Of a stretch of 64,000 nt of DNA, positions 1 through 64,000 are shown piece after piece; within the stretch, counting starts at the first letter, position 1, and every line of letters starts with the position of its first letter. The notes below the pieces were generated by a model. It ran no database searches and had not been told where the DNA came from. It saw only the letters and a program-made list of their open reading frames with translations. This DNA is from Hydrotalea flava. Its GTDB lineage: Bacteria; Bacteroidota; Bacteroidia; Chitinophagales; Chitinophagaceae. The stretch is taken from contig NZ_LUHG01000045.1 in NCBI RefSeq assembly GCF_001623405.1, positions 62,001 to 126,000 on the forward strand. Direction: 5' to 3'. The position numbers and the translations under genes are program-made.

Positions 1-724
1 TAACCCCGAGGTGTAAAGGATAACATTCGTTAAATTCTGCCATCATTTGTTGTACCAACAGGCGGTATGCTTGTACCATTACCTGTGGGTTGCTCGATTT
101 CATACTAAGTACGATGTTATGATAATCTAAGCTTCTGGCAATTCTTAAAAATTCCATGGCACTTTCCACCATGCCATTGGGTGTATCGCCATAGCGGCTC
201 ATAATTCTGTCGCTCAATGAACCATGATTGGTGCCAATACGCATGGCAGTGCCATATTCCTTACAAATATTTACCAATGGGGTAAATCGTTCGCGGATGC
301 GTTCTATTTCTTCGGCATATTCCGCATTGGTATATTCAATTTGTTCAAACTTCTTTTTATCAACATAATTACCGGGATTGATGCGTACTTTTTCTACTAT
401 TCTGGCTGCTATTTCTGCTGCATTGGGCGTAAAATGAATATCAGCCACCAACGGTGTGTTATATCCTCTTTTACGTAATTCATTTTTGATGTTCAGCAAA
501 TTCTCGGCTTCATTTTTTGAAGGAGCTGTAATACGGATTAATTCTGCACCGGCTTCAATACAACGAATGGCTTGCTCAACTGTGGCAATTGTATCCATGG
601 TATTGGTAGTGGTCATGGTTTGTATGCGAATAGGGTGCCCGTTACCCAACAGCAGGTTGCCAATTTTTACTTCTCGTGTTTTTAAACGACAGTATTCTGT
701 TAGGTTGTTACAATAAAGTTGCAT
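1..724 (-). CDS. ispG: 4-hydroxy-3-methylbut-2-enyl diphosphate synthase, 3'-truncated by window edge
   Basis: IspG (GcpE) reduces methylerythritol cyclodiphosphate to HMBPP in the non-mevalonate isoprenoid pathway, using a 4Fe-4S cluster. Reading the minus strand from the ATG at 724 gives [19 protein letters not shown], then a TIM-barrel start with [42 protein letters not shown] and [12 protein letters not shown]. These are hallmark IspG blocks. About 241 N-terminal residues are inside the window; the Fe-S domain lies beyond base 1. The spacing after GTNHGSL fits the longer Bacteroidota/plant form, but that cannot be confirmed here. It follows batC by 53 bases on the same strand and may be co-transcribed. 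Family assignment is firm. Confidence 0.93.
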
Positions 725-777
725 AACTAATATTTTGAAGCGATTGTAATAAAAACAATTATTTGCGCTAAAAGTTG

Positions 778-1383
778 CTACCAGTCTTTTTCAGTATTAA
801 CCGGTTTTATTTTTTGTTTTTCGTATTGTTGTAATTCTTTTTCCTGCTGGCGTAACTGGTTCAGCAAATTATCGGCCTGTTGTTTGCTTAAAGGGTTTTT
901 AGGCTGTTTTTGCTGATTGTTTTGCTGCTGTTCATTCTTTTTTTGTTCATTCAGCGCCTTTTGCAAATTGTTTCGGGCCGAGTCGCTATTAGGGTTTAAC
1001 AATAAACTTTCTTTAAATGCATTAATAGCATCATTCAGCTGTTGTTGCTTGATAGCTGCCACCCCTGAATTATAATAGGCCTTTGCTTTTAATGAAACAT
1101 TGTTGCTCGCCAATGCAACTTGCTGAAATTGTTTTGCGGCTGCTTCATAATTTTTTTGTTGCTGTAAAGCGTTGGCTTTGTTAAATAAAGCAATGCTGTT
1201 ATTGGGATTGGTTGCTAATACTTTATCATACACTGCCTGTGCTTCCGCATAATTGCCCAACTGATACAATTGATTGGCTTTATATAACAAAGCGTATTCC
1301 GTTTTATTTTGTGCTGTTGTCTGAAAAAAAAGGAGTAAGCAGGTAAATATGATATAAATTATTTTCATTTTTTGTTTAGGCAT
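778..1383 (-). CDS. batC: BatC-like tetratricopeptide repeat protein
   Basis: 201 residues. The N-terminus ([20 protein letters not shown], ending TTAQ) is a signal peptide. Residues about 28-140 form roughly three TPR units ([69 protein letters not shown]). The last 60 residues are a Gln/Lys-rich low-complexity coiled tail. The start codon directly abuts the stop of the upstream VWA gene, so translation is probably coupled. This VWA-then-TPR order matches batB-batC of the Bacteroides aerotolerance (Bat) operon; BatA and BatD are not in the window. Its role, periplasmic scaffold or stress tolerance, is inferred from the family. Met6 is an alternative start. Confidence 0.82.
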
Positions 1384-2439
1384 TTACCAATTGTTTTGCC
1401 ATTTTGTTTGTTTCTGTTTCTTTTGTCCGTACAATATAACTTTGTTACGCTTCTTTTCTGCAATAAATATTTCCAGCAAAAGTAATATAAGTGCTACTGA
1501 CAAAAATAAAGGGTAGTACAAAATATATTGCATATACCCACCATTGTTGTTCAACGGCTTGGTTTGCATATTGTTTAATTGCATGGCTATTGCATTGGCC
1601 ACACTGCCGGTATTGTCTAAAAAATAATATTTACCTTCTGTTTGGTTGGCCAGTTCCTGCAATAAAGTGGCATCTAATTTTGAAATAACTGTTTTGCCAT
1701 TGGCATCTTTTTTATAAGCCCCATTTTCCATAATCGGTGCACCTCCTTCCGTTCCCACGCCAACGGTATATAAAACGGTGCCATGCTCTGCCAATGTTGC
1801 GGCAGCAGCTTTTGCACCTGCATCTAAATCTTCCCCATCGGTAACCAATACAACAGCTTTATATTTTTTTTCTTTATCATCTAGCGAGGCATCGGCTAAT
1901 CGAAGTGCCGCACCAATATTGGTTCCCTGAACCGGTGCCAAATCGGGCGATGCATAATCAATAAACAATTTGGTGGCTACTGCATCGGGTGTAAGTGGCA
2001 TTTGCAAATAGGCTTCTCCGGCAAAAACAACCAAACCAATGCGGTTGTGTTGAATTTCGGGAGTAAGCTGATTTAAAAATGATTTGGCCTTTTCTAAACG
2101 GCTGGGGGGTACATCCTGGCTCAGCATACTTTTACTTACATCCAATACCAGCATCACATCTATACCATTGCCCTTACCACCTTTTTCTGATGTGGGTTTG
2201 CGCAGGTTGGCCCAGGAAAATATTAAACAGCCAATGGCTATAAATACCAGTACAATTTTCAGTCCGTACCTTTTGGGCATATAATTATTGGTGAGTTGTT
2301 GCACCAATGTTGCATTGCCCAACATTTTTCTTATATGGCGCTTATGCCTTATGGCAGCAATATATGCTACCGCTAACGGAACAAGCACCAATAGTGCCCA
2401 TAAATAATTTTGATTGCCAAATTGTACCATGTGCTGCAA
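1384..2439 (-). CDS. batB: BatB-like von Willebrand factor A membrane protein
   Basis: 351 residues. Two N-terminal membrane segments (about 12-30 and 60-76) precede a VWA domain. The MIDAS metal site is visible as D100-x-S102-x-S104 (DVSKS), with the later Thr in VQGTNIG and Asp in LVTDGEDLD. A final membrane segment lies near 308-328 (ILYYPLFLSVALILLLLEIF), followed by a Lys-rich cytoplasmic tail. This topology is typical of Bat proteins, which sit in the inner membrane with the VWA domain in the periplasm. The gene heads a batB-batC pair and lies 50 bases after the class D-like lipoprotein gene. Met4 could be the true start. Function beyond metal-dependent protein binding is not visible. 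Confidence 0.85.
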   Translation of the reverse strand: MQHMVQFGNQNYLWALLVLVPLAVAYIAAIRHKRHIRKMLGNATLVQQLTNNYMPKRYGLKIVLVFIAIGCLIFSWANLRKPTSEKGGKGNGIDVMLVLDVSKSMLSQDVPPSRLEKAKSFLNQLTPEIQHNRIGLVVFAGEAYLQMPLTPDAVATKLFIDYASPDLAPVQGTNIGAALRLADASLDDKEKKYKAVVLVTDGEDLDAGAKAAAATLAEHGTVLYTVGVGTEGGAPIMENGAYKKDANGKTVISKLDATLLQELANQTEGKYYFLDNTGSVANAIAMQLNNMQTKPLNNNGGYMQYILYYPLFLSVALILLLLEIFIAEKKRNKVILYGQKKQKQTKWQNNW

Positions 2440-2489
2440 GCTACAGGTTCCTGTTAAAAAGGAAAAACTAAATTATTGGTTCACCAACA

Positions 2490-3362
2490 CTATTTCTTCC
2501 CTTTAAAAAATCCCAATTGGGTTAATATATCATGTACTATTTGCGGGCCGGTGTTTTGTATGGGTGTATTTGAACTTCCCTCTATATTCAACACAAAAAA
2601 ATAAGGATGCTTATTTTCTTCCACCCAGCCCAATACCCAGCCAATGCTTTTTTGGTTTAGCATAGTGCCTTCGCCATCAATGTAAGATAACTGATAATTG
2701 GCATTGCTTCCTTTCAGCATCAACTTTTTGATGAGAATTTGCCAAGTTTTATCAAAGGGCAATTGGCCAAAGTAAAGGCGTTTTACCAGGCCTAATTGTT
2801 CATCTGCGGTAATGGTAAGGGTATTGTTCATCCAAAAACTGTCAATACTGCTGCCTATTTGATGATTGCCATATTGCAGGCTATCTAACCAATACTGCAT
2901 TTTTTCTTTCCCGGTTCTTCTCGCTATTTCCTGAAAATAGGGGGTGGCAGCTGCCTGAAAGGCTTCATCAAAACGCAGGGTTTTATTCCAGGCCGCAGCT
3001 GTATCTCCGTTAACAGAATGGTGTACTTTACCTTCCCACGGAATCGTCATTCTTTCATTGGCAATAGTGCCAATTTGTAAACCCACCAATGCATTTACGA
3101 TGTTGAATGTTGCGGTAGGCTGATAGGCAGAATCTTTATAACGTTTTAAATGATATATGGTAAAGCTGCCCCTTCCATTGTCTAATAATGCAAAGCTGCC
3201 CTGAACACCATGCTGTGTAAAATAAGTTCCCAGCGAAGTATCTTCCTCAATATTATTAGAGCTACAGGCCGATAAAAATAGTACCGGTAATAGCACTGTT
3301 GCAACTATTTTCAACCGCTGTAACCCATCTGTTTTTTTAAAAAATCTAAGAAAACTTTGCAT
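2490..3362 (-). CDS. Class D beta-lactamase/transpeptidase-like lipoprotein, apparently catalytically dead
   Basis: 290 residues with a lipoprotein signal (LPVLFLSAC, Cys33). The body follows the class D (OXA) fold: QPTATFNIVNALVGL matches the OXA block PxSTFKIxNALIAL, FQEIARRTG matches YQEFARxIG, YGN is intact at 164-166 followed by SIDSFW, and IGWVLGWVE matches the block after KTG. The acylating Ser is Ala84, the carboxylated Lys is Asn87, the SxV motif is AAT (138-140) and KTG is IDG. A hydrolase or acyl-enzyme reaction is therefore not expected. It may act as a binding or structural protein. It starts 5 bases after the kbl stop, so it is probably in the kbl operon. The reading frame is intact, which argues against simple decay. 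Confidence 0.8.
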   Translation of the reverse strand: MQSFLRFFKKTDGLQRLKIVATVLLPVLFLSACSSNNIEEDTSLGTYFTQHGVQGSFALLDNGRGSFTIYHLKRYKDSAYQPTATFNIVNALVGLQIGTIANERMTIPWEGKVHHSVNGDTAAAWNKTLRFDEAFQAAATPYFQEIARRTGKEKMQYWLDSLQYGNHQIGSSIDSFWMNNTLTITADEQLGLVKRLYFGQLPFDKTWQILIKKLMLKGSNANYQLSYIDGEGTMLNQKSIGWVLGWVEENKHPYFFVLNIEGSSNTPIQNTGPQIVHDILTQLGFFKGKK

Positions 3363-3367
3363 AAATA

Positions 3368-4555
3368 TTATTTTAACACATTCAATTTTTTGCCTACTTT
3401 TAAAAATGCCTGAATGGCATGATCTAAATGATGTTGTTCATGTGCAGCACTCAATTGCACCCTTATTCTGGCCTGCCCTTTGGGAACAACCGGGAAAAAG
3501 AAGCCAATTACATATACGCCTTCCTGTAACAATTGTGCAGCAAATTCCTGAGCCAGCACAGCATCATACAACATAATGGGTACAATGGGGTGTTCGCCGG
3601 GTTTAATGTCAAAACCTGCTTCCGTCATTTTGATTCTGAAATAGCGGGTATTGTATTCCAATTTATCGCGCAGTGCAGTGGTTTCTGTTAACATGTCTAA
3701 TACTGCAATGCTGGCTCCAACAATGCTGGGGGCCAGTGTATTAGAGAACAGATAGGGGCGCGACCGTTGCCGCAGCATTTCAATAATTTCTTTTCGGCCA
3801 CTGGTAAAGCCGCCGCTGGCACCGCCTAATGCTTTACCCAAGGTTCCGGTAATAATATCAATTCTGCCCATTACACCTCGGTATTCGTGGGTGCCCCTGC
3901 CGGTTTTACCTAAAAATCCGGATGAGTGGCATTCATCAATCATAACAATGGCATTGTATTGGTCGGCCAGATCGCATATTTTATCCAATTGTGCAATGGT
4001 GCCATCCATGCTAAAACTGCCATCGGTAACAATTATGCGGCTACGGCAACCGGCCGCATTTTGCAGTTGTACCTCTAAATCGGCCATGTTGTTATGTTCA
4101 TACCGAAAGCGTTGTGCTTTGCAAAGCCTTACCCCATCAATAATAGAGGCATGGTTCAACGCATCGCTGATAATGGCATCTTCTTCATTAAACAAAGGCT
4201 CAAATACGCCACCGTTGGCATCGAAAGCGGCAGCATATAAAATGGTATCTTCTGTTCCCAGAAATCGGGCAATTTTTGTTTCTAATTCTTTGTGAATATC
4301 CTGGGTGCCACAAATAAACCGAACACTGCTCATGCCATAACCATGTGTATCAATGGCTTTATGTGCCGCTTCAATTACTTTGGGGTGGGCCGATAAACCC
4401 AAATAATTGTTGGCACAAAAATTCAATACTTTATGGCCGTTAACCATAATTTCAGCGCCTTGTTCGCTGGTAATAATGCGTTCTTTTTTCATTAAACCGG
4501 CTTCGGCTATGGCAGACAGTTCTTTCTGTATCCGTACAACAAAAGGTTCGTTCAT
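3368..4555 (-). CDS. kbl: Glycine C-acetyltransferase (2-amino-3-ketobutyrate CoA ligase)
   Basis: 395 residues, the normal length for Kbl. This PLP enzyme of the alpha-oxoamine synthase family cleaves 2-amino-3-ketobutyrate with CoA to glycine and acetyl-CoA, the second step of threonine catabolism. Seen: [14 protein letters not shown] near the N-terminus, [11 protein letters not shown] (131-141), [14 protein letters not shown] (PLP-binding Asp/His) and the Schiff-base lysine K241 in GTLGKALGG. The extended match to Kbl ([17 protein letters not shown]) favours it over 8-amino-7-oxononanoate synthase or serine palmitoyltransferase, though sphingolipid-producing Bacteroidota also carry the latter. 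A -7 box lies 20 bases upstream. No tdh gene is in the window. Confidence 0.92.
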
Positions 4556-4574
4556 GGTGCATTTTTTAAGGTGA

Positions 4575-4582
4575 CAAAGGTA
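4575..4582 (-). promoter_or_regulatory. Putative -7 box of the kbl promoter
   Basis: On the minus strand this reads TACCTTTG, a full match to the Bacteroidota -7 consensus TAnnTTTG. It lies 20 bases upstream of the kbl ATG. No -33 TTTG is found at ideal spacing, so only the -7 element is claimed. Confidence 0.5.
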
Positions 4583-4959
4583 GGGAAAGCCATTGGCAAG
4601 TATCTGTTTTGTATTCCATATCTATATCCCGGCATTCACACTTCAAATAAAATGCGTTGTTGAAAATGAGGCCGGGTATTGGTTGGTTCGCTCAACTTTG
4701 CAGAACTGGCCATAAAAAAAGGCAGCTGCTGCTAACCCTTTCAAAAAAACTGTTTCGTGTATAACCGCTGATATTCAAATATACAAACCGGAAGAGGCGA
4801 TAACAAATATTTTTTTACAGTATATGCGAAAAGATTGCAGTTAAATATCATGCCTGTTTTCGATTGGCTTTCCCTTAATTTAGTGGCGGAATTCAGCATG
4901 GAATTCTAAAGGCGATTGGTGTGTTTTTGATAATCATTGAACAGACTTAATTTTTCTTC
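4583..4959. other. Divergent intergenic region without recognised genes
   Basis: About 380 bases separate the divergent kbl and APC permease genes. I see no convincing ORF, RNA gene or strong hairpin. A short GGAATTC direct repeat (GGCGGAATTCAGCATGGAATTC near 4886-4907) is the only minor structure. It presumably holds the permease promoter, which I could not place. Confidence 0.5.
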
Positions 4960-6273
4960 TTGAAAAAAATCAGCGTATACACGGCAGCCTCCATAGTAAT
5001 TGCGAATATGATTGGCACCGGTGTTTTTACCAGCGTAGGCTTTCAGCTCAATGCCATTCAAAATACCTGGAGTATTTTGAGTTTATGGGCTATTGGTGGC
5101 GTACTTTCACTTTTTGGCGCATTTGCGTATGCCGAATTGGGTACCCACTACAAAGATTCCGGCGGCGATTATATTTATTTATCCCGCATATTTCATCCTG
5201 TATTGGGTTATCTCTCGGCCTGGGCAGGTTTAACCGTTGGTTTTTCGGCGCCGGTAGCCTTGGCTGCCATGGCATTTACCCAATACCTTTCGCCCGTACT
5301 GGGCTTTGCAGGTAACCAATGGTTGGCCATTGGTATTATTGTGCTAATTGGGCTAATGCATAGTTTTACCATTCGGCATAGTAGCCAACTCCAAAATATC
5401 AGCACATTGGTTAAAATAGGTTTTATTGTAATCTTAATCATTATTGGTTTGTTGTATGCCTCACCGGCAGCCAATGCCATTCAGTTGAATAACAACTGGC
5501 ATAAAGAAATACTACAACCCGGATTTGCAGTATCAATGGTATATGTGGCATTTGCTTATACCGGCTGGAATGCTGCTGCGTACGTGGTAGATGAAATTGA
5601 AAATCCCGGCATTAGCCTGCCACGTGCCTTAATTGGCAGCACTTTATTTGTTACCGTGGTGTATATTTTATTTCAATATGTATTATTGAAACATGCTACC
5701 GTATCGGCTTTAAAGGGCAGGGAAGAAGTAACTTTTATTGCCTTTAACAATATTTTGGGTACTACCGGCGGTAAATGGGTGAGTGCTTTTATTGCCATTC
5801 AGTTAATAGCTACCATTAGTTCTTATTTATGGGTGGGGCCAAGGGTAACCTGTGCTTTGGCGCAGGAAAATACGCTCTGGCGGCCTTTGGCAACTAAAAA
5901 TAAAAATGGTATACCGGTGGCTGCTGTTTGGTTGCATGTGGGTATTGCTATTGTACTACTTTTAACCGGTTCGTTTGAAAAAGTATTGCTGTATGCCGGT
6001 TTTATTTTGCAGTTAATGGCATCCTTAACAGTAGCTACCAGTTTGTTTACAACGCCAAAGCCACACAAAACATTTAAAAGTCCGTTAAAACCTTTGTTGC
6101 AAATTATTTTTTTGTTGTTTAATGTATGGGTACTGGTATTTACGCTGATGGATAAACCGGTTGAAAGTACTATCGGCGTTGGGATATTACTGGCAGGGTT
6201 GGTATTGTATTTTTTCGATTCACCTTATCGGCCGCAACAAAAAGGGACAACTGCAATGGAGTTGCCCCAGTAA
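4960..6273 (+). CDS. APC-superfamily amino acid permease
   Basis: 437 residues with about 12 predicted membrane segments. The first helix carries the APC unwound substrate motif (IVIANMIGTGVFTSVG), followed by GGVLSLFGAFAYAELG and the YIYLSRIFHPVLGYLSAWAGL block of helix 3. It most resembles the LAT/basic amino acid-polyamine-organocation branch, so it is an inner-membrane amino acid importer or exchanger of unknown substrate. The start is TTG at 4960; no ATG fits the conserved N-terminus better. It stands alone between a divergent kbl and a convergent mqnC, only 18 bases from the mqnC stop. Substrate cannot be assigned from sequence. Confidence 0.85.
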   Translation: MKKISVYTAASIVIANMIGTGVFTSVGFQLNAIQNTWSILSLWAIGGVLSLFGAFAYAELGTHYKDSGGDYIYLSRIFHPVLGYLSAWAGLTVGFSAPVALAAMAFTQYLSPVLGFAGNQWLAIGIIVLIGLMHSFTIRHSSQLQNISTLVKIGFIVILIIIGLLYASPAANAIQLNNNWHKEILQPGFAVSMVYVAFAYTGWNAAAYVVDEIENPGISLPRALIGSTLFVTVVYILFQYVLLKHATVSALKGREEVTFIAFNNILGTTGGKWVSAFIAIQLIATISSYLWVGPRVTCALAQENTLWRPLATKNKNGIPVAAVWLHVGIAIVLLLTGSFEKVLLYAGFILQLMASLTVATSLFTTPKPHKTFKSPLKPLLQIIFLLFNVWVLVFTLMDKPVESTIGVGILLAGLVLYFFDSPYRPQQKGTTAMELPQ

Positions 6274-6291
6274 AAGGCACTAGTGTATTTT

Positions 6292-7422
6292 CTAATAATT
6301 AATTATCTGTTCTTCTATCGTTTCGGGAATATTGCGCCACTCGTATTGCTGGTTTCTGAGCTGGGGTTCAAAACCTGCTTCACGGATGGCATCCTGGATG
6401 GTTTTATAGGTAAACCGATGGGGTGCTCCGGCGGCACTTACTACATTTTCCTCAATCATAATACTGCCAAAATCGTTGGCGCCGGAATGTAAACAAACCT
6501 GAGCGGTTTCTTTTCCTACGGTTAACCAACTGGCTTGTATGTTTTTGATATTGGGCAGCATAATGCGACTAATGGCAATCATCCGGATGTATTCATCGGC
6601 AGTGGTTAAATTGTGCACGCCTCTGATGCGGGTTAACAGGGTATCTACATCTTGAAATGTCCAGGGTATAAATGCCAGAAAACCTTTGGTATTGGCGGGT
6701 TTCATGGCCTGTACTTCGCGAATGCGGGCAAGGTGTATAAACCGCTCTTCAATGGTTTCTACATGGCCAAACATCATGGTAGCACTGGTGGTAATATTCA
6801 GTTCATGGGCTTCATGCATTATGGTCAGCCATTCATCTGCACCACATTTGCCTTTTGATATTAATCTTCTTACCCTGTCAACCAATATCTCAGCACCTGC
6901 ACCGGGCAAAGAATCCAATCCCGCTTCTTTCAATGCAGTTAATACTTCACGGTGGGTTGATTGTTCTAATTTGGTAATATGGGCAACTTCCGGCGGACCA
7001 AGTGCATGCAATTTAATGGTGGGAAATTCCTGTTTGATTTGCCGGAAAATATGGGTGTAAAAATCCAAACCCAACTCCGGATGGTGGCCGCCTTGTAGCA
7101 ACAACTGATCGCCACCGTAACGAATGGTTTCCTTAATTTTTTTCCGATAGGTATCCATATCGGTAATATAGGCTTCAGCATGTCCGGGTATACGGTAAAA
7201 GTTACAGAACTTACAATTGGCTATACATACATTGGTGGTATTTACATTGCGGTCAATCTGCCAGCTAACCTTACCATGTGGCACCTGTTTTTTCCGCAGC
7301 GTATCAGCCACAAACATCAATTCGGTTAGTGGGGCCTGCTCAAACAAAAACATGCCCTCCTCAATGGTTAAAAATTCCAGATTTAATGCTTTCTGATATA
7401 AATCATTCAATTGCATAAACAA
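6292..7422 (-). CDS. mqnC: Cyclic dehypoxanthinyl futalosine synthase (radical SAM)
   Basis: 376 residues. MqnC is the radical SAM enzyme that cyclises dehypoxanthine futalosine in the futalosine route to menaquinone. The cluster motif C66-x3-C70-x2-C73 sits in NTTNVCIANCKFCNFYR, preceded by WQIDRNVN. Downstream are GGDQLLLQGGHHPELGLDFY, GAGAEILVDRVR and MMFGHVET, all MqnC/CofH-family blocks. MqnE is less likely because it reads CxxSCKFCSFAR-like and lacks this spacing. Menaquinone is the quinone expected for the bd oxidase and sulfide:quinone oxidoreductases at 25-30 kb. A well-formed promoter precedes it. The start may be Met1 or Met3. Confidence 0.9.
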   Translation of the reverse strand: MFMQLNDLYQKALNLEFLTIEEGMFLFEQAPLTELMFVADTLRKKQVPHGKVSWQIDRNVNTTNVCIANCKFCNFYRIPGHAEAYITDMDTYRKKIKETIRYGGDQLLLQGGHHPELGLDFYTHIFRQIKQEFPTIKLHALGPPEVAHITKLEQSTHREVLTALKEAGLDSLPGAGAEILVDRVRRLISKGKCGADEWLTIMHEAHELNITTSATMMFGHVETIEERFIHLARIREVQAMKPANTKGFLAFIPWTFQDVDTLLTRIRGVHNLTTADEYIRMIAISRIMLPNIKNIQASWLTVGKETAQVCLHSGANDFGSIMIEENVVSAAGAPHRFTYKTIQDAIREAGFEPQLRNQQYEWRNIPETIEEQIINY

Positions 7423-7436
7423 TATTTAAAGTGTAA

Positions 7437-7469
7437 CAAAGGTAGGGGGCTAAAAGTTGTATTTACAAA
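7437..7469 (-). promoter_or_regulatory. Putative mqnC promoter (-33 TTTG / -7 TACCTTTG)
   Basis: On the minus strand TTTG (7469-7466) is followed after about 21 bases by TACCTTTG (7444-7437), 14 bases before the mqnC start. Both elements match the Bacteroidota sigma-ABfr consensus. Confidence 0.6.
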
Positions 7470-7683
7470 TGCAGCTTATAATAAACCCTATTTTCATGTG
7501 TTGCCTTTTTTTGGTTGCACAATACTCATCCATGCTTCGGTTAAAACATGTCTTTGTTTTTCCGTTTAAATATTCATCACACCTTTCGTGTTTTTGTATA
7601 AACTAAACTTGTGTAAATTATAAATCTTGCTTATATTGAATAACATTACCCATACATGCTAAAATCTGAATGGGAATCATTGC

Positions 7684-8898
7684 ATGAAATCAATCCTTGT
7701 ATTTTGTATCAGTTTATTCAGTATTTCATTAATTGAGGCACAGTCGGTACAAGCTACTAAAACCTTTGCCCAATTGCTCCCAAAACCCATAGCCGGTTTT
7801 CAATTTATACAATTAAGCGGAGGCATCATTATTTTAAAAGCGGCTTTGGATGATATACCCGATTCACTCAATTTTATTTTAGATACCGGCAGTGGCGGCA
7901 TATCGCTCGATTCGGCTACGGTAGATGAATTTCATTTGGAAAGGGTGCACACCGACCGCACCATTCGGGGAATTGCCGGCATTAGAAAGGTTGATTTTAC
8001 TTATCATCATCGCCTTTCATTTCCGGGGTTGAACTTAGATAGCCTCGATTTCCACATCAATAATTACGATTTGTTAACCAGCGTTTATGGCGTAAAAATT
8101 GATGGCATTATTGGCTATTCGTTTTTTAGCAGGTATGTAGTAAGTATTGATTATGATACCCATACCATTGGGGTGTATCCGCCGGGTCCATTTAAATATC
8201 CAAAGGGTAGTGGCGGATATATTTTACATCCCCGGTTTAGTACATTGGTATACCAGCCGGCTACCATTACCGATGCCCGAAAAGTGCTGAGCCGTTTTAT
8301 TTTTGATACAGGAGCCGGGCTGTGTTTTTTAATTTCCGATCGTTTTTTGCAGGATAGCAATTTGCTGAAAACCAAACGCAAATTATACCCCACACAAGCC
8401 GAGGGTTTGGGCGGTAAAAAGGAAATGCAGTTAACCGTTACAGAAAAAATTAAGATTGGCCCCTACCAGTTCAGAAGAGTGCCTTTACTAATATTCAGGG
8501 ATGATTACAATATTACCAGCTATCCCTTTTTGGGTGGCATTCTGGGTAATGATTTGATGCGCCGGTTTAATGTAATTCTCAATTATTCAGAAAGAAGTAT
8601 TTACATTGTTCCCAACCAGCATTACTTCGATCCATTTGATTATTCTTATACCGGACTGGGTATTTATTGGGTAGATGGTGCCGTAAAAGTAGTAGATGTA
8701 ATGCCCGGCTCGCCCGGCGATAGGGCAGGCTTTTTACCCGATGATATCATTCTTGCCATGAACAATGTGTTCACTCAAAATATTCAAACTTTTAAAAATA
8801 TACTGCAAAATGCAGGCTCAAGAATAAAAGTAATTGTGCAACGCAAAGGCCGACTCGAAACTTTAGATTTGAAAATTGTGAATATTTTGCGCCGATAA
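7684..8898 (+). CDS. Secreted retropepsin-like aspartyl protease with C-terminal PDZ domain
   Basis: 404 residues. A signal peptide (MKSILVFCISLFSISLIEAQ) leads into two pepsin-like lobes. The first active-site motif is D67-T-G in FILDTGSGG; the second is D208-T-G in FIFDTGAG. A hydrophobic-hydrophobic-Gly element follows each (for example IDGIIGYSFF and GGILGNDLM). Residues about 320-400 form a PDZ domain (VKVVDVMPGSPGDRAGFLPDDIILAMN). This is the two-lobed aspartyl protease-PDZ architecture common in Bacteroidota, likely periplasmic or cell-surface. Substrate unknown. It is monocistronic by spacing, with a 93-base gap before the M16 pair. Confidence 0.87.
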   Translation: MKSILVFCISLFSISLIEAQSVQATKTFAQLLPKPIAGFQFIQLSGGIIILKAALDDIPDSLNFILDTGSGGISLDSATVDEFHLERVHTDRTIRGIAGIRKVDFTYHHRLSFPGLNLDSLDFHINNYDLLTSVYGVKIDGIIGYSFFSRYVVSIDYDTHTIGVYPPGPFKYPKGSGGYILHPRFSTLVYQPATITDARKVLSRFIFDTGAGLCFLISDRFLQDSNLLKTKRKLYPTQAEGLGGKKEMQLTVTEKIKIGPYQFRRVPLLIFRDDYNITSYPFLGGILGNDLMRRFNVILNYSERSIYIVPNQHYFDPFDYSYTGLGIYWVDGAVKVVDVMPGSPGDRAGFLPDDIILAMNNVFTQNIQTFKNILQNAGSRIKVIVQRKGRLETLDLKIVNILRR

Positions 8899-8991
8899 AT
8901 CCTGTTTTATCAATTTTTAAATCTGCTGTTCCAAAACAGGTGCGCTAACTCTCCTTTTTTGTTGCTATTTTGCACCCTTCACTGAACGATT

Positions 8992-10233
8992 ATGATTGAA
9001 TTTAACCGATTTGTTTTAGAGAATGGATTAAGGGTACTGGTACATGAAGATACCGCTACACCCATGGCTGTTGTGAATGTGATGTATGATGTGGGTGCCC
9101 GTGATGAAAACCCAGCTAAAACAGGCTTTGCCCATTTGTTTGAGCATTTAATGTTTGGCGGCAGCAAACATATTCCCGATTATGATGAGCCCCTGCAAAG
9201 AGCCGGAGGCGAAAACAATGCCTATACCACCGACGATTTAACCAACTACTATTGCCAGTTGCCCGCCGAAAATATTGAAACCGCCTTTTGGTTAGAGAGC
9301 GACCGGATGTTGAGTTTGGCCTTCAGCAAAAAAAGCTTAGAAGTGCAACGGAAAGTAGTGTGTGAAGAGTTTAAAGAACACTATATCAACAAGCCTTATG
9401 GCGATATGTGGCATAAAATGCGGGCATTAGCTTATCAGGTGCATCCTTACCAGTGGTTAACCATTGGTAAAGAACTGAGCCATATTGAACAGGTGCAGTT
9501 AGAAGACGTAAAAGCATTCTTCTTCAAACATTATCGACCCGTTAATGCCATATTGGTAGTGGCAGGCAATGTAAAAACCAACAATATCCGCCGTTTGGCC
9601 GAAAAATGGTTTGGCGATATACCCAAGGCCGAAAAATATGTACGCCATTTACCTGCCGAGCCTTTGCAAACGGCTGCCAGAACAATGGAAGTAACTGCCG
9701 ATGTGCCTTTGGATGCGTTAATGAAAACCTGGCACATGGATGGGCGCTTACACAAAGGCTACTACGTTGCCGACCTGATTACAGAAATTTTAGGTGGTGG
9801 CAGCTCTTCCCGTTTATACCAGGCATTGGTAAAAGAACAGCAATTGTTTTCTGATATTCAATGTTATCAGTTGGGTAGTATTGATCCGGGATTGTTAACC
9901 ATACAGGGCAAATTGGTAAAAGGGGTTGCCATGCAACATGCCGAAGCTGCCGTGAATGCGGTAATACAGCAATTGGTGGAAGAGCCGGTATCTGAAACTG
10001 AATTAATGAAAATTAAAAACCGAACAGAAAGTGTGATTGTGTTTGAAGATATGGCCCTCATGAACCGTGCCAACAGCCTGGCTTATTATGAACTGCTGGG
10101 CGATGCTAATTTGATTAACCATGAACTGAACCGTTATCATGCCGTTACTATAGAAGATATAAGGCAAGGTGCACAAACTATTTTTAAACCGGAAAATGTA
10201 AATACCCTTTATTATTACAGCAAAGCATTATGA
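8992..10233 (+). CDS. M16 family zinc metallopeptidase, catalytic subunit
   Basis: 413 residues. Inverzincin signature H48-L-F-E-H52 (HxxEH) within TGFAHLFEHLMFGGSKH, with the third zinc ligand expected in VVCEEFKEHY about 75 residues later. The MPP-like layout has two similar halves: the active N-terminal half and a C-terminal half starting near DALMKTWHMDG. No signal peptide is seen, so it may be cytoplasmic or periplasmic by another route. The next gene overlaps by 4 bases (ATGA) and encodes the inactive partner. This is the usual Bacteroidota pair that builds a heterodimeric peptide-degrading chamber, analogous to mitochondrial processing peptidase beta/alpha. Confidence 0.9.
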   Translation: MIEFNRFVLENGLRVLVHEDTATPMAVVNVMYDVGARDENPAKTGFAHLFEHLMFGGSKHIPDYDEPLQRAGGENNAYTTDDLTNYYCQLPAENIETAFWLESDRMLSLAFSKKSLEVQRKVVCEEFKEHYINKPYGDMWHKMRALAYQVHPYQWLTIGKELSHIEQVQLEDVKAFFFKHYRPVNAILVVAGNVKTNNIRRLAEKWFGDIPKAEKYVRHLPAEPLQTAARTMEVTADVPLDALMKTWHMDGRLHKGYYVADLITEILGGGSSSRLYQALVKEQQLFSDIQCYQLGSIDPGLLTIQGKLVKGVAMQHAEAAVNAVIQQLVEEPVSETELMKIKNRTESVIVFEDMALMNRANSLAYYELLGDANLINHELNRYHAVTIEDIRQGAQTIFKPENVNTLYYYSKAL

Positions 10234-11510
10234 TGAACAGAACCCAACAACCTTCCATTACTGAACCTATACACCTGCATTTACATTTACAGCCTGCCAG
10301 GCATTTTACACTCGATAACGGTGTACTCGTTTATGCAGTGGAAGCTGGTGCTCAGGAAGTAGTACAGTTAGAATTGGTTTTCCATGCAGGTAACTGGTAC
10401 GAGCAAAAAAATATACAGGCAGCTACCACTAATTTCTTATTAAAAAATGGCACCCGCACCAAAAATGCATTTGAACTGAATGAACATTTTGAAATGTATG
10501 GCGCTTATCTGAACCGGGGCTGCTACCACGAAAGGGCTTCGCTTAGTTTGCACAGTTTAACCAAATACCTGCCACAGTTATTGCCTGCTATGTCAGAAAT
10601 TTTAAGCGAGTCGATTTTTCCCGAAGAAGAACTGAACATTTACCGGCAAAATCAAAAACAACGGCTGGCGGTGAATTTGAAGAAGGCAGATTTTGTGGCC
10701 AATCGTATGATAGATGCCTATTTGTTTGGTGAACAACATCCTTATGGCAAATACAGTAATCCGGCTGATTATGATGCATTAACGCGTGAAGATCTCTTGC
10801 AGTTTTATGCGCAATATTATTTGAAAGGCAACTGTACCATTTTTATTGCCGGTAAATTACCGGCCAATGTTGAGCAGTTGCTCAATCAGTTTTTTGGTCA
10901 ACTGCCATTGAACGGTACTGCATTGGCGAAGCCTAATTTTTCAATTACACCTTCGGCTCAGAAAAAGTATTCTGTAATGAATGATGCCAATGGAGTACAG
11001 GCTGCCATTCGTTTGGCAAGGTCTTTTCCCAATCGCCATCATCCCGATTTTTTGAAAGCGCAACTGCTGAATGCATTGTTTGGCGGATTTTTTGGGTCGA
11101 GGCTGATGAGTAATATTCGCGAAGACAAAGGCTATACCTACGGCATCCACTCTTTTATACAGGCGCATCAGCAACAAAGTGCCTGGATGGTTACTACCGA
11201 AGCGGGAAGAGATGTTAGCCGCGCTACCATTGAAGAAACCTATAAAGAAATGCTGGCCCTGCAAAAAGAACCTGTAACGGCAGAAGAGTTGAGCCTTATT
11301 AAAAATTTTATGATTGGAACCTTGCTGGGTGATGTGGATGGGCCTTTTCATATCATAGAACGTTGGAAAAGCTATATTTTGAATGAGATGCCTGCCGATT
11401 ATTTTTATACCAGCATTCAAACCATAAAAAACACTACCGGAGAGGAGCTGCAGGTACTGGCAAAAAAATACCTGAATCCGGATGATTTTTACGAACTTGA
11501 GGTGATATAA
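10230..11510 (+). CDS. M16 family non-catalytic partner subunit
   Basis: 426 residues. The fold markers of M16 proteins are present (FTLDNGVLVYAVE, VQLELVFHAGNWYE, TTNFLLKNGTRTKNAFELNE) but the HxxEH zinc motif is replaced at the equivalent place. The substrate-clamping Arg/Tyr region is kept: GGFFGSRLMSNIREDKGYTYGIHS. It therefore probably supplies the R-Y motif in trans to the upstream catalytic subunit. The start overlaps the upstream stop by 4 bases, indicating translational coupling and fixed stoichiometry. The family is clear; the proteolytic substrate is not. Confidence 0.88.
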   Translation: MMNRTQQPSITEPIHLHLHLQPARHFTLDNGVLVYAVEAGAQEVVQLELVFHAGNWYEQKNIQAATTNFLLKNGTRTKNAFELNEHFEMYGAYLNRGCYHERASLSLHSLTKYLPQLLPAMSEILSESIFPEEELNIYRQNQKQRLAVNLKKADFVANRMIDAYLFGEQHPYGKYSNPADYDALTREDLLQFYAQYYLKGNCTIFIAGKLPANVEQLLNQFFGQLPLNGTALAKPNFSITPSAQKKYSVMNDANGVQAAIRLARSFPNRHHPDFLKAQLLNALFGGFFGSRLMSNIREDKGYTYGIHSFIQAHQQQSAWMVTTEAGRDVSRATIEETYKEMLALQKEPVTAEELSLIKNFMIGTLLGDVDGPFHIIERWKSYILNEMPADYFYTSIQTIKNTTGEELQVLAKKYLNPDDFYELEVI

Positions 11511-11521
11511 ATTAGAATTGT

Positions 11522-11869
11522 ATGGTATCATTCCTCTCTAAAGTATTATTCACAGCGGTAGCCATACTGCTGGCCACATTCATTTTGAATGGCGTGCATG
11601 TGAATAGCACTGCTACTGCCATATTGGTGGCGGCTGTGCTGGGTTTACTGAACACATTTGTAAAACCCATCTTAGTGCTGTTAACCATTCCATTCACCAT
11701 ACTTACACTGGGTTTATTTCTGTTGGTCATTAATGTAATAATTATTAAATGGACATCGGTGCTGGTGCCCGGATTCAGGGTTGATGGCTGGTGGCCTGCC
11801 CTTTGGTTCAGTATCATTGTATCGCTCGTATCTTCTTTTATAGAAGGGTTGGTGCAAGCTCAGGAATAA
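11522..11869 (+). CDS. Phage holin family 4 (PF04020-type) small membrane protein
   Basis: 115 residues, almost entirely hydrophobic, with four predicted membrane helices. The pattern AVLGLLNTFVKPILVLLTIPFTILTLGLFLLVINV is characteristic of the mycobacterial-4-TM/phage holin-like family found widely in chromosomes. It begins 11 bases after the M16 pair and is probably co-transcribed. Despite the family name nothing phage-like surrounds it. Function unknown. Confidence 0.85.
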   Translation: MVSFLSKVLFTAVAILLATFILNGVHVNSTATAILVAAVLGLLNTFVKPILVLLTIPFTILTLGLFLLVINVIIIKWTSVLVPGFRVDGWWPALWFSIIVSLVSSFIEGLVQAQE

Positions 11870-11909
11870 AAATGTTTTATAAAATTTTATGGGCTCAGCA
11901 ATCATCTGT

Positions 11910-11930
11910 AATACATAACAATTATGTATT
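11910..11930. terminator. Hairpin between convergent genes
   Basis: A perfect 9-bp stem AATACATAA / TTATGTATT with loop CAA lies between the convergent holin-like gene and mutY. It lacks a clear T-tract on either strand and is AT-rich, so it is only a weak candidate transcription end or mRNA-stabilising hairpin. Confidence 0.3.
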
Positions 11931-11944
11931 GGTGTACTTCAGTA

Positions 11945-13009
11945 TTACCATATTCCTGCATTTTTCATTAACTGGTGTATAAATTTCGGAAAAGGTTTTT
12001 CTGCCAGCTTTGCCAATGCAATGGTTTCATATTGTTGCAAGGCAGGCAATTCTGTTTTGAATTGAACATGTATCAATCTTCCTGAAATTTGTTGGTGTGT
12101 AAGCTGCTGTGTTTCCTTGCCCGAAACCTGCAATAAAGTATAATCCTTCACCCCCCATTGTTCGTGTAACCATTGCTGCACCTGCCTTTCCGTCCATTCT
12201 ATTTCTTCTGCACTTTCAACCAAAAACAATTCATACAAATTTTCCCATATATCTTTTCTAGCTCTTTTGTGTATCCATACCATTCCATTGTGTTCCAATA
12301 AAAAATAATAAAACCTGCGTTTTTTTTTCAGCAATATTTTTTCTTTCACGGGTAATTGGTATACAGTTCCTTCCTGATGTGCTTTACAGATGGGCTGTAA
12401 TGGACAAGCACTGCAGTGTGGTAACATCGGTTTGCATACCGTAGCGCCAAAATCCATAATTGCCTGATTAAATAAATCTGGGTGTTGCTTGCACAATACT
12501 TCCTGTGCCAGTTGTGTAAATACCTTTTTTCCTTTTGTACTATCGGTAGGGGTATCAATGCCAAATACACGTGCCAACACACGAAAAACATTACCATCTA
12601 CCACGGCATAAGGCAGTTGAAAGGCAAATGAAGCAATGGCTGCTGCTGTATAAGGGCCAATTCCTTTCATACCCAGCAGGGCAGTATAATCGGCAGGAAA
12701 TTGTCCGCCGTATTCTTGTAATACGAATCGTGCAGTATGCAATAAATTTTTGCAGCGGCTGTAATAGCCCAGTCCTTCCCATAATTTAAAAACAGCTTCA
12801 TCTGTTGCATGGGCTAAATCGGGCAGGCCAGGGTACTGCTTTAAAAAGCGTTCATAATAAGCCCAACCTTGTTCTACACGGGTTTGTTGCAGTATAATTT
12901 CGCTCAGCCATATTTTATAGGGGTCTTTCTCACCCTTCCAGGGCATGGTGCGTACATTATGGTGCCGGTGCCAGTGCAAAAGCAAGGGTGTTAATTTTTG
13001 TTGCCGCAT
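11945..13009 (-). CDS. mutY: A/G-specific adenine DNA glycosylase
   Basis: 354 residues from ATG 13009. MutY removes adenine mispaired with 8-oxoguanine. Catalytic E37 lies in WLSEIILQQTRV, the helix-hairpin-helix is GMKGIGPYTAAAIASFAF, and catalytic D138 is in VVDGNVFRVLARVFG. The 4Fe-4S ligands are C192-x6-C199-x2-C202-x5-C208. Residues about 225-354 form the NUDIX-like 8-oxoG recognition domain. An in-frame upstream Met would add 23 residues (13078), but the conserved protein begins around MRQQKLTPLL, so I chose 13009. It is convergent with the holin-like gene. Confidence 0.93.
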   Translation of the reverse strand: MRQQKLTPLLLHWHRHHNVRTMPWKGEKDPYKIWLSEIILQQTRVEQGWAYYERFLKQYPGLPDLAHATDEAVFKLWEGLGYYSRCKNLLHTARFVLQEYGGQFPADYTALLGMKGIGPYTAAAIASFAFQLPYAVVDGNVFRVLARVFGIDTPTDSTKGKKVFTQLAQEVLCKQHPDLFNQAIMDFGATVCKPMLPHCSACPLQPICKAHQEGTVYQLPVKEKILLKKKRRFYYFLLEHNGMVWIHKRARKDIWENLYELFLVESAEEIEWTERQVQQWLHEQWGVKDYTLLQVSGKETQQLTHQQISGRLIHVQFKTELPALQQYETIALAKLAEKPFPKFIHQLMKNAGIW

Positions 13010-13120
13010 AGGGCAAAGTTGTAATAAAATTGGCACAATACATGAAACTGTTGAGCGGTTAAAGTATAATTCAATCAAAGAATATCCGGCATAATATTAT
13101 GTAAATCATGCACTTATAAA

Positions 13121-13128
13121 TATATTTG
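13121..13128 (+). promoter_or_regulatory. Putative -7 box of the HU-like gene
   Basis: TATATTTG matches TAnnTTTG and is followed by a 94-base leader before the HU-like ATG. No clear -33 TTG is seen at the usual distance. Confidence 0.4.
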
Positions 13129-13222
13129 CAATCAGTCATTAATATGTATTATTTTTTTATTTTCTTGTATTACTCAAAATTTATCCTAATTTTAAGAACT
13201 ATTTATCCGAAAAGCTTTTTTT

Positions 13223-13513
13223 ATGAGAAAATCAGATCTCATTACCATCATTTCCGAAAAAACAGGTATACCAAAAGTGGATGTACTGGTAACGCTTGAA
13301 ACCATGTTAGGCGAAATAAAAAACAATCTGGCTGCCGGTCGTAACATTTATATCAGGGGTTTCGGCAGTTTTGTTACCAAAAAAAGGGCGGCTAAATTAG
13401 GCCGTAATATCAAGTACAATACCACAGTGCAAATACCCGAGCATTTTGTTCCCGCCTTTAAGCCTGCAAAAGAATTTATGGAGGAAGTTCGGAACAAGCG
13501 CAAGTCGGAATAA
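13223..13513 (+). CDS. HU/IHF-family DNA-binding protein
   Basis: 96 residues, normal length for HU/IHF. Seen: MRKSDLITIISEKTGIPK (N-terminal helices), then the signature RNIYIRGFGSFVTKKRAAKLGRN ahead of the DNA-binding arm, whose usual Pro is placed in VQIPEHFVPAFKPAKEF. It bends and packs DNA as a homo- or heterodimer. Between HU and IHF the motif GFGSFxxKKRAAKxGRN is closer to the IHF-like Bacteroidota group. It lies immediately upstream of the TPR gene and just precedes the small COX24-like gene and rng. Confidence 0.92.
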   Translation: MRKSDLITIISEKTGIPKVDVLVTLETMLGEIKNNLAAGRNIYIRGFGSFVTKKRAAKLGRNIKYNTTVQIPEHFVPAFKPAKEFMEEVRNKRKSE

Positions 13514-13515
13514 CT

Positions 13516-14382
13516 TTGCGCAAAATTGAAATAGTGAAAAGAAGTCAAATTTTACTGGTTGCCGGTGCCGTTGTGGCGGTAGTGTTGTTATTTGTATTTG
13601 GAAAAGTGAGTGCCCCCAAATCCTCCGGAGCCGCAGCTTCAATGGAGCAACAGGCAGGTGCACCACCCGCAGTTCAGTTCAAAGATATTTTACAAAAAGC
13701 CCGCCAGCAGCTCAACCCCGAACAAAATCAAAGAATCATTGCCCTTGAAAATGCCATAACCCGTGGCGATGTAAAAGACCAGCAATTGCACGTTTACCAC
13801 CAGTTGGCAAAGTTCTGGAAAGACTCTGCCCACGTTTTTGAACCCTATGCTTATTATACTGCACAGGCAGCTAAGTTGGAGAATTCGGAAAAAAGTCTCA
13901 CATTTGCCGCCCAACTGTTTGTAGATAACCTGCTGACAGAGAATAATCCGGCTATGCAACACTGGCTGGCAGAAAATGCAAAAGATCTTTTAGATAGGGC
14001 ACTTGTTATCAATCCCAACAACGATTCCAGTAAAATAGGGTTGGGGGCTTGTTATATGTTCGGCAATATTTCCGATAATCCCATGCAGGGTATCCTGCCG
14101 GTTCGTGAAATAGCGCAGAAAGACTCCAATAACCTCTATGCACAAATGGTATTGGGGTTAGGCGGTAAAAAAAGTGGTCAGTTAGACAAGGCAATTGAAC
14201 GTTTTCAGTTTATTGTGCGGAAAGATCCGCATAATCTGGAAGCCATTTTTCAGTTAGCCGAAACCTATGATATGCAGGGCGATAAAGCCCATGCCATTCA
14301 ATGGTATGAAACGGCTAAACGAATGATTAACAATGATGCCATCAAAAAAGAAATCGATAAGCGTATCAATGAACTAAAATAA
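13516..14382 (+). CDS. Membrane-anchored tetratricopeptide repeat protein
   Basis: 288 residues if TTG 13516 is the start, or 282 from GTG 13534; no ATG is available near the N-terminus. A single membrane anchor (ILLVAGAVVAVVLLFVFGKV, about residues 11-30) is followed by an Ala/Pro linker and a periplasmic-facing or cytoplasmic helical region with TPR-like repeats. The clearest are near 180-280 (YAQMVLGLGGKKSGQLDKAIERFQF, LEAIFQLAETYDMQGDKAHAIQWYE). It starts 2 bases after the HU-like stop, so the two are almost surely an operon. This HU-TPR pair is seen in related Bacteroidota. Function unknown; probably a scaffold. Confidence 0.8.
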   Translation: MRKIEIVKRSQILLVAGAVVAVVLLFVFGKVSAPKSSGAAASMEQQAGAPPAVQFKDILQKARQQLNPEQNQRIIALENAITRGDVKDQQLHVYHQLAKFWKDSAHVFEPYAYYTAQAAKLENSEKSLTFAAQLFVDNLLTENNPAMQHWLAENAKDLLDRALVINPNNDSSKIGLGACYMFGNISDNPMQGILPVREIAQKDSNNLYAQMVLGLGGKKSGQLDKAIERFQFIVRKDPHNLEAIFQLAETYDMQGDKAHAIQWYETAKRMINNDAIKKEIDKRINELK

Positions 14383-14412
14383 ATTAATTAACTAAAAAAA
14401 ACCTGACAGCGT

Positions 14413-14508
14413 ATGCCTTGTGGTAAGAAAAGAAAACGTCATAAAATTGCTACTCACAAACGTAAAAAACGTTTAAGAAAAAACCGTCATAAGAAAAAGA
14501 ATAAATAA
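14413..14508 (+). CDS. 31-residue basic protein, AURKAIP1/COX24-like (candidate small ribosomal protein)
   Basis: A very short gene: MPCGKKRKRHKIATHKRKK then RLRKNRHKKKNK, stop. 21 of 31 residues are Lys, Arg or His. The pattern K-R-x(R/K)-H-K-x4-H-K-R-K-K-R matches the COX24/AURKAIP1 domain, whose members include mitochondrial mS38 and mycobacterial small-subunit protein bS22. Small proteins starting MPCGKKRKRHK are conserved in Bacteroidota as I recall. I infer an rRNA-binding role. It lies between the TPR gene (30 bases) and rng, followed by a hairpin. It is too short for routine gene callers, so it may be missing from annotations. Confidence 0.8.
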   Translation: MPCGKKRKRHKIATHKRKKRLRKNRHKKKNK

Positions 14509-14538
14509 TTTCTTAACAGGTTTTCATTTTATAAAGTA

Positions 14539-14570
14539 AAGGTCTCCGTATCCTTTATACAGGAGGCCTT
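14539..14570 (+). terminator. Hairpin after the small basic-protein gene
   Basis: Stem AAGGTCTCC / GGAGGCCTT (one G-T wobble) extended by GTAT/ATAC around a 5-base loop. A weak T-rich tail (CTTCTGTTT) follows. It may terminate or attenuate transcription between the small gene and rng. Confidence 0.5.
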
Positions 14571-14694
14571 GCTTCTGTTTCACTGTAATGTATTTGCCGC
14601 CTCCTTTCCGCTGCAACTTTACCTTTCCCACCTTTAAGGGTAAATACATGAAGTGTACACTGCGTGCTCCTGCTTATAACCGGGGTGCGTCATT

Positions 14695-16269
14695 ATGTAT
14701 ATTAAAGTTGCCAAATTTGTGAACAAAGAACTGATTATTAACGTCTCCCCCAGTGGGGTTGAGATTGCTTTACTGGAAGATAAAAAACTGGTAGAACTGC
14801 ACAATGAAAAAGCAGATGCCAATTTTGCCGTGGGCGATTTGTATTTGGGAAAAGTAAAAAAACTGATTCCAGGATTGAATGCCGCATTTATTGATGTGGG
14901 ATTTGAAAAGGATGCTTTTTTGCATTATACCGATTTATCGCCCTATGCACACTCTATCCTGAAATTTACCCAATTGGCTATGCACGATAAGGGCGAAAAA
15001 CCTTTCGACTTTAGTACTTTCAATATTGAACCTGAAATTGTAAAAACAGGCAAAATCAATGAAGTACTGAACGGGAAGCCCAATATATTGGTGCAAATTT
15101 TAAAAGAACCCATTGCAGCCAAAGGCCCACGCCTCAGTTGCGAATTAAGCCTACCCGGCCGGTTTGTAGTATTAACCCCCTTCAACGAAATTGTTGCTGT
15201 ATCTAAAAAAATTCATTCTGCTGAAGAAAGAAAGCGCCTGCATAAAATTGTAGAAGCCATTCGCCCCAAAAACTTTGGGGTTATTGTTCGTACTGCTGCT
15301 GAAGGTAAAAGTACTGCGGAACTGCATCAGGATTTAATTGCACTCAACGAAACCTGGAAGCAAATTCAACACAACCTGAAAGGTGCAGTGGCACCGGCTA
15401 AAATACTAAGCGAGCAGGATAAAACAACCAGCATGCTGCGCGATTTGCTGACAGTAGATTTTAACCGGGTGGTGATTAATGATAAAAATATTTACAACGA
15501 TACCAAGGCCTATATTCAAAAAATTGCACCTGATAAGGCCGATATTGTTACCTATTACAATGGCCCCTTACCCATATTTGATCAATATGGGGTAACCAAA
15601 CAGGTAAAAGGCTCTTTTGGTAAAACGGTGAACCTGCCCAGCGGTGCCTATTTAATTATTGAACATACCGAGGCCCTGCATGTTATTGATGTAAACAGTG
15701 GGTATAAAAGTGTTAGCAATAACCAGGAAGAGAATGCCCTGCAAACCAATTTGGAAGCAGCAGAAGAAATTGCGCGGCAGTTACGCTTACGCGATATTGG
15801 CGGCATTATTGTGATTGATTTTATTGATATGAAATTGCCCGATAACAAACGAAAATTGCAGGAAGCGATGGAAGCATACATGCAAACCGATCGGGCTAAA
15901 CATGCCGTATTGCCTATTTCCAAATTCGGGTTAATGCAAATAACCCGCCAGCGGATGCGTCCGGAGGTAAACATCAATACTTCTGAAATTTGTCCGGCCT
16001 GTGGCGGCACTGGTATGGTAACGCCTTCTATATTACTGGAAGATGAAATAGAAAAACGACTGCAGTATCTGGTAACCCATGGTCATAAACAAATTGACTT
16101 ATATGTGCATCCCATTGTATATGCATTCTTAACCAAAGGTTGGTTCAGGTCTATTGTAAAAAAATGGAAAATGAAATTCAAAATTGCTCTGAAAGTCATG
16201 CCCAATAACAATTATAGCTTTATAGAGTACCATTTCTTTGATGAAAATGAAGAAGAAATTAAATTCTGA
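14695..16269 (+). CDS. rng: Ribonuclease G/E family endoribonuclease
   Basis: 524 residues, the length of RNase G rather than the long RNase E. An S1-like region (VGDLYLGKVKKLIPGLNAAFIDVGFEKDAFLHYTDL) is near residues 45-82. The catalytic DNase I-like part has HVIDVNSGYKS and IGGIIVIDFIDM, with the two conserved metal-binding Asp. A zinc-link motif CPACGGTG near residue 435 supports tetramer formation. It cleaves single-stranded AU-rich RNA in rRNA maturation and mRNA decay. The position right after a candidate ribosomal protein gene fits an RNA-processing neighbourhood. A strong terminator follows. Confidence 0.93.
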   Translation: MYIKVAKFVNKELIINVSPSGVEIALLEDKKLVELHNEKADANFAVGDLYLGKVKKLIPGLNAAFIDVGFEKDAFLHYTDLSPYAHSILKFTQLAMHDKGEKPFDFSTFNIEPEIVKTGKINEVLNGKPNILVQILKEPIAAKGPRLSCELSLPGRFVVLTPFNEIVAVSKKIHSAEERKRLHKIVEAIRPKNFGVIVRTAAEGKSTAELHQDLIALNETWKQIQHNLKGAVAPAKILSEQDKTTSMLRDLLTVDFNRVVINDKNIYNDTKAYIQKIAPDKADIVTYYNGPLPIFDQYGVTKQVKGSFGKTVNLPSGAYLIIEHTEALHVIDVNSGYKSVSNNQEENALQTNLEAAEEIARQLRLRDIGGIIVIDFIDMKLPDNKRKLQEAMEAYMQTDRAKHAVLPISKFGLMQITRQRMRPEVNINTSEICPACGGTGMVTPSILLEDEIEKRLQYLVTHGHKQIDLYVHPIVYAFLTKGWFRSIVKKWKMKFKIALKVMPNNNYSFIEYHFFDENEEEIKF

Positions 16270-16282
16270 TTAATGCACATAA

Positions 16283-16308
16283 GGCTATCTTCGGATAGCC
16301 TCTTTTTA
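16283..16308 (+). terminator. Rho-independent terminator of rng
   Basis: Perfect 7-bp stem GGCTATC / GATAGCC with a TTCG tetraloop, followed by TCTTTTT, 13 bases after the rng stop. A textbook intrinsic terminator. Confidence 0.9.
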
Positions 16309-16475
16309 TGCCGCTTTTTATTGCAACAAAATGGAAGGAACAAATAGTAGCAGTAAAACAGTTTTTTGTTTTCGTAACAGATGCATGCCATAACGCATGC
16401 TCAATAAATAAACAAACCCTAACCCTTTGTTTTCATTTCTTTTACTTAATTTAACGCCTTGCCAAATACCCTTCT

Positions 16476-17630
16476 ATGCAACAACAGCGTTATTATTCCT
16501 TAGATGTATTTCGCGGTGCTACCGTAGCACTCATGATTTTAGTGAATAATCCGGGCTCATGGGAACATATTTTTAACCCATTGGAACATGCACCGTGGCA
16601 TGGCTGCACACCCACCGATTTGGTATTTCCCTTTTTCCTCTTTGCCGTAGGTAATGCCTTCTCATTTGTACTACCCCGATTTGAACAAAAAGGGAATGCC
16701 TTTTTCCTAAAAAAAGTTTTCAAAAGAGCCATCCTTATTTTTCTCATTGGCCTCTTTTTAAACTGGACGCCCTTTGTGCAATGGCATGATGGCCAATTAG
16801 TTATTAAAGGTTTTGAACAAGTACGCATTATGGGCGTATTACAACGCATTGCACTCAGCTACTTTTTTGCAGCGCTGATTATTTATTATGCTAAGGCCCG
16901 TGGCGCTTTTGTGATTGGCTGTATTATTTTATTATTGTATTGGGTACTCACCCTGCTGGCAGGTGAGCCTGGCGATCCTTTTAGTCTGCAGGGCTTTTGG
17001 GGCACTTCATTCGATATTCATGTATTCGGACTGAACCACGTGTACAAAGGAGAGGGGGTGCCTTTCGATCCGGAGGGACTGTCGAGTACGCCCGGTGCTG
17101 TGGTGCAGGTAATTATTGGGTATTTAACCGGACAATACATACAACAAAAAGGAAAAACCTATGATATGCTGGCAAACCTCTTGGTGCTGGCACTCGTATT
17201 AATGGCTGCCGGTTATGCCTGGGATATGGTATTCCCCATCAATAAAAAAATATGGAGCAGTAGTTATGTGGTATACACCAGCGGTTTGGCCATGGCTACA
17301 CTGGGCATTCTCATCTATGCCATTGAGTTTAAAGAAAAACGAGGTGCCTGGAGCCACTTTTTTGACGTATTTGGTAAAAACCCCCTTTTTATTTTTGTAC
17401 TGAGTGGCTTTTTACCCCGTATACTGGGTTTAATACGCATACCACATGGCAGTAACGCAGTGGGCTTGCCGGTATATATTTCACCTTTTGGCTGGTTTTA
17501 TGAACAAATCTGTAAACCCATTAGTACCGATGAACGCATCGGTTCTCTTGTTTATGCCCTTATTTTAATTGCCTTTTATTGGCTCATTGTATATATGCTG
17601 GATAAAAAGAAAATCTACATCAAGGTGTAG
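16476..17630 (+). CDS. HGSNAT-like membrane acyltransferase (DUF5009/DUF1624 type)
   Basis: 384 residues with about 10 membrane helices. The N-terminus RYYSLDVFRGATVALMILVNNPGSW and the block HGCTPTDLVFPFFLFAVGNAFSF are characteristic of bacterial relatives of heparan-alpha-glucosaminide N-acetyltransferase (YeiB/NagX-like). The His of the HGCTPTDLVFP loop is the expected acetyl carrier in the human enzyme. Family members probably transfer acetyl groups across the inner membrane to sugars; the acceptor here is unknown. It stands alone between the rng terminator and a 700-base gene-poor stretch. Confidence 0.85.
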   Translation: MQQQRYYSLDVFRGATVALMILVNNPGSWEHIFNPLEHAPWHGCTPTDLVFPFFLFAVGNAFSFVLPRFEQKGNAFFLKKVFKRAILIFLIGLFLNWTPFVQWHDGQLVIKGFEQVRIMGVLQRIALSYFFAALIIYYAKARGAFVIGCIILLLYWVLTLLAGEPGDPFSLQGFWGTSFDIHVFGLNHVYKGEGVPFDPEGLSSTPGAVVQVIIGYLTGQYIQQKGKTYDMLANLLVLALVLMAAGYAWDMVFPINKKIWSSSYVVYTSGLAMATLGILIYAIEFKEKRGAWSHFFDVFGKNPLFIFVLSGFLPRILGLIRIPHGSNAVGLPVYISPFGWFYEQICKPISTDERIGSLVYALILIAFYWLIVYMLDKKKIYIKV

Positions 17631-18328
17631 CCGTTAGTATCTTTTACTTAGCTTACATATCAATGTTAAATATGAAATTTATGCAAAATGAGATGTACAA
17701 AATCCAGCCCATGCCTAATGCGTAATCATGTTGAATACTTATTGGTGGCCATCCCCCCAAACAGAAAAAGCATAGAAGCTGCCACGAAGCCATGTAACAG
17801 GTATATGAATGAAATGCCATCTTCCACAAAGACTTGCTAAAAACCAATCGCCAAAGGCCCCTACGTGTGCTCTGCGTTATAACCTGGCGCCCTTTGCGTG
17901 AAAAAAATGAACCACAGTTAATTAGCATACAGTAAGGATTCCCTTTCAATGATTAAAACCCCTAAGACAAGTATTACTGACACGAACCCACAAATAAAGG
18001 AAAGAAAATTTTTAAAGCATCACCAACAGCCTACCCTCCGTACCCCCTTTTCCTCTCTACCTTCTTCGAGACTGATTCGAAACAGGTTCGACACATTTTT
18101 GGCAAATGCCGAAAAAGACTGGTATATGCATCAAACTTGTCGAACACCTGTCGAACAAATTCGCTGAAATACCCATTTTACTGCATCTTTTTTCTAAAAC
18201 CTTAATTTTTCTATAAAAAAAACACCAATCATCAAATAATTCCATCAAAAAACAAGCGGCATACTTATCTTAGATGCTCTTTTTTTTGGATACTTTCCGA
18301 TTATTTTTTTAACTACAAAAATTTGCAC
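17631..18328. other. Gene-poor intergenic region with an imperfect inverted repeat
   Basis: About 700 bases with only short, composition-driven reading frames that I do not believe. One structure stands out. AACAGGTTCGACAC (18081-18094) and CTTGTCGAACACCTGTCGAAC (18136-18156) form an imperfect inverted repeat around TTCGACA/TGTCGAA, with a GTCGAACAcct-GTCGAAC near-direct repeat in the right arm. It could be an operator or a remnant of a mobile element end. A GC-richer patch (17690-17900) may be a gene remnant, unidentified. Confidence 0.4.
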
Positions 18329-20278
18329 ATGAAGCAATTCAATTCTTTTGTTGTTTTCCTTGTATTGGCCTGTGGCCTTAATGCCCAAACTGCCGGCTCT
18401 TACAACCAACACGAAGCTTTTGCCCCGATGTTTTATCCTGCCTTTGGCGATAAAATAAGAGCGGCAGATGGTACCCCAGGCCCCGAATACTGGCAAAACC
18501 GGGCCGATTATAACATCGATGCAAGTATCGATACCCTGGCACAAAGCATTAAAGGTGCTGTACGCATCAACTATACCAACAACAGCCCGCAAAACCTCTC
18601 GTTTCTTTGGTTGCAGTTAGATCAGAATATCTACAACCTATCCTCTCGCGGGGTAGCAACTACCGCGGTAAGTGGTGGCCGTTGGGCTAATCGCAATAAT
18701 TTTAATGGTGGTTATCATATTGAATCAGTTGATGTGGTGGTAGATGGTAAAACCGAAAAAGCCAACTATCTTATTAACGATACCCGTATGCAAATTAAAC
18801 TGGCCAAATTGTTGAAAGCACAGGGCGGAAAAATTCAGATAAAAATTAATTACAGCTTTAAAATTCCCGAATATGGTACCGACCGTATGGGCAGGCTGAA
18901 TACAAAAAATGGTTGGATTTATGAAATAGCACAATGGTACCCCCGTATGTGTGTGTACGATAATGTATATGGATGGAATACATTGCCTTATTTAGGCCAG
19001 GGTGAGTTTTATTTGGAATATGGCAATATTGAATACCATGTTACCGTACCCGGCAATTTTATATTGGTAGGCTCCGGTGAATTAATGAATCCGCAAGAGG
19101 TATTAACCCCAACTGAATTAAAACGTTGGAAAGAAGCCACTCAAAGTGATAAAACAGTGATGCTGCGTACGGCAGCCGAAGTTACCGACCCCAATAGCCG
19201 GCCATTTAAAAAAATGCTTACCTGGAAGTTTAAATGCCTGAATACGCGTGATGTGGCCTGGGCTGCCTCCAGATCCTTTATTTGGGATGCTGCCCGCATT
19301 AACCTGCCCAGTGGCAAAAAATCGCTGGCCATGAGTGTGTATCCGGTGGAAAGCAATGGCGATAGTAGTTGGAAACGCTCTACCGAATTTGTAAAAGGCG
19401 CTATTGAATATTATTCAAAATATTTATTTGAGTTTACATACCCAACTGCTACCAACGTAGCCGGTATTGTGGGCGGAATGGAATATCCGGGTATAGTATT
19501 TTGTGGGTATCGTGCTTCAGGTTCCAGTTTATGGGGTGTTACCTCACATGAATTTGGCCACAACTGGTTTCCGATGATTGTGGGTAGCAATGAACGTAAG
19601 TTTCCATGGATGGATGAAGGCTTTAACACCTTTATTAATACCATGGCCGATGCACATTTTAATAATGGCGAATTTTTAAATCACCGCATGGATAACCACC
19701 ACATGGCTGCCCGTTATGTATTTAGAGATAGTACCGAAAGTATTTTTACCATTCCCGATGTGGTACAACCCCAAAACCTGGGTATTTATGCTTATTATAA
19801 ACCAGGTATGGGTTTGGAATTGCTGCGCGAAGAAATTTTAGGCCCCGGCCGTTTTGATAGTGCCTTTAGTTACTATGTGCACCAATGGGCATTTAAACAT
19901 CCCACACCCTGGGATTTTTTCCATTGCATTGAAAACTATACCGGCGAAACTTTAGATTGGTTTTGGCGGGGTTGGTTTATGCATAGCTGGCGTATTGACC
20001 AAGCGGTGAAAGGCGTTGCATATAACAATAATAACCCCGCCGATGGCAGTATGATTACCATTGAAAATTTAGGTCAGTTGCCCATGCCGGTTACTGTGGC
20101 AATTACAGAAGCCAATGGTAAAACTGGTACCGTTCATTTGCCGGTTGAAATTTGGCAGCATGGTGCTACCTGGAAATTCAGGTACCCATCTACCGATAAA
20201 ATTACCAAAGTGGTGATTGATCCAAACAACAAAATACCCGATTTTAACCATGCTAATAATACCTGGAAAGCAGAGTAA
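18329..20278 (+). CDS. M1 family zinc aminopeptidase, secreted
   Basis: 649 residues from the ATG at 18329, which begins a signal peptide ([20 protein letters not shown]). Zinc site H407-E-F-G-H411 with the third ligand E430 after 18 residues (SHEFGHNWF ... WMDEGFNTF). The upstream GGMEYPG matches the exopeptidase GxMEN motif, with Tyr in place of Asn. It is shorter than aminopeptidase N and lacks the large ERAP-like C-terminal domain. It probably trims N-terminal residues of peptides in the periplasm or outside. It is monocistronic with a strong terminator. An upstream in-frame TTG at 18323 is possible but unlikely. Confidence 0.9.
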
Positions 20279-20304
20279 TTAGCACAGTTATTTCATGCAA
20301 TAAT

Positions 20305-20346
20305 TTCCGGATGGAGTACCTAAAATACCCATCCGGAATTTTTTTT
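20305..20346 (+). terminator. Rho-independent terminator of the M1 peptidase gene
   Basis: 10-bp perfect stem TTCCGGATGG / CCATCCGGAA with inner GTA/TAC pairing, then eight T residues, 27 bases after the stop codon. Confidence 0.9.
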
Positions 20347-20455
20347 GTGCGGCACTTCCAGTCAATTACCGGCTTTAAGTTTAGGGTTGTTTACATGGTC
20401 TTGTCCTAAAATAGGTTCACGGAATTGTTAACTTTATTTCGCAAAAAATGATTGT

Positions 20456-20882
20456 TTGAAACGTAGATTAATTGAATTAAAAGATTGCACGCATTATAAG
20501 TGGAGAATTGAAATACAGGAATATAACTGCGTAGATAATTGGGGCTTCGTTTGAAGTGCATGAGTTTTTGTGAAATGGATTTCAGGAAGTAATTTATTAA
20601 AGGGCTTTGGCGTATGAAATATGAAATGCGAAAAGCAGGATTAGAATTTGAACGGGAGATAGAGCAGGATATTTTTTATAAGAATTAGAAAAACCAATAG
20701 GCACTTGAAGAGCTGATTTTGTGGTTGAAGGTAAAGTGTTGGTTGAGCTTAAGATCATTATACAATTTGAAGATGTGCACCTGGCACAAGCATTAAATTA
20801 TTTAAAAGTGTATAAACTGGCAATAGGCTTACTGATAAACTTCGGCAGCAAAAGCCAAACTTTTAAGCGACTTATATTATGA
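20456..20882 (+). pseudogene. GxxExxY protein pseudogene with multiple stops and frameshifts
   Basis: Translating across frames recovers a GxxExxY-family protein: MKRRLIELKD, then ELKYRNITA-stop-IIGASFEVHEFL-stop-NGFQEVIY-stop-RALAYEMRKAGLEFEREIEQDIFYK, then after frameshifts KPIGT-stop-RADFVVEGKVLVELK, EDVHLAQALNYLKVYKLAIGLLINFGSK and FKRLIL-stop. The defining motif is intact as GFQEVIY. At least four in-frame stops, a short duplication around TATGAAATATGAAATG and at least two further frame changes rule out a functional product. GxxExxY genes are common, often multi-copy, accessory genes in Bacteroidota with nuclease-like folds and uncertain function. Decay here marks old acquired DNA. Confidence 0.88.
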
Positions 20883-21278
20883 TGGAAATTAATTGTCTGA
20901 ATTCCAGATTAGACGGATTAAGTGATTACAATTACACGGAAAAAAATCTATGACTTCTGCGTAATCAAAAAATCTGTGATGCAGACAAGAAGGTTGTTTG
21001 GGTACAGAAAAGAATTGATGAAATATGCAAGCTTATAAATGTCAGAACCTACAAAAAGATGAATTGCCTAATAAAGTCAAATATCGGGTTTTACGTGTCG
21101 GCGCCTTTTTCCGTAGCAACCATAAACTATTGTTTTTAAAAGTAAAAAAATAAGTGGGTTGCAACACCAACTATTTTCTACTTACACAGTTTATTAGATA
21201 GTCCTTAAAAAAATTAAATTCGATTAAACCATTAGCAGTATAATTTGTCTACTTTTAATCAATTTTAAATATTTAAGA
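20883..21278. other. AT-rich non-coding remainder of the decayed patch
   Basis: About 400 bases without a believable gene. Text around 20910-20990 (GGATTAAGTGATTACAATTACACGG, AATCAAAAAATCTGTGATGCAGACAA) resembles the short repeated flank often seen beside GxxExxY genes in Bacteroidota, from memory. It probably belongs to the same inserted unit. Confidence 0.35.
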
Positions 21279-22316
21279 ATGAAGCCTTTAGCATTGTTTA
21301 TTTCGTTGTTACTTTTTCTATTAGTTTCTTGCTCAAAAAATCAATCCCCTACCTATACAGATGATGATTTAGCAGGTCCAATTTCACGACCACTTTCAGG
21401 ATATGGCTCAGATGGTAATTATACAGTTGCAAAAGTTACTTTCCCAAGTCCATTGTATAGCGGTAAAAATGTTGAAATATTTTATCCACAAGGTATAACT
21501 TCTCCAAAACCAACAATATTTTATTCTCACCCATTTGGGGGCGAAGAAAGTGCATATAATATTGGTCTGTTCGAATTTATAGCAAAAAAGGGATATGTTG
21601 TTGTTTTTGCACCCTATCCAACAACAGGTGTAACAATTGATGAAAGATATAATACATTATGGGAAAGTTTCAAAAAAGCTGTAACCAATTATCCTAATAT
21701 AATTGATACAACAAGAGTTGGTTTTATGGGACATTCATTTGGGGGTGGAGCTTCATTTGCATTGGCTCATAAGGGATTTATGGATGAAGGTTGGGGAAAA
21801 AATGGGCGTTTTATTTTTGTAATGGCACAATGGTATTCATATCAAATTACACAATCCGAGTTACAAAATTTTCCAGCAAACACAAAATTAATTACACAAG
21901 TATATGATGATGATGTTATAAACGACCATCGACTTGCGATTGATATCTTTAAAAATATCAATATCCCAAACTCTGAAAAAGATTTTATCTTAATAAAAAA
22001 ATCAGTTTTACCAAATTTTACATATACTGCTGACCATGATTTGCCGAATACACGAACTTCTTATGATGCTTATGATTATTATGGAATTTATAGATTGCTT
22101 GATGCATTGATGGATTATAGTTTTAATGGAAATGCAACGGCAAAAAATACAGCATTAGGAAATGGTTCAGTAGAACAAATAACTATGCCAAGTTATAATG
22201 GACAAGCATTATCTCCATTAGTAGTAACGGACGATCCTATTGCATTATATCCACAAAGCAAATATTTATTTCGATGTGGTGCACCCGATAATCCTAGAAA
22301 GGCATATTGTAATTAA
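21279..22316 (+). CDS. Alpha/beta-hydrolase lipoprotein (chlorophyllase/dienelactone hydrolase-like)
   Basis: 345 residues. Lipobox LLFLLVSC puts the lipid Cys at 18. The nucleophile elbow is G-H-S153-F-G-G-G within RVGFMGHSFGGGASFALAH. The oxyanion region HPFGGEESAY and a late His in YTADHDLPNT complete a plausible Ser-Asp-His triad. Family resemblance is to secreted PET-hydrolase/chlorophyllase-like esterases, but substrate is unknown. The gene is visibly more AT-rich, with many ATA and AAA codons, than the neighbouring M1 gene. It sits between two pseudogenes, suggesting horizontal acquisition. The frame is intact. Confidence 0.8.
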   Translation: MKPLALFISLLLFLLVSCSKNQSPTYTDDDLAGPISRPLSGYGSDGNYTVAKVTFPSPLYSGKNVEIFYPQGITSPKPTIFYSHPFGGEESAYNIGLFEFIAKKGYVVVFAPYPTTGVTIDERYNTLWESFKKAVTNYPNIIDTTRVGFMGHSFGGGASFALAHKGFMDEGWGKNGRFIFVMAQWYSYQITQSELQNFPANTKLITQVYDDDVINDHRLAIDIFKNINIPNSEKDFILIKKSVLPNFTYTADHDLPNTRTSYDAYDYYGIYRLLDALMDYSFNGNATAKNTALGNGSVEQITMPSYNGQALSPLVVTDDPIALYPQSKYLFRCGAPDNPRKAYCN

Positions 22317-22441
22317 ATAGGAATAAGGTAAATGTACAACATTGTAAAAGGGGGCGGAATAATAAAACATTTGCTACTATCAGTAGTAGTCAGCTATAGA
22401 CGAATAAAGCCCGGTAAATATGCTAAACTTCATAAACAAAA

Positions 22442-22935
22442 GCCCACTCTAAATTAATCTTTACCGTTATCCATTTAATGGTATCGGATATAGGTTTATT
22501 ATTGAAAATTTTGATGTAAATATTCAGACTACCAAACCTGATTTTTGTGTTGCTCTATTTACCTTAACGGCCAAGGCTGCTTTTATTAATACCGAGGTAG
22601 AAATGCGTGATAATGATTTGAAAAGTTCCAACTTTTTTGATGTAGCGAAATTTCCGTTGATTGCTTTCAAAAGCACTTCAGTTCAACCACTAGGTAATAA
22701 CCAATACAAATTAATCGGTAATTTAACAATGCATGATATTGCCAAACCGGTAGCTATGAATTTGTTGTATCGTAGTACTATTACAAAACCTATGATGAAG
22801 AAAGACGATGCCGATTTTAAATTACACGGTACTATTAATAGCATCGATTTTAATATGGGTAGTAAATATCCGTCCGCTGTAATAAGTGATGCGCTAACCA
22901 TTGAAGCCTATGGTGAATTTGCTAAGGATAATTAG
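22442..22935 (+). pseudogene. YceI family protein, 5'-truncated and frameshifted
   Basis: The C-terminal 110 residues from ATG 22603 are a clear YceI-like lipocalin fragment (EVEMRDNDLKSSNFFDVAKFPLIAFKST, KLIGNLTMHDIAKPVAMNL, ALTIEAYGEFA). Upstream homology continues in two frames: AHSKLIFTVIHLMVSDIG from 22442, then after a one-base shift near 22494 FIIENFDVNIQTTKPDF-x-ALFTLTAKAA-INTEVEM. The signal peptide and first beta strand are missing. YceI proteins are periplasmic isoprenoid-binding proteins. A short product from 22603 would lack half the barrel, so I call it a pseudogene. Confidence 0.82.
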
Positions 22936-23321
22936 AATTTTTAAATACAATTTTTTAAATATAGCAGGGTATTGAGCCAGTTTTTTGTTGCACTTAACTT
23001 ATTATAAAAGCAATTATCATGGTATCACTTTTATTCATTTGCAGCAAAAAAATGGGCTACTTATATACACACATATATTTTTTTTAATTGTGTGATAGGT
23101 GTGGTGCCAATTATAAATATATAATTTAAAAATATTTGTTTTCGCCTTTCTGAGGTTGTATTTTTAGCAAAATTATTAGAGCGAATTACGCCAATCTCAT
23201 TTACTTTTTTCCTCCTTGCTTTGTTGGGTATGCATTTCAGTTCCTTTTAAAAATTTGTTTTAAACAGGTGGTTTTGTGCTATGTAACAATGAAGTAAGTA
23301 GGTAATTCAAAATTATGAAAT
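22936..23321. other. AT-rich intergenic region
   Basis: 386 bases with no recognisable gene or RNA. A small palindrome AATTATA-AATA-TATAATT lies near 23110-23127. It presumably holds the promoter for the following GDSL gene. Confidence 0.4.
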
Positions 23322-24017
23322 ATGAAAAAGCTATTACACTTTTTACTAATTGCTATTACATTACCTGTTATAACTATAGCACAGGTAACCAATCAACGTT
23401 TGTTTGATACGGCCAATTTTATGCCTGAGCATTATGCCCAACGCATGGCTTTGTTTGCTACACAAAAACTGCCTAAAAATCCTATTGTTTTTCTTGGTAA
23501 TAGTATTACCGAAATGGGAAATTGGCAACAATTATTAAACGATTCAAATGTGGTTAATCGGGGCATTGGTGGTGATATTACCTATGGTGTGCTGCATCGG
23601 CTACCGGAAATTATTGCCATGCAACCGGCAAAAGTATTTCTGTTAATTGGTATTAATGATATTGGGAAAGATATTCCCGGAGCTGTTATTGCACACAACA
23701 TTGCTACCATTGTACAACGATTAAAAGAAGGTAGCCCCCATACCAAAATTTATGTTGAAAGTATTATGCCTGTTAATCCCAATGTGCCTAATTTTCCGCA
23801 ACACTATGATAAGCAGAGGTACATTTTAAATGCCAATAAATTAATTAAGGCAGCCATACAACCATTGCAGGTGCCCTTTATTAATATTCACGATTTGTTT
23901 ACAGATGCCCAAGGCAGATTAAATGCTAAATACACGGCCGATGGGCTACACCTAACACAAACCGGTGGTGGCTATGAAAAATGGATTGCCTTTTTAAAGA
24001 AGGGTGGATATTTGTAA
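23322..24017 (+). CDS. Secreted SGNH/GDSL hydrolase
   Basis: 231 residues with a signal peptide (MKKLLHFLLIAITLPVITIA). SGNH blocks: I, FLGNS61ITEMG with nucleophile Ser61; II, NRGIGGD with oxyanion Gly; III, GIND with Asn112; V, DGLHLT with the Asp and His of the triad near 204-207. The GNSIT form and RGIGGD are typical of the sialate O-acetylesterase/platelet-activating factor acetylhydrolase-like group, so an O-acyl esterase acting on glycans is likely. It converges on the DsrE-TusE-SQR operon. Confidence 0.88.
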   Translation: MKKLLHFLLIAITLPVITIAQVTNQRLFDTANFMPEHYAQRMALFATQKLPKNPIVFLGNSITEMGNWQQLLNDSNVVNRGIGGDITYGVLHRLPEIIAMQPAKVFLLIGINDIGKDIPGAVIAHNIATIVQRLKEGSPHTKIYVESIMPVNPNVPNFPQHYDKQRYILNANKLIKAAIQPLQVPFINIHDLFTDAQGRLNAKYTADGLHLTQTGGGYEKWIAFLKKGGYL

Positions 24018-24091
24018 TGGTAAATATTGATAACGTATAGGCATTGACTATTTTATAGTTGATGAATGTTAAGGAAATGGAATACGGGCAA

Positions 24092-24122
24092 TAAAAATAC
24101 GGGTTATAGAAATAACCCGTAT
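24092..24122 (-). terminator. Terminator of the SQR-TusE-DsrE operon
   Basis: An 11-bp perfect stem ATACGGGTTAT / ATAACCCGTAT with a 4-base loop. On the minus strand it is followed by TTTTTATT, 31 bases past the dsrE stop. On the plus strand no T-tract follows. Confidence 0.8.
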
Positions 24123-24152
24123 AATACCACAATCAATGGTTTGCCAACCAAT

Positions 24153-24635
24153 TTAAACGAAAAGCATATGTGTTCCTAATCCGGAACCTTGCTTGTAAAA
24201 ATCGCCAACGGTAATAACGCCATCTAAATCATCGTACATGTCTTCTTTTTTATAATGAAACATTTCCATGGCTAATTTACAGGCCCAAAGCTTAACGCTG
24301 GAGGCTTTTAAAATATTCAAAAACTCTAATACATCGGGCATGTCAATTTTTTCCATTTCCTTTTTCATCATACTGGTGGCAAGTGCCTCCACGCCGGGTA
24401 ATCCGCCTAATAGGGTAGGCATGTGCAGGGCCGGGTTTCCAACAGTGGCAGTATGTAAATGTTCTAATTTGCCTTTGTGAATGGCTTCTAACCCAAAAAA
24501 GGTAAAAAACATTTCTGCTTCTATGCCTTCCATACGGGCACCATTGGCCAAAACAAATGCAGCATACACATTTTCAAGGGTGGCTTTAGAAAGAATAATC
24601 ATCATCTTTCTTACTTCACCATTCAACTCGTTCAT
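24153..24635 (-). CDS. DsrE/DsrF/DrsH-like sulfur-relay protein
   Basis: 160 residues. The Rossmann-like DsrE fold is recognisable from KMMIILSKATLENVYAAFVLANGARMEGIEAEMFFTFFGLEA and the C-terminal block VKLWACKLAMEMF, with a single conserved Cys119, followed by DLDGVITVGDFY. This is the larger peroxiredoxin-like DsrE/DrsH group (PF13686-type). The Cys probably carries a persulfide. It is the last gene of a minus-strand operon SQR, TusE/DsrC-like, DsrE-like. Partner exchange with the TusE-like protein is inferred from the Dsr/Tus relay. Confidence 0.83.
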   Translation of the reverse strand: MNELNGEVRKMMIILSKATLENVYAAFVLANGARMEGIEAEMFFTFFGLEAIHKGKLEHLHTATVGNPALHMPTLLGGLPGVEALATSMMKKEMEKIDMPDVLEFLNILKASSVKLWACKLAMEMFHYKKEDMYDDLDGVITVGDFYKQGSGLGTHMLFV

Positions 24636-24655
24636 AATAAATACATTTTAAAGGG

Positions 24656-24964
24656 TTAAATACAACTGGCAGGTTTGGGTATACCGGCAATTTTAGTGGC
24701 TGCCTTTAAAGGGGCATTGGGAAATAACTGATAAAACTCCTTGATGTCAACCACGCCGCTTTTTCCAATTTTACGAATACTTAACGGACTTTCGTTTTTG
24801 TATTCATTCTGTAAATATTGAATAACTTCCCAATGCCTGGGGGTTAAAGTAATATTCAAATCTTTTGCAATGGCTTCTGCAACGGCGGGAGTCCATTGTG
24901 CAAAATTGGTTAAGTAACCTTCTTCGTTTACATCAACTGTTGTGTTGGCTAATTGTGTTTCCAT
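24656..24964 (-). CDS. TusE/DsrC family sulfur carrier, single-cysteine type
   Basis: 102 residues, normal length for DsrC/TusE. Core blocks NEEGYLTNFAQWTPAVAEAIAKD and LTPRHWEVIQYLQNEY, then the flexible C-terminal arm KIAGIPKPASCI with the penultimate Cys101 (CysA). The second DsrC cysteine, 11 residues earlier, is Thr90, and no other Cys exists. It therefore cannot form the CysA-CysB trisulfide used with dissimilatory sulfite reductase and is a TusE-like carrier. No dsrAB is present. It lies between the SQR gene and a DsrE-like gene, so a role in moving sulfane sulfur from sulfide oxidation is likely. Confidence 0.9.
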   Translation of the reverse strand: METQLANTTVDVNEEGYLTNFAQWTPAVAEAIAKDLNITLTPRHWEVIQYLQNEYKNESPLSIRKIGKSGVVDIKEFYQLFPNAPLKAATKIAGIPKPASCI

Positions 24965-24990
24965 TGTGTTTGTTTTTTATGGTGAATGAA

Positions 24991-26226
24991 TTAATCAAAG
25001 TATTTGCCTGCTTCCTGCATAGTGGCAGAAACAAAAGGTATGTGGGTTCCTTTCAGCAGCATGTTCCAGTAAATCCATCTGAAAGCTAATTTGCCCATGT
25101 GGTTCATTCTGCTTTCTTTTAATAGTCTTAATGGTCCAACGCCGGGGAAGGGGAAGCTGCCTTCAACAGGTTCGTGGGTATAGTTAAAATCAATCAGCAA
25201 TGCCTTGCCGTTACCGGTTTCAATAAAGCAGTTGGCATGCCCGTCAAATTTTTCTTTTAAAGGTTCGTCTTTCATATAGCGAAGAATATTTTCGGTGAGT
25301 ATTTCTGCTTCAAAGTGGGCTACAGAACCTGCTTTGGATGCCGGTATGTTTGATGCATCGCCAATTACAAAAATGTTTTCATAATTTTTAGATTGCAGGG
25401 TGGCGCGGTTGGTGGGTACATAATTCAGGTCATCACCTAATCCAGAACGTGCCATTAATTCATCGCCTTTATTGGTGGGCACAGTCACCAGCAGGTCAAA
25501 GGGTACTTCCTTGCCGCTGTAATCAATTATTTTTTTGTTGGCATTGTCTACTTCCTGTATAGCAAAATCACTAACAATATCAATGTGTTTTTCCTGTAAC
25601 AGGTGTTCTAAGGCTTCGGTACTTTTGGGTTTGGTAAAGGCACCACTCAATGGCGTAACAAAAGTAATTTGTACTTTATCACGCATGTTTTTGTGTTTAA
25701 AATAAGAGTCTGCTAAAAAAGAAAATTCGAGTGGTGCAACGGGGCATTTAATAGGCATTTCGGTAATGTGTACTACTAAGCGGCCACCTTTCCAGTCTCT
25801 CAACTTATTGCGTAAAGCCAATGCACCTTCAAAAGTGTAAAAGTCAAATACAGACTGATGCCATTCAGTACCTTTCATGCCTTCGGTTTCTTCCGGTGCT
25901 ATTTTGGCACCGGTGGCAATAATTAAAATATCGTAGGCAATGGTATCTCCATCGGCTAATTGAATGGTATTGGAAGTGGGTACTACCTTTTCAATCCGTT
26001 TATTGATGAAGTGTACACCTTTGGGTATAAACTCGGTAATAGATTTAATAATATCTTCCGGAGCATAAATATCAAAAGGTAAAAATAAATAGCCGGGTTG
26101 GTAGTGGTGTTCTTTGCGTTCATCAATAATGGTAATATCCCATTCATCATGTTTTAATTCATGTTTTAGGTGGTTGGCCATCATGGTGCCTGCTGTGCCG
26201 GCGCCTAGTATTACAATTTTTTTCAT
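24991..26226 (-). CDS. Sulfide:quinone oxidoreductase-like FAD flavoprotein (first copy)
   Basis: 411 residues. N-terminal FAD motif VILGAGTAGTMMANHL, with HHYQPGYLFLPF next as in SQRs, then IIATGAKIAPEE and the second nucleotide site. The catalytic-type Cys lies in MPIKCPVAPLEF; a second Cys is in GHANCFIETG. FVIGDASNIPASKAG binds FAD near the C-terminus. SQRs oxidise sulfide to polysulfide and feed electrons to menaquinone at the membrane. The CPVAP form differs from the KCGGAP form of the second copy at 29 kb, so the two belong to different SQR types. It heads the SQR-TusE-DsrE operon, divergent from cydAB. Confidence 0.85.
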   Translation of the reverse strand: MKKIVILGAGTAGTMMANHLKHELKHDEWDITIIDERKEHHYQPGYLFLPFDIYAPEDIIKSITEFIPKGVHFINKRIEKVVPTSNTIQLADGDTIAYDILIIATGAKIAPEETEGMKGTEWHQSVFDFYTFEGALALRNKLRDWKGGRLVVHITEMPIKCPVAPLEFSFLADSYFKHKNMRDKVQITFVTPLSGAFTKPKSTEALEHLLQEKHIDIVSDFAIQEVDNANKKIIDYSGKEVPFDLLVTVPTNKGDELMARSGLGDDLNYVPTNRATLQSKNYENIFVIGDASNIPASKAGSVAHFEAEILTENILRYMKDEPLKEKFDGHANCFIETGNGKALLIDFNYTHEPVEGSFPFPGVGPLRLLKESRMNHMGKLAFRWIYWNMLLKGTHIPFVSATMQEAGKYFD

Positions 26227-26315
26227 AACAATTATTTAATGTGTTTCTGTTTCAATTGCTACTGTAAAATTAGAATGGGCTTTAAACATAATTCATGACG
26301 GTTGTTAGCTGCTTT

Positions 26316-26331
26316 TATGATTAAAATCATA
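26316..26331. promoter_or_regulatory. Crp/Fnr-type palindrome in the SQR/cydA divergent region
   Basis: TATGA-TTAAAA-TCATA, a perfect inverted repeat of 5-base arms. It lies 90 bases upstream of the SQR start, which is preceded on its strand by TATGTTTA (26290-26283), a near -7 box. It probably controls the minus-strand operon. Confidence 0.5.
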
Positions 26332-26359
26332 TAGATTTATGCAATAAAAAAAGGGGTAT

Positions 26360-26375
26360 TGTAATAAATATCACA
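26360..26375 (+). promoter_or_regulatory. Crp/Fnr-type site upstream of cydA
   Basis: TGTAA-TAAATA-TCACA, one mismatch from TGTGA-N6-TCACA. Its centre is 28.5 bases before the -7 box TACCTTTG, placing it close to -41.5 from the expected start, the class II activator position. Confidence 0.6.
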
Positions 26376-26403
26376 TTGTAGTTTATAATTGCATGTACCT
26401 TTG
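26376..26403 (+). promoter_or_regulatory. Putative cydAB promoter
   Basis: TTG (26376-26378), 17-base spacer, TACCTTTG (26396-26403), matching the Bacteroidota -33/-7 layout. A 60-base leader precedes the cydA ATG. The palindrome 26360-26375 abuts the -33 element. Confidence 0.6.
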
Positions 26404-26464
26404 AATCCAATTGTAAACCCTTCATTTTTCTGGGCATAGCATTAAAATAGATAAAAAATATTTT

Positions 26465-27847
26465 ATGGATTTAGAATTGCTTTCCCGTATACAGTTTGCT
26501 TTTACTATTGCTTTTCATTATATCTATCCGCCCCTCAGTATTGGGTTGGGTGTGGTGATTGTAGGTTTTGAAGGCTTGTTTTTAAAAACAAAAAATCCAT
26601 TGTATGCAAAACTGTCTCGTTTCTGGATTAGAATATTTGCATTAATCTTTGGGATCGGTGTTGCAACGGGTATTGTAATGGAATTTGAATTTGGAACCAA
26701 TTGGGCTACCTATTCGCGTTTTGTTGGCGATATTTTTGGTAGTGCCTTGGCTGCAGAAGGTATTTTTGCCTTTGCATTAGAATCGGGCTTTTTGGGTGTG
26801 CTGTTGTTTGGTTGGAATAAGGTATCACCTAAAGTACACTTTTTTTCTGCTGTAATGGTAACACTGGGTTCCATGTTTTCTGCTGTTTGGATAGTGGTGG
26901 CTAATTCCTGGCAACAAACTCCGGCGGGCTTTCATTTGGTAGGGCATGGTTTAATGGTGCGTGCCGAGGTTACCAACTTCTGGGCCATGGTGTTCAATCC
27001 TTCATCGGTTGATCGGTTATTGCATGTTTGGGTGGGGTCATTTTTAGCGGGTTCGTTTTTGGTATTGAGTGTGCATGCTTATTATATTTACAAAAACAAA
27101 TATGTAGAAATATCTAAAAAGGCTTTTAAAGTTGCATTGGCTATTGCAACGGTATCTGCTTTACTGCAATTGTTTATTGGCGACAGGTCGGCCAAAGGGG
27201 TGGCCGTTAATCAACCGGCTAAATTAGCTGCTTTTGAAGGGCATTATGATAGTTTAGCTGCTGCCGATATGTATCTTTTAGGCTATGTTAATACAAAAAA
27301 TGAATCAGTAACGGGTATTAAAATTCCAGGTGGATTATCTTTTTTAATAGATGGAAATTTTTCAACACCGGTAAAAGGGCTTCGTTATTTTAAACCGGAA
27401 GACAGGCCAACGGCAGTAAACTTTGTGTTTCAAACCTACCATTTTATGGTGGCAATTGGTTTATTACTCATTGCATTAACTTTATATGCAACTTTTTTAT
27501 TGTGGCGAAAAAAATTGTTTCACAAAAAATTGTTGATGCTGGTATTTGCTTTCTCCGTTTTTCTTCCTGAAATAGCCAATCAGTTAGGCTGGTATTCTGC
27601 CGAAGTTGGCCGCCAGCCTTGGGTGGTGTATGGTTTGTTACGCACCAGTGATGCTTTATCTAAATCGGTAAAAGAAAATGAAGTATGGTTTTCTTTAATC
27701 CTTTTTACCATTTTATATCTGCTATTGTTTGCATTGTTTATTTATTTGTTGAATAAAAAAATTCAACACGGATTAGAAGAAAATGACAATGATGTAAGTG
27801 ATCTTATGCCTTCTGCCAGTAAACGTAATAACCCTTTAATGAATTAA
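26465..27847 (+). CDS. cydA: Cytochrome bd-type quinol oxidase subunit I
   Basis: 460 residues, nine membrane helices expected. The high-spin haem ligand H18 is in [12 protein letters not shown] second haem His is in [14 protein letters not shown] and the Met ligand region is TYHFMVAIG. Quinol/haem signature [17 protein letters not shown] is present. The Q-loop is short and the block [21 protein letters not shown] resembles the CIO (cyanide-insensitive) subclass. bd oxidases keep working in sulfide, which poisons haem-copper oxidases, so placement between two SQR genes makes sense. It is followed one base later by cydB. Confidence 0.93.
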
Positions 27848-27848
27848 T

Positions 27849-28883
27849 ATGGAAACTTTTTTAGGAATAGAATTGTCAACCTGGTGGTTTGCCATTGTAG
27901 GCGCTGTATTTACCGGATATTCCATTTTAGATGGGTTCGATCTGGGTGCAGGGGCTATACATTTGTTATTTAAAAAAGAAGAAAGCAGGCGGATTGCCTT
28001 AAATGCCATTGGCCCCGTTTGGGGTGGTAATGAGGTTTGGTTGGTAATTGGCGGTGGTGCTTTGTTTGCGGGTTTTCCGGATGTGTATGCCACCATATTC
28101 TCTTCTTTTTATATACCCTTTATGTTGTTTCTGGTATTGTTAATTTTAAGGGCTATCTCCATTGAATTTAGAAGTAAAGAACCTATGCTGTGGTGGCGTA
28201 AATTATGGGATATTCAGTATTCTGTTTCCAGCAGTCTGATTGGTTTTTTATTGGGAGTGGTGTTGGGTAATTTAATTATTGGGTTGCCCATCAATGAACA
28301 TTTTGAATATACCGGTACTTTTCTGCAATTATTAAATCCGTATGCCTTGTTAACGGGTGCTACTACTTTGTCGTTATTTGCCATGCATGGTTCTATTTAT
28401 TTAGTCATGAAAACTGAAAAGCGTTTGTATACTAAACTTTCATTAATGGTGCAAGATACCAGCAGGGTATTTGTAGTGTTTTATATGTTGTTAACCATTG
28501 TTACTTTGGTGTATTACCCGCACATGGCCAATACCATTAAAAGGTATCCCTTTTTAATTGCTGTGCCGGTAGTAACCGTATTTAATACCATTAATACAAG
28601 GCGTTTGTTAGAAAGTGGTAAATATTTAGTGGGTTTCTTTTCTTCTGCACTAACCGTTGCATTGCTGCTTATTACTTTTGCCATGAATTTGTATCCAAAT
28701 ATTGTACGTTCTACTATCAATCCATTGTATTCATTAACAGTGCATAATGCGGCATCTTCTCCCCGATCACTCACCATTATGCTTATTATTGCAGCCATTG
28801 GAGTGCCAATCATTGCTCTTTATACCGGTTATGTATTCTGGACTTTTAAGGGCAAAGTGAAATTAGAGGAGAATAGTTATTAA
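27849..28883 (+). CDS. cydB: Cytochrome bd-type quinol oxidase subunit II
   Basis: 344 residues with eight or more membrane helices. CydB blocks: WFAIVGAVFTGYSILDGFDLGAGAIHLLF, ALNAIGPVWGGNEVWLVIGGGALFAGFP and YIPFMLFLVLLILRAISIEFR. It pairs with CydA to form the O2-reducing quinol oxidase. The start is one base after the cydA stop, so coupled translation is likely. No cydX-like small subunit is seen directly after it: the next 124 bases hold a regulatory site. Confidence 0.93.
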   Translation: METFLGIELSTWWFAIVGAVFTGYSILDGFDLGAGAIHLLFKKEESRRIALNAIGPVWGGNEVWLVIGGGALFAGFPDVYATIFSSFYIPFMLFLVLLILRAISIEFRSKEPMLWWRKLWDIQYSVSSSLIGFLLGVVLGNLIIGLPINEHFEYTGTFLQLLNPYALLTGATTLSLFAMHGSIYLVMKTEKRLYTKLSLMVQDTSRVFVVFYMLLTIVTLVYYPHMANTIKRYPFLIAVPVVTVFNTINTRRLLESGKYLVGFFSSALTVALLLITFAMNLYPNIVRSTINPLYSLTVHNAASSPRSLTIMLIIAAIGVPIIALYTGYVFWTFKGKVKLEENSY

Positions 28884-28944
28884 ATAGCAACTGATTTTTC
28901 TACTTAATCTATAGGGTTAATATACTAATAAAATATATTTTTTA

Positions 28945-28960
28945 TGTGATTTTAGTCACA
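28945..28960 (+). promoter_or_regulatory. Crp/Fnr-type site upstream of the second SQR gene
   Basis: TGTGA-TTTTAG-TCACA, an exact TGTGA-N6-TCACA palindrome, about 29 bases upstream of a -7-like TATTTTC (28982-28988) and 55 bases from the centre to the SQR ATG. Same geometry as at cydA. Confidence 0.65.
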
Positions 28961-29007
28961 TACTTGTATCTTGTAGTATATTATTTTCATTTTAAAATAA
29001 GATTGCT

Positions 29008-30204
29008 ATGCCAGTACAACATCAAATTGTAATTGTTGGTGGCGGAAATGCAGGTATTTCCGTAGCCGGTAAATTATTGCTTAAGAATAAGCAATTAGAT
29101 ATTGCCATTATAGATGCTGCCGATAAACATTATTATCAGCCTGCCTGGACATTAGTAGGCGGAGGTGCATTTAATGTGGCAGATACCGTTCGCTCTGAAG
29201 CATCGGTAATGCCTAAATCGGTACATTGGATTCAAAAAAAAGTAACCGGCTTTTTACCCAACGTCAATAAAGTATCGTTAGATGATGGTACTGAAGTGGG
29301 TTATGAATATTTGGTGGTGGCACCCGGTATTCAAATTAACTGGAGTGCTATTAAAGGATTGCCTGAAACATTGGGTAAAAATGGGGTTTGCTCTAATTAC
29401 AGCTTTCAATCGGTAAATTACACATGGGAGTGTATCAAAAATTTCAAAGGCGGTAACGCCCTATTTACCAATCCCAATACTCCGGTAAAATGTGGTGGCG
29501 CGCCCATGAAAATTATGTTTCTGGCAACAGATTATTTCAGAAAACATGATTTGCTCAATAAAACGCAGGTAGAATATTGGAGCGGCGGTACCCGTTTATT
29601 TGGGGTAGATAAATATGAAAATACTTTAAAGAAAGTGGTAGCACGAGGCAATATAAAAACACAGTTTTTTGTAAGGTTAGATGAAATAGATGGCCCCAAC
29701 AAAAAAGCGAAATTTATGGGCTTTGGCGAAAATAATAAGGATCAGGAATATTGGGTTGATTTTGATATGATACATATAACCCCACCTCAAAGTGCACCCG
29801 ATTTTGTGTGCAATAGCCCTTTGGCCAATGCAGCCGGGTGGGTTGATGTTGATAAAAATACCTTACAACATATACGTTATGCCAATATTTTTTCTCTGGG
29901 CGATGCTTCCAGTTTACCTACCTCACGTACAGGGGCTGCAATTAGAAAACAAGCGCCGGTTTTAGTGCAAAATTTATTGTCGCTCATGCAAGGACAGTCT
30001 TTAAATGCCCGCTATACAGGTTATACCTCTTGTCCGTTGATTACAGGATATGGCAAACTGGTATTGGCTGAATTTGATTACAACAATCAGCCTATGGAAA
30101 CATTCCCATTTGATCAGAGTAAGGAGCGTTGGAGTATGTGGATATTGAAAACGAAAATCTTGCCTTGGTTATATTGGAACAAAATATTACCGGGAACAGC
30201 ATAA
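29008..30204 (+). CDS. sqr: Sulfide:quinone oxidoreductase, type II-like (second copy)
   Basis: 398 residues. FAD motif IVIVGGGNAGISVAGKLL, then HYYQPAWTLVGGG, a hallmark of the SQR type II/mitochondrial SQRDL group. Catalytic Cys in TPVKCGGAPMKIMFL and partner Cys in GYTSCPLITGYGKLVLAEFDY; also FSLGDASSLPTSRTGAAIR. It transfers sulfide electrons to menaquinone, giving a persulfide on an acceptor such as glutathione, CoA or sulfite in this class. It is the first gene after cydAB and has its own Crp-like site and terminator. Clearly distinct from the flavoprotein at 25 kb. Confidence 0.92.
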   Translation: MPVQHQIVIVGGGNAGISVAGKLLLKNKQLDIAIIDAADKHYYQPAWTLVGGGAFNVADTVRSEASVMPKSVHWIQKKVTGFLPNVNKVSLDDGTEVGYEYLVVAPGIQINWSAIKGLPETLGKNGVCSNYSFQSVNYTWECIKNFKGGNALFTNPNTPVKCGGAPMKIMFLATDYFRKHDLLNKTQVEYWSGGTRLFGVDKYENTLKKVVARGNIKTQFFVRLDEIDGPNKKAKFMGFGENNKDQEYWVDFDMIHITPPQSAPDFVCNSPLANAAGWVDVDKNTLQHIRYANIFSLGDASSLPTSRTGAAIRKQAPVLVQNLLSLMQGQSLNARYTGYTSCPLITGYGKLVLAEFDYNNQPMETFPFDQSKERWSMWILKTKILPWLYWNKILPGTA

Positions 30205-30225
30205 TAAATTTTGTAACCCCCAAGT

Positions 30226-30262
30226 AAGAGCCTGCGAACTTTTTTCTATGCAGGCTCTTTAT
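30226..30262 (+). terminator. Terminator after the second SQR gene
   Basis: 10-bp perfect stem AAGAGCCTGC / GCAGGCTCTT with a T-rich loop and TATT tail, 22 bases after the stop. Confidence 0.75.
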
Positions 30263-30355
30263 TAATTGGCTAATTCTAAAACATGAAAAACTTAAAATTT
30301 GAATGTTTTATTACTTTAATATAAATTTTGTTAATGTTTAACCTGCTTTTATATC

Positions 30356-30371
30356 TGTGATTCATGTCACC
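30356..30371 (+). promoter_or_regulatory. Crp/Fnr-type site upstream of the TauE/SafE gene
   Basis: TGTGA-TTCATG-TCACC, one mismatch from the perfect palindrome, 49 bases before the ATG. A clear -7 box was not found. Confidence 0.55.
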
Positions 30372-30418
30372 GTACAATGCACTAATAAAGGCCATTTTTA
30401 CAAAATAAATTTCAATCC

Positions 30419-31222
30419 ATGCAGCTTTTTTTTGGTTATTTAGCATCGGCTTTAATTGGTATATCACTGGGTTTAATAGGTGGTGGCGGCTCTATATTAA
30501 CGGTGCCGGTTATGGTATATTTATTTAGTGTAAATCCGCTTTTGGCTACATCCTATTCTTTATTTGTGGTAGGCTCTACCAGTTTGGTGGGCGCCTATAA
30601 CAGTTACAGAAGAGGTTTGGTGAGTATTAAAACAGGTTTATTGTTTGGAATATCTTCTATTGCAACCGTTTTTTTAACAAGAAAATTTTTTATCCCTTCT
30701 ATCCCTAAAAATATTGCTACTATTGGTTCTTTTGTCATTACGGAAAACATTATGACAATGGTGTTGTTTGCTATTTTGATGGTGGTAGCTTCTTTATCGA
30801 TGATGCGGAATGGTAATAAAAAAGAAACAACAGATGTGGTGCCTGATAAAAAAATCAATATTCCTAAACTATTGGTATATGGTATCGGCATCGGATTTAT
30901 TACAGGATTATTGGGTGCAGGCGGCGGATTTTTATTGATCCCCACTTTAGTACTATTAGTAGGATTATCCATGAAGGAAGCAGTGGGCACTTCTTTGTTC
31001 ATCATTGCACTCAATTCCCTGATTGGCTTTACAGGCGATTTAGGTCATTTTAAAATGGACTGGAAATTATTGGGAATTGTTACCCTGATTGCAATAGGTG
31101 GTATTTTTGTTGGCGGATGGCTGGGTAAAAAAATTCATGGTGATAAATTAAAAAAAGGTTTTGGCTGGTTTGTATTGATGATGGGTATTTATATTATTGC
31201 CAGGGAATTGTGGTTACATTAG
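30419..31222 (+). CDS. TauE/SafE family sulfite/organosulfonate exporter
   Basis: 267 residues, eight predicted membrane helices in two repeats. The repeat signatures GISLGLIGGGGSILTVPVMVYLF (near residue 15) and FITGLLGAGGGFLLIPTLVLLVGLS (near 160) are typical of the family. In this context the likely substrate is sulfite or thiosulfate made by the persulfide dioxygenase next door. It is in its own unit with a Crp-like site, followed after 78 bases by the dioxygenase gene. Confidence 0.88.
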   Translation: MQLFFGYLASALIGISLGLIGGGGSILTVPVMVYLFSVNPLLATSYSLFVVGSTSLVGAYNSYRRGLVSIKTGLLFGISSIATVFLTRKFFIPSIPKNIATIGSFVITENIMTMVLFAILMVVASLSMMRNGNKKETTDVVPDKKINIPKLLVYGIGIGFITGLLGAGGGFLLIPTLVLLVGLSMKEAVGTSLFIIALNSLIGFTGDLGHFKMDWKLLGIVTLIAIGGIFVGGWLGKKIHGDKLKKGFGWFVLMMGIYIIARELWLH

Positions 31223-31236
31223 TAAAGTATGGTTTG

Positions 31237-31252
31237 TGTGATTTGAGTCACT
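31237..31252 (+). promoter_or_regulatory. Crp/Fnr-type site upstream of the persulfide dioxygenase gene
   Basis: TGTGA-TTTGAG-TCACT, one mismatch from the palindrome. Its centre is about 30 bases before TAATTTTA (31274-31281), a -7-like box, repeating the geometry seen at cydA and the second SQR gene. Confidence 0.6.
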
Positions 31253-31300
31253 GTTCATCCTGAATCGTTTCATTAATTTTAATTTTTTAAAATTTTGCTT

Positions 31301-32719
31301 ATGGTAGTTGAACAAATTTATACCGGTTGCTTAGCGCAGGGTGCATATTATATTGAAAGTGATGGCGAAGCGGTGATTATTGATCCGCTTCGTGAGGTAG
31401 AACCCTATATTCAAAAAGCAGAAAGAAATGGTGCTACCATAAAATATGTGTTAGAAACGCATTTTCATGCCGATTTTGTATCCGGGCATCTTGATTTATC
31501 TAAAAAAACAGGTGCTCCCATTGTGTATGGCCCAAATGCTAAACCGGCATTTGATTTTTATGCAGCAAAAGATGGTGAAGAATTAAAAGTGGGTAAAGTA
31601 ACCATTCAGGTATTGCATACACCCGGACATACCATGGAAAGTACCTGTTATTTGTTAAAAGATGAAAACGGCAAGCCTACTGCGTTATTTAGTGGCGATA
31701 CTTTATTTATTGGCGATGTGGGCCGTCCTGATCTGGCACAAAAAGTAGTAGCCGATTTAACACAGGATAAATTAGCGGCTCATTTGTTTCATTCGCTTCG
31801 TAATAAAATAATGACGTTGCCCGATGATGTAATTGTTTACCCTGCACATGGAGCCGGCAGCGCCTGTGGTAAAAACATGAGCAAAGAAACCACCGATACA
31901 CTCGGTCATCAAAAACAAATCAATTATGCACTGCGTGCAGATATGACGGAGGCTGAATTTATTAAAGAAGTAACAAACGGATTGGTTCCACCACCTGCCT
32001 ATTTTCCATTAAATGTAATGTTGAATATTCAAGGCTATGAAAGTATTGATAAAGTGTTGGAACGGGGTCAACATGCTTTTTCACCCAATGCTTTTGAAGC
32101 AGCAGCCAATGAAACCGGTGCCATTATTTTAGACACCAGAGATCCGCAGGTATTTGTACAGGGCTTTATTCCCAATTCCATTAATATTGGTATTGATGGC
32201 AATTTTGCACCCTGGGTGGGTGCTATGATTCCCGATATTAAACAGGAAATTTTATTGGTAACAGATGAAGGTAGAGAGGAAGAAGTAATTACCCGATTGG
32301 CCCGGGTGGGTTATGATTATACCATTGGTTACCTGAAAGGTGGTTTTCAGGCTTGGAAAGAAGCAGGTAAAGAAGTAGATACCATTCTATCTATAACACC
32401 GGAAGAACTGGCTCAAAAAATGGAACAAGAAGAAGTTTCTATTTTAGATGTACGCAAAAACAGTGAATATTTAAGCGAACATGTAGTAGATGCCGAAAAT
32501 GCACCGCTCGATTTTATAAATGAAAGCATGAGCCAAATTGATAAAAATAAAACCTACTATGTGCATTGTGCCGGTGGTTACCGCTCCATGATTTTTAATT
32601 CTATTCTGCGGGCAAGGGGTTTCGATAATTTAATTGATGTAAAAGGCGGCTTTACTGCTATTAAAGAAAGCGGTAAGTTTCCTGTTACCGATTATGTATG
32701 CCCAAGTACTTTATTATAA
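31301..32719 (+). CDS. Persulfide dioxygenase-rhodanese fusion (CstB/Blh-like)
   Basis: 472 residues from ATG 31301. Residues 1-230 are an ETHE1-like metallo-beta-lactamase fold: H54-F-H-A-D58 (ETHFHADFVSGH), LHTPGHTMES and FSGDTLFIGDVGRPDL supply the mononuclear iron ligands. Residues about 258-350 are a rhodanese domain without an active Cys (LLVTDEGREE). Residues about 365-470 are a second rhodanese with C423 in HCAGGYRS. This is the CstB layout: it oxidises persulfide to sulfite and combines it with sulfane sulfur to thiosulfate. A TTG at 31295 would add two residues. It begins the run of rhodanese and Cys-rich genes. Confidence 0.92.
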   Translation: MVVEQIYTGCLAQGAYYIESDGEAVIIDPLREVEPYIQKAERNGATIKYVLETHFHADFVSGHLDLSKKTGAPIVYGPNAKPAFDFYAAKDGEELKVGKVTIQVLHTPGHTMESTCYLLKDENGKPTALFSGDTLFIGDVGRPDLAQKVVADLTQDKLAAHLFHSLRNKIMTLPDDVIVYPAHGAGSACGKNMSKETTDTLGHQKQINYALRADMTEAEFIKEVTNGLVPPPAYFPLNVMLNIQGYESIDKVLERGQHAFSPNAFEAAANETGAIILDTRDPQVFVQGFIPNSINIGIDGNFAPWVGAMIPDIKQEILLVTDEGREEEVITRLARVGYDYTIGYLKGGFQAWKEAGKEVDTILSITPEELAQKMEQEEVSILDVRKNSEYLSEHVVDAENAPLDFINESMSQIDKNKTYYVHCAGGYRSMIFNSILRARGFDNLIDVKGGFTAIKESGKFPVTDYVCPSTLL

Positions 32720-32748
32720 AACCAAATGAATACGGAAAAATAAAACAT

Positions 32749-33030
32749 ATGTCAACATTAAACGAAATCGTAAACAATTCAGCAACAAGTATTGTAGATG
32801 TACGCACGGTAATGGAGTTTCAAAGTGGCCATGTACCCGGGGCTATCAACATTCCATTAGATGAAGTTCAGAACAGATTGGAAGAGTTTAAAAAGCTACC
32901 CAAACCAATTGTGGTATATTGCAGAAGTGGTGCCCGCAGTGGTATGGCCATGTCAATTTTAAAACAATCCGGAATCAACGAAGTATACAACGGTGGTGGA
33001 TTGGCTGATATGCAATTTATGTTAAACTAA
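32749..33030 (+). CDS. Single-domain rhodanese
   Basis: 93 residues from ATG 32749. One rhodanese domain (SIVDVRTVMEFQSGHVPGAINIPL) with active loop C58-R-S-G-A-R-S. It transfers sulfane sulfur between thiols, probably as a cytoplasmic carrier. An upstream in-frame ATG at 32698 lies inside the preceding gene, and the rhodanese alignment starts after it, so I prefer 32749. 29 bases after the dioxygenase fusion; 10 bases before the next rhodanese. Confidence 0.9.
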   Translation: MSTLNEIVNNSATSIVDVRTVMEFQSGHVPGAINIPLDEVQNRLEEFKKLPKPIVVYCRSGARSGMAMSILKQSGINEVYNGGGLADMQFMLN

Positions 33031-33040
33031 AAAATCAGTT

Positions 33041-33349
33041 ATGCTTTCATTTCTTAAAAAATTATTTTCAGGCAAAAAAGTGGATTATCAGGAATTACAA
33101 AACCGTGGTGCGATTATTATTGATGTTAGAACACCTGCCGAATTTAAAACAGGCCATATTCGCGGGGCTATTAATATTCCGGTTGATCAAATCAAATTAA
33201 AAACAGCCGAACTGAAGAAAAAAAATAAGCCGGTAATTACCTGCTGCCGTAGTGGCGCCAGAAGCGGCATGGCTAAATCTGTGTTATCTGCTGCCGGTAT
33301 TGAAGTGTACAATGGCGGTGCCTGGTTTATGTTGGAGAAAAAATTATAA
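33041..33349 (+). CDS. Single-domain rhodanese with CC active loop
   Basis: 102 residues. Short N-terminal amphipathic stretch (MLSFLKKLFSGKK), then a rhodanese domain with IIIDVRTPAEFKTGHIRGAINIPVDQ and the active loop TC68-C69-R-S-G-A-R-S. The double cysteine at the active site differs from the single Cys of the neighbour; Cys69 aligns with the catalytic residue. The basic N-terminal segment could associate with the membrane. It is the fourth rhodanese domain in 2 kb. Confidence 0.88.
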   Translation: MLSFLKKLFSGKKVDYQELQNRGAIIIDVRTPAEFKTGHIRGAINIPVDQIKLKTAELKKKNKPVITCCRSGARSGMAKSVLSAAGIEVYNGGAWFMLEKKL

Positions 33350-33370
33350 ATACATTTTAAATTTAAAAAA

Positions 33371-33631
33371 ATGTTAGAGCAATTGAAATACGGCTGGAAC
33401 CTGATGCGGATTATACGTCTTGCTATTGCAGGTTTTGCCATTACGCAGGCCTTTTTGTCGCACGATTGGTTACTGGGTATATTTGGGGGAATAGTAGCGT
33501 ACATGGCTTTGGCGAATGTAGGCTGTTGCGGTGTTGGTGGCTGCAGTACCAACGCTTATCAACGCAAAACAATCAATCATCAGGCAGCAACAGAAGAAGT
33601 TACTTATGAAGAAGTGGATCATCAAAAATAA
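33371..33631 (+). CDS. Small Cys-rich two-helix membrane protein (YgaP-TM/DUF2892-like)
   Basis: 86 residues. MRIIRLAIAGFAITQAFLSHDWLLGIFGGIVAYMALANVG forms two short membrane helices, followed by the Cys cluster CCGVGGC (residues about 55-61) and a polar tail. It resembles the membrane part that follows rhodanese in YgaP-type proteins, which pass sulfane sulfur or thiocyanate at the membrane. Position after two rhodaneses supports that. The family call is moderate; its 3' end overlaps the next gene by 26 bases. Confidence 0.75.
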   Translation: MLEQLKYGWNLMRIIRLAIAGFAITQAFLSHDWLLGIFGGIVAYMALANVGCCGVGGCSTNAYQRKTINHQAATEEVTYEEVDHQK

Positions 33632-33824
33632 ATTATACATAGCCGGTGCAATTACCGGTGGTGTTGCAGGCTATTTGTACTATTACTTTGTAGGTTGTGC
33701 AACCGGCACCTGCTTAATTACCTCAAAACCGATAAATAGTACGCTGTATTTTGCCATGTTGGGTGCGCTTGTTTTTGGAATGTTTCAAAAGCGTTCGGCA
33801 AAGCCAACTAAAGTGCAACCTTAA
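33606..33824 (+). CDS. DUF6132-like small membrane protein
   Basis: 72 residues from ATG 33606. MKKWIIKNKLYIAGAITGG begins a first membrane helix, then YYYFVGCATGTCLITSKPINSTLYFAMLGALVFGMF with two Cys in a GCATGTC loop and a second helix. The (V/M)GCxTGTCxIxSxPxNSTLYG pattern is a Bacteroidota family of unknown function, from memory annotated DUF6132. It overlaps the previous gene by 26 bases in another frame. An upstream ATG (33531) would read through the neighbour's conserved Cys cluster in the wrong frame, so I reject it. The paired Cys suggests sulfur handling. Confidence 0.78.
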   Translation: MKKWIIKNKLYIAGAITGGVAGYLYYYFVGCATGTCLITSKPINSTLYFAMLGALVFGMFQKRSAKPTKVQP

Positions 33825-33870
33825 ACAGTACTCATGTTGAATTAATTTGAGTGCTTTAAAATAAATTGGT

Positions 33871-34131
33871 ATGTTAACCTCTGCTGATATTCAGGTACAG
33901 AACATAAAATGTGGCGGCTGTGTAGCTGCCATCGAAAAAAATATTGGCTCCATGCCGGGCGTGCAACATGTTTCTGTGAATCAGGCAACCGGCATGGTTA
34001 CCATTACCGGCATTGGTTTACAAACCGATGTAATTGAACAACAATTAACAAAACTTGGCTATCCGCCCGCTCCAAAAAACAGTGTATTCAAACGCATTAA
34101 AACAAGTATTCAGTGCGTATTTAAACAATAA
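33871..34131 (+). CDS. Heavy-metal-associated (HMA) domain protein
   Basis: 86 residues. One ferredoxin-like HMA domain: IQVQNIKCGGCVAAIEKNIGSMPGVQHVSVNQATGMVTITG, with metal-binding Cys14 and Cys17 (CGGC in place of CxxC with Ala/Ser). A C-terminal basic tail carries another Cys. It resembles copper chaperones, but here it may bind a thiophilic metal or shuttle persulfide. It is 46 bases after the DUF6132 gene and 10 before the next. Confidence 0.85.
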   Translation: MLTSADIQVQNIKCGGCVAAIEKNIGSMPGVQHVSVNQATGMVTITGIGLQTDVIEQQLTKLGYPPAPKNSVFKRIKTSIQCVFKQ

Positions 34132-34141
34132 AAATTACTGT

Positions 34142-34327
34142 ATGGAAATAAATATTAACAATATTGATATGGCTGCTTACGAAAAAATTAAACAGTCCAT
34201 TACCAGTAAAGATAGTGTGGTAGGTATTGATGCGGTACATACACACATTCTTATCATTCATAAATTAATGCAGATAGAGCAGCAATTGCAGCAGCTCCAG
34301 CAAAGGTTAGATGGCTTAGATAAATAA
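34142..34327 (+). CDS. Small uncharacterised protein with C-terminal coiled coil
   Basis: 61 residues from ATG 34142 (MEININNIDMAAYEKIKQSI). I do not recognise the family. The second half (LMQIEQQLQQLQQRLDGLDK) is a clear short coiled coil. A mid-protein stretch GIDAVHTHILIIHKL carries two His. The gene is packed 10 bases after the HMA gene and 18 before the DsrE region, consistent with membership in the operon. A longer frame from 34055 would overlap the HMA gene and is rejected. Confidence 0.7.
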   Translation: MEININNIDMAAYEKIKQSITSKDSVVGIDAVHTHILIIHKLMQIEQQLQQLQQRLDGLDK

Positions 34328-34387
34328 TCTCTCAACATTACGTAAATGGTATACCGTTTAGGAATAACATTTGCAAATTTATTTGGT

Positions 34388-34741
34388 ATGAAACCTTACA
34401 AAGCTATTATTCAATTAACTTCTGATGAACCAAGGGTGTATAAAAGTATTATTGGACAAATAAATAATTTATTGCATGCTTTGCCCGGTAAAGTCACAAT
34501 AGCAATGGTTTGCCATGGCGGTAGCAGCGCTTTTTGTTTGAATGATAACAATCCTAATCGAGCGGCTATTTTGCAATTAATGGAACAGGGTGTTGTAATT
34601 AAAGTGTGTGAAAATATGTTGCGATCTAATCATGTTTCGGTGCAGCAACTTATTCCCGGCATTCAAACAGTTCCTGCAGGCATAGCTGAATTGGTTATTC
34701 GGCAACAGGAGGGCTGGAGCTATATTAAAGCCGGATTCTAA
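34388..34741 (+). CDS. DsrE family protein (second in the locus)
   Basis: 117 residues from ATG 34388; ATG 34346 would add 14. The DsrE/YchN-like fold reads KAIIQLTSDEPRVYKSIIGQINNLLHAL, then VTIAMVCHGGSSAFCL and GVVIKVCENMLRS. Cys74 (CENM) aligns with the conserved DsrE cysteine; Cys42 and Cys50 are extra. These small DsrE proteins act as sulfur-transfer trimers or hexamers. It is the last intact gene of the sulfide block; the porin pseudogene follows 33 bases later. Confidence 0.82.
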   Translation: MKPYKAIIQLTSDEPRVYKSIIGQINNLLHALPGKVTIAMVCHGGSSAFCLNDNNPNRAAILQLMEQGVVIKVCENMLRSNHVSVQQLIPGIQTVPAGIAELVIRQQEGWSYIKAGF

Positions 34742-34774
34742 AAGTAGTATCAGTTAGATGGCTACCTGTTCATT

Positions 34775-36204
34775 ATGCAAAAAAATATTTATTCAATACT
34801 AATACTGTTGTTGTTACAGTTAAGTTTCTTTTCATTACAGTCGCAAAGTACAGAGATAACATTTAGTAAAGATGATACCTCTAAAAAGCATACTCTAAAA
34901 GATACTTACAACGCTTTTGAATATTTTTCGATCCGGTACATTTGAAAGCCGCTTCCGCTACTTTTTTATGTCGGCCATTAACGAAGGCAATCTATCTGAT
35001 TATTATGCCAATGCTTTTGGAGGCGGTATTAAATATCAAACGGCGCCATTCCATCATTTTCAATTTGGGTTGGGGGGGGTTATACTTTTAATCTGGATTC
35101 ATCCAATCTTGCAAAAGCCGATTCTATTACTGGCTCCCCCAATCGTTATGAAATTGGATTATTCAATATTCAAAATCCGGCACAGAATAACAATTTGTAT
35201 AAGCTGGAATATTTTTATTTGAAATACACCTTAAAAAATTTTCAGGCTACCCTTGGTAAATAATTGTTGCAAACTCTTTTCATCAATCCGCAGGATGGAA
35301 GAATGCGGCCAACTTTTGAAGATGGCATGTATTTGAAATATAACCCTAACAAAACAATTTGGGAAGGGGGCTGGTTATACAACATTTCGCCGCGCAGCAC
35401 CATACAATGGTTTTCTGTTCCCAATTCAATAGGTTGGTATGCACAAGGCATTAATCCAGATGGAACAGCAGGTAATTACCGGGGTAATCTTTCCGGAGCC
35501 GGTATTGGTTTATTCGGCATTACGCATCATTTCAATAAAAATGTAAGTATTAAACTTTGGGAGCAGTTTGTTGAAAATATATTCAACACTTTGCTTGCCG
35601 AATTCAACTACATGCCTGAAACAATTCAGCAAAAGCCTGTTTTCTTTACCGGTATTCGCTTCATTACCCAACAGTCCATTCATGATGGTGGTAACCAAAA
35701 TCAAGATAAAACCTATATGCTGAAAGGCAATGTAGCCTATGTTTTTTCAGGGAGAGTGGGATTGAAAAATAAACGATGAGAAACCACTTTGAATTATACC
35801 CGTATTACAGATAATGGTTGTTTTCTCAATCCCCAAGAATGGGGTATTGAGCCCTTTTATACTTTTATGTATCGCGAAAGAAATGAAGGCAACGGCAATT
35901 TGAATGCTGTGATGTGGAATGTAAAATGGAATACAATGGCTAAACAATTGTTGCTGAAAGGCCAATTGGGATATTTTGCCCTACCCAATGTAAAAAATAC
36001 TGCCATGAATAAATATGGCATGCCATCTTACGGCCAATTGAATCTTGACCTGAAGTATCAGTTCAATAAGCAATTAGCAGGGTTTGATGCTGGGTTTTGT
36101 ACACCTGCAAAAAAGGATATGGCGATACCTACAATAACCCAAAATATGTGTTTAACAAGGCAAATCTTTCGCTCTTTAACTTTATTATCAATTATTCTTT
36201 CTGA
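34775..36204 (+). pseudogene. OprD/porin-like outer membrane protein, multiply frameshifted
   Basis: A signal peptide (MQKNIYSILILLLLQLSFFS, from 34775) and TYNAFEYFSIRY start the gene. The frame then breaks several times: GYTFNLDSSNLAKADSITGSPNRYEIG appears in another frame. A long stretch from 35264 (LFINPQDGRMRPTFEDGMYLKYN ... SAGIGLFGITHHFNKNVSIKLWEQF) follows, a stop interrupts near 35779, TLNYTRITDNGCFLNPQEWGIEPFYTF continues, and the end YGDTYNNPKYVFNKANLSLFNFIINYSF-stop is in yet another frame. The pieces resemble an OprD-like beta-barrel porin. At least four lesions make it non-functional. It probably once belonged to the sulfide block as an outer-membrane channel. Confidence 0.85.
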
Positions 36205-36283
36205 AATTTATTGGGGGAAATAAATTTTTTGTACTTTCCCGGTTCGTTCAATTGTGTTTAAATTGTAATTAATAAAAACTGCT

Positions 36284-37255
36284 ATGATTTTAGTAACCGG
36301 AGGTTCAGGTTTATTGGGCACTCATTTAATTGAGGAGTTACTGCGAAGAGATTTTTCCGTAAAAGCAATCTATCACAACAACATACCCCCTCATCTGGCC
36401 AATAAATTAGAATGGGTAAAGTGCGATATATTAGATGTGGAAGCGTTATCTGCTGTCATGGAAAATGTGGAACAGGTTTACCATTGTGCAGGACTTGTTT
36501 CTTTTAATCCGGCTAAGAAAAAGTTGTTGTACAAAGTAAATGTAGAAGGTACCGCTAATGTGGTGAATGTTTGCTTAGAAAAAAACATAAAAAAATTAAT
36601 TCATGTTAGTTCAGTAGCTGCGCTGGGTAGAATGCGGGAAGGCAGACCGGTTTCTGAAAGAATGAAATGGAGCATGGCCACCAGTAACAGTGAATATGGC
36701 AGAACAAAATACTTAGGCGAAATGGAGGTATGGCGCGGAATCGGCGAAGGATTGAATGCCGTAATTTTAAATCCTTCTATGATATTGGGGGCAGGTGATT
36801 GGAATACCGGCTCTACAGAATTATTTAAAAAAGTATACCATGGTTATTCCTGGTATACAGAGGGCACCAGCGGTTTTGTAGATGTAAAAGATGTAGTAAG
36901 GTCCATGCTCATTTGCATGCGTGGTACTTGCAACAAAGAACGTTTTATTATTAGTAGTGAAAATAAAAGTTACAAAGAAATTTTAACAAGCATTGCCCAT
37001 CACTTTGCTGTAAAACCACCACATAGAAAAGTAACTCCTTTTTTAGCAGAAATAGTTTGGCGAATAGAAGCAGCAAAAGCATTTTTTACGAAACAAGAAC
37101 CGCTGATTACAAAAGAAACGGCTAAAACTGCATTAACAAAAGTTACATACGATAATCTCCGCTTTCTTACCTATGCTGTAAATTTTGAATACACACCCAT
37201 TGATGCAGCCATTGAAAGAATATGTGGTGAGTTAAAAGCTAAGTATGGATTATGA
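36284..37255 (+). CDS. NAD-dependent epimerase/dehydratase (extended SDR)
   Basis: 323 residues. Nucleotide motif TGGSGLLGTHLIEEL, acidic CDILD, then VYHCAGLVSFNPAKKKLLYKVNVEGTANVV. The catalytic Ser/Tyr/Lys set is VSSVAALG and Y-G-R-T-K. Substrate unknown; members of this branch include dihydroflavonol reductase-like and hopanoid-associated sugar epimerase-like enzymes. It is convergent with lpxD and their 3' ends overlap by 6 bases. Confidence 0.87.
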   Translation: MILVTGGSGLLGTHLIEELLRRDFSVKAIYHNNIPPHLANKLEWVKCDILDVEALSAVMENVEQVYHCAGLVSFNPAKKKLLYKVNVEGTANVVNVCLEKNIKKLIHVSSVAALGRMREGRPVSERMKWSMATSNSEYGRTKYLGEMEVWRGIGEGLNAVILNPSMILGAGDWNTGSTELFKKVYHGYSWYTEGTSGFVDVKDVVRSMLICMRGTCNKERFIISSENKSYKEILTSIAHHFAVKPPHRKVTPFLAEIVWRIEAAKAFFTKQEPLITKETAKTALTKVTYDNLRFLTYAVNFEYTPIDAAIERICGELKAKYGL

Positions 37256-38203
37256 TGGTGTATCCATTACTTTTTTCCATAACTCCGGAATTCTTTTTAT
37301 CCAAACCAATTCTCTTCTTTTAACTGCGGCCTCCTGTGTGGGGGTACCCCAATACACTTTATTACCTTCTAAATCGCTCGGTACTCCGCCTTGTGCCAGT
37401 ACAACAGCATTTTCGCCAATGGTTAAAGTTTTGCTTACACCTACCTGCCCCCATAAAGTAACCCCATCTTCAATTACTACAGCGCCTGCAATTCCTACTT
37501 GTGCAGCAAACAAACAATTTTTGCCCACAAGGGTATCATGCCCAATATGTACCTGATTGTCTAAAATAGAACCCCGGCCAATTCTCGTTTCAGAAGTTAC
37601 ACCTCTGTCAATGGTACAACCTGCGCCTATTTCCACATAATCTTCAATTACAACATGCCCGCAACTTTTCATGCGCTTAAACCATACAGGTCTGTTTTTT
37701 TTTGTATTATAATAAAAAGCATCGCTGCCAATTACGGTGCCTGATTGTATTACAACATGATCTCCAATAATACAGTCATCACCAATGGTAACATTGGGAT
37801 GTATGATGGTGTTTTTACCAATTACAACATGATTGCCAATATAACAATTGGGCATTACCACACTGCCTGCTCCAATTTTTGCTGAACTACTAATTGCTTT
37901 TTCTGAAGGTGTAAATGGTTTAAAATAATCTACAATTTTTAAGTACGCTTCAAACGGATCAGCTGTATACAATAATGCTTTTCCTTCCGGTATTTGAACT
38001 GCTGTGCTATTAATAATTATAACACTGGCAGCACTTTGTAAACAAGTGTCATAATATTTTGGATGATCTACAAATACAATATCACCTTGTTCAACTTTAT
38101 GAATTTCATTTATACCGGTGGGGGTTACAGCAGCATTGCCAACAACTTCAGCATCAATCAATGTTGCCATCCAGGTTAAGGTTACAGGTGTAGGAAATTT
38201 CAT
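37250..38203 (-). CDS. lpxD: LpxD-like UDP-3-O-acylglucosamine N-acyltransferase
   Basis: 317 residues from ATG 38203. N-terminal uridine-binding-like domain (about 1-95), then a left-handed beta helix of hexapeptide repeats (for example SAKIGAGSVVMPNCYIGNHVVIGKN). The DNQVHIGHDTLVG block carries the catalytic-type His and GRGSILDNQV the acyl pocket. LpxD adds the second 3-hydroxyacyl chain in lipid A synthesis. The GSDAFYYNTKKNRPVWFKRM insertion is typical of the second, LpxD-like paralogue of Bacteroidota, so it may not be the main LpxD. An in-frame Met at 38230 is less likely. Confidence 0.83.
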   Translation of the reverse strand: MKFPTPVTLTWMATLIDAEVVGNAAVTPTGINEIHKVEQGDIVFVDHPKYYDTCLQSAASVIIINSTAVQIPEGKALLYTADPFEAYLKIVDYFKPFTPSEKAISSSAKIGAGSVVMPNCYIGNHVVIGKNTIIHPNVTIGDDCIIGDHVVIQSGTVIGSDAFYYNTKKNRPVWFKRMKSCGHVVIEDYVEIGAGCTIDRGVTSETRIGRGSILDNQVHIGHDTLVGKNCLFAAQVGIAGAVVIEDGVTLWGQVGVSKTLTIGENAVVLAQGGVPSDLEGNKVYWGTPTQEAAVKRRELVWIKRIPELWKKVMDTPS

Positions 38204-38468
38204 AATTCTATTTATGGGTGTAAAATGCAAAGTTAAATCTGCTTGCTGTTATAAATTTTTTTTGTTGCAGAACAAATGTGAACGTTGTGTTTTTTTTATG
38301 TAAAAACGCTTCGGTTTTTTAATTTGTTATTCAAAATTTATAAAACAGTTTCTTTTGAAATGCACTGTTCATCAATATTACAGCTATTTGTAAAAAGTTA
38401 AATGCAAACAATTGAAAGTAGTGCGCTATAGTTTTTAGAACAAAAATTTTGAAGATCTGTACTCCGCT

Positions 38469-38615
38469 ATTCACATTTTTTTAAAAGATGTGAATAAAAT
38501 AGTTTGCAAATTTTTTTGTATTGGAAAAAACTCTTTATAATATTGTGGTGGGAATTGTATTCCCGTACTTACTAACCCATCCATATATAAAGTCCCGCTT
38601 CTGCGGGATTTTTAT
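38469..38615 (+). ncRNA. Candidate small RNA with intrinsic terminator
   Basis: Three stems lie in order: ATTCACAT/ATGTGAAT (38469-38495), GGGAAT-TGT-ATTCCC (38550-38564) and TCCCGC-TTCT-GCGGGA followed by TTTTTATT (38593-38615). A -7-like TAGTTTG lies near 38500, so a transcript of about 100 bases could start near 38512. No protein frame ends at this terminator, and the downstream gene starts after it. Alternatively it is a leader of the pseudouridine synthase gene. Confidence 0.35.
38593..38615 (+). terminator. Intrinsic terminator with no upstream protein gene
   Basis: Stem TCCCGC/GCGGGA, loop TTCT, then TTTTTATT. The nearest plus-strand gene upstream ends at 37255. Confidence 0.75.
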
Positions 38616-38725
38616 TGTAATAGAAAATCAACACCATCCATTCAAAAAAAATAGTGCAACTTCAAACATAAAAAATTGGATGTACATTACAATTGCTGCA
38701 TTAAAAAACAACTTTTACAAATTGT

Positions 38726-39349
38726 ATGAAACACACTGTTCATCAATATTTCATTATTTATAAACCATTTCAGGCATTATCGCAGTTTACAGCAACGAAT
38801 GATAAAAAATGTTTGAAAGATTTTTTTTCGGTTCCTGATAATGTATATCCTGTTGGTCGTTTAGATTTTGATAGTGAAGGCTTATTGCTGCTCACCAACG
38901 ATAGCAGCATCAATAAGAAATTATTAGATCCTGCATTTGCACATGAACGTGAATATTGGGTACAAGTAGATGGCGCTATTACACCTGACGCAATCTTTCA
39001 ATTACAAAATAGTGTAAACATTCAGGCAAATGGCAAGAAATATCAAACTTTACCCTGCAAGGCTGAACTGTTTGTAACTGCACCACAGGTGCCCGATCGT
39101 TTTCCGCCCATACGATTTCGAAAAAATATTCCGGCACCCTGGATTAAAATAATTTTGAAAGAAGGCAAAAACAGACAGGTGCGTAAAATGACGGCTGCTG
39201 TTGGATTTCCTACCCTACGGCTCATTCGCTACAGAATTGGACATTTAACATTGGATGGCTTATTGCCGGGAGAAATGCGAATATTACATGATACAGACAT
39301 CGAGGCTTTTTTTGCAGCAGATAAATTAAGGAGCACACGAACTGTTTAA
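38726..39349 (+). CDS. rluE: 23S rRNA pseudouridine synthase, RluE/RsuA family
   Basis: 207 residues. The family core YPVGRLDFDSEGLLLLTND carries the catalytic Asp in GRLDFDSEG. The PFQALSQFT start, DPAFAHEREYWVQVDG and KEGKNRQVRKMTAAVGFPTLRLIRYRIG match the RsuA/RluB/E/F group. There is no N-terminal S4 domain, as in RluE, which modifies U2457 of 23S rRNA in E. coli; the exact target here is inferred. Preceded by the hairpin-rich region and monocistronic. Confidence 0.85.
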   Translation: MKHTVHQYFIIYKPFQALSQFTATNDKKCLKDFFSVPDNVYPVGRLDFDSEGLLLLTNDSSINKKLLDPAFAHEREYWVQVDGAITPDAIFQLQNSVNIQANGKKYQTLPCKAELFVTAPQVPDRFPPIRFRKNIPAPWIKIILKEGKNRQVRKMTAAVGFPTLRLIRYRIGHLTLDGLLPGEMRILHDTDIEAFFAADKLRSTRTV

Positions 39350-39514
39350 TGTATCCATAAACAATGGTTTGTATTGGTGCCTGCTACCAACACTCATTTT
39401 TTTGTGAATAGCATTTGTAAAGATTTATTTCCTTTGAAACACGATTTCATTGAAACAAGTGCTGGTTGAATAAAAAGTAATGCAACGCTGCGAATGGCAT
39501 AGCTGCTTTGCACT

Positions 39515-39522
39515 TATCTTTG
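39515..39522 (+). promoter_or_regulatory. Putative -7 box of lysS
   Basis: TATCTTTG matches TAnnTTTG and lies 22 bases before the lysS ATG. No clear -33 element. Confidence 0.45.
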
Positions 39523-39543
39523 CAGCCATTAATTTTCTAAGTT

Positions 39544-41061
39544 ATGAGTGTACAACTGAGTGAACAAGAGCTAATTCGCAGAGAAAAATTAGCAAAATTA
39601 AAAGCAGCAGGTATAGAACCTTATCCTGCAGCCTTATACCCCGTTACACATTATTCATCTGATATTAAAGTCAACTTCAGTGAGGAAAATAAAGATAATT
39701 TTCAAAACGTTTGTGTGGCCGGCCGAATCATGAGCATCAACGATAAAGGAAAAGTTTTCTTTATAAAAATTCAGGATAGCAAAGGTATTTTTCAGTTGTA
39801 TGTAAAGCGCGATGATATTTGCCCTGGTGAAGACAAAAGCTTTTGGGATGCTGTAATTAAACATGGTTTAGACCTTGGTGATATTATTGGTGCAACCGGT
39901 TTTGTGTTCATAACAAAAACCGGTGAAACCTCATTACATACACAAACCATTACACTACTTACCAAATCATTAAAACCACTTCCGGTTGTAAAGCGCGATG
40001 ATGAAGGGAATGTGTATGATGAAGTAACCGATCCGGAATTCAGGTATCGCCAGCGGTATGTTGATTTAATCATTAATCCTTCTGTAAAAGAAAATTTTGT
40101 GCAGCGTACGCAACTCATCAATACCATCCGCACATTTTTAAATGAAAAGGGTGCATTGGAAGTAGATACGCCGGTATTACAGCCAATTCCCGGTGGTGCA
40201 GCTGCAAAGCCCTTCATTACCCATCACAATGCATTGGATATTCCATTGTATTTAAGAATTGCAAACGAATTATATTTAAAAAGATTAATTGTTGGCGGAT
40301 TCGATTGGGTGTATGAGTTTAGCCGAAACTTCAGAAATGAAGGGATGGACAGAACACACAATCCTGAGTTTACAGTATTGGAATGGTATACTGCTTATAA
40401 AGATTATTTCTGGATGATGGAAACAACCGAACAACTCATGGAAAAAATTGCATTGGCTTTGCATGGTACCACTGAAGTGCAGGTGGGTGAAACAATCATT
40501 AATTTCAAAGCGCCTTATAAACGCATCAGTATTTTTGAAGCCATTCAGGAAAATACAGGTATTGATATTAGCCAAATGGAGGAAGCCGGCCTGCGTGCAG
40601 TTTGTCAGCAACTGCATATTGATGTGCCCGGTAATATTGGCAAAGGAAAATTAATTGATGAAATTTTTGGTGCTACCAGCGAACACAAATACATACAACC
40701 TGCTTTTATTATTGATTATCCGGTTGAAATGAGCCCGCTTACTAAAAAGCATCGCAGTAAAGCCGGTTTGGTTGAACGTTTTGAATTGATGGTGAACGGA
40801 AAAGAAATTGCCAATGCTTACAGCGAATTAAACGATCCGATCGATCAGCGGGAACGCTTTGAAGAGCAACTGCAATTAATGCAACGCGGCGATGAAGAAG
40901 CCATGTATATTGATTATGATTTTTTACGTGCATTAGAATATGGTATGCCACCTACTTCGGGTATAGGAATTGGTATTGACAGGTTGTGTATGTTAATGAC
41001 CAACCAGCCTTCTATACAAGATGTTTTATTATTCCCCCAAATGCGGCCAGAAAAATTGTAA
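39544..41061 (+). CDS. lysS: Lysyl-tRNA synthetase, class II
   Basis: 505 residues, standard length. An N-terminal OB fold (VCVAGRIMSINDKGKVFFIKIQDSKG) binds the anticodon. The class II core has motif 1 around FLNEKGALEVDTPVLQPIPGGAAAKPF, motif 2 FRNEGMDRTHNPEFTVLEWY and motif 3 GIGIGIDRLCML. It charges tRNA-Lys. Single gene with its own -7 box and a strong terminator. Confidence 0.97.
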   Translation: MSVQLSEQELIRREKLAKLKAAGIEPYPAALYPVTHYSSDIKVNFSEENKDNFQNVCVAGRIMSINDKGKVFFIKIQDSKGIFQLYVKRDDICPGEDKSFWDAVIKHGLDLGDIIGATGFVFITKTGETSLHTQTITLLTKSLKPLPVVKRDDEGNVYDEVTDPEFRYRQRYVDLIINPSVKENFVQRTQLINTIRTFLNEKGALEVDTPVLQPIPGGAAAKPFITHHNALDIPLYLRIANELYLKRLIVGGFDWVYEFSRNFRNEGMDRTHNPEFTVLEWYTAYKDYFWMMETTEQLMEKIALALHGTTEVQVGETIINFKAPYKRISIFEAIQENTGIDISQMEEAGLRAVCQQLHIDVPGNIGKGKLIDEIFGATSEHKYIQPAFIIDYPVEMSPLTKKHRSKAGLVERFELMVNGKEIANAYSELNDPIDQRERFEEQLQLMQRGDEEAMYIDYDFLRALEYGMPPTSGIGIGIDRLCMLMTNQPSIQDVLLFPQMRPEKL

Positions 41062-41091
41062 AAATTAAATAGCCATTAATTTATAACCACT

Positions 41092-41118
41092 AACACCTCT
41101 TTTCGAGGTGTTTTTTTT
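41092..41118 (+). terminator. Rho-independent terminator of lysS
   Basis: 8-bp stem AACACCTC / GAGGTGTT with a 5-base loop and a run of T, 30 bases after the stop. Confidence 0.9.
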
Positions 41119-41179
41119 GCGGCACTTGCAAATATGAAAAATGATTTTTACCTTAAAGCCTAAATCAAAACTCCTAACT

Positions 41180-41554
41180 ATGAACAAAAACATGGTTTCT
41201 CGTATTTCCAGTATTGTATTTGCATTGGTAATGGCCGTATTTGGCATTAACCATTTTAGAATGGGTGATGCAATGGCAGGGTATGTTCCCGGTTACTTGC
41301 CTGTTGCAGTTTTTTGGGTATATCTGGTAGGTGCAGCTTTAATTCTGGCAGCTATTGCCATTATTATCAACAAACAAACCCGTTTAGCCTGCTATTTATT
41401 GGGGCTTATGCTGTTTTTGTTTGTAATATTATTGCATTTGCCCGGAATGATGCATGCCACTGACCCTCAAATGAAAGCTATGTCAATGACCATGCTATTA
41501 AAAGATTTAGGATTGGCTGCCGGTGCTTTCTATATCGGTTCACACAATCAATAA
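41180..41554 (+). CDS. DoxX-like small membrane protein
   Basis: 124 residues from ATG 41180. Four membrane helices; RISSIVFALVMAVFGINHFRMGDAMAGYVP and LVGAALILAAIAIIINKQTRLACYLLGLMLFLFVILLHLP match the DoxX/DUF-type four-helix family. Related proteins are linked to quinone-dependent redox or stress, but function is not established. The in-frame Met at 41141 lies before a basic, non-conserved stretch and is not preferred. Flanked by two terminators, so monocistronic. Confidence 0.8.
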   Translation: MNKNMVSRISSIVFALVMAVFGINHFRMGDAMAGYVPGYLPVAVFWVYLVGAALILAAIAIIINKQTRLACYLLGLMLFLFVILLHLPGMMHATDPQMKAMSMTMLLKDLGLAAGAFYIGSHNQ

Positions 41555-41580
41555 AAGGCAATTGGCGGTTATGAATTTTT

Positions 41581-41612
41581 CCCGGCAATTAACCACTTGC
41601 CGGGATTTTTTA
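41581..41612 (+). terminator. Rho-independent terminator of the DoxX-like gene
   Basis: 8-bp perfect stem CCCGGCAA / TTGCCGGG, 8-base loop, then ATTTTTT. Confidence 0.9.
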
Positions 41613-41701
41613 TGTGCAGTTCTGTCATAATCTTTCGCTAAATCAATAAATTCGCAATAATATCAATGTTCTCCATCTATTTTTGCTAAAAATATTATTC
41701 A

Positions 41702-42511
41702 TTGAGTTTAAGCATACATACAGAAGCATTAGTAAAAAGTTACAAGGGCAGAACCGTTGTAGGCAAGGTAAGCATAAATGTAAAACAGGGCGAAATTGTT
41801 GGGTTGTTAGGTCCCAACGGCGCCGGTAAAACCACAACGTTTTACATGGTAGTGGGCTTAATTAAACCCGATGAAGGACGTGTTTTTTTAGATACTGCCG
41901 ATATTACAAAATTACCTATGTATAAAAGGGCACAAATGGGTATTGGTTACCTGCCGCAAGAAGCCAGTGTATTTAGAAAATTAACCGTACAAGATAATAT
42001 AATGGCTGTTTTGGAAATGACGAATCTTTCTAAAAAACAGCGTCATGAAAAATTAGAACAGTTGCTCAATGAATTTAATTTACATCATGTAAGGCACAAT
42101 AATGGCGATAGTTTAAGCGGAGGAGAAAGAAGACGCACTGAAATAGCACGTGCACTGGCTGTTGATCCTAAATTCATTTTATTAGATGAGCCCTTTGCAG
42201 GGGTTGATCCCATTGCTGTAGAAGATATTCAAACAGTAGTAGCCAAATTAAAGTATAAAAATATCGGCATCCTCATTACCGATCATAATGTAAACGAAAC
42301 CCTTTCTATCTGCGACCGGGCCTATTTGCTGATTGAAGGGAAAATATTTAAACATGGTACTGCCGAACAACTGGCGAAGGATGAAAAAGTACGCCGTTTA
42401 TACCTAGGTACTAATTTTGAACTGCGCAGAAAAGACTGGATTATTGAAATGGAGAGAGATAATGCCATGAAACAAACCACTGAAGGTTTTACAGAAGCGA
42501 TAGAAGAATAA
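41702..42511 (+). CDS. lptB: LPS export ABC transporter ATP-binding protein
   Basis: 269 residues. Walker [11 protein letters not shown]-loop [10 protein letters not shown], signature LSGGERRR, Walker [14 protein letters not shown] and switch His in ITDHN. The family phrase [14 protein letters not shown] is diagnostic for LptB. It powers LptFG extraction of LPS from the inner membrane. The start is TTG 41702 (no ATG fits), and the C-terminus is about 25 residues longer than E. coli LptB. GH3 and fabG follow at short spacing. Confidence 0.94.
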
Positions 42512-42560
42512 TCTTTTTACTGTAAAATTGTTTTCTTAAATTGCTGCAACCTCAATTTGA

Positions 42561-44084
42561 ATGAAACTGCTTAGTCCTGCCATATCAAGATTTGCACGGT
42601 TGCGAAACTGGCGTATTGAACAGTGGATGCAAAATCCCATTGCTACCCAGCGCGATGTGTTGCAAGATTTGGTTACCCACGGGCAGTTTACGGAGTTTGG
42701 CCGAAAATATGGTATGAATAATTTATTCACCATTAAAGAATTTAAACAACGGATACCCATTAACGAATATGAAGATTTAAAGCCTTACATTGAAAGACTG
42801 ATGCAGGGCGAGCAAAACTTATTATGGAATACACCGGTTTATTGGTTTGCCAAAAGTAGCGGCACTACCAGCGATAAAAGTAAATTTATTCCCATTACAG
42901 AAGAAAGTTTACAGGATTGCCATTACCAGTCTGCGAAAGATGTGCTTAGCCTTTATTATAAATTTAATCCGGAGAGCGACTTACTAACGGGGAAGGGATT
43001 GGTGATTGGTGGAAGTCATCAAATCAGTCCTATTAATGATGAGGCTCAATATGGCGATTTAAGTGCCGTATTGTTACAAAACACGCCAATGTGGGCTTCG
43101 TGGATACGCACCCCCGAATTATCCATTGCATTAATGGATGAATGGGAACACAAAATTGAGCAACTGGCACAGTCTACTATTCAGGAAAATGTAACTTCTA
43201 TTTCCGGCGTACCTACCTGGACTTTATTGCTAATTAAACGCATACTCCAAATTACCGGCAAAAATACCCTAAGTGAAGTTTGGCCAAATTTAGAATTGTA
43301 TTTGCATGGTGGGGTTTCCTTTATTCCTTACAAAAAACAATTTCAAAAACTAATTGGGAAGAATATCTATTATTTAGATTTATATAATGCCAGCGAAGGT
43401 TTTTTTGCCGCACAAAACGATGCTGACGAAGAGGGCATGTTATTGTTTTTAGATTATGGTATTTTTTATGAATTTATGCCGGTGGAAGAATATGGAAAAA
43501 CATCGCCTGTTACTATTGGGTTACAACAGGTAGAAATAGGAAAAAACTATGCGCCGGTTATTTCAACCAATGGCGGTTTATGGCGCTATCTTACCGGCGA
43601 TACCATTCAATTTACTGCTTTACACCCCTTCAAAATCAAAGTAAGCGGCAGACTCAAACATTTTATCAATGCCTTTGGTGAAGAATTAATTGTAGATAAT
43701 ACTGATAAAGCCGTTGCCATTGCTGCCCAAAAAACGAATAGCATTATAAGTGAATATACTGCAGCCCCTGTATATTTTAACGATGAACAAAACGGTGCAC
43801 ATGAATGGCTGATAGAATTTGAACGGCCGCCCCAAAACATGGAACATTTTGCATTTGAATTGGATTGCGCTTTAAAATCTTTAAATAGTGATTACGAAGC
43901 CAAACGCCAGAAAGATATTGCCTTACGGATGCCCATTGTACATGCTGTTCAAAAAAATATTTTTAATGGATGGTTGCGGCACAAAGGCAAATTAGGCGGC
44001 CAACATAAAGTGCCTCGCTTGTCGAACAACAGAATATATGTGGATGAATTATTACAACTTATGCGGGAAGAGTTTAAACAATAA
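42561..44084 (+). CDS. GH3 auxin-responsive promoter family protein
   Basis: 507 residues. Bacterial GH3 protein, an adenylate-forming (ANL) enzyme relative. Seen: TEFGRKYG near the N-terminus, the P-loop-like YWFAKSSGTTSDKSKFIPIT (residues about 93-112), ISGVPTWTLLLIKRIL, YNASEGFFAAQ and LWRYLTGDTIQFTALHPFKIKVSGRLKHFINAFGEEL. In plants GH3 links hormones to amino acids; the bacterial substrate is unknown. Ordered as lptB-GH3-fabG, so a lipid- or envelope-related acyl activation is possible but unproven. Confidence 0.88.
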   Translation: MKLLSPAISRFARLRNWRIEQWMQNPIATQRDVLQDLVTHGQFTEFGRKYGMNNLFTIKEFKQRIPINEYEDLKPYIERLMQGEQNLLWNTPVYWFAKSSGTTSDKSKFIPITEESLQDCHYQSAKDVLSLYYKFNPESDLLTGKGLVIGGSHQISPINDEAQYGDLSAVLLQNTPMWASWIRTPELSIALMDEWEHKIEQLAQSTIQENVTSISGVPTWTLLLIKRILQITGKNTLSEVWPNLELYLHGGVSFIPYKKQFQKLIGKNIYYLDLYNASEGFFAAQNDADEEGMLLFLDYGIFYEFMPVEEYGKTSPVTIGLQQVEIGKNYAPVISTNGGLWRYLTGDTIQFTALHPFKIKVSGRLKHFINAFGEELIVDNTDKAVAIAAQKTNSIISEYTAAPVYFNDEQNGAHEWLIEFERPPQNMEHFAFELDCALKSLNSDYEAKRQKDIALRMPIVHAVQKNIFNGWLRHKGKLGGQHKVPRLSNNRIYVDELLQLMREEFKQ

Positions 44085-44183
44085 TATTATTTTTACCCCA
44101 CAAAAACAGTATTCGAAAGAATGAATGCAATGCAAACACATTCATCACACGCATTATCAAAACATAAAACAAGTGTATCTTTT

Positions 44184-44939
44184 ATGAAATTGTTAGAAGG
44201 AAAAACAACCGTAATTACCGGCGCAGCCAGAGGCATAGGAGCCGCAATTGCTTTAAAATTAGCCGAACAGGGAAGTTATATTGCTTTTACCTATGTTAGT
44301 GATAGCAGCGCAGATAAAGCAGCCGAACTGGTAAAACAAATAGAAGCAATGGGTGTAAAAGCTAAAGCTTATCAAACCAATGCAGCCAGTTATAGTGATA
44401 CAGAATTGTTCATTAATGAAGTACTAAAAGAATTTGGAACCATTGATGTTTGTGTAAATAATGCCGGCATATCAAAAGATAATTTGTTATTGCGTATGAG
44501 TCCGGATCAATGGAATGATGTAATCAATACCAACTTAAATAGTGTGTATAATGTTACCAAACAGGTAATTAGGCCCATGATGAAAGCCAAAGCCGGCAGT
44601 ATTATCAACATGAGTTCTATTATTGGCATTCGTGGCAATGCCGGACAAAGTAGTTATGCTGCCAGTAAAGCGGGTATCATTGGTTTTACAAAATCAATTG
44701 CTGCTGAGTTGGGTAGTCGTAATATTCGTTGCAATGCCATTGCACCCGGATTTGTTGAAACCGATATGACTGCTTATTTGAAAGAGGGCGATGCAGGTAA
44801 TACATTCCTCAGTAAAATACCGTTGGGCCGTTTTGGTAAATCAGAAGAAATAGCCAACACAACCCTTTTTTTAGCGAGTGATTTAAGCAGTTATATCACC
44901 GGTCAGGTGTTGAGTGTATGCGGCGGATTGAATATTTAA
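44184..44939 (+). CDS. fabG: 3-oxoacyl-ACP reductase
   Basis: 251 residues from ATG 44184. SDR with TGAARGIGAAIA, NNAGISKDN, catalytic Ser in NMSSIIG and Y-A-A-S-K. The end SSYITGQVLSVCGGLNI and the RCNAIAPGFVETDMT block are typical FabG. It reduces 3-ketoacyl-ACP with NADPH in fatty acid synthesis. The ATG at 44121 would add 21 non-conserved residues, so I prefer 44184. Other SDR functions are not excluded. Confidence 0.88.
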   Translation: MKLLEGKTTVITGAARGIGAAIALKLAEQGSYIAFTYVSDSSADKAAELVKQIEAMGVKAKAYQTNAASYSDTELFINEVLKEFGTIDVCVNNAGISKDNLLLRMSPDQWNDVINTNLNSVYNVTKQVIRPMMKAKAGSIINMSSIIGIRGNAGQSSYAASKAGIIGFTKSIAAELGSRNIRCNAIAPGFVETDMTAYLKEGDAGNTFLSKIPLGRFGKSEEIANTTLFLASDLSSYITGQVLSVCGGLNI

Positions 44940-45018
44940 TTCAATAAAATTTGCTACCCTATGTAATTTTATGATTTAAGCAACATATTCTTTTTTAAAT
45001 TTTGTTATTTTCGCGGCA

Positions 45019-45318
45019 ATGCTAAAACCACTCATCGCTGCTTTTTTATTAATGACCATTTCCCTGCAAATCATTCCGATTAAGCAGGTGGGTGTGCTTT
45101 TATTCAATAATTCCATTACCGAAGAGTTGGCACATGGCCACAGTCTTGAAAAAGATACCATCAAAAAATTCAATTTTTTGTATAATTTGCTTTATAACAC
45201 TAATCAGCATTTCAATATCCTTTCCTTTAACGCATTGGATGTTTACATTCAACGCTCCGAGAAACTTCCCATTCAATTCAGTCCCGATATTTTAGTGCCT
45301 CCCCCCAACAAGGCCTAA
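45019..45318 (+). CDS. Uncharacterised small protein with signal-like N-terminus
   Basis: 99 residues. A hydrophobic start (MLKPLIAAFLLMTISLQIIP) is followed by a polar body (LLFNNSITEELAHGHSLEKDTIKKF) and a Pro-rich end. I do not recognise a named family. The reading frame is clean and codon use ordinary. It lies 79 bases after fabG and 175 before the SulP gene. A secreted or periplasmic role is inferred only from the leader. Confidence 0.65.
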   Translation: MLKPLIAAFLLMTISLQIIPIKQVGVLLFNNSITEELAHGHSLEKDTIKKFNFLYNLLYNTNQHFNILSFNALDVYIQRSEKLPIQFSPDILVPPPNKA

Positions 45319-45493
45319 TGCAATCACAATCCGGATTGCAAATATGCTCCACATTTTACGAATGATCATGCGTTTAATTCAATTATAATAATTATTAGGC
45401 ATGCTTATCAATAAATACAGCATAGTTCTGTGTATGCAATACCGGAAGCCTGCATTTCTATTTCTTTCTATTAAATTGTAATTAAACATATTC

Positions 45494-47068
45494 ATGAAAA
45501 ATTATTTTCGTTCTGCCGGAAAAGATATTCCGGCCTCTATTGTAGTGGTATTGGTAGCATTGCCCTTATGTTTGGGAATTGCTTTGGGATCGGGTGCCCC
45601 ATTGTTTTCCGGTATCATTGCTGGAATTGTAGGAGGTATTGTGATTGGATTATTAAGTGGTTCACATTTAAGTGTTAGTGGACCTGCTGCCGGCCTAACC
45701 GTTATTGTTGCAACGGCTATTGCCAAATTACAAGTGTATGAAGCATTTTTACTGGCTGTGGTAATAGCAGGAATATTGCAGGTGGTGTTGGGTTTTATAA
45801 AAGCGGGCATTCTGGGCGATTATGTACCCAATGCAGTGATAAAAGGCATGTTGGCTGCTATTGGCATTTTACTCATTTTAAAGCAAATGCCACATTTAGT
45901 AGGTTATAATTCCGATTTTATTGGTGATGAATCGTTTAAAGAAGCAAACTCACAAAATACATTTACCGCTTTCGAAAACTTTGCTTCAAAAATAAATGAA
46001 GGTGCATTATTGATAGGGATAGTTGCTTTATTAATTTTAATTGTTTGGGATGGTTGGATTGTAAAAAAAATTAAAAAAGTACAATTGATTCCCGGGGCAT
46101 TACTGGCTGTAATTGCAGGCACATTCATGAATGAATACTTTAAAACAAGTATACCTTCTATAGCGTTGCAATCAAACCATTTGGTAACCCTGCCTGTAGC
46201 AAAAGATGTTATCAGTTTTCTCTCTTTCTTTACCTTTCCTGATTGGTCGTTCATTACCAACAAAGAAGTATGGATTGCAGCCGTAACCATTGCCATTGTT
46301 GCTTCATTAGAAACGCTGTTAAGTATAGAGGCTATTGATAATTTAGATCCTTTAAAACGGGCAACACCTACCAACCGTGAATTAAAAGCACAAGGGGTGG
46401 GTAATTTAATCTCCGGTTTAATAGGCGGTATACCTGTTACTTCAGTTATTGTAAGAAGTTCTGCTAACGTATATGCAGGTGCAAAAACCAAACTTTCTGC
46501 AATTCTGCATGGGTTACTGTTATTATTGTTTGTATTATTTATTCCTGAAATCATTAATCATATACCGCTAAGCGCATTGGCTGCTATCTTAATTTTTACC
46601 GGATATAAATTGGCTAAAGTTTCTTTGTTTAAAGAGTTTTACAAAAAAGGATTAGACCAGTTCATTCCTTTTGTAGTTACCATTCTTGCTATTTTATTAA
46701 CCGATTTGTTAATTGGAATATTAATTGGGTGCGGAGTGGCATTGTTCTTTTTAATTAGAAGTAATTTTCATTCTGCTGTTTTGGTGGTGAATGATACCAA
46801 TAACTATTTAATCAGATTACGGAAAGATGTATCATTTTTAAACAAGCCCATTATCAAACAAAAATTAGAGGAAATTCCTGAAAATTCTTTTGTACTGATC
46901 GATATTACCAGGGCTGATTTCATTGATAAAGATGTGATAGAAGAAATTAATCATTACATGCAACATGCACATCTGAAAAATATTAAGGTAGAAGTTAAGA
47001 AAAGCCGGAACAAAAGCATGCACCAATTATTTTCACAACCAAATGAATTAAAATATGAATTCAATTGA
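45494..47068 (+). CDS. SulP family anion (bicarbonate or sulfate) transporter
   Basis: 524 residues. About 12 membrane helices with DIPASIVVVLVALPLCLGIALGSGAPLFSGIIAGIVGG and SGSHLSVSGPAAGLTVIV (anion-binding region). A short C-terminal STAS-like part (about 440-524) is present. It overlaps the first carbonic anhydrase gene by 14 bases, a strong sign that it moves bicarbonate rather than sulfate, as in BicA-type transporters. STAS domains regulate transport. Confidence 0.88.
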   Translation: MKNYFRSAGKDIPASIVVVLVALPLCLGIALGSGAPLFSGIIAGIVGGIVIGLLSGSHLSVSGPAAGLTVIVATAIAKLQVYEAFLLAVVIAGILQVVLGFIKAGILGDYVPNAVIKGMLAAIGILLILKQMPHLVGYNSDFIGDESFKEANSQNTFTAFENFASKINEGALLIGIVALLILIVWDGWIVKKIKKVQLIPGALLAVIAGTFMNEYFKTSIPSIALQSNHLVTLPVAKDVISFLSFFTFPDWSFITNKEVWIAAVTIAIVASLETLLSIEAIDNLDPLKRATPTNRELKAQGVGNLISGLIGGIPVTSVIVRSSANVYAGAKTKLSAILHGLLLLLFVLFIPEIINHIPLSALAAILIFTGYKLAKVSLFKEFYKKGLDQFIPFVVTILAILLTDLLIGILIGCGVALFFLIRSNFHSAVLVVNDTNNYLIRLRKDVSFLNKPIIKQKLEEIPENSFVLIDITRADFIDKDVIEEINHYMQHAHLKNIKVEVKKSRNKSMHQLFSQPNELKYEFN

Positions 47069-47687
47069 TAAATTATTTTTAGAAAATAAAGCATGGGCCA
47101 ATGAACGCAGGAAAGATGACCCTTCATATTTTAAACGCCTTAGCGAAATTCAAACACCCGAATTTTTATGGATTGGTTGCAGCGATAGCCGGGTGCCCGC
47201 CAATGAAATAACCGGTACCGATCCTGGTGAAATTTTTGTACACAGGAATATTGCCAATATGGTGGTACATACCGATTTAAATTTGTTGAGTGTATTGGGG
47301 TATGCTGTGCATCATTTAAAAGTGCAGCATGTAATTGTATGTGGTCATTATGGTTGTGGTGGTGTAAAAGCTGCTGTTACACAACATAATTTTGGCATCA
47401 TCAACAAATGGCTGCGCAATATAAAAGATGTAAAAAGGCTGCATCAATCTGAAATTGAACAATTACCAACCGACGAACAACAACTAAACAGATTAGTTGA
47501 ATTGAATGTAGAAGAGCAGGTGATTCATTTAGCCAAAACTTCTATCATTCAAAAGGCATGGCAGTATCATCATCGTCCAAGCTTGCATGGTTGGGTATAC
47601 AATTTGGAAGACGGGTTATTAAAAAAAATAAAAGAAATACAACCAAACGATGTAATCGATGACTTATACTGTTACGATAATTTATAA
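47055..47687 (+). CDS. Beta-carbonic anhydrase (first tandem copy)
   Basis: 210 residues. Zinc site C42-S-D44-S-R46 (IGCSDSRVPA) with H98 and C101 (VCGHYGCGGVKAA). Converts CO2 and water to bicarbonate. It overlaps the SulP gene by 14 bases and is followed after 65 bases by a near-duplicate. The shared blocks GEIFVHRNIANMVVHTD and GIINKWLRNIKDV show a tandem duplication. Likely cytoplasmic (no leader). Confidence 0.95.
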   Translation: MNSIDKLFLENKAWANERRKDDPSYFKRLSEIQTPEFLWIGCSDSRVPANEITGTDPGEIFVHRNIANMVVHTDLNLLSVLGYAVHHLKVQHVIVCGHYGCGGVKAAVTQHNFGIINKWLRNIKDVKRLHQSEIEQLPTDEQQLNRLVELNVEEQVIHLAKTSIIQKAWQYHHRPSLHGWVYNLEDGLLKKIKEIQPNDVIDDLYCYDNL

Positions 47688-47752
47688 AACTGTTTTTAAA
47701 TGCCTATCAATACCTTTATGGCCCTAATTCATTCACTCAAATTAATTATTTT

Positions 47753-48385
47753 ATGAAAGTTTACGAGCAATTATTGCAGAATAATTTGGAATGGGCAAAG
47801 AAAAGAACCAGTGATGACCCTGAGTTTTTTACCCGATTGGCACATTTACAAACCCCACAGTTTTTATGGATTGGTTGCAGCGATAGCCGCGTACCTGCCG
47901 ATATGATTACCGGCACACAGCCGGGCGAAATTTTTGTGCATCGGAATATTGCCAATATGGTGGTGCATACCGATGTTAATTTGTTAAGCGTTTTAGAATA
48001 TGCCGTAAATCAGTTAAAAGTGCAACACATTATAGTTTGTGGGCATTATGGTTGTGGCGGTGTTAAAGCAGCCATGACCAAACATAGTTTGGGTATAATT
48101 AACAAATGGTTGCGTAATATTAAAGATGTGTACCGTATTCACCGCGAAGAGTTAGACGCCATAACCGATGAAGAATCAAGAGCAGACCGGTTAACCGAAC
48201 TGAATGTTCGTGAGCAGGTAATGAATCTGGCCAAAACATCCATTATTCAAAAAGCATGGAAATATGAAAACCGGCCACATATACATGGTTGGGTGTATGG
48301 GTTAAAAGATGGCATTATACATCCTGTTTTTGAAATGGCATCCCGCACACATATCGACCCATTGTATGAATATGATGATTTATAA
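47753..48385 (+). CDS. Beta-carbonic anhydrase (second tandem copy)
   Basis: 210 residues, same zinc ligands (Cys-Asp in CSDSR, His/Cys in CGHYGCGG). The two copies are the same length and clearly paralogous, but diverge most in the N-terminal helix and the segment after RNIKDV. It is 19 bases before the ABC transporter gene, so transcription probably runs on. Why two copies are kept is unclear; dosage or different pH optima are possibilities. Confidence 0.95.
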   Translation: MKVYEQLLQNNLEWAKKRTSDDPEFFTRLAHLQTPQFLWIGCSDSRVPADMITGTQPGEIFVHRNIANMVVHTDVNLLSVLEYAVNQLKVQHIIVCGHYGCGGVKAAMTKHSLGIINKWLRNIKDVYRIHREELDAITDEESRADRLTELNVREQVMNLAKTSIIQKAWKYENRPHIHGWVYGLKDGIIHPVFEMASRTHIDPLYEYDDL

Positions 48386-48404
48386 AAATAAATGAAAAAA
48401 AAGT

Positions 48405-50087
48405 ATGGCAAAAACTGCAAACATTTCAATTATAGGTGCAGCAAAAAAGTTTTTTGAAATTTTAAAGTTCGATAGAAGGGATATTTCTGCTATTTATTTC
48501 TTTGCCATTTTAGGTGGTTTAATTTCACTTTCGCTACCACTGGGCATTCAATATATCATCAGTTTTGTACAGGCAAATACCATCTCAATATCAATTGTAG
48601 TGCTTATTTCAATTGTATTGATAAGTGTATTTATCAGTGGTTTATTACAGATACGGCAGATGGAAATAATAGAAAAAATTGAGCAAAAAATTTTTGTAAG
48701 ATATGCATTAGAATTTGCTGACCGTATTCCTAAATTGGATGTTGAAAAATTAGACCACTACCACCTGCCGGAACTGGTGAATCGTTTCTTCGATACTACT
48801 GCTTTAATCAAGAGTATTGAAAAAATTTTATTAGATATACCGGCAGCAATCATTCAAATATTTTTTGGTTTGGTTTTATTGTCCTTCTATCATCCTGTTT
48901 TTATTGCCTTCGGTGCTTTACTGGTAATAGTACTTTCTGTTATCATTAAATTTACTTCACCCCAGGGTTTTGAAACCAGTTTAATTGCAAGTGATTATAA
49001 GTATAACATTGCCGCCTGGTTTCAGGAAATGGCTGCAGAAATTAAAACGTTTAAATATGCAAAGAAAACAAACATTCATATTAAGAAAGCCGATGAAGAT
49101 GTAAATGGATACCTCATCGCAAGAACAAACCATTTTCGCATTTTGGTAATGCAGTATTGGAGTTTTATATCATTTAAAATTATTATTATTGCCACAATGC
49201 TGATTGTTGGGTCAATATTATTGGTGAACCAGCAAATTAACATTGGGCAGTTTATCGCCTCAGATATTGTTATCATTCTCATTATCAACTCCATCGAGAA
49301 ATTAATTCAGTCGCTGGATAAAGTGTATGATACTCTTACTTCAGTTGAAAAATTAAGTAAGGTGGTTCACGCACCCATTGAAAATGAAGGCAGCATGCTA
49401 TTGCCAAATAATAATGTTGGCGTGCAAATAACACTGAATCAGGTAAATTTTACCTATCCTGATGGTAAAATAGCCTTAACAGATATTCATGTAAATATAC
49501 CTGCAGGCAGTTTGGTGCAATTGTGTGGTGCTTCCGGTTCAGGAAAATCATCATTTCTGCGTTTATTAACCGGGGCATTTAATCATTATACCGGCAATAT
49601 TTTAATTGACGGAATACCCATCAATAATTTTCAATTGGCCGATTTACGTGCCAAAACTGGTATTTTATTTGACAGGCAGGATGTTTTTAAAAGTACATTA
49701 CTCGAAAATATTACAATGGGGAATGAGGCGATTGCTGTGCAGGATGTTTTAAAATTGGCTGAACAAATCAATTTTCTTTCTTACATTAATGAACTGCCAA
49801 TGGGACTGTATACACAGATTGATCCTGTTGGTAAACGATTGTCGCAAAAAATAAAAAAAGAAATTTTATTAATGCGTGCCCTGATTGGCGATGCACGTTT
49901 AATATTACTGGAAGAGCCTTGTGCACACAAATCTGAACAACAAATGTTAGCCTTGCTTGAATTTTTAAGAAAGAAAAAAAGCAATGCCACCATTATTGTA
50001 ACAACAGAAACACCCATGGTAAAACATTTGTTTGATATGTTCATTCAATTAGCTAATGGTAAAATAATTTTTATTGAGGAAAAATGA
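48405..50087 (+). CDS. ABC transporter with fused membrane domain and degenerate ATPase
   Basis: 560 residues. An exporter-type membrane domain (about 1-320, six helices, no C39 peptidase) is fused to an ATPase. Walker A is intact (G375-ASGSG-K381-SS) and the catalytic Glu of Walker B is kept (E504), but Walker B Asp is Glu503 (LILLEEP). The LSGGQ signature reads L479-S-Q-K-I, and the switch His is Thr534 (IIVTTETP). It is followed by HlyD (4-base overlap) and TolC genes, giving a type I secretion-like trio. Weak or regulated ATP use is inferred. Cargo is unknown. Confidence 0.85.
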   Translation: MAKTANISIIGAAKKFFEILKFDRRDISAIYFFAILGGLISLSLPLGIQYIISFVQANTISISIVVLISIVLISVFISGLLQIRQMEIIEKIEQKIFVRYALEFADRIPKLDVEKLDHYHLPELVNRFFDTTALIKSIEKILLDIPAAIIQIFFGLVLLSFYHPVFIAFGALLVIVLSVIIKFTSPQGFETSLIASDYKYNIAAWFQEMAAEIKTFKYAKKTNIHIKKADEDVNGYLIARTNHFRILVMQYWSFISFKIIIIATMLIVGSILLVNQQINIGQFIASDIVIILIINSIEKLIQSLDKVYDTLTSVEKLSKVVHAPIENEGSMLLPNNNVGVQITLNQVNFTYPDGKIALTDIHVNIPAGSLVQLCGASGSGKSSFLRLLTGAFNHYTGNILIDGIPINNFQLADLRAKTGILFDRQDVFKSTLLENITMGNEAIAVQDVLKLAEQINFLSYINELPMGLYTQIDPVGKRLSQKIKKEILLMRALIGDARLILLEEPCAHKSEQQMLALLEFLRKKKSNATIIVTTETPMVKHLFDMFIQLANGKIIFIEEK

Positions 50088-51448
50088 ATACAGAAAAATC
50101 AACTTATTTAAACATTGAAATTGAATCGGTAGCAACAAATCATTCGTTGCAATCATTTCATTCTATCTATAAAATACACAAAAGAAAATACATCAAAAAA
50201 TGGATTATTGGCTTAATTGTTTTTTGTGTAATTGTACTTTTTTTACCCTGGACACAAAATATCAGAACCAAAGGAAAAATTACTACTTTACGCCAGGAAG
50301 CTCGTCCGCAACAGCTCAATACCATTCTGCCCGGTAAAATTGTAAAATGGTATGTAAAGGAAGGTGATATGGTGAAACAAGGCGATACCATATTACAATT
50401 GGGAGAAGTAAAGGTAGATTATTTTGATCCACAATTATTAAACCGCACAGAACAACAAATTACTGCAAAAAAACAAAGTATTCAGGCTTATCTTGAAAAA
50501 GCTGCAACTGCCGATAAACAGGCTGCTGCATTAAAAAAAGGGTTGCAATTAAAATTAGCATCTTTCGATAATAAAATTGCGCAGCAACAATTAAAAATAG
50601 TAAGCGATAGTATGGATTTTTTAGCAGCTGTGAATGACGTAAATATTTATAAGCGACAAATTGAAGCAGCCAGGCTAATGCTGGATAGTGGCGTAATTTC
50701 ATTAACAGATTTTGAAAAACGAAAAGCGAACTATCAAAATGCAATTGCAAAAAAAACAAGTACCGAAAATAAATTTTTACAAAACAAACAGGAACTGTTG
50801 AATCTTAAAATTGAAAAAAACAGTGCCATTCAGGATTATACCGATAAAATTTCAAAAGCCGAAGGTGATAAGTTTGCTGCCCTTTCGCAAGTTGCTTCAA
50901 CCAATGCCGAAGTAAGTAAATTAGAAAATATTTATACAAATTATGATATCCGGAATCAACTCTATTATATTACCGCACCTCAGTCTGGCCAAATAACAAA
51001 AGCTAAAAAAGCCGGGTTAGATGAAATTGTTAAGGAGGGGGATATGATCGTTGAAATTGTACCCGATTTCAACAATTATGCTGTTGAAATGTATGTATCA
51101 CCCACCGATATTCCGCTCATTTCTAAAGGGCAAGAAGTGGCTATTATTTTTGACGGATTTCCTGCCATTGTTTTTAGCGGATGGCCACAATCTACATATG
51201 GCACTTTTACAGGAAGGGTATCAGCTATAGAAAATAATATTAATACTTTTGGAAAATACAGAGTGCTGGTAGCACCCGATACCACCAAAAAACCATGGCC
51301 CAAACAATTAAAATTAGGGGGCGGCGCTAAGTGTATTGCACTGTTAAAAAATGTACCGGTTTATTATGAATTATGGAGAACCATTAATGGCTTTCCACCT
51401 GAATACTATACTGCAGAAAATAATTCAGCAAAAATATCGAAAAAATAA
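50084..51448 (+). CDS. HlyD family periplasmic adaptor
   Basis: 454 residues. A cytosolic tail and one membrane helix (KKWIIGLIVFCVIVLFLPW) precede a lipoyl-type half (LPGKIVKWYVKEGDMVKQGDTILQL). A long coiled-coil hairpin (about 125-290) follows, then the second lipoyl half (APQSGQITKAKKAGLDEIVKEGDMIVEIV) and a beta-barrel. It bridges the ABC protein and the TolC channel. The start codon overlaps the ABC stop by 4 bases. Confidence 0.92.
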   Translation: MNTEKSTYLNIEIESVATNHSLQSFHSIYKIHKRKYIKKWIIGLIVFCVIVLFLPWTQNIRTKGKITTLRQEARPQQLNTILPGKIVKWYVKEGDMVKQGDTILQLGEVKVDYFDPQLLNRTEQQITAKKQSIQAYLEKAATADKQAAALKKGLQLKLASFDNKIAQQQLKIVSDSMDFLAAVNDVNIYKRQIEAARLMLDSGVISLTDFEKRKANYQNAIAKKTSTENKFLQNKQELLNLKIEKNSAIQDYTDKISKAEGDKFAALSQVASTNAEVSKLENIYTNYDIRNQLYYITAPQSGQITKAKKAGLDEIVKEGDMIVEIVPDFNNYAVEMYVSPTDIPLISKGQEVAIIFDGFPAIVFSGWPQSTYGTFTGRVSAIENNINTFGKYRVLVAPDTTKKPWPKQLKLGGGAKCIALLKNVPVYYELWRTINGFPPEYYTAENNSAKISKK

Positions 51449-51484
51449 ATTAATTTTTGAATGTGTAAATAGAGGTAATTTGGT

Positions 51485-52885
51485 ATGAAAGTATTTTTTA
51501 TTGGTATATTATTGTGTTGCATTAACAATGTTGTGTTGGCTCAAACTGAAACTGAAATTGTATTTTCATTCAATGAATATTTACAGGGAGTGAAAAAAAA
51601 CCATCCGGTTGCACGTTCTGCAAATCTGTCTGTTGAAAGTGCTCAGGAAGGAATTGTAGCCGCGAAGGGTGAATTTGATCCAAGCATTAGTTATACAAAC
51701 AATCAAAAAACTTTTAACGGAACCAATTATTTCTATTATAACAATGCTGAACTAAAAATACCCATACCAATTGGTATGGATATTAAAGCCGGAGTAGAGG
51801 ACAATGGAGGCAACTACATTACAAGAGAAGTAACAACAGGTAAAACAAGTTATATTGGTGCAGAAGTAGCAGTATTAAAAGGATTATTAATTGATAAAAG
51901 AAGAGCCGCTATTCAACAGGCTAAAATTTTAAACAGCCAGTCAGTTCAGGAAAGAAATGCAATGGTCAACGATTTACTGCTTGATGCAGCATTGCGCTAC
52001 TGGCAGTGGTATGGTGCCTATGCACAAAAAAAATTGTATGAAAGATTTTTGGACGTTGCTAAAAACAGGTTACGTTTAATAGTGATTGCTTACCAACAAG
52101 GTGATAAAGCTTTAGCAGATACTATTGAAGCGAATGCACAGGTTTTAAACTATCAGTTATTGCTGGGTGAATCAATCATTAAATTCAATAAAGCAAGTTT
52201 TGAATTAACCGATTTTTTATGGGATGAAAACGCAATGCCTTATTTTTTGCCCGGTCATTTTATTCCTGATACCACAGCACTGCAGGATTATATTGTTCCA
52301 TTGTCATTGGATGATTTGATGAATCAGGCAGTACCTAATCATCCGGAAATAAAACAATATGAATTTAAGCTAGATGCATTGGAGGTTGAGCGGAAATTAA
52401 AATGGCAAAGTTTTCTGCCTGCACTAAATCTAAAAGCAAACTTGCTTAATAAAGGGTACAATGCTTTATATAATGTTGCTGATGCAGCTTTTCTTGAAAA
52501 TAACTACAAGTTCGGCATTGATTTTAAAGTGCCTTTGTTTTTAAGAACAGCCCGTGGTGAGTACAAGAAAACACAAATTAAAATTCAACAAACCAATTTA
52601 AGTTTGGCTTCAAAAAAATGGCAGATTCAAAACAAAATAAATTCTTACTATGTTCAAAATCAATTGTACGCAGCACAATTTCAGCAAGTTACAGCTCTGA
52701 TTAATAGTTTTGAAATTTTATTTAGAAATGAGTTGTTGAAATTTAATAATGGCGAAAGTTCTCTGTTTTTAATCAATAGCCGCGAATCCAAATTATTAGA
52801 AACAAAGCAGAAAATGATTGATTTGCAAACAAAATTGGTGGTATCAAAATTTCAAACCGAGTGGGCTGCCGGTTTACTTTTTTAA
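51485..52885 (+). CDS. TolC family outer membrane efflux protein
   Basis: 466 residues. A signal peptide (MKVFFIGILLCCINNVVLA) is followed by two OEP repeats: VKKNHPVARSANLSVESAQEGIVAAKGEFDPSIS and the second-half AVPNHPEIKQYEFKLDALEVERKLKWQSFLPALNLKANL. The helical hairpins form the periplasmic tunnel. It is 36 bases after the HlyD gene and completes the trio. The next gene is convergent, starting 1 base later, so the operon ends here. Confidence 0.92.
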   Translation: MKVFFIGILLCCINNVVLAQTETEIVFSFNEYLQGVKKNHPVARSANLSVESAQEGIVAAKGEFDPSISYTNNQKTFNGTNYFYYNNAELKIPIPIGMDIKAGVEDNGGNYITREVTTGKTSYIGAEVAVLKGLLIDKRRAAIQQAKILNSQSVQERNAMVNDLLLDAALRYWQWYGAYAQKKLYERFLDVAKNRLRLIVIAYQQGDKALADTIEANAQVLNYQLLLGESIIKFNKASFELTDFLWDENAMPYFLPGHFIPDTTALQDYIVPLSLDDLMNQAVPNHPEIKQYEFKLDALEVERKLKWQSFLPALNLKANLLNKGYNALYNVADAAFLENNYKFGIDFKVPLFLRTARGEYKKTQIKIQQTNLSLASKKWQIQNKINSYYVQNQLYAAQFQQVTALINSFEILFRNELLKFNNGESSLFLINSRESKLLETKQKMIDLQTKLVVSKFQTEWAAGLLF

Positions 52886-52886
52886 A

Positions 52887-53657
52887 CTATTTCTGCTTAT
52901 TTTTAAATTGCTCAATGAACTTTTTGGTATAGTCGCTCAGCACCAATTTACCGCTAACGGATGCACGCTTGTGTAAAAGGTCATCCCAGTGCTCTGTTCC
53001 CTGCCAAAATACATGTTTCAGTTCTTTAATGGCAGTGATGCTGCTTTGCGATAAAAAGTTAGCCAGACGATGAATGCTTTCATCCATTCCTGAAATTTCA
53101 GCATGCAGCTCTGCATACAAGCCTTTTTGTTTGGCCCATTCTGCCGGTCGCCAGTTGGCTGCATCAATGGCTAACTGCGAAAAAGCAGATAATCCTATTT
53201 TTCTTTCTACTGCCGGTCCTACAACAAATGGCCCAATGCCTACTGCCAACTCGCTTAATTTAACATCAGCACCTGTTGTTGCAATGGCATAATCGGCTGT
53301 AGCTGCTAATCCTACGCCACCACCTACACATTTTCCCTGTATACGTGCAATAATGAGTTGTGGTGCTTTACGCATGGCATTAATAACATGGGCAAAACCA
53401 CTAAAAAATTGCTCTCCGGCTGCTTCAGTTTGAATGGCTGCCAATTCCTCAAAAGAAGCGCCGGAACAAAAAGTTTTTTCGCCGGCAGAACGCAGTATAA
53501 TCACTTTTATATCTGCATTAATGCCTTCATTGTGTATGGCTTCTGCTAATTCATGCAAAATTTTTCCGGGTAATGAGTTGCTTTGTGGATGAAAAAATTC
53601 AATGGTGCTAATACCATGACTTCTGTGCACTGTTACATATCCATGCTCGTTATTCAT
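52887..53657 (-). CDS. Enoyl-CoA hydratase/isomerase family protein
   Basis: 256 residues, crotonase fold. Oxyanion blocks KTFCSGASFEELAA and IQGKCVGGGVGLAATADYAIAT are intact. The active-site acid is probably the Glu of SELAVGIGPFVVGPAVERKIG. Sitting 17 bases after paaZ on the same strand, it may act as PaaF/PaaG-like hydratase-isomerase in ring-cleaved phenylacetyl-CoA breakdown. Exact substrate unknown. Confidence 0.85.
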   Translation of the reverse strand: MNNEHGYVTVHRSHGISTIEFFHPQSNSLPGKILHELAEAIHNEGINADIKVIILRSAGEKTFCSGASFEELAAIQTEAAGEQFFSGFAHVINAMRKAPQLIIARIQGKCVGGGVGLAATADYAIATTGADVKLSELAVGIGPFVVGPAVERKIGLSAFSQLAIDAANWRPAEWAKQKGLYAELHAEISGMDESIHRLANFLSQSSITAIKELKHVFWQGTEHWDDLLHKRASVSGKLVLSDYTKKFIEQFKNKQK

Positions 53658-53674
53658 ATAAAATTATTTTATTA

Positions 53675-55714
53675 TTATTGTTTTTTTACCATCGTTAAAA
53701 TGGTGGCTATACCTATCAATTCATTCGTATCATCTATCATTTCTACCAGCCATTTTACAATGCCCCTTGCAATATCGGTTGGTTCTTTTTTTTCCTGACT
53801 AATTTTTTCTTTACAAGTAAATTGAACATGAATGGACGTATCCGGATATACCGGCTTGGTAAATCGCAACTCATCAATGCCATAATTCAATAATACCGGA
53901 TTTTTTTCATAACTGTCTACAAACAAACCTGCAGAAAGGCTTAATAACAAATACCCATGTGCTACCTGTTGGGTGAACATGGTGCCTTCAAAATTGGTAT
54001 TTCTTAAATGAGCATAAAAATGATCGCCCGATAAATCAGCAAAAGCATCAATTAAATCGGGTGTAATAGTTACAGAGGGGGTAATCATCTGCTCACCAAT
54101 CCGTAGTTCTTCAAAATATTTTTTGAAAGGATGAACGGTTGCAGCTATGCCATTTGCGCCTTGTTGGTATTGTTGTAAAACAGCAGTGAGCATATCTGGC
54201 GAACCCTGAATGGCTACGCGTTGCATATAATGTTGCAGGCCTCTTAATCCGCCCATTTCCTCACCTCCTCCTGCACGTCCGGGGCCACCATGTACAAGCA
54301 GTGGCAATGGCGAACCATGTCCGGTATTTTCTTTGCCACATTGCTGGTTTAAAATCAATATCCTGCCATGATGAGTACCTGCTCCCAATACATAATTTCG
54401 GGCAGTTTCTGCAGATGCGGTAACAATGGTAGATACCAATGATCCCTTTCCTAATTTAGTAATGTGAATTGCTTCCTCTAAATTGTGATAGGGCATTAAA
54501 GTTGAAACAGGCCCAAACGCTTCAATAGCATGTACTTCGGGTGAATGCAGTGGGTTACTGTTTCGCAATAGTAACGGACTCATAAAGGCGCCTGCTGTAG
54601 CATCTGCATCCATTACCTCAACAGTATCTAAATTGCCATACACCAATTCACTGCTTTGTAATAATAATTGTACGTGTTGAAGCACTTCTGCTTTTTGAGT
54701 TTTGCCTGCCAGGCTACCCATTCTTACTTTTTCATGCAATGGATTGCCAATGATTGTTTGCGATAGTGCTTTGCTGATATCATGTTGCACTGCTTCAATT
54801 TTATTTTCCGGCACCAAAATGCGGCGCACACCTGTACAACGTTGGCCGCATTTTAAAGTCATTTCCTTTCTCACTTCTTTTATAAATAAATCCCATTCCG
54901 GCATACCGGGCTCTACATCATGGCCTAAAACAATGGCATTCAATGAATCAGCTTCCATTGTAAATGAAACATTGTTTTGTACAATGGCCGGTGTGGTTTT
55001 TAATTTCAATCCGGTATGTGCACTGCCGGTAAAAGTAATCGTATCTTGTGCATCTACTTCATTCAATAAATTACCGGTACTGCCACATAATAATTGCAGT
55101 GCACCATCAGGTAATATATTAGAAGCTACCATGTGCTTTACAACTGCCTGTGTTAAATAACAACCAACGGTGGCAGGCTTTACGATAGCAGGAACACCCG
55201 CTAAAATATTCACGGCAATTTTTTCTAACATTCCCCAAACAGGAAAGTTATAAGCATTGATATGAATGGCGACCCCTTCTTTGGGTAAAAGCAAATGATG
55301 CCCCATAAATGTATGGGCTTTACCCAGCATGTGTGCTTCGCCTTCAGGCCAGTAAGGTAAATCGGGTAATTTTCTTCTTAAAGAGGCATATGAAAACAAG
55401 TTACCAATTCCACCTTCAATATCTACCCAACTATCTGCTTTGGTGGCACCGGTTTTGTAACTGAGGGTATACAATTCGGGCAAGAACTGTTGTAAATGCA
55501 GTGCTAAGGCTTTTAATAGTAACCCACGTTCCTGAAAAGTCATTTTCCGTAAAGCGGTATTTCCTTTTGTTCTGGCATACTCCATAATTGTAGCCATATC
55601 AAACCCTTCTGTACTGGCCGCTGCAATGTATTCGCCGGTTACTGCATTATATAGCGGTTGACCTTCGCCGCTGCCGGCAATCCATTTTCCTAAGATATAA
55701 CTTTCTAATACCAT
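53675..55714 (-). CDS. paaZ: Bifunctional aldehyde dehydrogenase/MaoC hydratase (PaaZ)
   Basis: 679 residues from ATG 55714. The aldehyde dehydrogenase part (1-520) has E254 in FTMEADSL and C293 in CGQRCTG, the same spacing as the catalytic pair of E. coli PaaZ. The C-terminal MaoC domain (about 540-679) has the hot-dog hydratase Asp and His in DLSGDHFYAHL. PaaZ opens oxepin-CoA and oxidises the semialdehyde in phenylacetate degradation. The paaABCDE monooxygenase genes are not in this window, so the pathway may continue elsewhere. An in-frame Met at 55753 is not preferred. Confidence 0.92.
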   Translation of the reverse strand: MVLESYILGKWIAGSGEGQPLYNAVTGEYIAAASTEGFDMATIMEYARTKGNTALRKMTFQERGLLLKALALHLQQFLPELYTLSYKTGATKADSWVDIEGGIGNLFSYASLRRKLPDLPYWPEGEAHMLGKAHTFMGHHLLLPKEGVAIHINAYNFPVWGMLEKIAVNILAGVPAIVKPATVGCYLTQAVVKHMVASNILPDGALQLLCGSTGNLLNEVDAQDTITFTGSAHTGLKLKTTPAIVQNNVSFTMEADSLNAIVLGHDVEPGMPEWDLFIKEVRKEMTLKCGQRCTGVRRILVPENKIEAVQHDISKALSQTIIGNPLHEKVRMGSLAGKTQKAEVLQHVQLLLQSSELVYGNLDTVEVMDADATAGAFMSPLLLRNSNPLHSPEVHAIEAFGPVSTLMPYHNLEEAIHITKLGKGSLVSTIVTASAETARNYVLGAGTHHGRILILNQQCGKENTGHGSPLPLLVHGGPGRAGGGEEMGGLRGLQHYMQRVAIQGSPDMLTAVLQQYQQGANGIAATVHPFKKYFEELRIGEQMITPSVTITPDLIDAFADLSGDHFYAHLRNTNFEGTMFTQQVAHGYLLLSLSAGLFVDSYEKNPVLLNYGIDELRFTKPVYPDTSIHVQFTCKEKISQEKKEPTDIARGIVKWLVEMIDDTNELIGIATILTMVKKQ

Positions 55715-55813
55715 TTCTTTTGTTAAGATTATTGCTGCAATAATGCGCTTCAAAAATAAGGAAAGCAGTATTTAAATGCTAATGATTGTTAGTTTAAATT
55801 GAGGTTGAATAAA

Positions 55814-55852
55814 TAAAAAACCCGCTTCAAGGTTTGTATACTCAAGCGGGTT
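55814..55852 (-). terminator. Rho-independent terminator of adk
   Basis: 9-bp perfect stem AACCCGCTT / AAGCGGGTT on the minus strand, then TTTTTT. It lies 32 bases after the adk stop. Confidence 0.85.
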
Positions 55853-55883
55853 AGCAGTTGGTTTTGGTAGTATCTTTCTGCTA

Positions 55884-56462
55884 TTAAGACAAGCGTTTGT
55901 TAATTTCGCTGCATAAACTGTTAAAAATTTCTTCAACGGCACCTTCGCCTTTTACATCTACTACCTTATTAAATTTTGCGTAATATGCTTTTACGGTTGC
56001 TGTTTTAGCATTGTATTCTTCAATTCTGGCCCTGATAACAGCCTCATTGGTATCATCACTACGACCACTGGTTAAGCCTCTGTTCAATAGGCGTTTCACC
56101 AATTCTTCTTCACTTACTTCCAGCGCCAGCACTACATTTATCTGGGTATGTTTTAATTTTAAAAGTGCATCCAATGCTTCACATTGTGTTTTGGTTCTGG
56201 GAAAACCATCAAACAAAAATCCTTTGGCATCAGGATGTTGCTCCAACGCAGAACTAATCATACCAACTACTACTTCATCGGGAACCAATTGCCCTTTGTC
56301 CATTAGGCTTTTGGCTTCCAAACCCAAAGGAGTTTGCGCTGCAATTTCGCTGCGTAATAAATCGCCGGTACTTAAATGTTTCAGGTGATATTTAGCTACT
56401 AATTTTTCACTTTGTGTTCCTTTTCCGCTTCCGGGAGGGCCAAACAGAATAATATTAAACAT
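55884..56462 (-). CDS. adk: Adenylate kinase
   Basis: 192 residues from ATG 56462. P-loop GPPGSGKGTQSEKL, NMP-binding HLSTGDLLRSEI and DGFPRTKTQCEALD. The LID is short: RLLNRGLTSGRSDDTNEAVIRAR, lacking the four-Cys zinc type. It interconverts ATP, AMP and ADP. A GTG two codons upstream is an alternative start. Monocistronic with its own -7 box and terminator. Confidence 0.95.
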   Translation of the reverse strand: MFNIILFGPPGSGKGTQSEKLVAKYHLKHLSTGDLLRSEIAAQTPLGLEAKSLMDKGQLVPDEVVVGMISSALEQHPDAKGFLFDGFPRTKTQCEALDALLKLKHTQINVVLALEVSEEELVKRLLNRGLTSGRSDDTNEAVIRARIEEYNAKTATVKAYYAKFNKVVDVKGEGAVEEIFNSLCSEINKRLS

Positions 56463-56487
56463 AGCCACACGCTCTTTAAATGAGGAA

Positions 56488-56495
56488 CAAATATA
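56488..56495 (-). promoter_or_regulatory. Putative -7 box of adk
   Basis: On the minus strand TATATTTG matches TAnnTTTG, 25 bases before the adk ATG. Confidence 0.45.
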
Positions 56496-56702
56496 AGCCT
56501 TGCGCTTTACATTTCCTTTAACAAATGAACAAACTACTGCGCTATCTGTTAATTATTTGGCTTTAACATTTGCCTCCAAACCATTTTCTGTCTATTTGCG
56601 TAGTTTTATTGTCTGTATATAGTATGCAGAAATTTTTTATAAAGCGCTTTGCAATGCATTCATACAATCATTGTTGGCAAGCAAATGGTTAAAACGAAAG
56701 TC

Positions 56703-57257
56703 ATGAAATTAAATTTAATTGCAATAACACTATTTTTGCTAATGAGTAGTTGTTATGGTCAAACCCACACAAAAACAGTAGTTATGGAAAACAATTCGAA
56801 AAGCAACCTTTCAACCGTAGGAACAGATACAAGCGGCTCTATTGTAAAATCTGATGCGGAGTGGAAAAAATTGCTTTCACCCGAAGTGTATTATGTGGCA
56901 AGAGAAAAAGGCACTGAACGTCCATTTACCAGTAAGTTTGAAACTTTTAAAGAAGTAGGTACCTATTATTGCGCTGTTTGTGGTAATGCATTATTTAAAA
57001 GCGATACAAAATTTGACAGTGGATGTGGTTGGCCAAGTTTTTATGAACCCATTAGTAAAAATTCAGTAATTTATTTACCGGATAACAGTTATGGCATGAA
57101 AAGAACTGAAGTGGAATGTGGACGCTGTAAATCGCATTTAGGCCATGTGTTTGAAGATGGTCCGCCACCAACAGGGTTGCGTTATTGTATTAATGGCGTG
57201 GTTTTAGATTTTAAAAAGGCACAGGAAGCAGAAAAAAAATACTACGAGAATCATTAA
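56703..57257 (+). CDS. msrB: Peptide methionine (R)-S-oxide reductase, lipoprotein
   Basis: 184 residues from ATG 56703. The leader [17 protein letters not shown] is a lipoprotein signal. Zinc Cys pairs C90/C93 (CAVC) and C139/C142 (CGRC); catalytic C162 in [12 protein letters not shown] and resolving C108 in [11 protein letters not shown]. It repairs oxidised methionine, here probably in the periplasm. Longer in-frame starts (56649, 56685) would precede the signal and are not preferred. Confidence 0.93.
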
Positions 57258-57380
57258 TCGTACACATATGTATCATTAAAAAGCGGCTTCTTTAAAAGGG
57301 GTCGTTTTTTTTATGGCCACTCCGCCCGATTACTGTAATTTTGCTAACAATTGTAAGTTTTAATCAATAAAAATTTGGAA

Positions 57381-58640
57381 ATGGTAAAAGTAAGTAATTT
57401 GGCTGAGAGCCTGATTGGTAGTGAAATTGTAAAGTTGGGCAATGCCATTACAGAACGCATTAAGAAAGGAGAAAAAATTTATAATTACACCATTGGTGAT
57501 TTTGATTCTTCTGTATTTCCTATTCCTACTGAGTTGGAGCAATATATTATAGAAGCCTATCAAAAAAAGTTTACCAATTATCCGCCGGCAGATGGTATTG
57601 CTTTGTTACGTAAAGCTGTTTCTGCATTTTTGGCACAAAGAGAAGGGTTGGTTTATGCTGAGAATGAAATACAAATTGCATCAGGTGGCAGGCCGTTAAT
57701 TTATACCTTGTTTGAAACATTGGTAGATGAAGGCGATAAAGTAATTTATGGGGTACCATCCTGGAATAATAATCACTACGTTCATTTAACACAAGGGCAA
57801 CATTGCACCATTGAGTGTACTGCGGAAAATAATTTTATGCCTACGGCCGAAGCTATTGCACTTCACATTAAGGGGGCTACGTTACTTTGTTTGTGTACAC
57901 CGCAAAATCCTACCGGAACTACATTAACCAAAACATCATTAGAGCAGATATGTGATATGGTACTGGAAGAAAATAACAACAGGCCGCCCGATGCAAAAAA
58001 ATTATATGTGATGTTTGATCAAATGTATTGGACACTTACCTATGGCGATATTCAACATTATAATCCGGTTACCTTAAGGCCGGCAATGCGGGAATACACC
58101 ATCTTTATTGATGGTATTTCGAAAGCTTTTGCAGCAACTGGTGTACGGGTAGGATGGGCAGTTGGTCCTGCTGCTATCATTGCCAAAATGAAGGCAATTT
58201 TAAGCCATCTTGGTGCATGGGCGCCAATGGCAGAACAGCATGCAGTTGCAAAATATTTGGGACAAACAGAAGCAATTGATCGGTATTTGAACAGCTATAA
58301 ACAAGCACTTGAGTTTAGATTGAACAGTATTTACCAGGGTATTAAAGCATTGCAAAAAAAAGGATATTCTGTTGATGCCATTGCACCGCAGGCTGCTATT
58401 TATTTAACTGTTCAAATGAATTTAACCGGTAAAAAAACAAAGGAAGGCCAATTGCTTGAAAACCAGGATGCGGTTACAGGTTATATTCTATCTGAAGCTA
58501 AAATAGCCATTGTTCCTTTTTATGCTTTTGGCGCCGGCCACAATAGCAGTTGGTATAGATTGAGTGTAGGTACCTGCCGGGAAGAAGATATTGTTCCTAT
58601 GCTGAATGGATTGGAAAAAGCTTTGGCTGCATTACAATAA
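57381..58640 (+). CDS. PLP-dependent class I/II aminotransferase
   Basis: 419 residues from ATG 57381 (a TTG 6 bases earlier is possible). Fold-type I landmarks are the N-terminal IYNYTIGDFDSSVFPIPTELEQY, GGRPLIYTLFETLVDEGDKVIYGVPSWNN, CTPQNPTGTTLTK, the Schiff-base Lys in GISKAFAATGVRVGWAVGPAAI and Arg in WYRLSVGTCRE. It resembles aspartate aminotransferase-like enzymes, but the amino donor and acceptor cannot be told. It is monocistronic; a MITE-like repeat follows. Confidence 0.87.
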   Translation: MVKVSNLAESLIGSEIVKLGNAITERIKKGEKIYNYTIGDFDSSVFPIPTELEQYIIEAYQKKFTNYPPADGIALLRKAVSAFLAQREGLVYAENEIQIASGGRPLIYTLFETLVDEGDKVIYGVPSWNNNHYVHLTQGQHCTIECTAENNFMPTAEAIALHIKGATLLCLCTPQNPTGTTLTKTSLEQICDMVLEENNNRPPDAKKLYVMFDQMYWTLTYGDIQHYNPVTLRPAMREYTIFIDGISKAFAATGVRVGWAVGPAAIIAKMKAILSHLGAWAPMAEQHAVAKYLGQTEAIDRYLNSYKQALEFRLNSIYQGIKALQKKGYSVDAIAPQAAIYLTVQMNLTGKKTKEGQLLENQDAVTGYILSEAKIAIVPFYAFGAGHNSSWYRLSVGTCREEDIVPMLNGLEKALAALQ

Positions 58641-58656
58641 CTGAAATAAAACGTAT

Positions 58657-58778
58657 AAAAAAGAGGAAGTCTCAAAAGTAAAATGAAGCGTTTGAGAATG
58701 GCTTAAATGAAAACTTTCTCCACCACCTTACCGAATAAAAAGAGGCTGCATCGGACTTTTGAGACAGCCTCTCTTTTT
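58657..58778. repeat. MITE-like element with imperfect terminal inverted repeats
   Basis: About 122 bases with no coding capacity. The left end AGAGGAAGTCTCAAAAGT and the right end, whose complement reads AGAGGCTGTCTCAAAAGT, are imperfect inverted repeats. The right end also forms a strong hairpin AGAGGCTG/CAGCCTCT (58741-58772) with a T-tail, so it can terminate the aminotransferase gene. GGCTGTCTCAAAAGTCC ends are common on IS elements of Bacteroidota, from memory. The internal body shows no transposase. Confidence 0.6.
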
Positions 58779-58828
58779 AAAATTATTTTTGAATCAATAG
58801 GACGTGAAACAGGTGATGAAGGTGGCAA

Positions 58829-59077
58829 TTAGTTTTTATTGCAGATAAAAACAAAAGGTTTGTATAACCGGTCTTTAATAGCTTGTTGCATTAAATGTTG
58901 CGAACGGATTATTTTCGATCGGTTCACATCAATTAATTCATTGGCAATACAAAAATTACGGAAACTTTCTGTTCGGTGCAGTAATAGATTTAATTGCGCA
59001 ACTTCATTGGCAAAATCATCGGGTCCAATTAACTCGCTTTTAGAAAGTACTAAAAGATCTCTGCTGCTATTTTTCAT
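58829..59077 (-). CDS. Uncharacterised 82-residue protein
   Basis: 82 residues, hydrophilic, one Cys-containing segment (FRNFCIANELIDVN), with a plausible amphipathic profile (DDFANEVAQLNLLLHRTESF). No family recognised. The complementary strand also has an 82-residue frame at nearly the same place, but it is Cys/Ile/Ser-rich and less protein-like. 36 bases downstream of the small lipoprotein gene on the same strand. Moderate doubt that it is real. Confidence 0.5.
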   Translation of the reverse strand: MKNSSRDLLVLSKSELIGPDDFANEVAQLNLLLHRTESFRNFCIANELIDVNRSKIIRSQHLMQQAIKDRLYKPFVFICNKN

Positions 59078-59113
59078 ATGTATTTAATTCATTTGGGGGA
59101 TAAATGAAATTTT

Positions 59114-59242
59114 TTATACAGGTTTATAAACAGGGCACATACAATGTTTCTTATAATTAGATTTACTCAAAATTCCGCAGGAAGCTAATCCCATCATTAA
59201 TAATAACAGAACTATTCGTATTTTGTTGCGCTGATGAAACAT
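59114..59242 (-). CDS. Small lipoprotein
   Basis: 42 residues from ATG 59242. MFHQRNKIRIVLLLLMMGLASC gives a lipobox at LASC, and the mature part is only about 20 residues ending KKHCMCPVYKPV, with a CxC pair. Tiny lipoproteins of this design are frequent in Bacteroidota. The function is unknown; metal or sulfur binding by the CxC is speculative. Confidence 0.6.
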   Translation of the reverse strand: MFHQRNKIRIVLLLLMMGLASCGILSKSNYKKHCMCPVYKPV

Positions 59243-59280
59243 GATTATTTTCTTCCGTAAAAATAAAAATACGGTATAAA

Positions 59281-60393
59281 TTGATAAAAAAATCATTAAC
59301 ACCAAATATTTCGGTGAAAATTAAGGGCAAAAATGTATTGGTAGCACCATTAGATTGGGGGTTGGGTCATACAACCCGCTGTATTCCTATAATTAATGCC
59401 CTGATTATCAATCATTACCATGTAATTCTGGCTGCATCCGGTAAGTCGGCTGCTTTGCTGCAAAAAGAATTTCCTCATTTAACCATTGTTCCCTTAGCCG
59501 GATACCATGTTCAATATGCGCAAAGCAGTACATGGTTGCCAGTTAAATTATTGCTGCAGGTGCCTAAAATTATTCGTGCCATTAAAAATGAACATGCAGT
59601 ACTGCATGAAATGGTACAGCAATATTCCATTGATTGGGTAATCAGTGATAACCGTTTTGGATTATACCATCCTGCTGTTCATTGCACCTTCATTACCCAT
59701 CAATTAACCATTATGGCTCCTTATCAATGGTTAAGAAATTTGCTGCAACGTATCAACTACCAATACATTAATCGTTTTGATACTTGTTGGGTGCCTGATA
59801 TGGGCGGTGATGAGGGATTAGCGGGAATACTGTCTCATCCCAAACAATTACCTGCTATTCCTGTGCAATACATGGGAATGTTATCTAGATTTGAAAGCAC
59901 TACTACATTCCATCCGGAATATGTTTATGATTATTGCTTTCTGTTATCCGGCCCCGAACCGCAGCGTACCCGTCTTGAAAATATAGTCCTTTCTCAAATA
60001 GAGCAGATAGATGCAAGTATTATTGTTTTGCGAGGGTTGCCAGAACAGGCAAATGCCATCAAAAGCAAACACAATATTTTATCACATTTACCGGGTAAAG
60101 CATTGCAACAGGTGATTGAGCAGAGCAAATTTGTAATTGCAAGAAGTGGTTATACTACGGTAATGGAATTACTATCGTTGCAAAAAAAATGTTTTTTTAT
60201 ACCTACGCCCGGACAAACGGAACAGGAGTATCTGGCAGAACGTTTAGCCGACTTACAATTGTGTTTTATGGTGAAACAAGAGCATTTGAATATAGCAGAA
60301 CAGTTAACAGCACTTGAACAGTTTCCTTTTAAAACTCTACAGCCCAAAATTTTTACCGCACAACAATTAAAGTTGCTCATACAAAATCTTTAA
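59281..60393 (+). CDS. Glycosyltransferase, MurG-like GT-B family
   Basis: 370 residues from TTG 59281. NVLVAPLDWGLGHTTRCIPI (WGLGH is the glycine-rich loop) and the second-domain VIARSGYTTVMELLSLQKKCFFIPTPGQTEQEYLAERL match UDP-sugar-binding GT-B enzymes (MurG-like, PF13528/PF04101). The acceptor is unknown; perhaps a cell-surface polysaccharide or glycolipid. Followed after 31 bases by the EamA gene. Confidence 0.82.
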   Translation: MIKKSLTPNISVKIKGKNVLVAPLDWGLGHTTRCIPIINALIINHYHVILAASGKSAALLQKEFPHLTIVPLAGYHVQYAQSSTWLPVKLLLQVPKIIRAIKNEHAVLHEMVQQYSIDWVISDNRFGLYHPAVHCTFITHQLTIMAPYQWLRNLLQRINYQYINRFDTCWVPDMGGDEGLAGILSHPKQLPAIPVQYMGMLSRFESTTTFHPEYVYDYCFLLSGPEPQRTRLENIVLSQIEQIDASIIVLRGLPEQANAIKSKHNILSHLPGKALQQVIEQSKFVIARSGYTTVMELLSLQKKCFFIPTPGQTEQEYLAERLADLQLCFMVKQEHLNIAEQLTALEQFPFKTLQPKIFTAQQLKLLIQNL

Positions 60394-60424
60394 AACCAAG
60401 TAAGCGTGCTGCTATATTTGCAAT

Positions 60425-61360
60425 ATGTTCAGTAATACCAAGTGGAATGCACATGCAGCCGTATTAATCACCAATCTGCTTTTTGGCGTAAATTATGCAG
60501 CCGTAAAATATATTACCCCTCCATTTATTTTACCTTTTGGATTAAACTTTGCGAGGGTAGTAACAGCACTGATATTATTTTGGACATTGTTTTTATTAAA
60601 GCCTGGAAACAGCGCCGGCATTGAACGCAAACATATTCCCTTATTTGTGCGCTGTGGTATTACCGGTGTTACTATTAATCAGTTATTTTTTATTAAAGGC
60701 CTGTCACTTACTTCTTCTATACATGCATCGCTGCTTGCTTTGGCAACACCCATATTCATTACATTCATTGCTGCATGGTTGTTAAAAGAACGGTTATCTG
60801 TTGTAAAAATATTGGGATTATTAATGGGCGTATCCGGCGCTGTTATTTTAATTGCCATGAAACAAAATAGTGGCAACAGGCAAGACAGTCTTATTGGCGA
60901 TTTGTATATTTTGGTGAACGCCATCTCTTATGCTTTTTATATGGTTTGGGTTCGCCCTTTAATGCAGGTATATAGCGCATTGCATGTAATGCGCTGGATT
61001 TTTACTTTTGGAGCTTTGTTTTTAATTCCCTTTTGCTGGAACGATTTTTTTGTAACCCAATGGCATGCTTTTGGCATATTTGAATGGTTGGTATTGGCTT
61101 TGATTTGTGTAGGGGCTACATTTGTTGCCTATCTCTTTAATGTGTATGGTATCTCGGTTATCGGTGCATCTGCAACAGGAAGTTATATTTATACACAACC
61201 GGTATTTGCAGCTATTATTGCAGTATGGCTTTTGGGCGAACATTTTACACTCACTAAATTACTGGCAGGCTTATGTATTTTTGCCGGCGTGTTTTTGGTG
61301 AATAGTAAAAAAAATGTATTTAAATTTTTTTGGGGGAATAGAAAAACAGAAAATGCTTAG
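60425..61360 (+). CDS. EamA family (DMT) exporter
   Basis: 311 residues with ten predicted membrane helices in two EamA repeats: NLLFGVNYAAVKYITPPFILPFGLNFARVVTALILFW and NAISYAFYMVWVRPLMQVYSAL. It exports unidentified small molecules (RhaT/YdcZ-like family). Its 3' end overlaps the convergent sixA gene by 41 bases. Confidence 0.87.
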   Translation: MFSNTKWNAHAAVLITNLLFGVNYAAVKYITPPFILPFGLNFARVVTALILFWTLFLLKPGNSAGIERKHIPLFVRCGITGVTINQLFFIKGLSLTSSIHASLLALATPIFITFIAAWLLKERLSVVKILGLLMGVSGAVILIAMKQNSGNRQDSLIGDLYILVNAISYAFYMVWVRPLMQVYSALHVMRWIFTFGALFLIPFCWNDFFVTQWHAFGIFEWLVLALICVGATFVAYLFNVYGISVIGASATGSYIYTQPVFAAIIAVWLLGEHFTLTKLLAGLCIFAGVFLVNSKKNVFKFFWGNRKTENA

Positions 61361-61823
61361 GCGCTGCGCTGAAATCTTTCCAGGAAGCTGCATCTACAGC
61401 AATGCCAACTACCCCGCAGGTAGGCATGGGCACTACTTCTTGTTTAAAAGAGGAACATTTGTAGGCAAACTCTGTAATGCCCGGATTGTGTGAAAACAAG
61501 GCGGCCGACTGAATGGCATCATCTAATTTTTCAGTAACATGAAAAAAAGTATCTAATTCGGCGGCGTATAATTCGGGTGCTTCAATAATTAGATTGTACA
61601 ACAATTTTCCCTTTTGTTGAAAGGCTTCTAAAAAATAAGAGGCAGTGCTCATGGCTCTTAAAGCCGGGCTTGAAATAAAAGCATCTACAGTAATATTTTC
61701 TGCAATGAGTTTTTGGGCCATTTCAGCAGCCTCCATTTGTCCTCTATTGTTTAAAGGCCGGTCAAAATCAGTAAATGCATCCAAACTACTTTTGGCATGC
61801 CGAATAATTAATAATTGCTTCAT
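61320..61823 (-). CDS. sixA: SixA-like phosphohistidine phosphatase
   Basis: 167 residues. The histidine phosphatase motif is RHAKSSLDAFTDFDRPLNNRGQ (His9). ISSPALRAMSTASYF and FSHNPGITEFA complete the site. SixA removes phosphate from histidine in phosphotransfer domains. No two-component kinase is nearby, so the target is unknown. 18 bases downstream of the purF-like gene on the same strand; its 3' end overlaps the EamA gene by 41 bases. Confidence 0.88.
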   Translation of the reverse strand: MKQLLIIRHAKSSLDAFTDFDRPLNNRGQMEAAEMAQKLIAENITVDAFISSPALRAMSTASYFLEAFQQKGKLLYNLIIEAPELYAAELDTFFHVTEKLDDAIQSAALFSHNPGITEFAYKCSSFKQEVVPMPTCGVVGIAVDAASWKDFSAAPKHFLFFYSPKKI

Positions 61824-61841
61824 GATGCATTTAGCGTTTAA

Positions 61842-63689
61842 TTAATAGCCTCTTACATTTTTCCCTTCCATATAATTCATAAAAGCTTTATTGCAAACCT
61901 TGTTGCCACCAGGGGTGGGATAGTTGCCAGTAAAATACCAGTCGCCGGTATTGGTAGGGCATGATTCATGCAAATCTTCAATGGTTTGAAAAATCACTTC
62001 TACATCTAAATTTAATTCAGAAGGCGTAATTAATTGGGCAATTTCAGCCGATATTTCTTCTGTACTAAAGGGTTTATACACCTGCCGAACCATATTTTCG
62101 GTATGTAACTGATTGTTGCGTTCCATTTCTTTGCAGGTTTGGAACAACTGCTCCAGATCGGCTTCCATATCCCGTTTTTTGTGCAATGAAAGGGCTGCTT
62201 TAAAAGCAATGAAATCGCCCATTTTGCTCATGTCAATTCCGTAGCAATCTGGGTAACGTATTTGCGGGGCTGAAGAAACTACAATAATTTTTTTAGGCTC
62301 TAAACGGGCCAACATTCTTATGATGCTTTCTTTTAAAGTAGTACCTCTTACAATACTATCGTCAATAACCACTAAAGTGTCTTCCTGTTTTTTTACGGTA
62401 CCGTAAGTAATATCATAGACGTGCTGCACCATTTCATTTCGGCTATTGTCTTCTGTAATAAAAGTGCGCAGCTTCACATCTTTAATCGCTATTTTTTCCT
62501 GTCTTATTTTACGGTTAATCATTTCCTGCAGTTTATCTTCCGTAAAATCATTGCCCCAACTTAAAATGCGTTGAATTTTAATTTGGTTCAGGTATTCTTC
62601 CATTCCCTTTACTAAGCCATAAAATGCTACTTCTGCGGTATTGGGTATGTATGAAAAAATGGTTTGTTTTAAATTATAATCAATGCTTTCTAATACTGTT
62701 TTGCTTAGATGGTGTCCTAAGGCAATTCTTTCGCGGTAAATTTTTTCATCGCTGCCACGTGAAAAATAAATGCGCTCGAAAGAGCAGGCTCTTCTTTCCT
62801 TTGGGAGTAAAATTTGTTCAATGGCATATTTCCCATCATCATTTACAATTAAAGCACAACCGGGCATTAATTCTTTTACTTCATTTTCGCCCACATTAAA
62901 AGTAGTGCGTATGGCGGCCCTTTCACTGGCTGCCACAATAAATTCATCATGCACAAAATAATAGGCAGGTCTTATGCCATGTGCATCACGCATCACAAAG
63001 CTGTAACCGTTACCTGTTAATCCGCCAAAAGTATATCCACCATCAAACAATGGGGTGGCTTTTTTTAGCACTTGTGTTATGGAGGCCTGGTTGGGGTTTG
63101 CTTCATCTTCTTTTACCAAAAAATGATGCACCACTTCCATCATGGCAGCCAAATCGCTTTGTTTTTGAAATTCGCCGGGTTCAATATTCAGTAATTGATA
63201 CAGTTCTTCCGTATTCACCAAATTAAAATTGCCGGCTAAGGCTAAATTCCTTCCCGGTAATAAATCTCTTTTTATAAAAGGGTGGCAAAATTCTGCATTG
63301 TTTTTTCCCTGGGTACCATACCGCAAATGGCCTAACATTAGTTCGCCCAGCATGGGTAAATGACCTTTTAATAATTCGGGCTGTTGTGTAATGTCTTTCT
63401 GGTATTTTTCCAGTTCCTGTACTTCTAAACCAATTCTATAAAAAATTTCTGCAATAGATTGTGGAACAGCGCTGCGCATTCTGTTTAAAAATGCATAGCC
63501 ATTGGGTACATTTAATTTTACGGAAGCAATACCGGAGCCATCCTGCCCACGGTTGTGTTGCTTTTCCATTAAAAGGTACAATTTGTTTAAACCGTAAAGG
63601 GCCGTTCCGTACTTTTCCAGATAGAATGATAAGGGTTTGCGTAACCGGATGAATGCCAAACCGCATTCGTGTTTTATTTCGTCGCTCAT
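61842..63689 (-). CDS. purF: Amidophosphoribosyltransferase, long form
   Basis: 615 residues, about 100 longer than E. coli PurF. N-terminal glutaminase: Cys9 after a short propeptide (MSDEIKHECGLAF), RGQDGSGIA and LGHLRYGTQG. The phosphoribosyltransferase PRPP loop is VVIDDSIVRGTT. The extra length is inside the glutaminase half (near LEVQELEKYQKDITQQPELLKGH) and a C-terminal tail (about 520-615) with CPTNTGDWYFTGNYPTPGGNKVC. This matches a Bacteroidota-specific long form. It makes phosphoribosylamine in purine synthesis. The first eight residues may be cleaved. Confidence 0.9.
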   Translation of the reverse strand: MSDEIKHECGLAFIRLRKPLSFYLEKYGTALYGLNKLYLLMEKQHNRGQDGSGIASVKLNVPNGYAFLNRMRSAVPQSIAEIFYRIGLEVQELEKYQKDITQQPELLKGHLPMLGELMLGHLRYGTQGKNNAEFCHPFIKRDLLPGRNLALAGNFNLVNTEELYQLLNIEPGEFQKQSDLAAMMEVVHHFLVKEDEANPNQASITQVLKKATPLFDGGYTFGGLTGNGYSFVMRDAHGIRPAYYFVHDEFIVAASERAAIRTTFNVGENEVKELMPGCALIVNDDGKYAIEQILLPKERRACSFERIYFSRGSDEKIYRERIALGHHLSKTVLESIDYNLKQTIFSYIPNTAEVAFYGLVKGMEEYLNQIKIQRILSWGNDFTEDKLQEMINRKIRQEKIAIKDVKLRTFITEDNSRNEMVQHVYDITYGTVKKQEDTLVVIDDSIVRGTTLKESIIRMLARLEPKKIIVVSSAPQIRYPDCYGIDMSKMGDFIAFKAALSLHKKRDMEADLEQLFQTCKEMERNNQLHTENMVRQVYKPFSTEEISAEIAQLITPSELNLDVEVIFQTIEDLHESCPTNTGDWYFTGNYPTPGGNKVCNKAFMNYMEGKNVRGY

Positions 63690-63744
63690 GTATAGTTTAT
63701 AAAAAGAAGTGGCGAAGTTACAACTCCGCCACTTTATTGAAAGG

Positions 63745-64000
63745 TTAATTATAGGAAGTTACCGGTTCGGGATGCAAACTTTCTGCAAGCCATAAAAATT
63801 CTTTCATGAAATTGTCAATGTTTTTTTGAAAGCTGCTATCCAACAACTTACCCTCGGGGCTAAATTTTTGATCCACAAATGGTGTTACGAGTAAATAGGG
63901 TGATGCAATGCCAAATAAGGCCGGTACCAGTAATAATAATTGTTGTGCACTTCGCATGCCACCCAATGCACCGGTTGATGCGGTAACAATGCCAAACGTT
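63745..64000 (-). CDS. NADPH-dependent FMN reductase-like protein, 5'-truncated
   Basis: The C-terminal 84 residues. TFGIVTASTGALGGMRSAQQLLLLVPALFGIASPYLLVTPFVDQKF matches the flavodoxin-like FMN/quinone reductase family (GALGG-R-AQ-L). The upstream part with the FMN-binding motif is beyond base 64000. The role, flavin or quinone reduction, is inferred. Confidence 0.75.
   Translation of the reverse strand, partial: TFGIVTASTGALGGMRSAQQLLLLVPALFGIASPYLLVTPFVDQKFSPEGKLLDSSFQKNIDNFMKEFLWLAESLHPEPVTSYN

Follow-up and report, generated by a model that had tools for sequence, protein, structure and literature searches.

Predicted Crp/Fnr-type activator sites ahead of sulfide genes in Hydrotalea flava and a candidate regulator with a conserved cysteine pair

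The sulfide locus and its palindromes

The window analysed here, i.e. the whole stretch of 64,000 nt, comes from Hydrotalea flava (GTDB lineage Bacteroidota; Bacteroidia; Chitinophagales; Chitinophagaceae) and covers positions 62,001-126,000 of the forward strand of contig NZ_LUHG01000045.1 in assembly GCF_001623405.1. We refer to this genome as G000 and to the contig as C77. Genes were called as longest open reading frames (ORFs), which makes distances to gene starts approximate; the ATG of the dioxygenase-like gene at 31301 was read off the sequence. The locus comprises the following genes:

24153-24635, minus strand: DsrE2-like sulfur carrier (PF13686 above cut-off, NF047629 below cut-off)
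24656-24964, minus strand: DsrC/TusE-like protein (TIGR03342 above cut-off)
24991-26226, minus strand: SQR1, type III sulfide:quinone reductase (NF049943, 650.7 bits, cut-off 525)
26465-27847, plus strand: cydA-like, cytochrome bd subunit I (NF011677, 262.9 bits, below cut-off)
27849-28883, plus strand: cydB, cytochrome bd subunit II (TIGR00203 above cut-off)
29008-30204, plus strand: SQR2, SQR-like flavoprotein (NF049943, 235.2 bits, below cut-off; Pyr_redox_2)
30419-31222, plus strand: predicted TauE/SafE family exporter (PF01925 above cut-off)
31301-32719, plus strand: metallo-beta-lactamase-fold/rhodanese protein, persulfide-dioxygenase-like (Lactamase_B and Rhodanese above cut-off)
32740-33030, plus strand: rhodanese 1 (PF00581)
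33041-33349, plus strand: rhodanese 2 (PF00581)

The product of 31301-32719 is predicted to function like a persulfide dioxygenase. An earlier note on this DNA had placed five Crp/Fnr-type palindromes before the transcription units of the locus, and all five were found again, at 26316, 26360, 28945, 30356 and 31237. It had also described a class II-like distance between palindrome and -7-like box for cydA, SQR2 and the dioxygenase, which is borne out by centre-to-box distances of 28.5, 29.5 and 29.5 nt, respectively. The 29.5-nt spacing is also seen at TauE, which was absent from these three. The sites and boxes are:

26265-26272, minus strand: -7-like box of the SQR1 unit, TAATTTTA on the minus strand, 5/6 bases of TAnnTTTG, kept in the genus
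26316-26331, minus strand: palindrome of the SQR1-DsrC-DsrE2 unit, TATGATTAAAATCATA, ATGAT-N4-ATCAT, kept in three genomes of the genus
26360-26375, plus strand: predicted GTGA-type operator of cydAB, TGTAATAAATATCACA, one mismatch to TGTGA-N6-TCACA
26396-26403, plus strand: -7 box of cydAB, TACCTTTG, 6/6 bases, starting 28.5 nt from the palindrome centre
28945-28960, plus strand: predicted GTGA-type operator of SQR2, TGTGATTTTAGTCACA, no mismatch, kept in the genus
28982-28989, plus strand: weak -7-like box of SQR2, TATTTTCA, 4/6 bases, at 29.5 nt, kept in the genus
30356-30371, plus strand: predicted GTGA-type operator of TauE, TGTGATTCATGTCACC, one mismatch, kept in the genus
30393-30400, plus strand: weak -7-like box of TauE, CATTTTTA, 4/6 bases, at 29.5 nt
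31237-31252, plus strand: predicted GTGA-type operator of the dioxygenase-rhodanese unit, TGTGATTTGAGTCACT, one mismatch, kept in the genus
31274-31281, plus strand: -7 box of the dioxygenase-rhodanese unit, TAATTTTA, 5/6 bases, at 29.5 nt, kept in the genus

Abundance, clustering and conservation

The earlier note had named a background frequency of the palindromes as one of the findings that would refute its reading. This holds for the bare palindrome, which occurs 44 times genome-wide compared to 52 times for its reversed control, but not for the clustering, the conservation and the exact composite of palindrome plus box. In the window, the palindrome with up to two mismatches gave 16 matches versus 26.3 expected, and the pattern TRTRA-N6-TYAY gave 23 versus 18.1 expected. 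Counts of the bare palindrome, being at background, were dropped as evidence. The composite of palindrome and box with up to three mismatches is at background in this genome as well (59+54 versus 79+68 in the control), hence only exact or near-exact composites are informative.

Four of the 44 genomic sites lie within 4.9 kb, where the Poisson expectation is 0.064 (P approximately 6e-7). The exact composite was found 48 times in 34 of 147 genomes of the family, compared to three control matches, and according to our own tally 33 of these 48 stand ahead of efflux, thioredoxin, rhodanese and related genes; the tally omits the rows of locus L226 as repeats of L200, and for two of the 33 assigned composites (L221, L233) the ORF is more than 100 nt away from the box. 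Moreover, two further genomes of the genus have counterparts of all five sites ahead of the same genes, while the flanks diverge. The cydA counterparts in these genomes (G061 and G143) have the box at 28.5 nt, and the one in G061 sits in upstream DNA that is not alignable with the window. In relatives, the consensus TGTRAY-N4-RTYACA recurs ahead of SQR2, TauE, dioxygenase-rhodanese and rhodanese genes. A set of 40 stretches contains 42 palindromes with zero or one mismatch, and for 30 of these an SQR, cyd, TauE, dioxygenase, rhodanese or regulator gene starts no further than 80 nt away.

Promoter geometry

Among 44 oriented pairs, picked by hand and with some sites entered in both directions, 27 have a box of at least 5/6 bases at 29.5 nt. 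From the 42 sites, this set omits six inside ORFs as well as L124 2660, L125 13125, L126 17526 and L160 13302, and it adds the five window sites and four entries from C77:151.8-152.0 kb. The same spacing was found in 80 loci chosen only by the presence of the regulator described below, in which a TAnnTTTG box starts 29.5 nt from the palindrome centre at 48 of 120 oriented sites; the other offsets reached a mean of 0.96 and a maximum of 4, and the reversed-palindrome control yielded four oriented sites, none with a box at 29.5 nt. Altogether, 112 unique palindrome-box promoters occur in 70 of the 80 loci. An A is conserved at +41.5 from the centre in 71% of them, which puts the palindrome centre near -41.5, the position of a class II activator. 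A conserved Y at +37.5 accompanies this A.

A -33 TTG at a fixed place is missing from the stretch separating palindrome and box, as TTG occurs in no more than 6 of 112 promoters at any of the offsets 10-28. At offset 29, 16 of 112 promoters have a TTG, which is inside the palindrome core and was not counted as a -33 element. The sequence geometry is that of a fixed operator next to a promoter and centred near -41.5, and thereby a clean class II geometry is obtained for the Bacteroidota -7 box. The four GTGA-type palindromes with their fixed promoter distance convincingly look like real control sites, and control of cydA, SQR2, TauE and the dioxygenase by a Crp/Fnr-type class II activator appears strongly supported, although the SQR2 and TauE boxes agree in only 4/6 bases.

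A candidate regulator outside the locus

That no Crp/Fnr regulator is encoded in the window, as the earlier note stated, proved correct: we obtained eight PF00027 and eight PF13545 matches, none on contig C77. The protein encoded at C3:11749-12393 contains a cyclic-nucleotide-binding-type sensor domain (PF00027, 38.4 bits, cut-off 27.5) and a C-terminal Crp-type helix-turn-helix (PF13545 and PF00325 above cut-off) with the recognition helix SREVISR, i.e. R-E-x3-R. Its gene is followed by a rhodanese gene, and the site C3:12398 lies between the two. C75 and C81 are the only cysteines of the protein and occupy the position of the cAMP cassette of CRP; the pocket stretch, PGEACAISLVCASKMEAS, is without Arg-Ser by inspection. 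All 28 relatives have C75 and 26 of the 28 have C81, the exceptions being Ser in L153 and Gly in the distant L140, and C-x5-C is found in all 80 loci, which were collected with helix-turn-helix peptides. Hence, the family has a conserved cysteine pair, a trait of dithiol persulfide sensors. However, the C-x5-C pair also exists in PDB entry 3dv8, so that the pair alone is no proof of sulfur sensing. This entry was the best PDB match of the regulator-family profile (100.6 bits; 24.6 bits for 9day, HcpR). For the relative L239, the structure was modelled as a monomer (mean pLDDT 85.5, pTM 0.62); this model, used for fold class only, matches Crp/Fnr structures.

TauE, dioxygenase, SQR or YeeE genes occur within 5 kb of a regulator relative in 12 of 27 family stretches and 62 of 80 loci, rhodanese alone in a further 11 stretches and 12 loci, while four stretches and six loci have none of the listed sulfide genes within this distance. 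Furthermore, the exact composite is present in 24 of 57 genomes with a close C3 relative but only in 10 of 90 without (P 2e-5), where close means above a limit of approximately 205 bits set by us (57 of 147 genomes); the complete list of relatives, in 110 of 147 genomes, includes distant paralogues down to approximately 32% identity. The C3 protein is the most likely candidate for the regulator of the four GTGA-type sites. Against it count the unlinked location of the H. flava gene relative to the sulfide cluster (contig C3 versus C77), the 33 of 57 genomes that have a close relative but no exact composite, the 10 genomes with an exact composite but no close relative, and the regulator loci that lack the listed sulfide genes.

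Known regulators and alternative readings

E. coli CRP binds a TGTGA-N6-TCACA operator with an R-E-x3-R recognition helix, its class II sites are centred near -41.5, and its cAMP phosphate-binding cassette has Arg-Ser. Fold, operator type, helix and position are shared by the C3 system, whereas the C3 protein has the C-x5-C pair instead of the CRP-type Arg-Ser, and its predicted promoters combine a Bacteroidota -7 box with a sulfur regulon. FNR belongs to the same superfamily, uses four cysteines for a [4Fe-4S] cluster and recognizes TTGAT half-sites, in contrast to the GTGA half-sites here. FNR-type iron-sulfur sensing by the C3 protein was rejected, because two cysteines in the whole protein do not provide such a cluster site.

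Other Crp/Fnr regulators are known in Bacteroidota. HcpR is, in the part of its source covered, a nitrosative-stress regulator (PMC12040651), and its structure 9day reaches 24.6 bits against the profile, compared to 100.6 bits for 3dv8. PgRsp of Porphyromonas gingivalis, according to the portions of PMC6955866 covered, forms its own family, was modelled on 3DV8 and has a cysteine at position 76. By description, which is the only level of this comparison, it differs in being heme-binding and redox-sensing and in binding the hmu and bcp promoters; no sulfide link is contained in these portions (PMC6955866). As 3dv8 is also the best PDB sequence match of the C3 family, the regulator could sense heme or redox state like PgRsp, with the sulfide genes as part of a redox regulon. 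We regard this as rather unlikely, since the operators and the gene linkage are rich in sulfur genes.

A paralogue at C47:80454-81158 might bind the GTGA-type sites, either by itself or jointly with the C3 protein. Its helix, ARENVVR, is likewise R-E-x3-R, the exact composite exists in 11 of 30 genomes with the C47 type versus 23 of 117 without (P 0.045), and four genomes have composite and C47 type without a close C3 relative. Nevertheless, 17 composite-bearing genomes have the C3 type and not the C47 type, and inspection of the region C47:74-88 kb by eye revealed thioredoxin and ArsR-rhodanese genes, whereas genes for SQR, TauE or the dioxygenase were not seen there. A participation of this paralogue seems improbable, and as sole regulator it is disfavoured, because G061 of the same genus retains the sites without a C47 match at E<=1e-50.

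SqrR/BigR, CstR and FisR read persulfides through cysteines and thereby govern genes for SQR, persulfide dioxygenase, TauE or sulfurtransferases, as proposed here, but these proteins belong to the ArsR, CsoR and sigma-54 activator families, according to the parts covered of PMC9774590, PMC12170894 and PMC7315123. Pfam, for the C3 protein, and the fold search, with the L239 model, point to Crp/Fnr instead of these families. A review among the same sources, as far as covered, lists OxyR, LasR and OhrR as further proteins that respond to sulfane sulfur or related species. SqrR/BigR and CstR are described as repressors in the covered parts of PMC9774590 and PMC12170894, and the palindrome lies across the usual position of a -33 element; the palindromes could therefore be repressor operators blocking promoters until a signal releases the protein. 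However, a repressor would be expected to tolerate varied positions, and the single fixed offset to the -7 box, the missing fixed -33 TTG and the centre near -41.5 represent class II geometry, which makes repression improbable. Finally, chance palindromes in AT-rich intergenic DNA would explain the background level of the loose pattern, genome-wide and in the window, and of the loose composite, but are next to inconceivable given the clustering, the genus conservation, the fixed spacing in independently chosen loci and the 48 versus 3 exact composites, comparative results that already oppose chance for the four GTGA-type sites.

Our literature search, which cannot exclude the existence of such a paper, found no Crp/Fnr protein named as regulator of sulfide genes. 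Nearest is the Crp-like protein of Acinetobacter baumannii, likewise of the Crp family: according to the part of PMC7315123 covered, sulfide leads to persulfidation of one of its cysteines, situated opposite the ligand pocket, and the authors suggest that this affects regulation but report the effect of the modification as not known. It differs from the C3 protein in being 50% identical to E. coli Crp, and FisR and BigR control the sulfide genes there (PMC7315123, same part).

Proposed mechanism and its meaning

Apart from the signal, we consider it quite probable that 26360, 28945, 30356 and 31237 are operators of one Crp/Fnr activator, most likely the C3 protein, and that 26316 acts via an FNR-like paralogue. 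A dimer of the C3 protein would bind the GTGA-type palindrome centred near -41.5, cover the place of the -33 element and recruit RNA polymerase to promoters having only a -7 box. The sites, their fixed spacing and conservation and the linkage of the regulator to such genes are seen in the sequences themselves, while binding by this protein, and activation rather than repression, are inferred. The activated targets would be cytochrome bd, SQR2, TauE and the dioxygenase-rhodanese unit. Further targets elsewhere in the genome would be the rhodanese gene next to that of the regulator, a thioredoxin/methyltransferase unit, an operon for RND efflux and a membrane protein similar to YgaP. The signal may be sulfane sulfur (persulfide or polysulfide), and for its sensing by C75-x5-C81 in the former cAMP pocket we see an even chance.

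The complete proposal, a Bacteroidota Crp/Fnr protein whose cAMP pocket was turned into a dithiol sulfane-sulfur sensor (C75-x5-C81) and which, as class II activator, switches on a regulon for sulfide defence including RND efflux, thioredoxin with a thiol-methyltransferase-like partner and DUF983-/YeeE-type proteins, remains tentative, slightly short of an even chance. The dedicated persulfide regulators in the covered parts of the reviews belong to other families, with examples from Pseudomonadota and Bacillota. If true, Crp/Fnr would join the ArsR, CsoR and sigma-54 activator families in this role, and a conserved regulon in Chitinophagaceae, Flavobacterium and Pedobacter, comprising SQR, dioxygenase, TauE, rhodanese and cytochrome bd, would explain the induction of sulfide defence in a large environmental phylum. 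Efflux, DUF983 and methyltransferase genes that have so far gone unstudied would also be linked to sulfur stress, and a defined operator is available together with a named candidate regulator, of which two cysteines can be tested.

The site at 26316

The earlier note had assumed a single Crp/Fnr regulator for the whole locus. For cydA, SQR2, TauE and the dioxygenase, this is in line with spacing, conservation and the candidate C3, but one regulator for all five sites is unsupported in the case of 26316, which is of the ATGAY-N4-RTCAT type and has a class I-like position, 51.5 nt ahead of the conserved SQR1 box. Half-sites of this type are closer to those of FNR than GTGA-type sites are, and the site is probably served by another, FNR-like Crp/Fnr paralogue acting on SQR1. 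The geometry is retained in the genus and also found in the loci L251 and L260.

Palindromes and promoters of the sulfide cluster

According to profile matches, the sulfide cluster encodes two SQR-type flavoproteins (SQR1 and SQR2), DsrC, DsrE2, cytochrome bd and a TauE exporter. A dioxygenase-like protein of metallo-beta-lactamase fold, which also carries a rhodanese domain, and two separate rhodaneses complete the set; cydA and SQR2 score under the cut-offs of their profile models. An earlier note had reported five Crp/Fnr-type palindromes in this region and had proposed a single regulator behind them. All five are present in the window sequence:

26316, ATGAT-N4-ATCAT type, ahead of SQR1
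26360, GTRAY-N4-RTCAC type, ahead of cydAB
28945, GTRAY-N4-RTCAC type, ahead of SQR2
30356, GTRAY-N4-RTCAC type, ahead of TauE
31237, GTRAY-N4-RTCAC type, ahead of the dioxygenase-rhodanese gene

The spacing claimed for cydA, SQR2 and the dioxygenase holds as well. Counted from the middle of the palindrome, the Bacteroidota -7-like box (TAnnTTTG) begins at 28.5 nt for cydA, where the box is perfect, and at 29.5 nt for the dioxygenase (5/6 bases), SQR2 and TauE (4/6 each). The idea of one Crp/Fnr regulator over the sulfide genes is supported for four of the five sites, but not for 26316, which has the other palindrome type and lies 51.5 nt from its box. For these four sites, the analysis further adds a specific candidate protein, a promoter layout of class II type and a broader set of putative target genes.

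The palindrome alone is not enriched in the genome, since a scan allowing at most one mismatch found 44 sites compared to 52 for the reversed control, which corresponds to background; in the window, 16 palindromes were observed at two mismatches versus 26.3 expected. Nevertheless, four of the 44 sites are clustered within 4.9 kb, where 0.064 would be expected (P about 6e-7). These four are intergenic, while 28 of the 44 are situated inside ORFs of at least 100 codons.

Counterparts of all five window sites exist in both other genomes of the genus. Among 147 genomes of the family Chitinophagaceae, relatives of SQR2 occur in 23 at E<=1e-60, the Hydrotalea flava genome included. Scanning 40 fetched stretches at a tolerance of one mismatch gave 42 palindromes, of which six are inside ORFs and 30 are no more than 80 nt away from where a gene for SQR, cyd, TauE, dioxygenase, rhodanese or the regulator starts. 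In the draft of one of these two genomes (G143, L122:6700-7520), cydAB-like sequence between SQR2 and SQR1 takes up just about 0.8 kb in place of roughly 2.4 kb, and the interval is free of N stretches; either cydAB is seemingly truncated in this draft, or the assembly has collapsed it.

The promoter geometry is fixed. Of 44 hand-picked oriented pairs, 27 have a box with at least 5/6 bases beginning at 29.5 nt and three have one at 28.5 nt, and each remaining offset between 8.5 and 71.5 has 0 to 3 boxes. As an independent check, we used loci retrieved by the regulator alone (best 80 of 567), which contain 60 GTGAY-N4-RTCAC palindromes, i.e. 120 oriented sites. The box is found at 29.5 nt in 48 of them, compared to a mean of 0.96 and a maximum of 4 at other offsets; the reversed control palindrome gave four oriented sites in the same best 80 loci, none with a box at 29.5 nt. 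The half-site variant GTGAY-N4-RTTAC (68 sites) has the box at this distance in 29 cases in one direction and 35 in the other. Furthermore, 112 unique promoters from 70 of these best 80 loci, selected for palindrome plus box, show T at -7.5 (76%), Y at +37.5 (89%) and A at +41.5 (71%) in columns that were not selected. The A at +41.5 is where transcription would be expected to start under class II activation, with the site centred at -41.5. TTG occurs at offsets 10-28 ahead of the box in at most 6/112 promoters, hence the stretch from palindrome to box lacks a -33 element at a constant place.

The candidate regulator

As the earlier note had stated, no such regulator is encoded in the window; the eight PF00027 and eight PF13545 matches of the genome are all on other contigs. 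A recognition helix of the R-E-x3-R form, similar to that of CRP, occurs in two paralogues, one on contig C3 (C3:11749-12393) and one on contig C47 (C47:80454-81158). Relatives of the C3 protein were found in 110 of the 147 family genomes at E<=1e-25, a number that includes distant paralogues. A gene for TauE, dioxygenase, SQR or YeeE is located within 5 kb of C3 relatives in 12/27 family stretches and 62/80 loci (best 80 of 567, including Lacibacter, Flavobacterium and Pedobacter), only a rhodanese gene in 11/27 and 12/80, and none of these genes in 4/27 and 6/80, respectively.

The exact composite of palindrome and box occurs in 24 of 57 family genomes with a close C3 relative versus 10 of 90 others (P 2e-5). 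Less probably, the C47 paralogue binds these sites; the composite is found in 11/30 genomes with the C47 type compared to 23/117 without it (P 0.045); however, 17 composite-bearing genomes, among them one of the same genus (G061), possess the C3 but not the C47 type. Of the two, the C3 type is the better candidate.

In several Flavobacterium loci (L259, L261, L265, L267, L271, L281, L291, L297, L318), cydAB lies together with the regulator and TauE, consistent with a role of cytochrome bd in sulfide defence. C47:85057-85731 combines an ArsR-type DNA-binding part with a rhodanese-like part (both named by eye) and is possibly another sulfur-linked regulator.

Cysteine pair and possible signal

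C75 and C81 are the sole cysteines of the C3 protein, and the stretch that holds them matches, by inspection, the position of the CRP cAMP cassette. Among 28 relatives, C75 is kept in all and C81 in 26. The C-x5-C motif is present in 80/80 loci (best 80 of 567), a count that is independent of the cysteines because the loci were retrieved by HTH peptides. Gene content together with the mode of action of SqrR/BigR, CstR and FisR (PMC9774590, PMC12170894) suggests that sulfane sulfur may be the signal. PMC7315123 reports a Crp-like protein of Acinetobacter baumannii that is persulfidated under sulfide, with no effect assigned there.

A serious rival is that C3-type regulators read heme or redox state. 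PgRsp of Porphyromonas gingivalis, another Bacteroidota Crp/Fnr protein for which heme binding and redox sensing were reported, was modelled on 3DV8 (PMC6955866), and the same structure is the best PDB sequence match of the C3 family. The signal is a testable question, with sulfane sulfur and heme/redox as candidate readings. In 3dv8, a solved Crp/Fnr protein of Eubacterium rectale, a C-x5-C is aligned with C75 and C81, and the cysteine-pair group may thus extend past Bacteroidota.

A wider putative regulon

In the 147 family genomes, the exact composite has 48 matches in 34 genomes versus three control matches. By hand tally, the first downstream ORF encodes outer-membrane efflux proteins in 11 cases, the commonest target, thioredoxin in eight, rhodanese or dioxygenase-rhodanese in four, YgaP-like membrane proteins in three, and SQR2, OsmC and a Dps-like protein in one each. 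These names rest on Pfam for representatives and BLAST against window genes, except for three targets we take to be DUF983-like and one presumably YeeE-like. The other 15 precede different ORFs, those without a convincing ORF included.

In H. flava itself, a divergent thioredoxin/efflux promoter outside the window (C77:151846-151953) has two sites, with a box at 29.5 nt for each unit; the efflux side is OEP-HlyD-AcrB (RND efflux), and on the other side a TPMT/TehB-like methyltransferase gene comes after the thioredoxin gene. Near-matches deviating at two positions are found at C3:12398, in the gap separating the regulator from its rhodanese, and at C6:25294, ahead of a YgaP-like protein. Taken together, the sites outline a probable sulfide-defence regulon of Bacteroidota under class II control by a Crp/Fnr protein.

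The fifth site

Three congeneric genomes retain the palindrome at 26316, which lies 51.5 nt ahead of the SQR1 box TAATTTTA. Two more distant loci (L251, L260) also have ATGAY-type palindromes ahead of SQR1, with the box GACTTTTA (4/6) at 51.5 nt; L136 and L280 have no ATGAY-type palindrome at this position, and L253 is not counted because its sequence stops too close by. Elsewhere in the H. flava genome, where the search for such sites with a box gave background overall, the following were found:

C66:29218, exact ATGAY-N4-RTCAT, box at class II spacing
C75:26116, exact, box at class II spacing
C83:20365, exact, box at class II spacing
C97:28469, exact, box at class II spacing
C97:27207, near match, ahead of a hemerythrin/ScdA-type gene (Pfam)
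C13:15887, near match

In the best 80 of 567 regulator loci, three of 14 oriented ATGAY-type sites have a box at 29.5 nt, compared to a mean of 0.10 at other offsets. The H. flava sites listed above may represent a parallel class II regulon under another Crp/Fnr paralogue. Some of them precede genes of FNR/NO character (hemerythrin/ScdA by Pfam, the rest by eye). The recognition helix of the paralogue on contig C97 reads VETVIR, which we take to be FNR-like. We read 26316 as a candidate operator of an FNR-like paralogue, with the C97 protein as an example.
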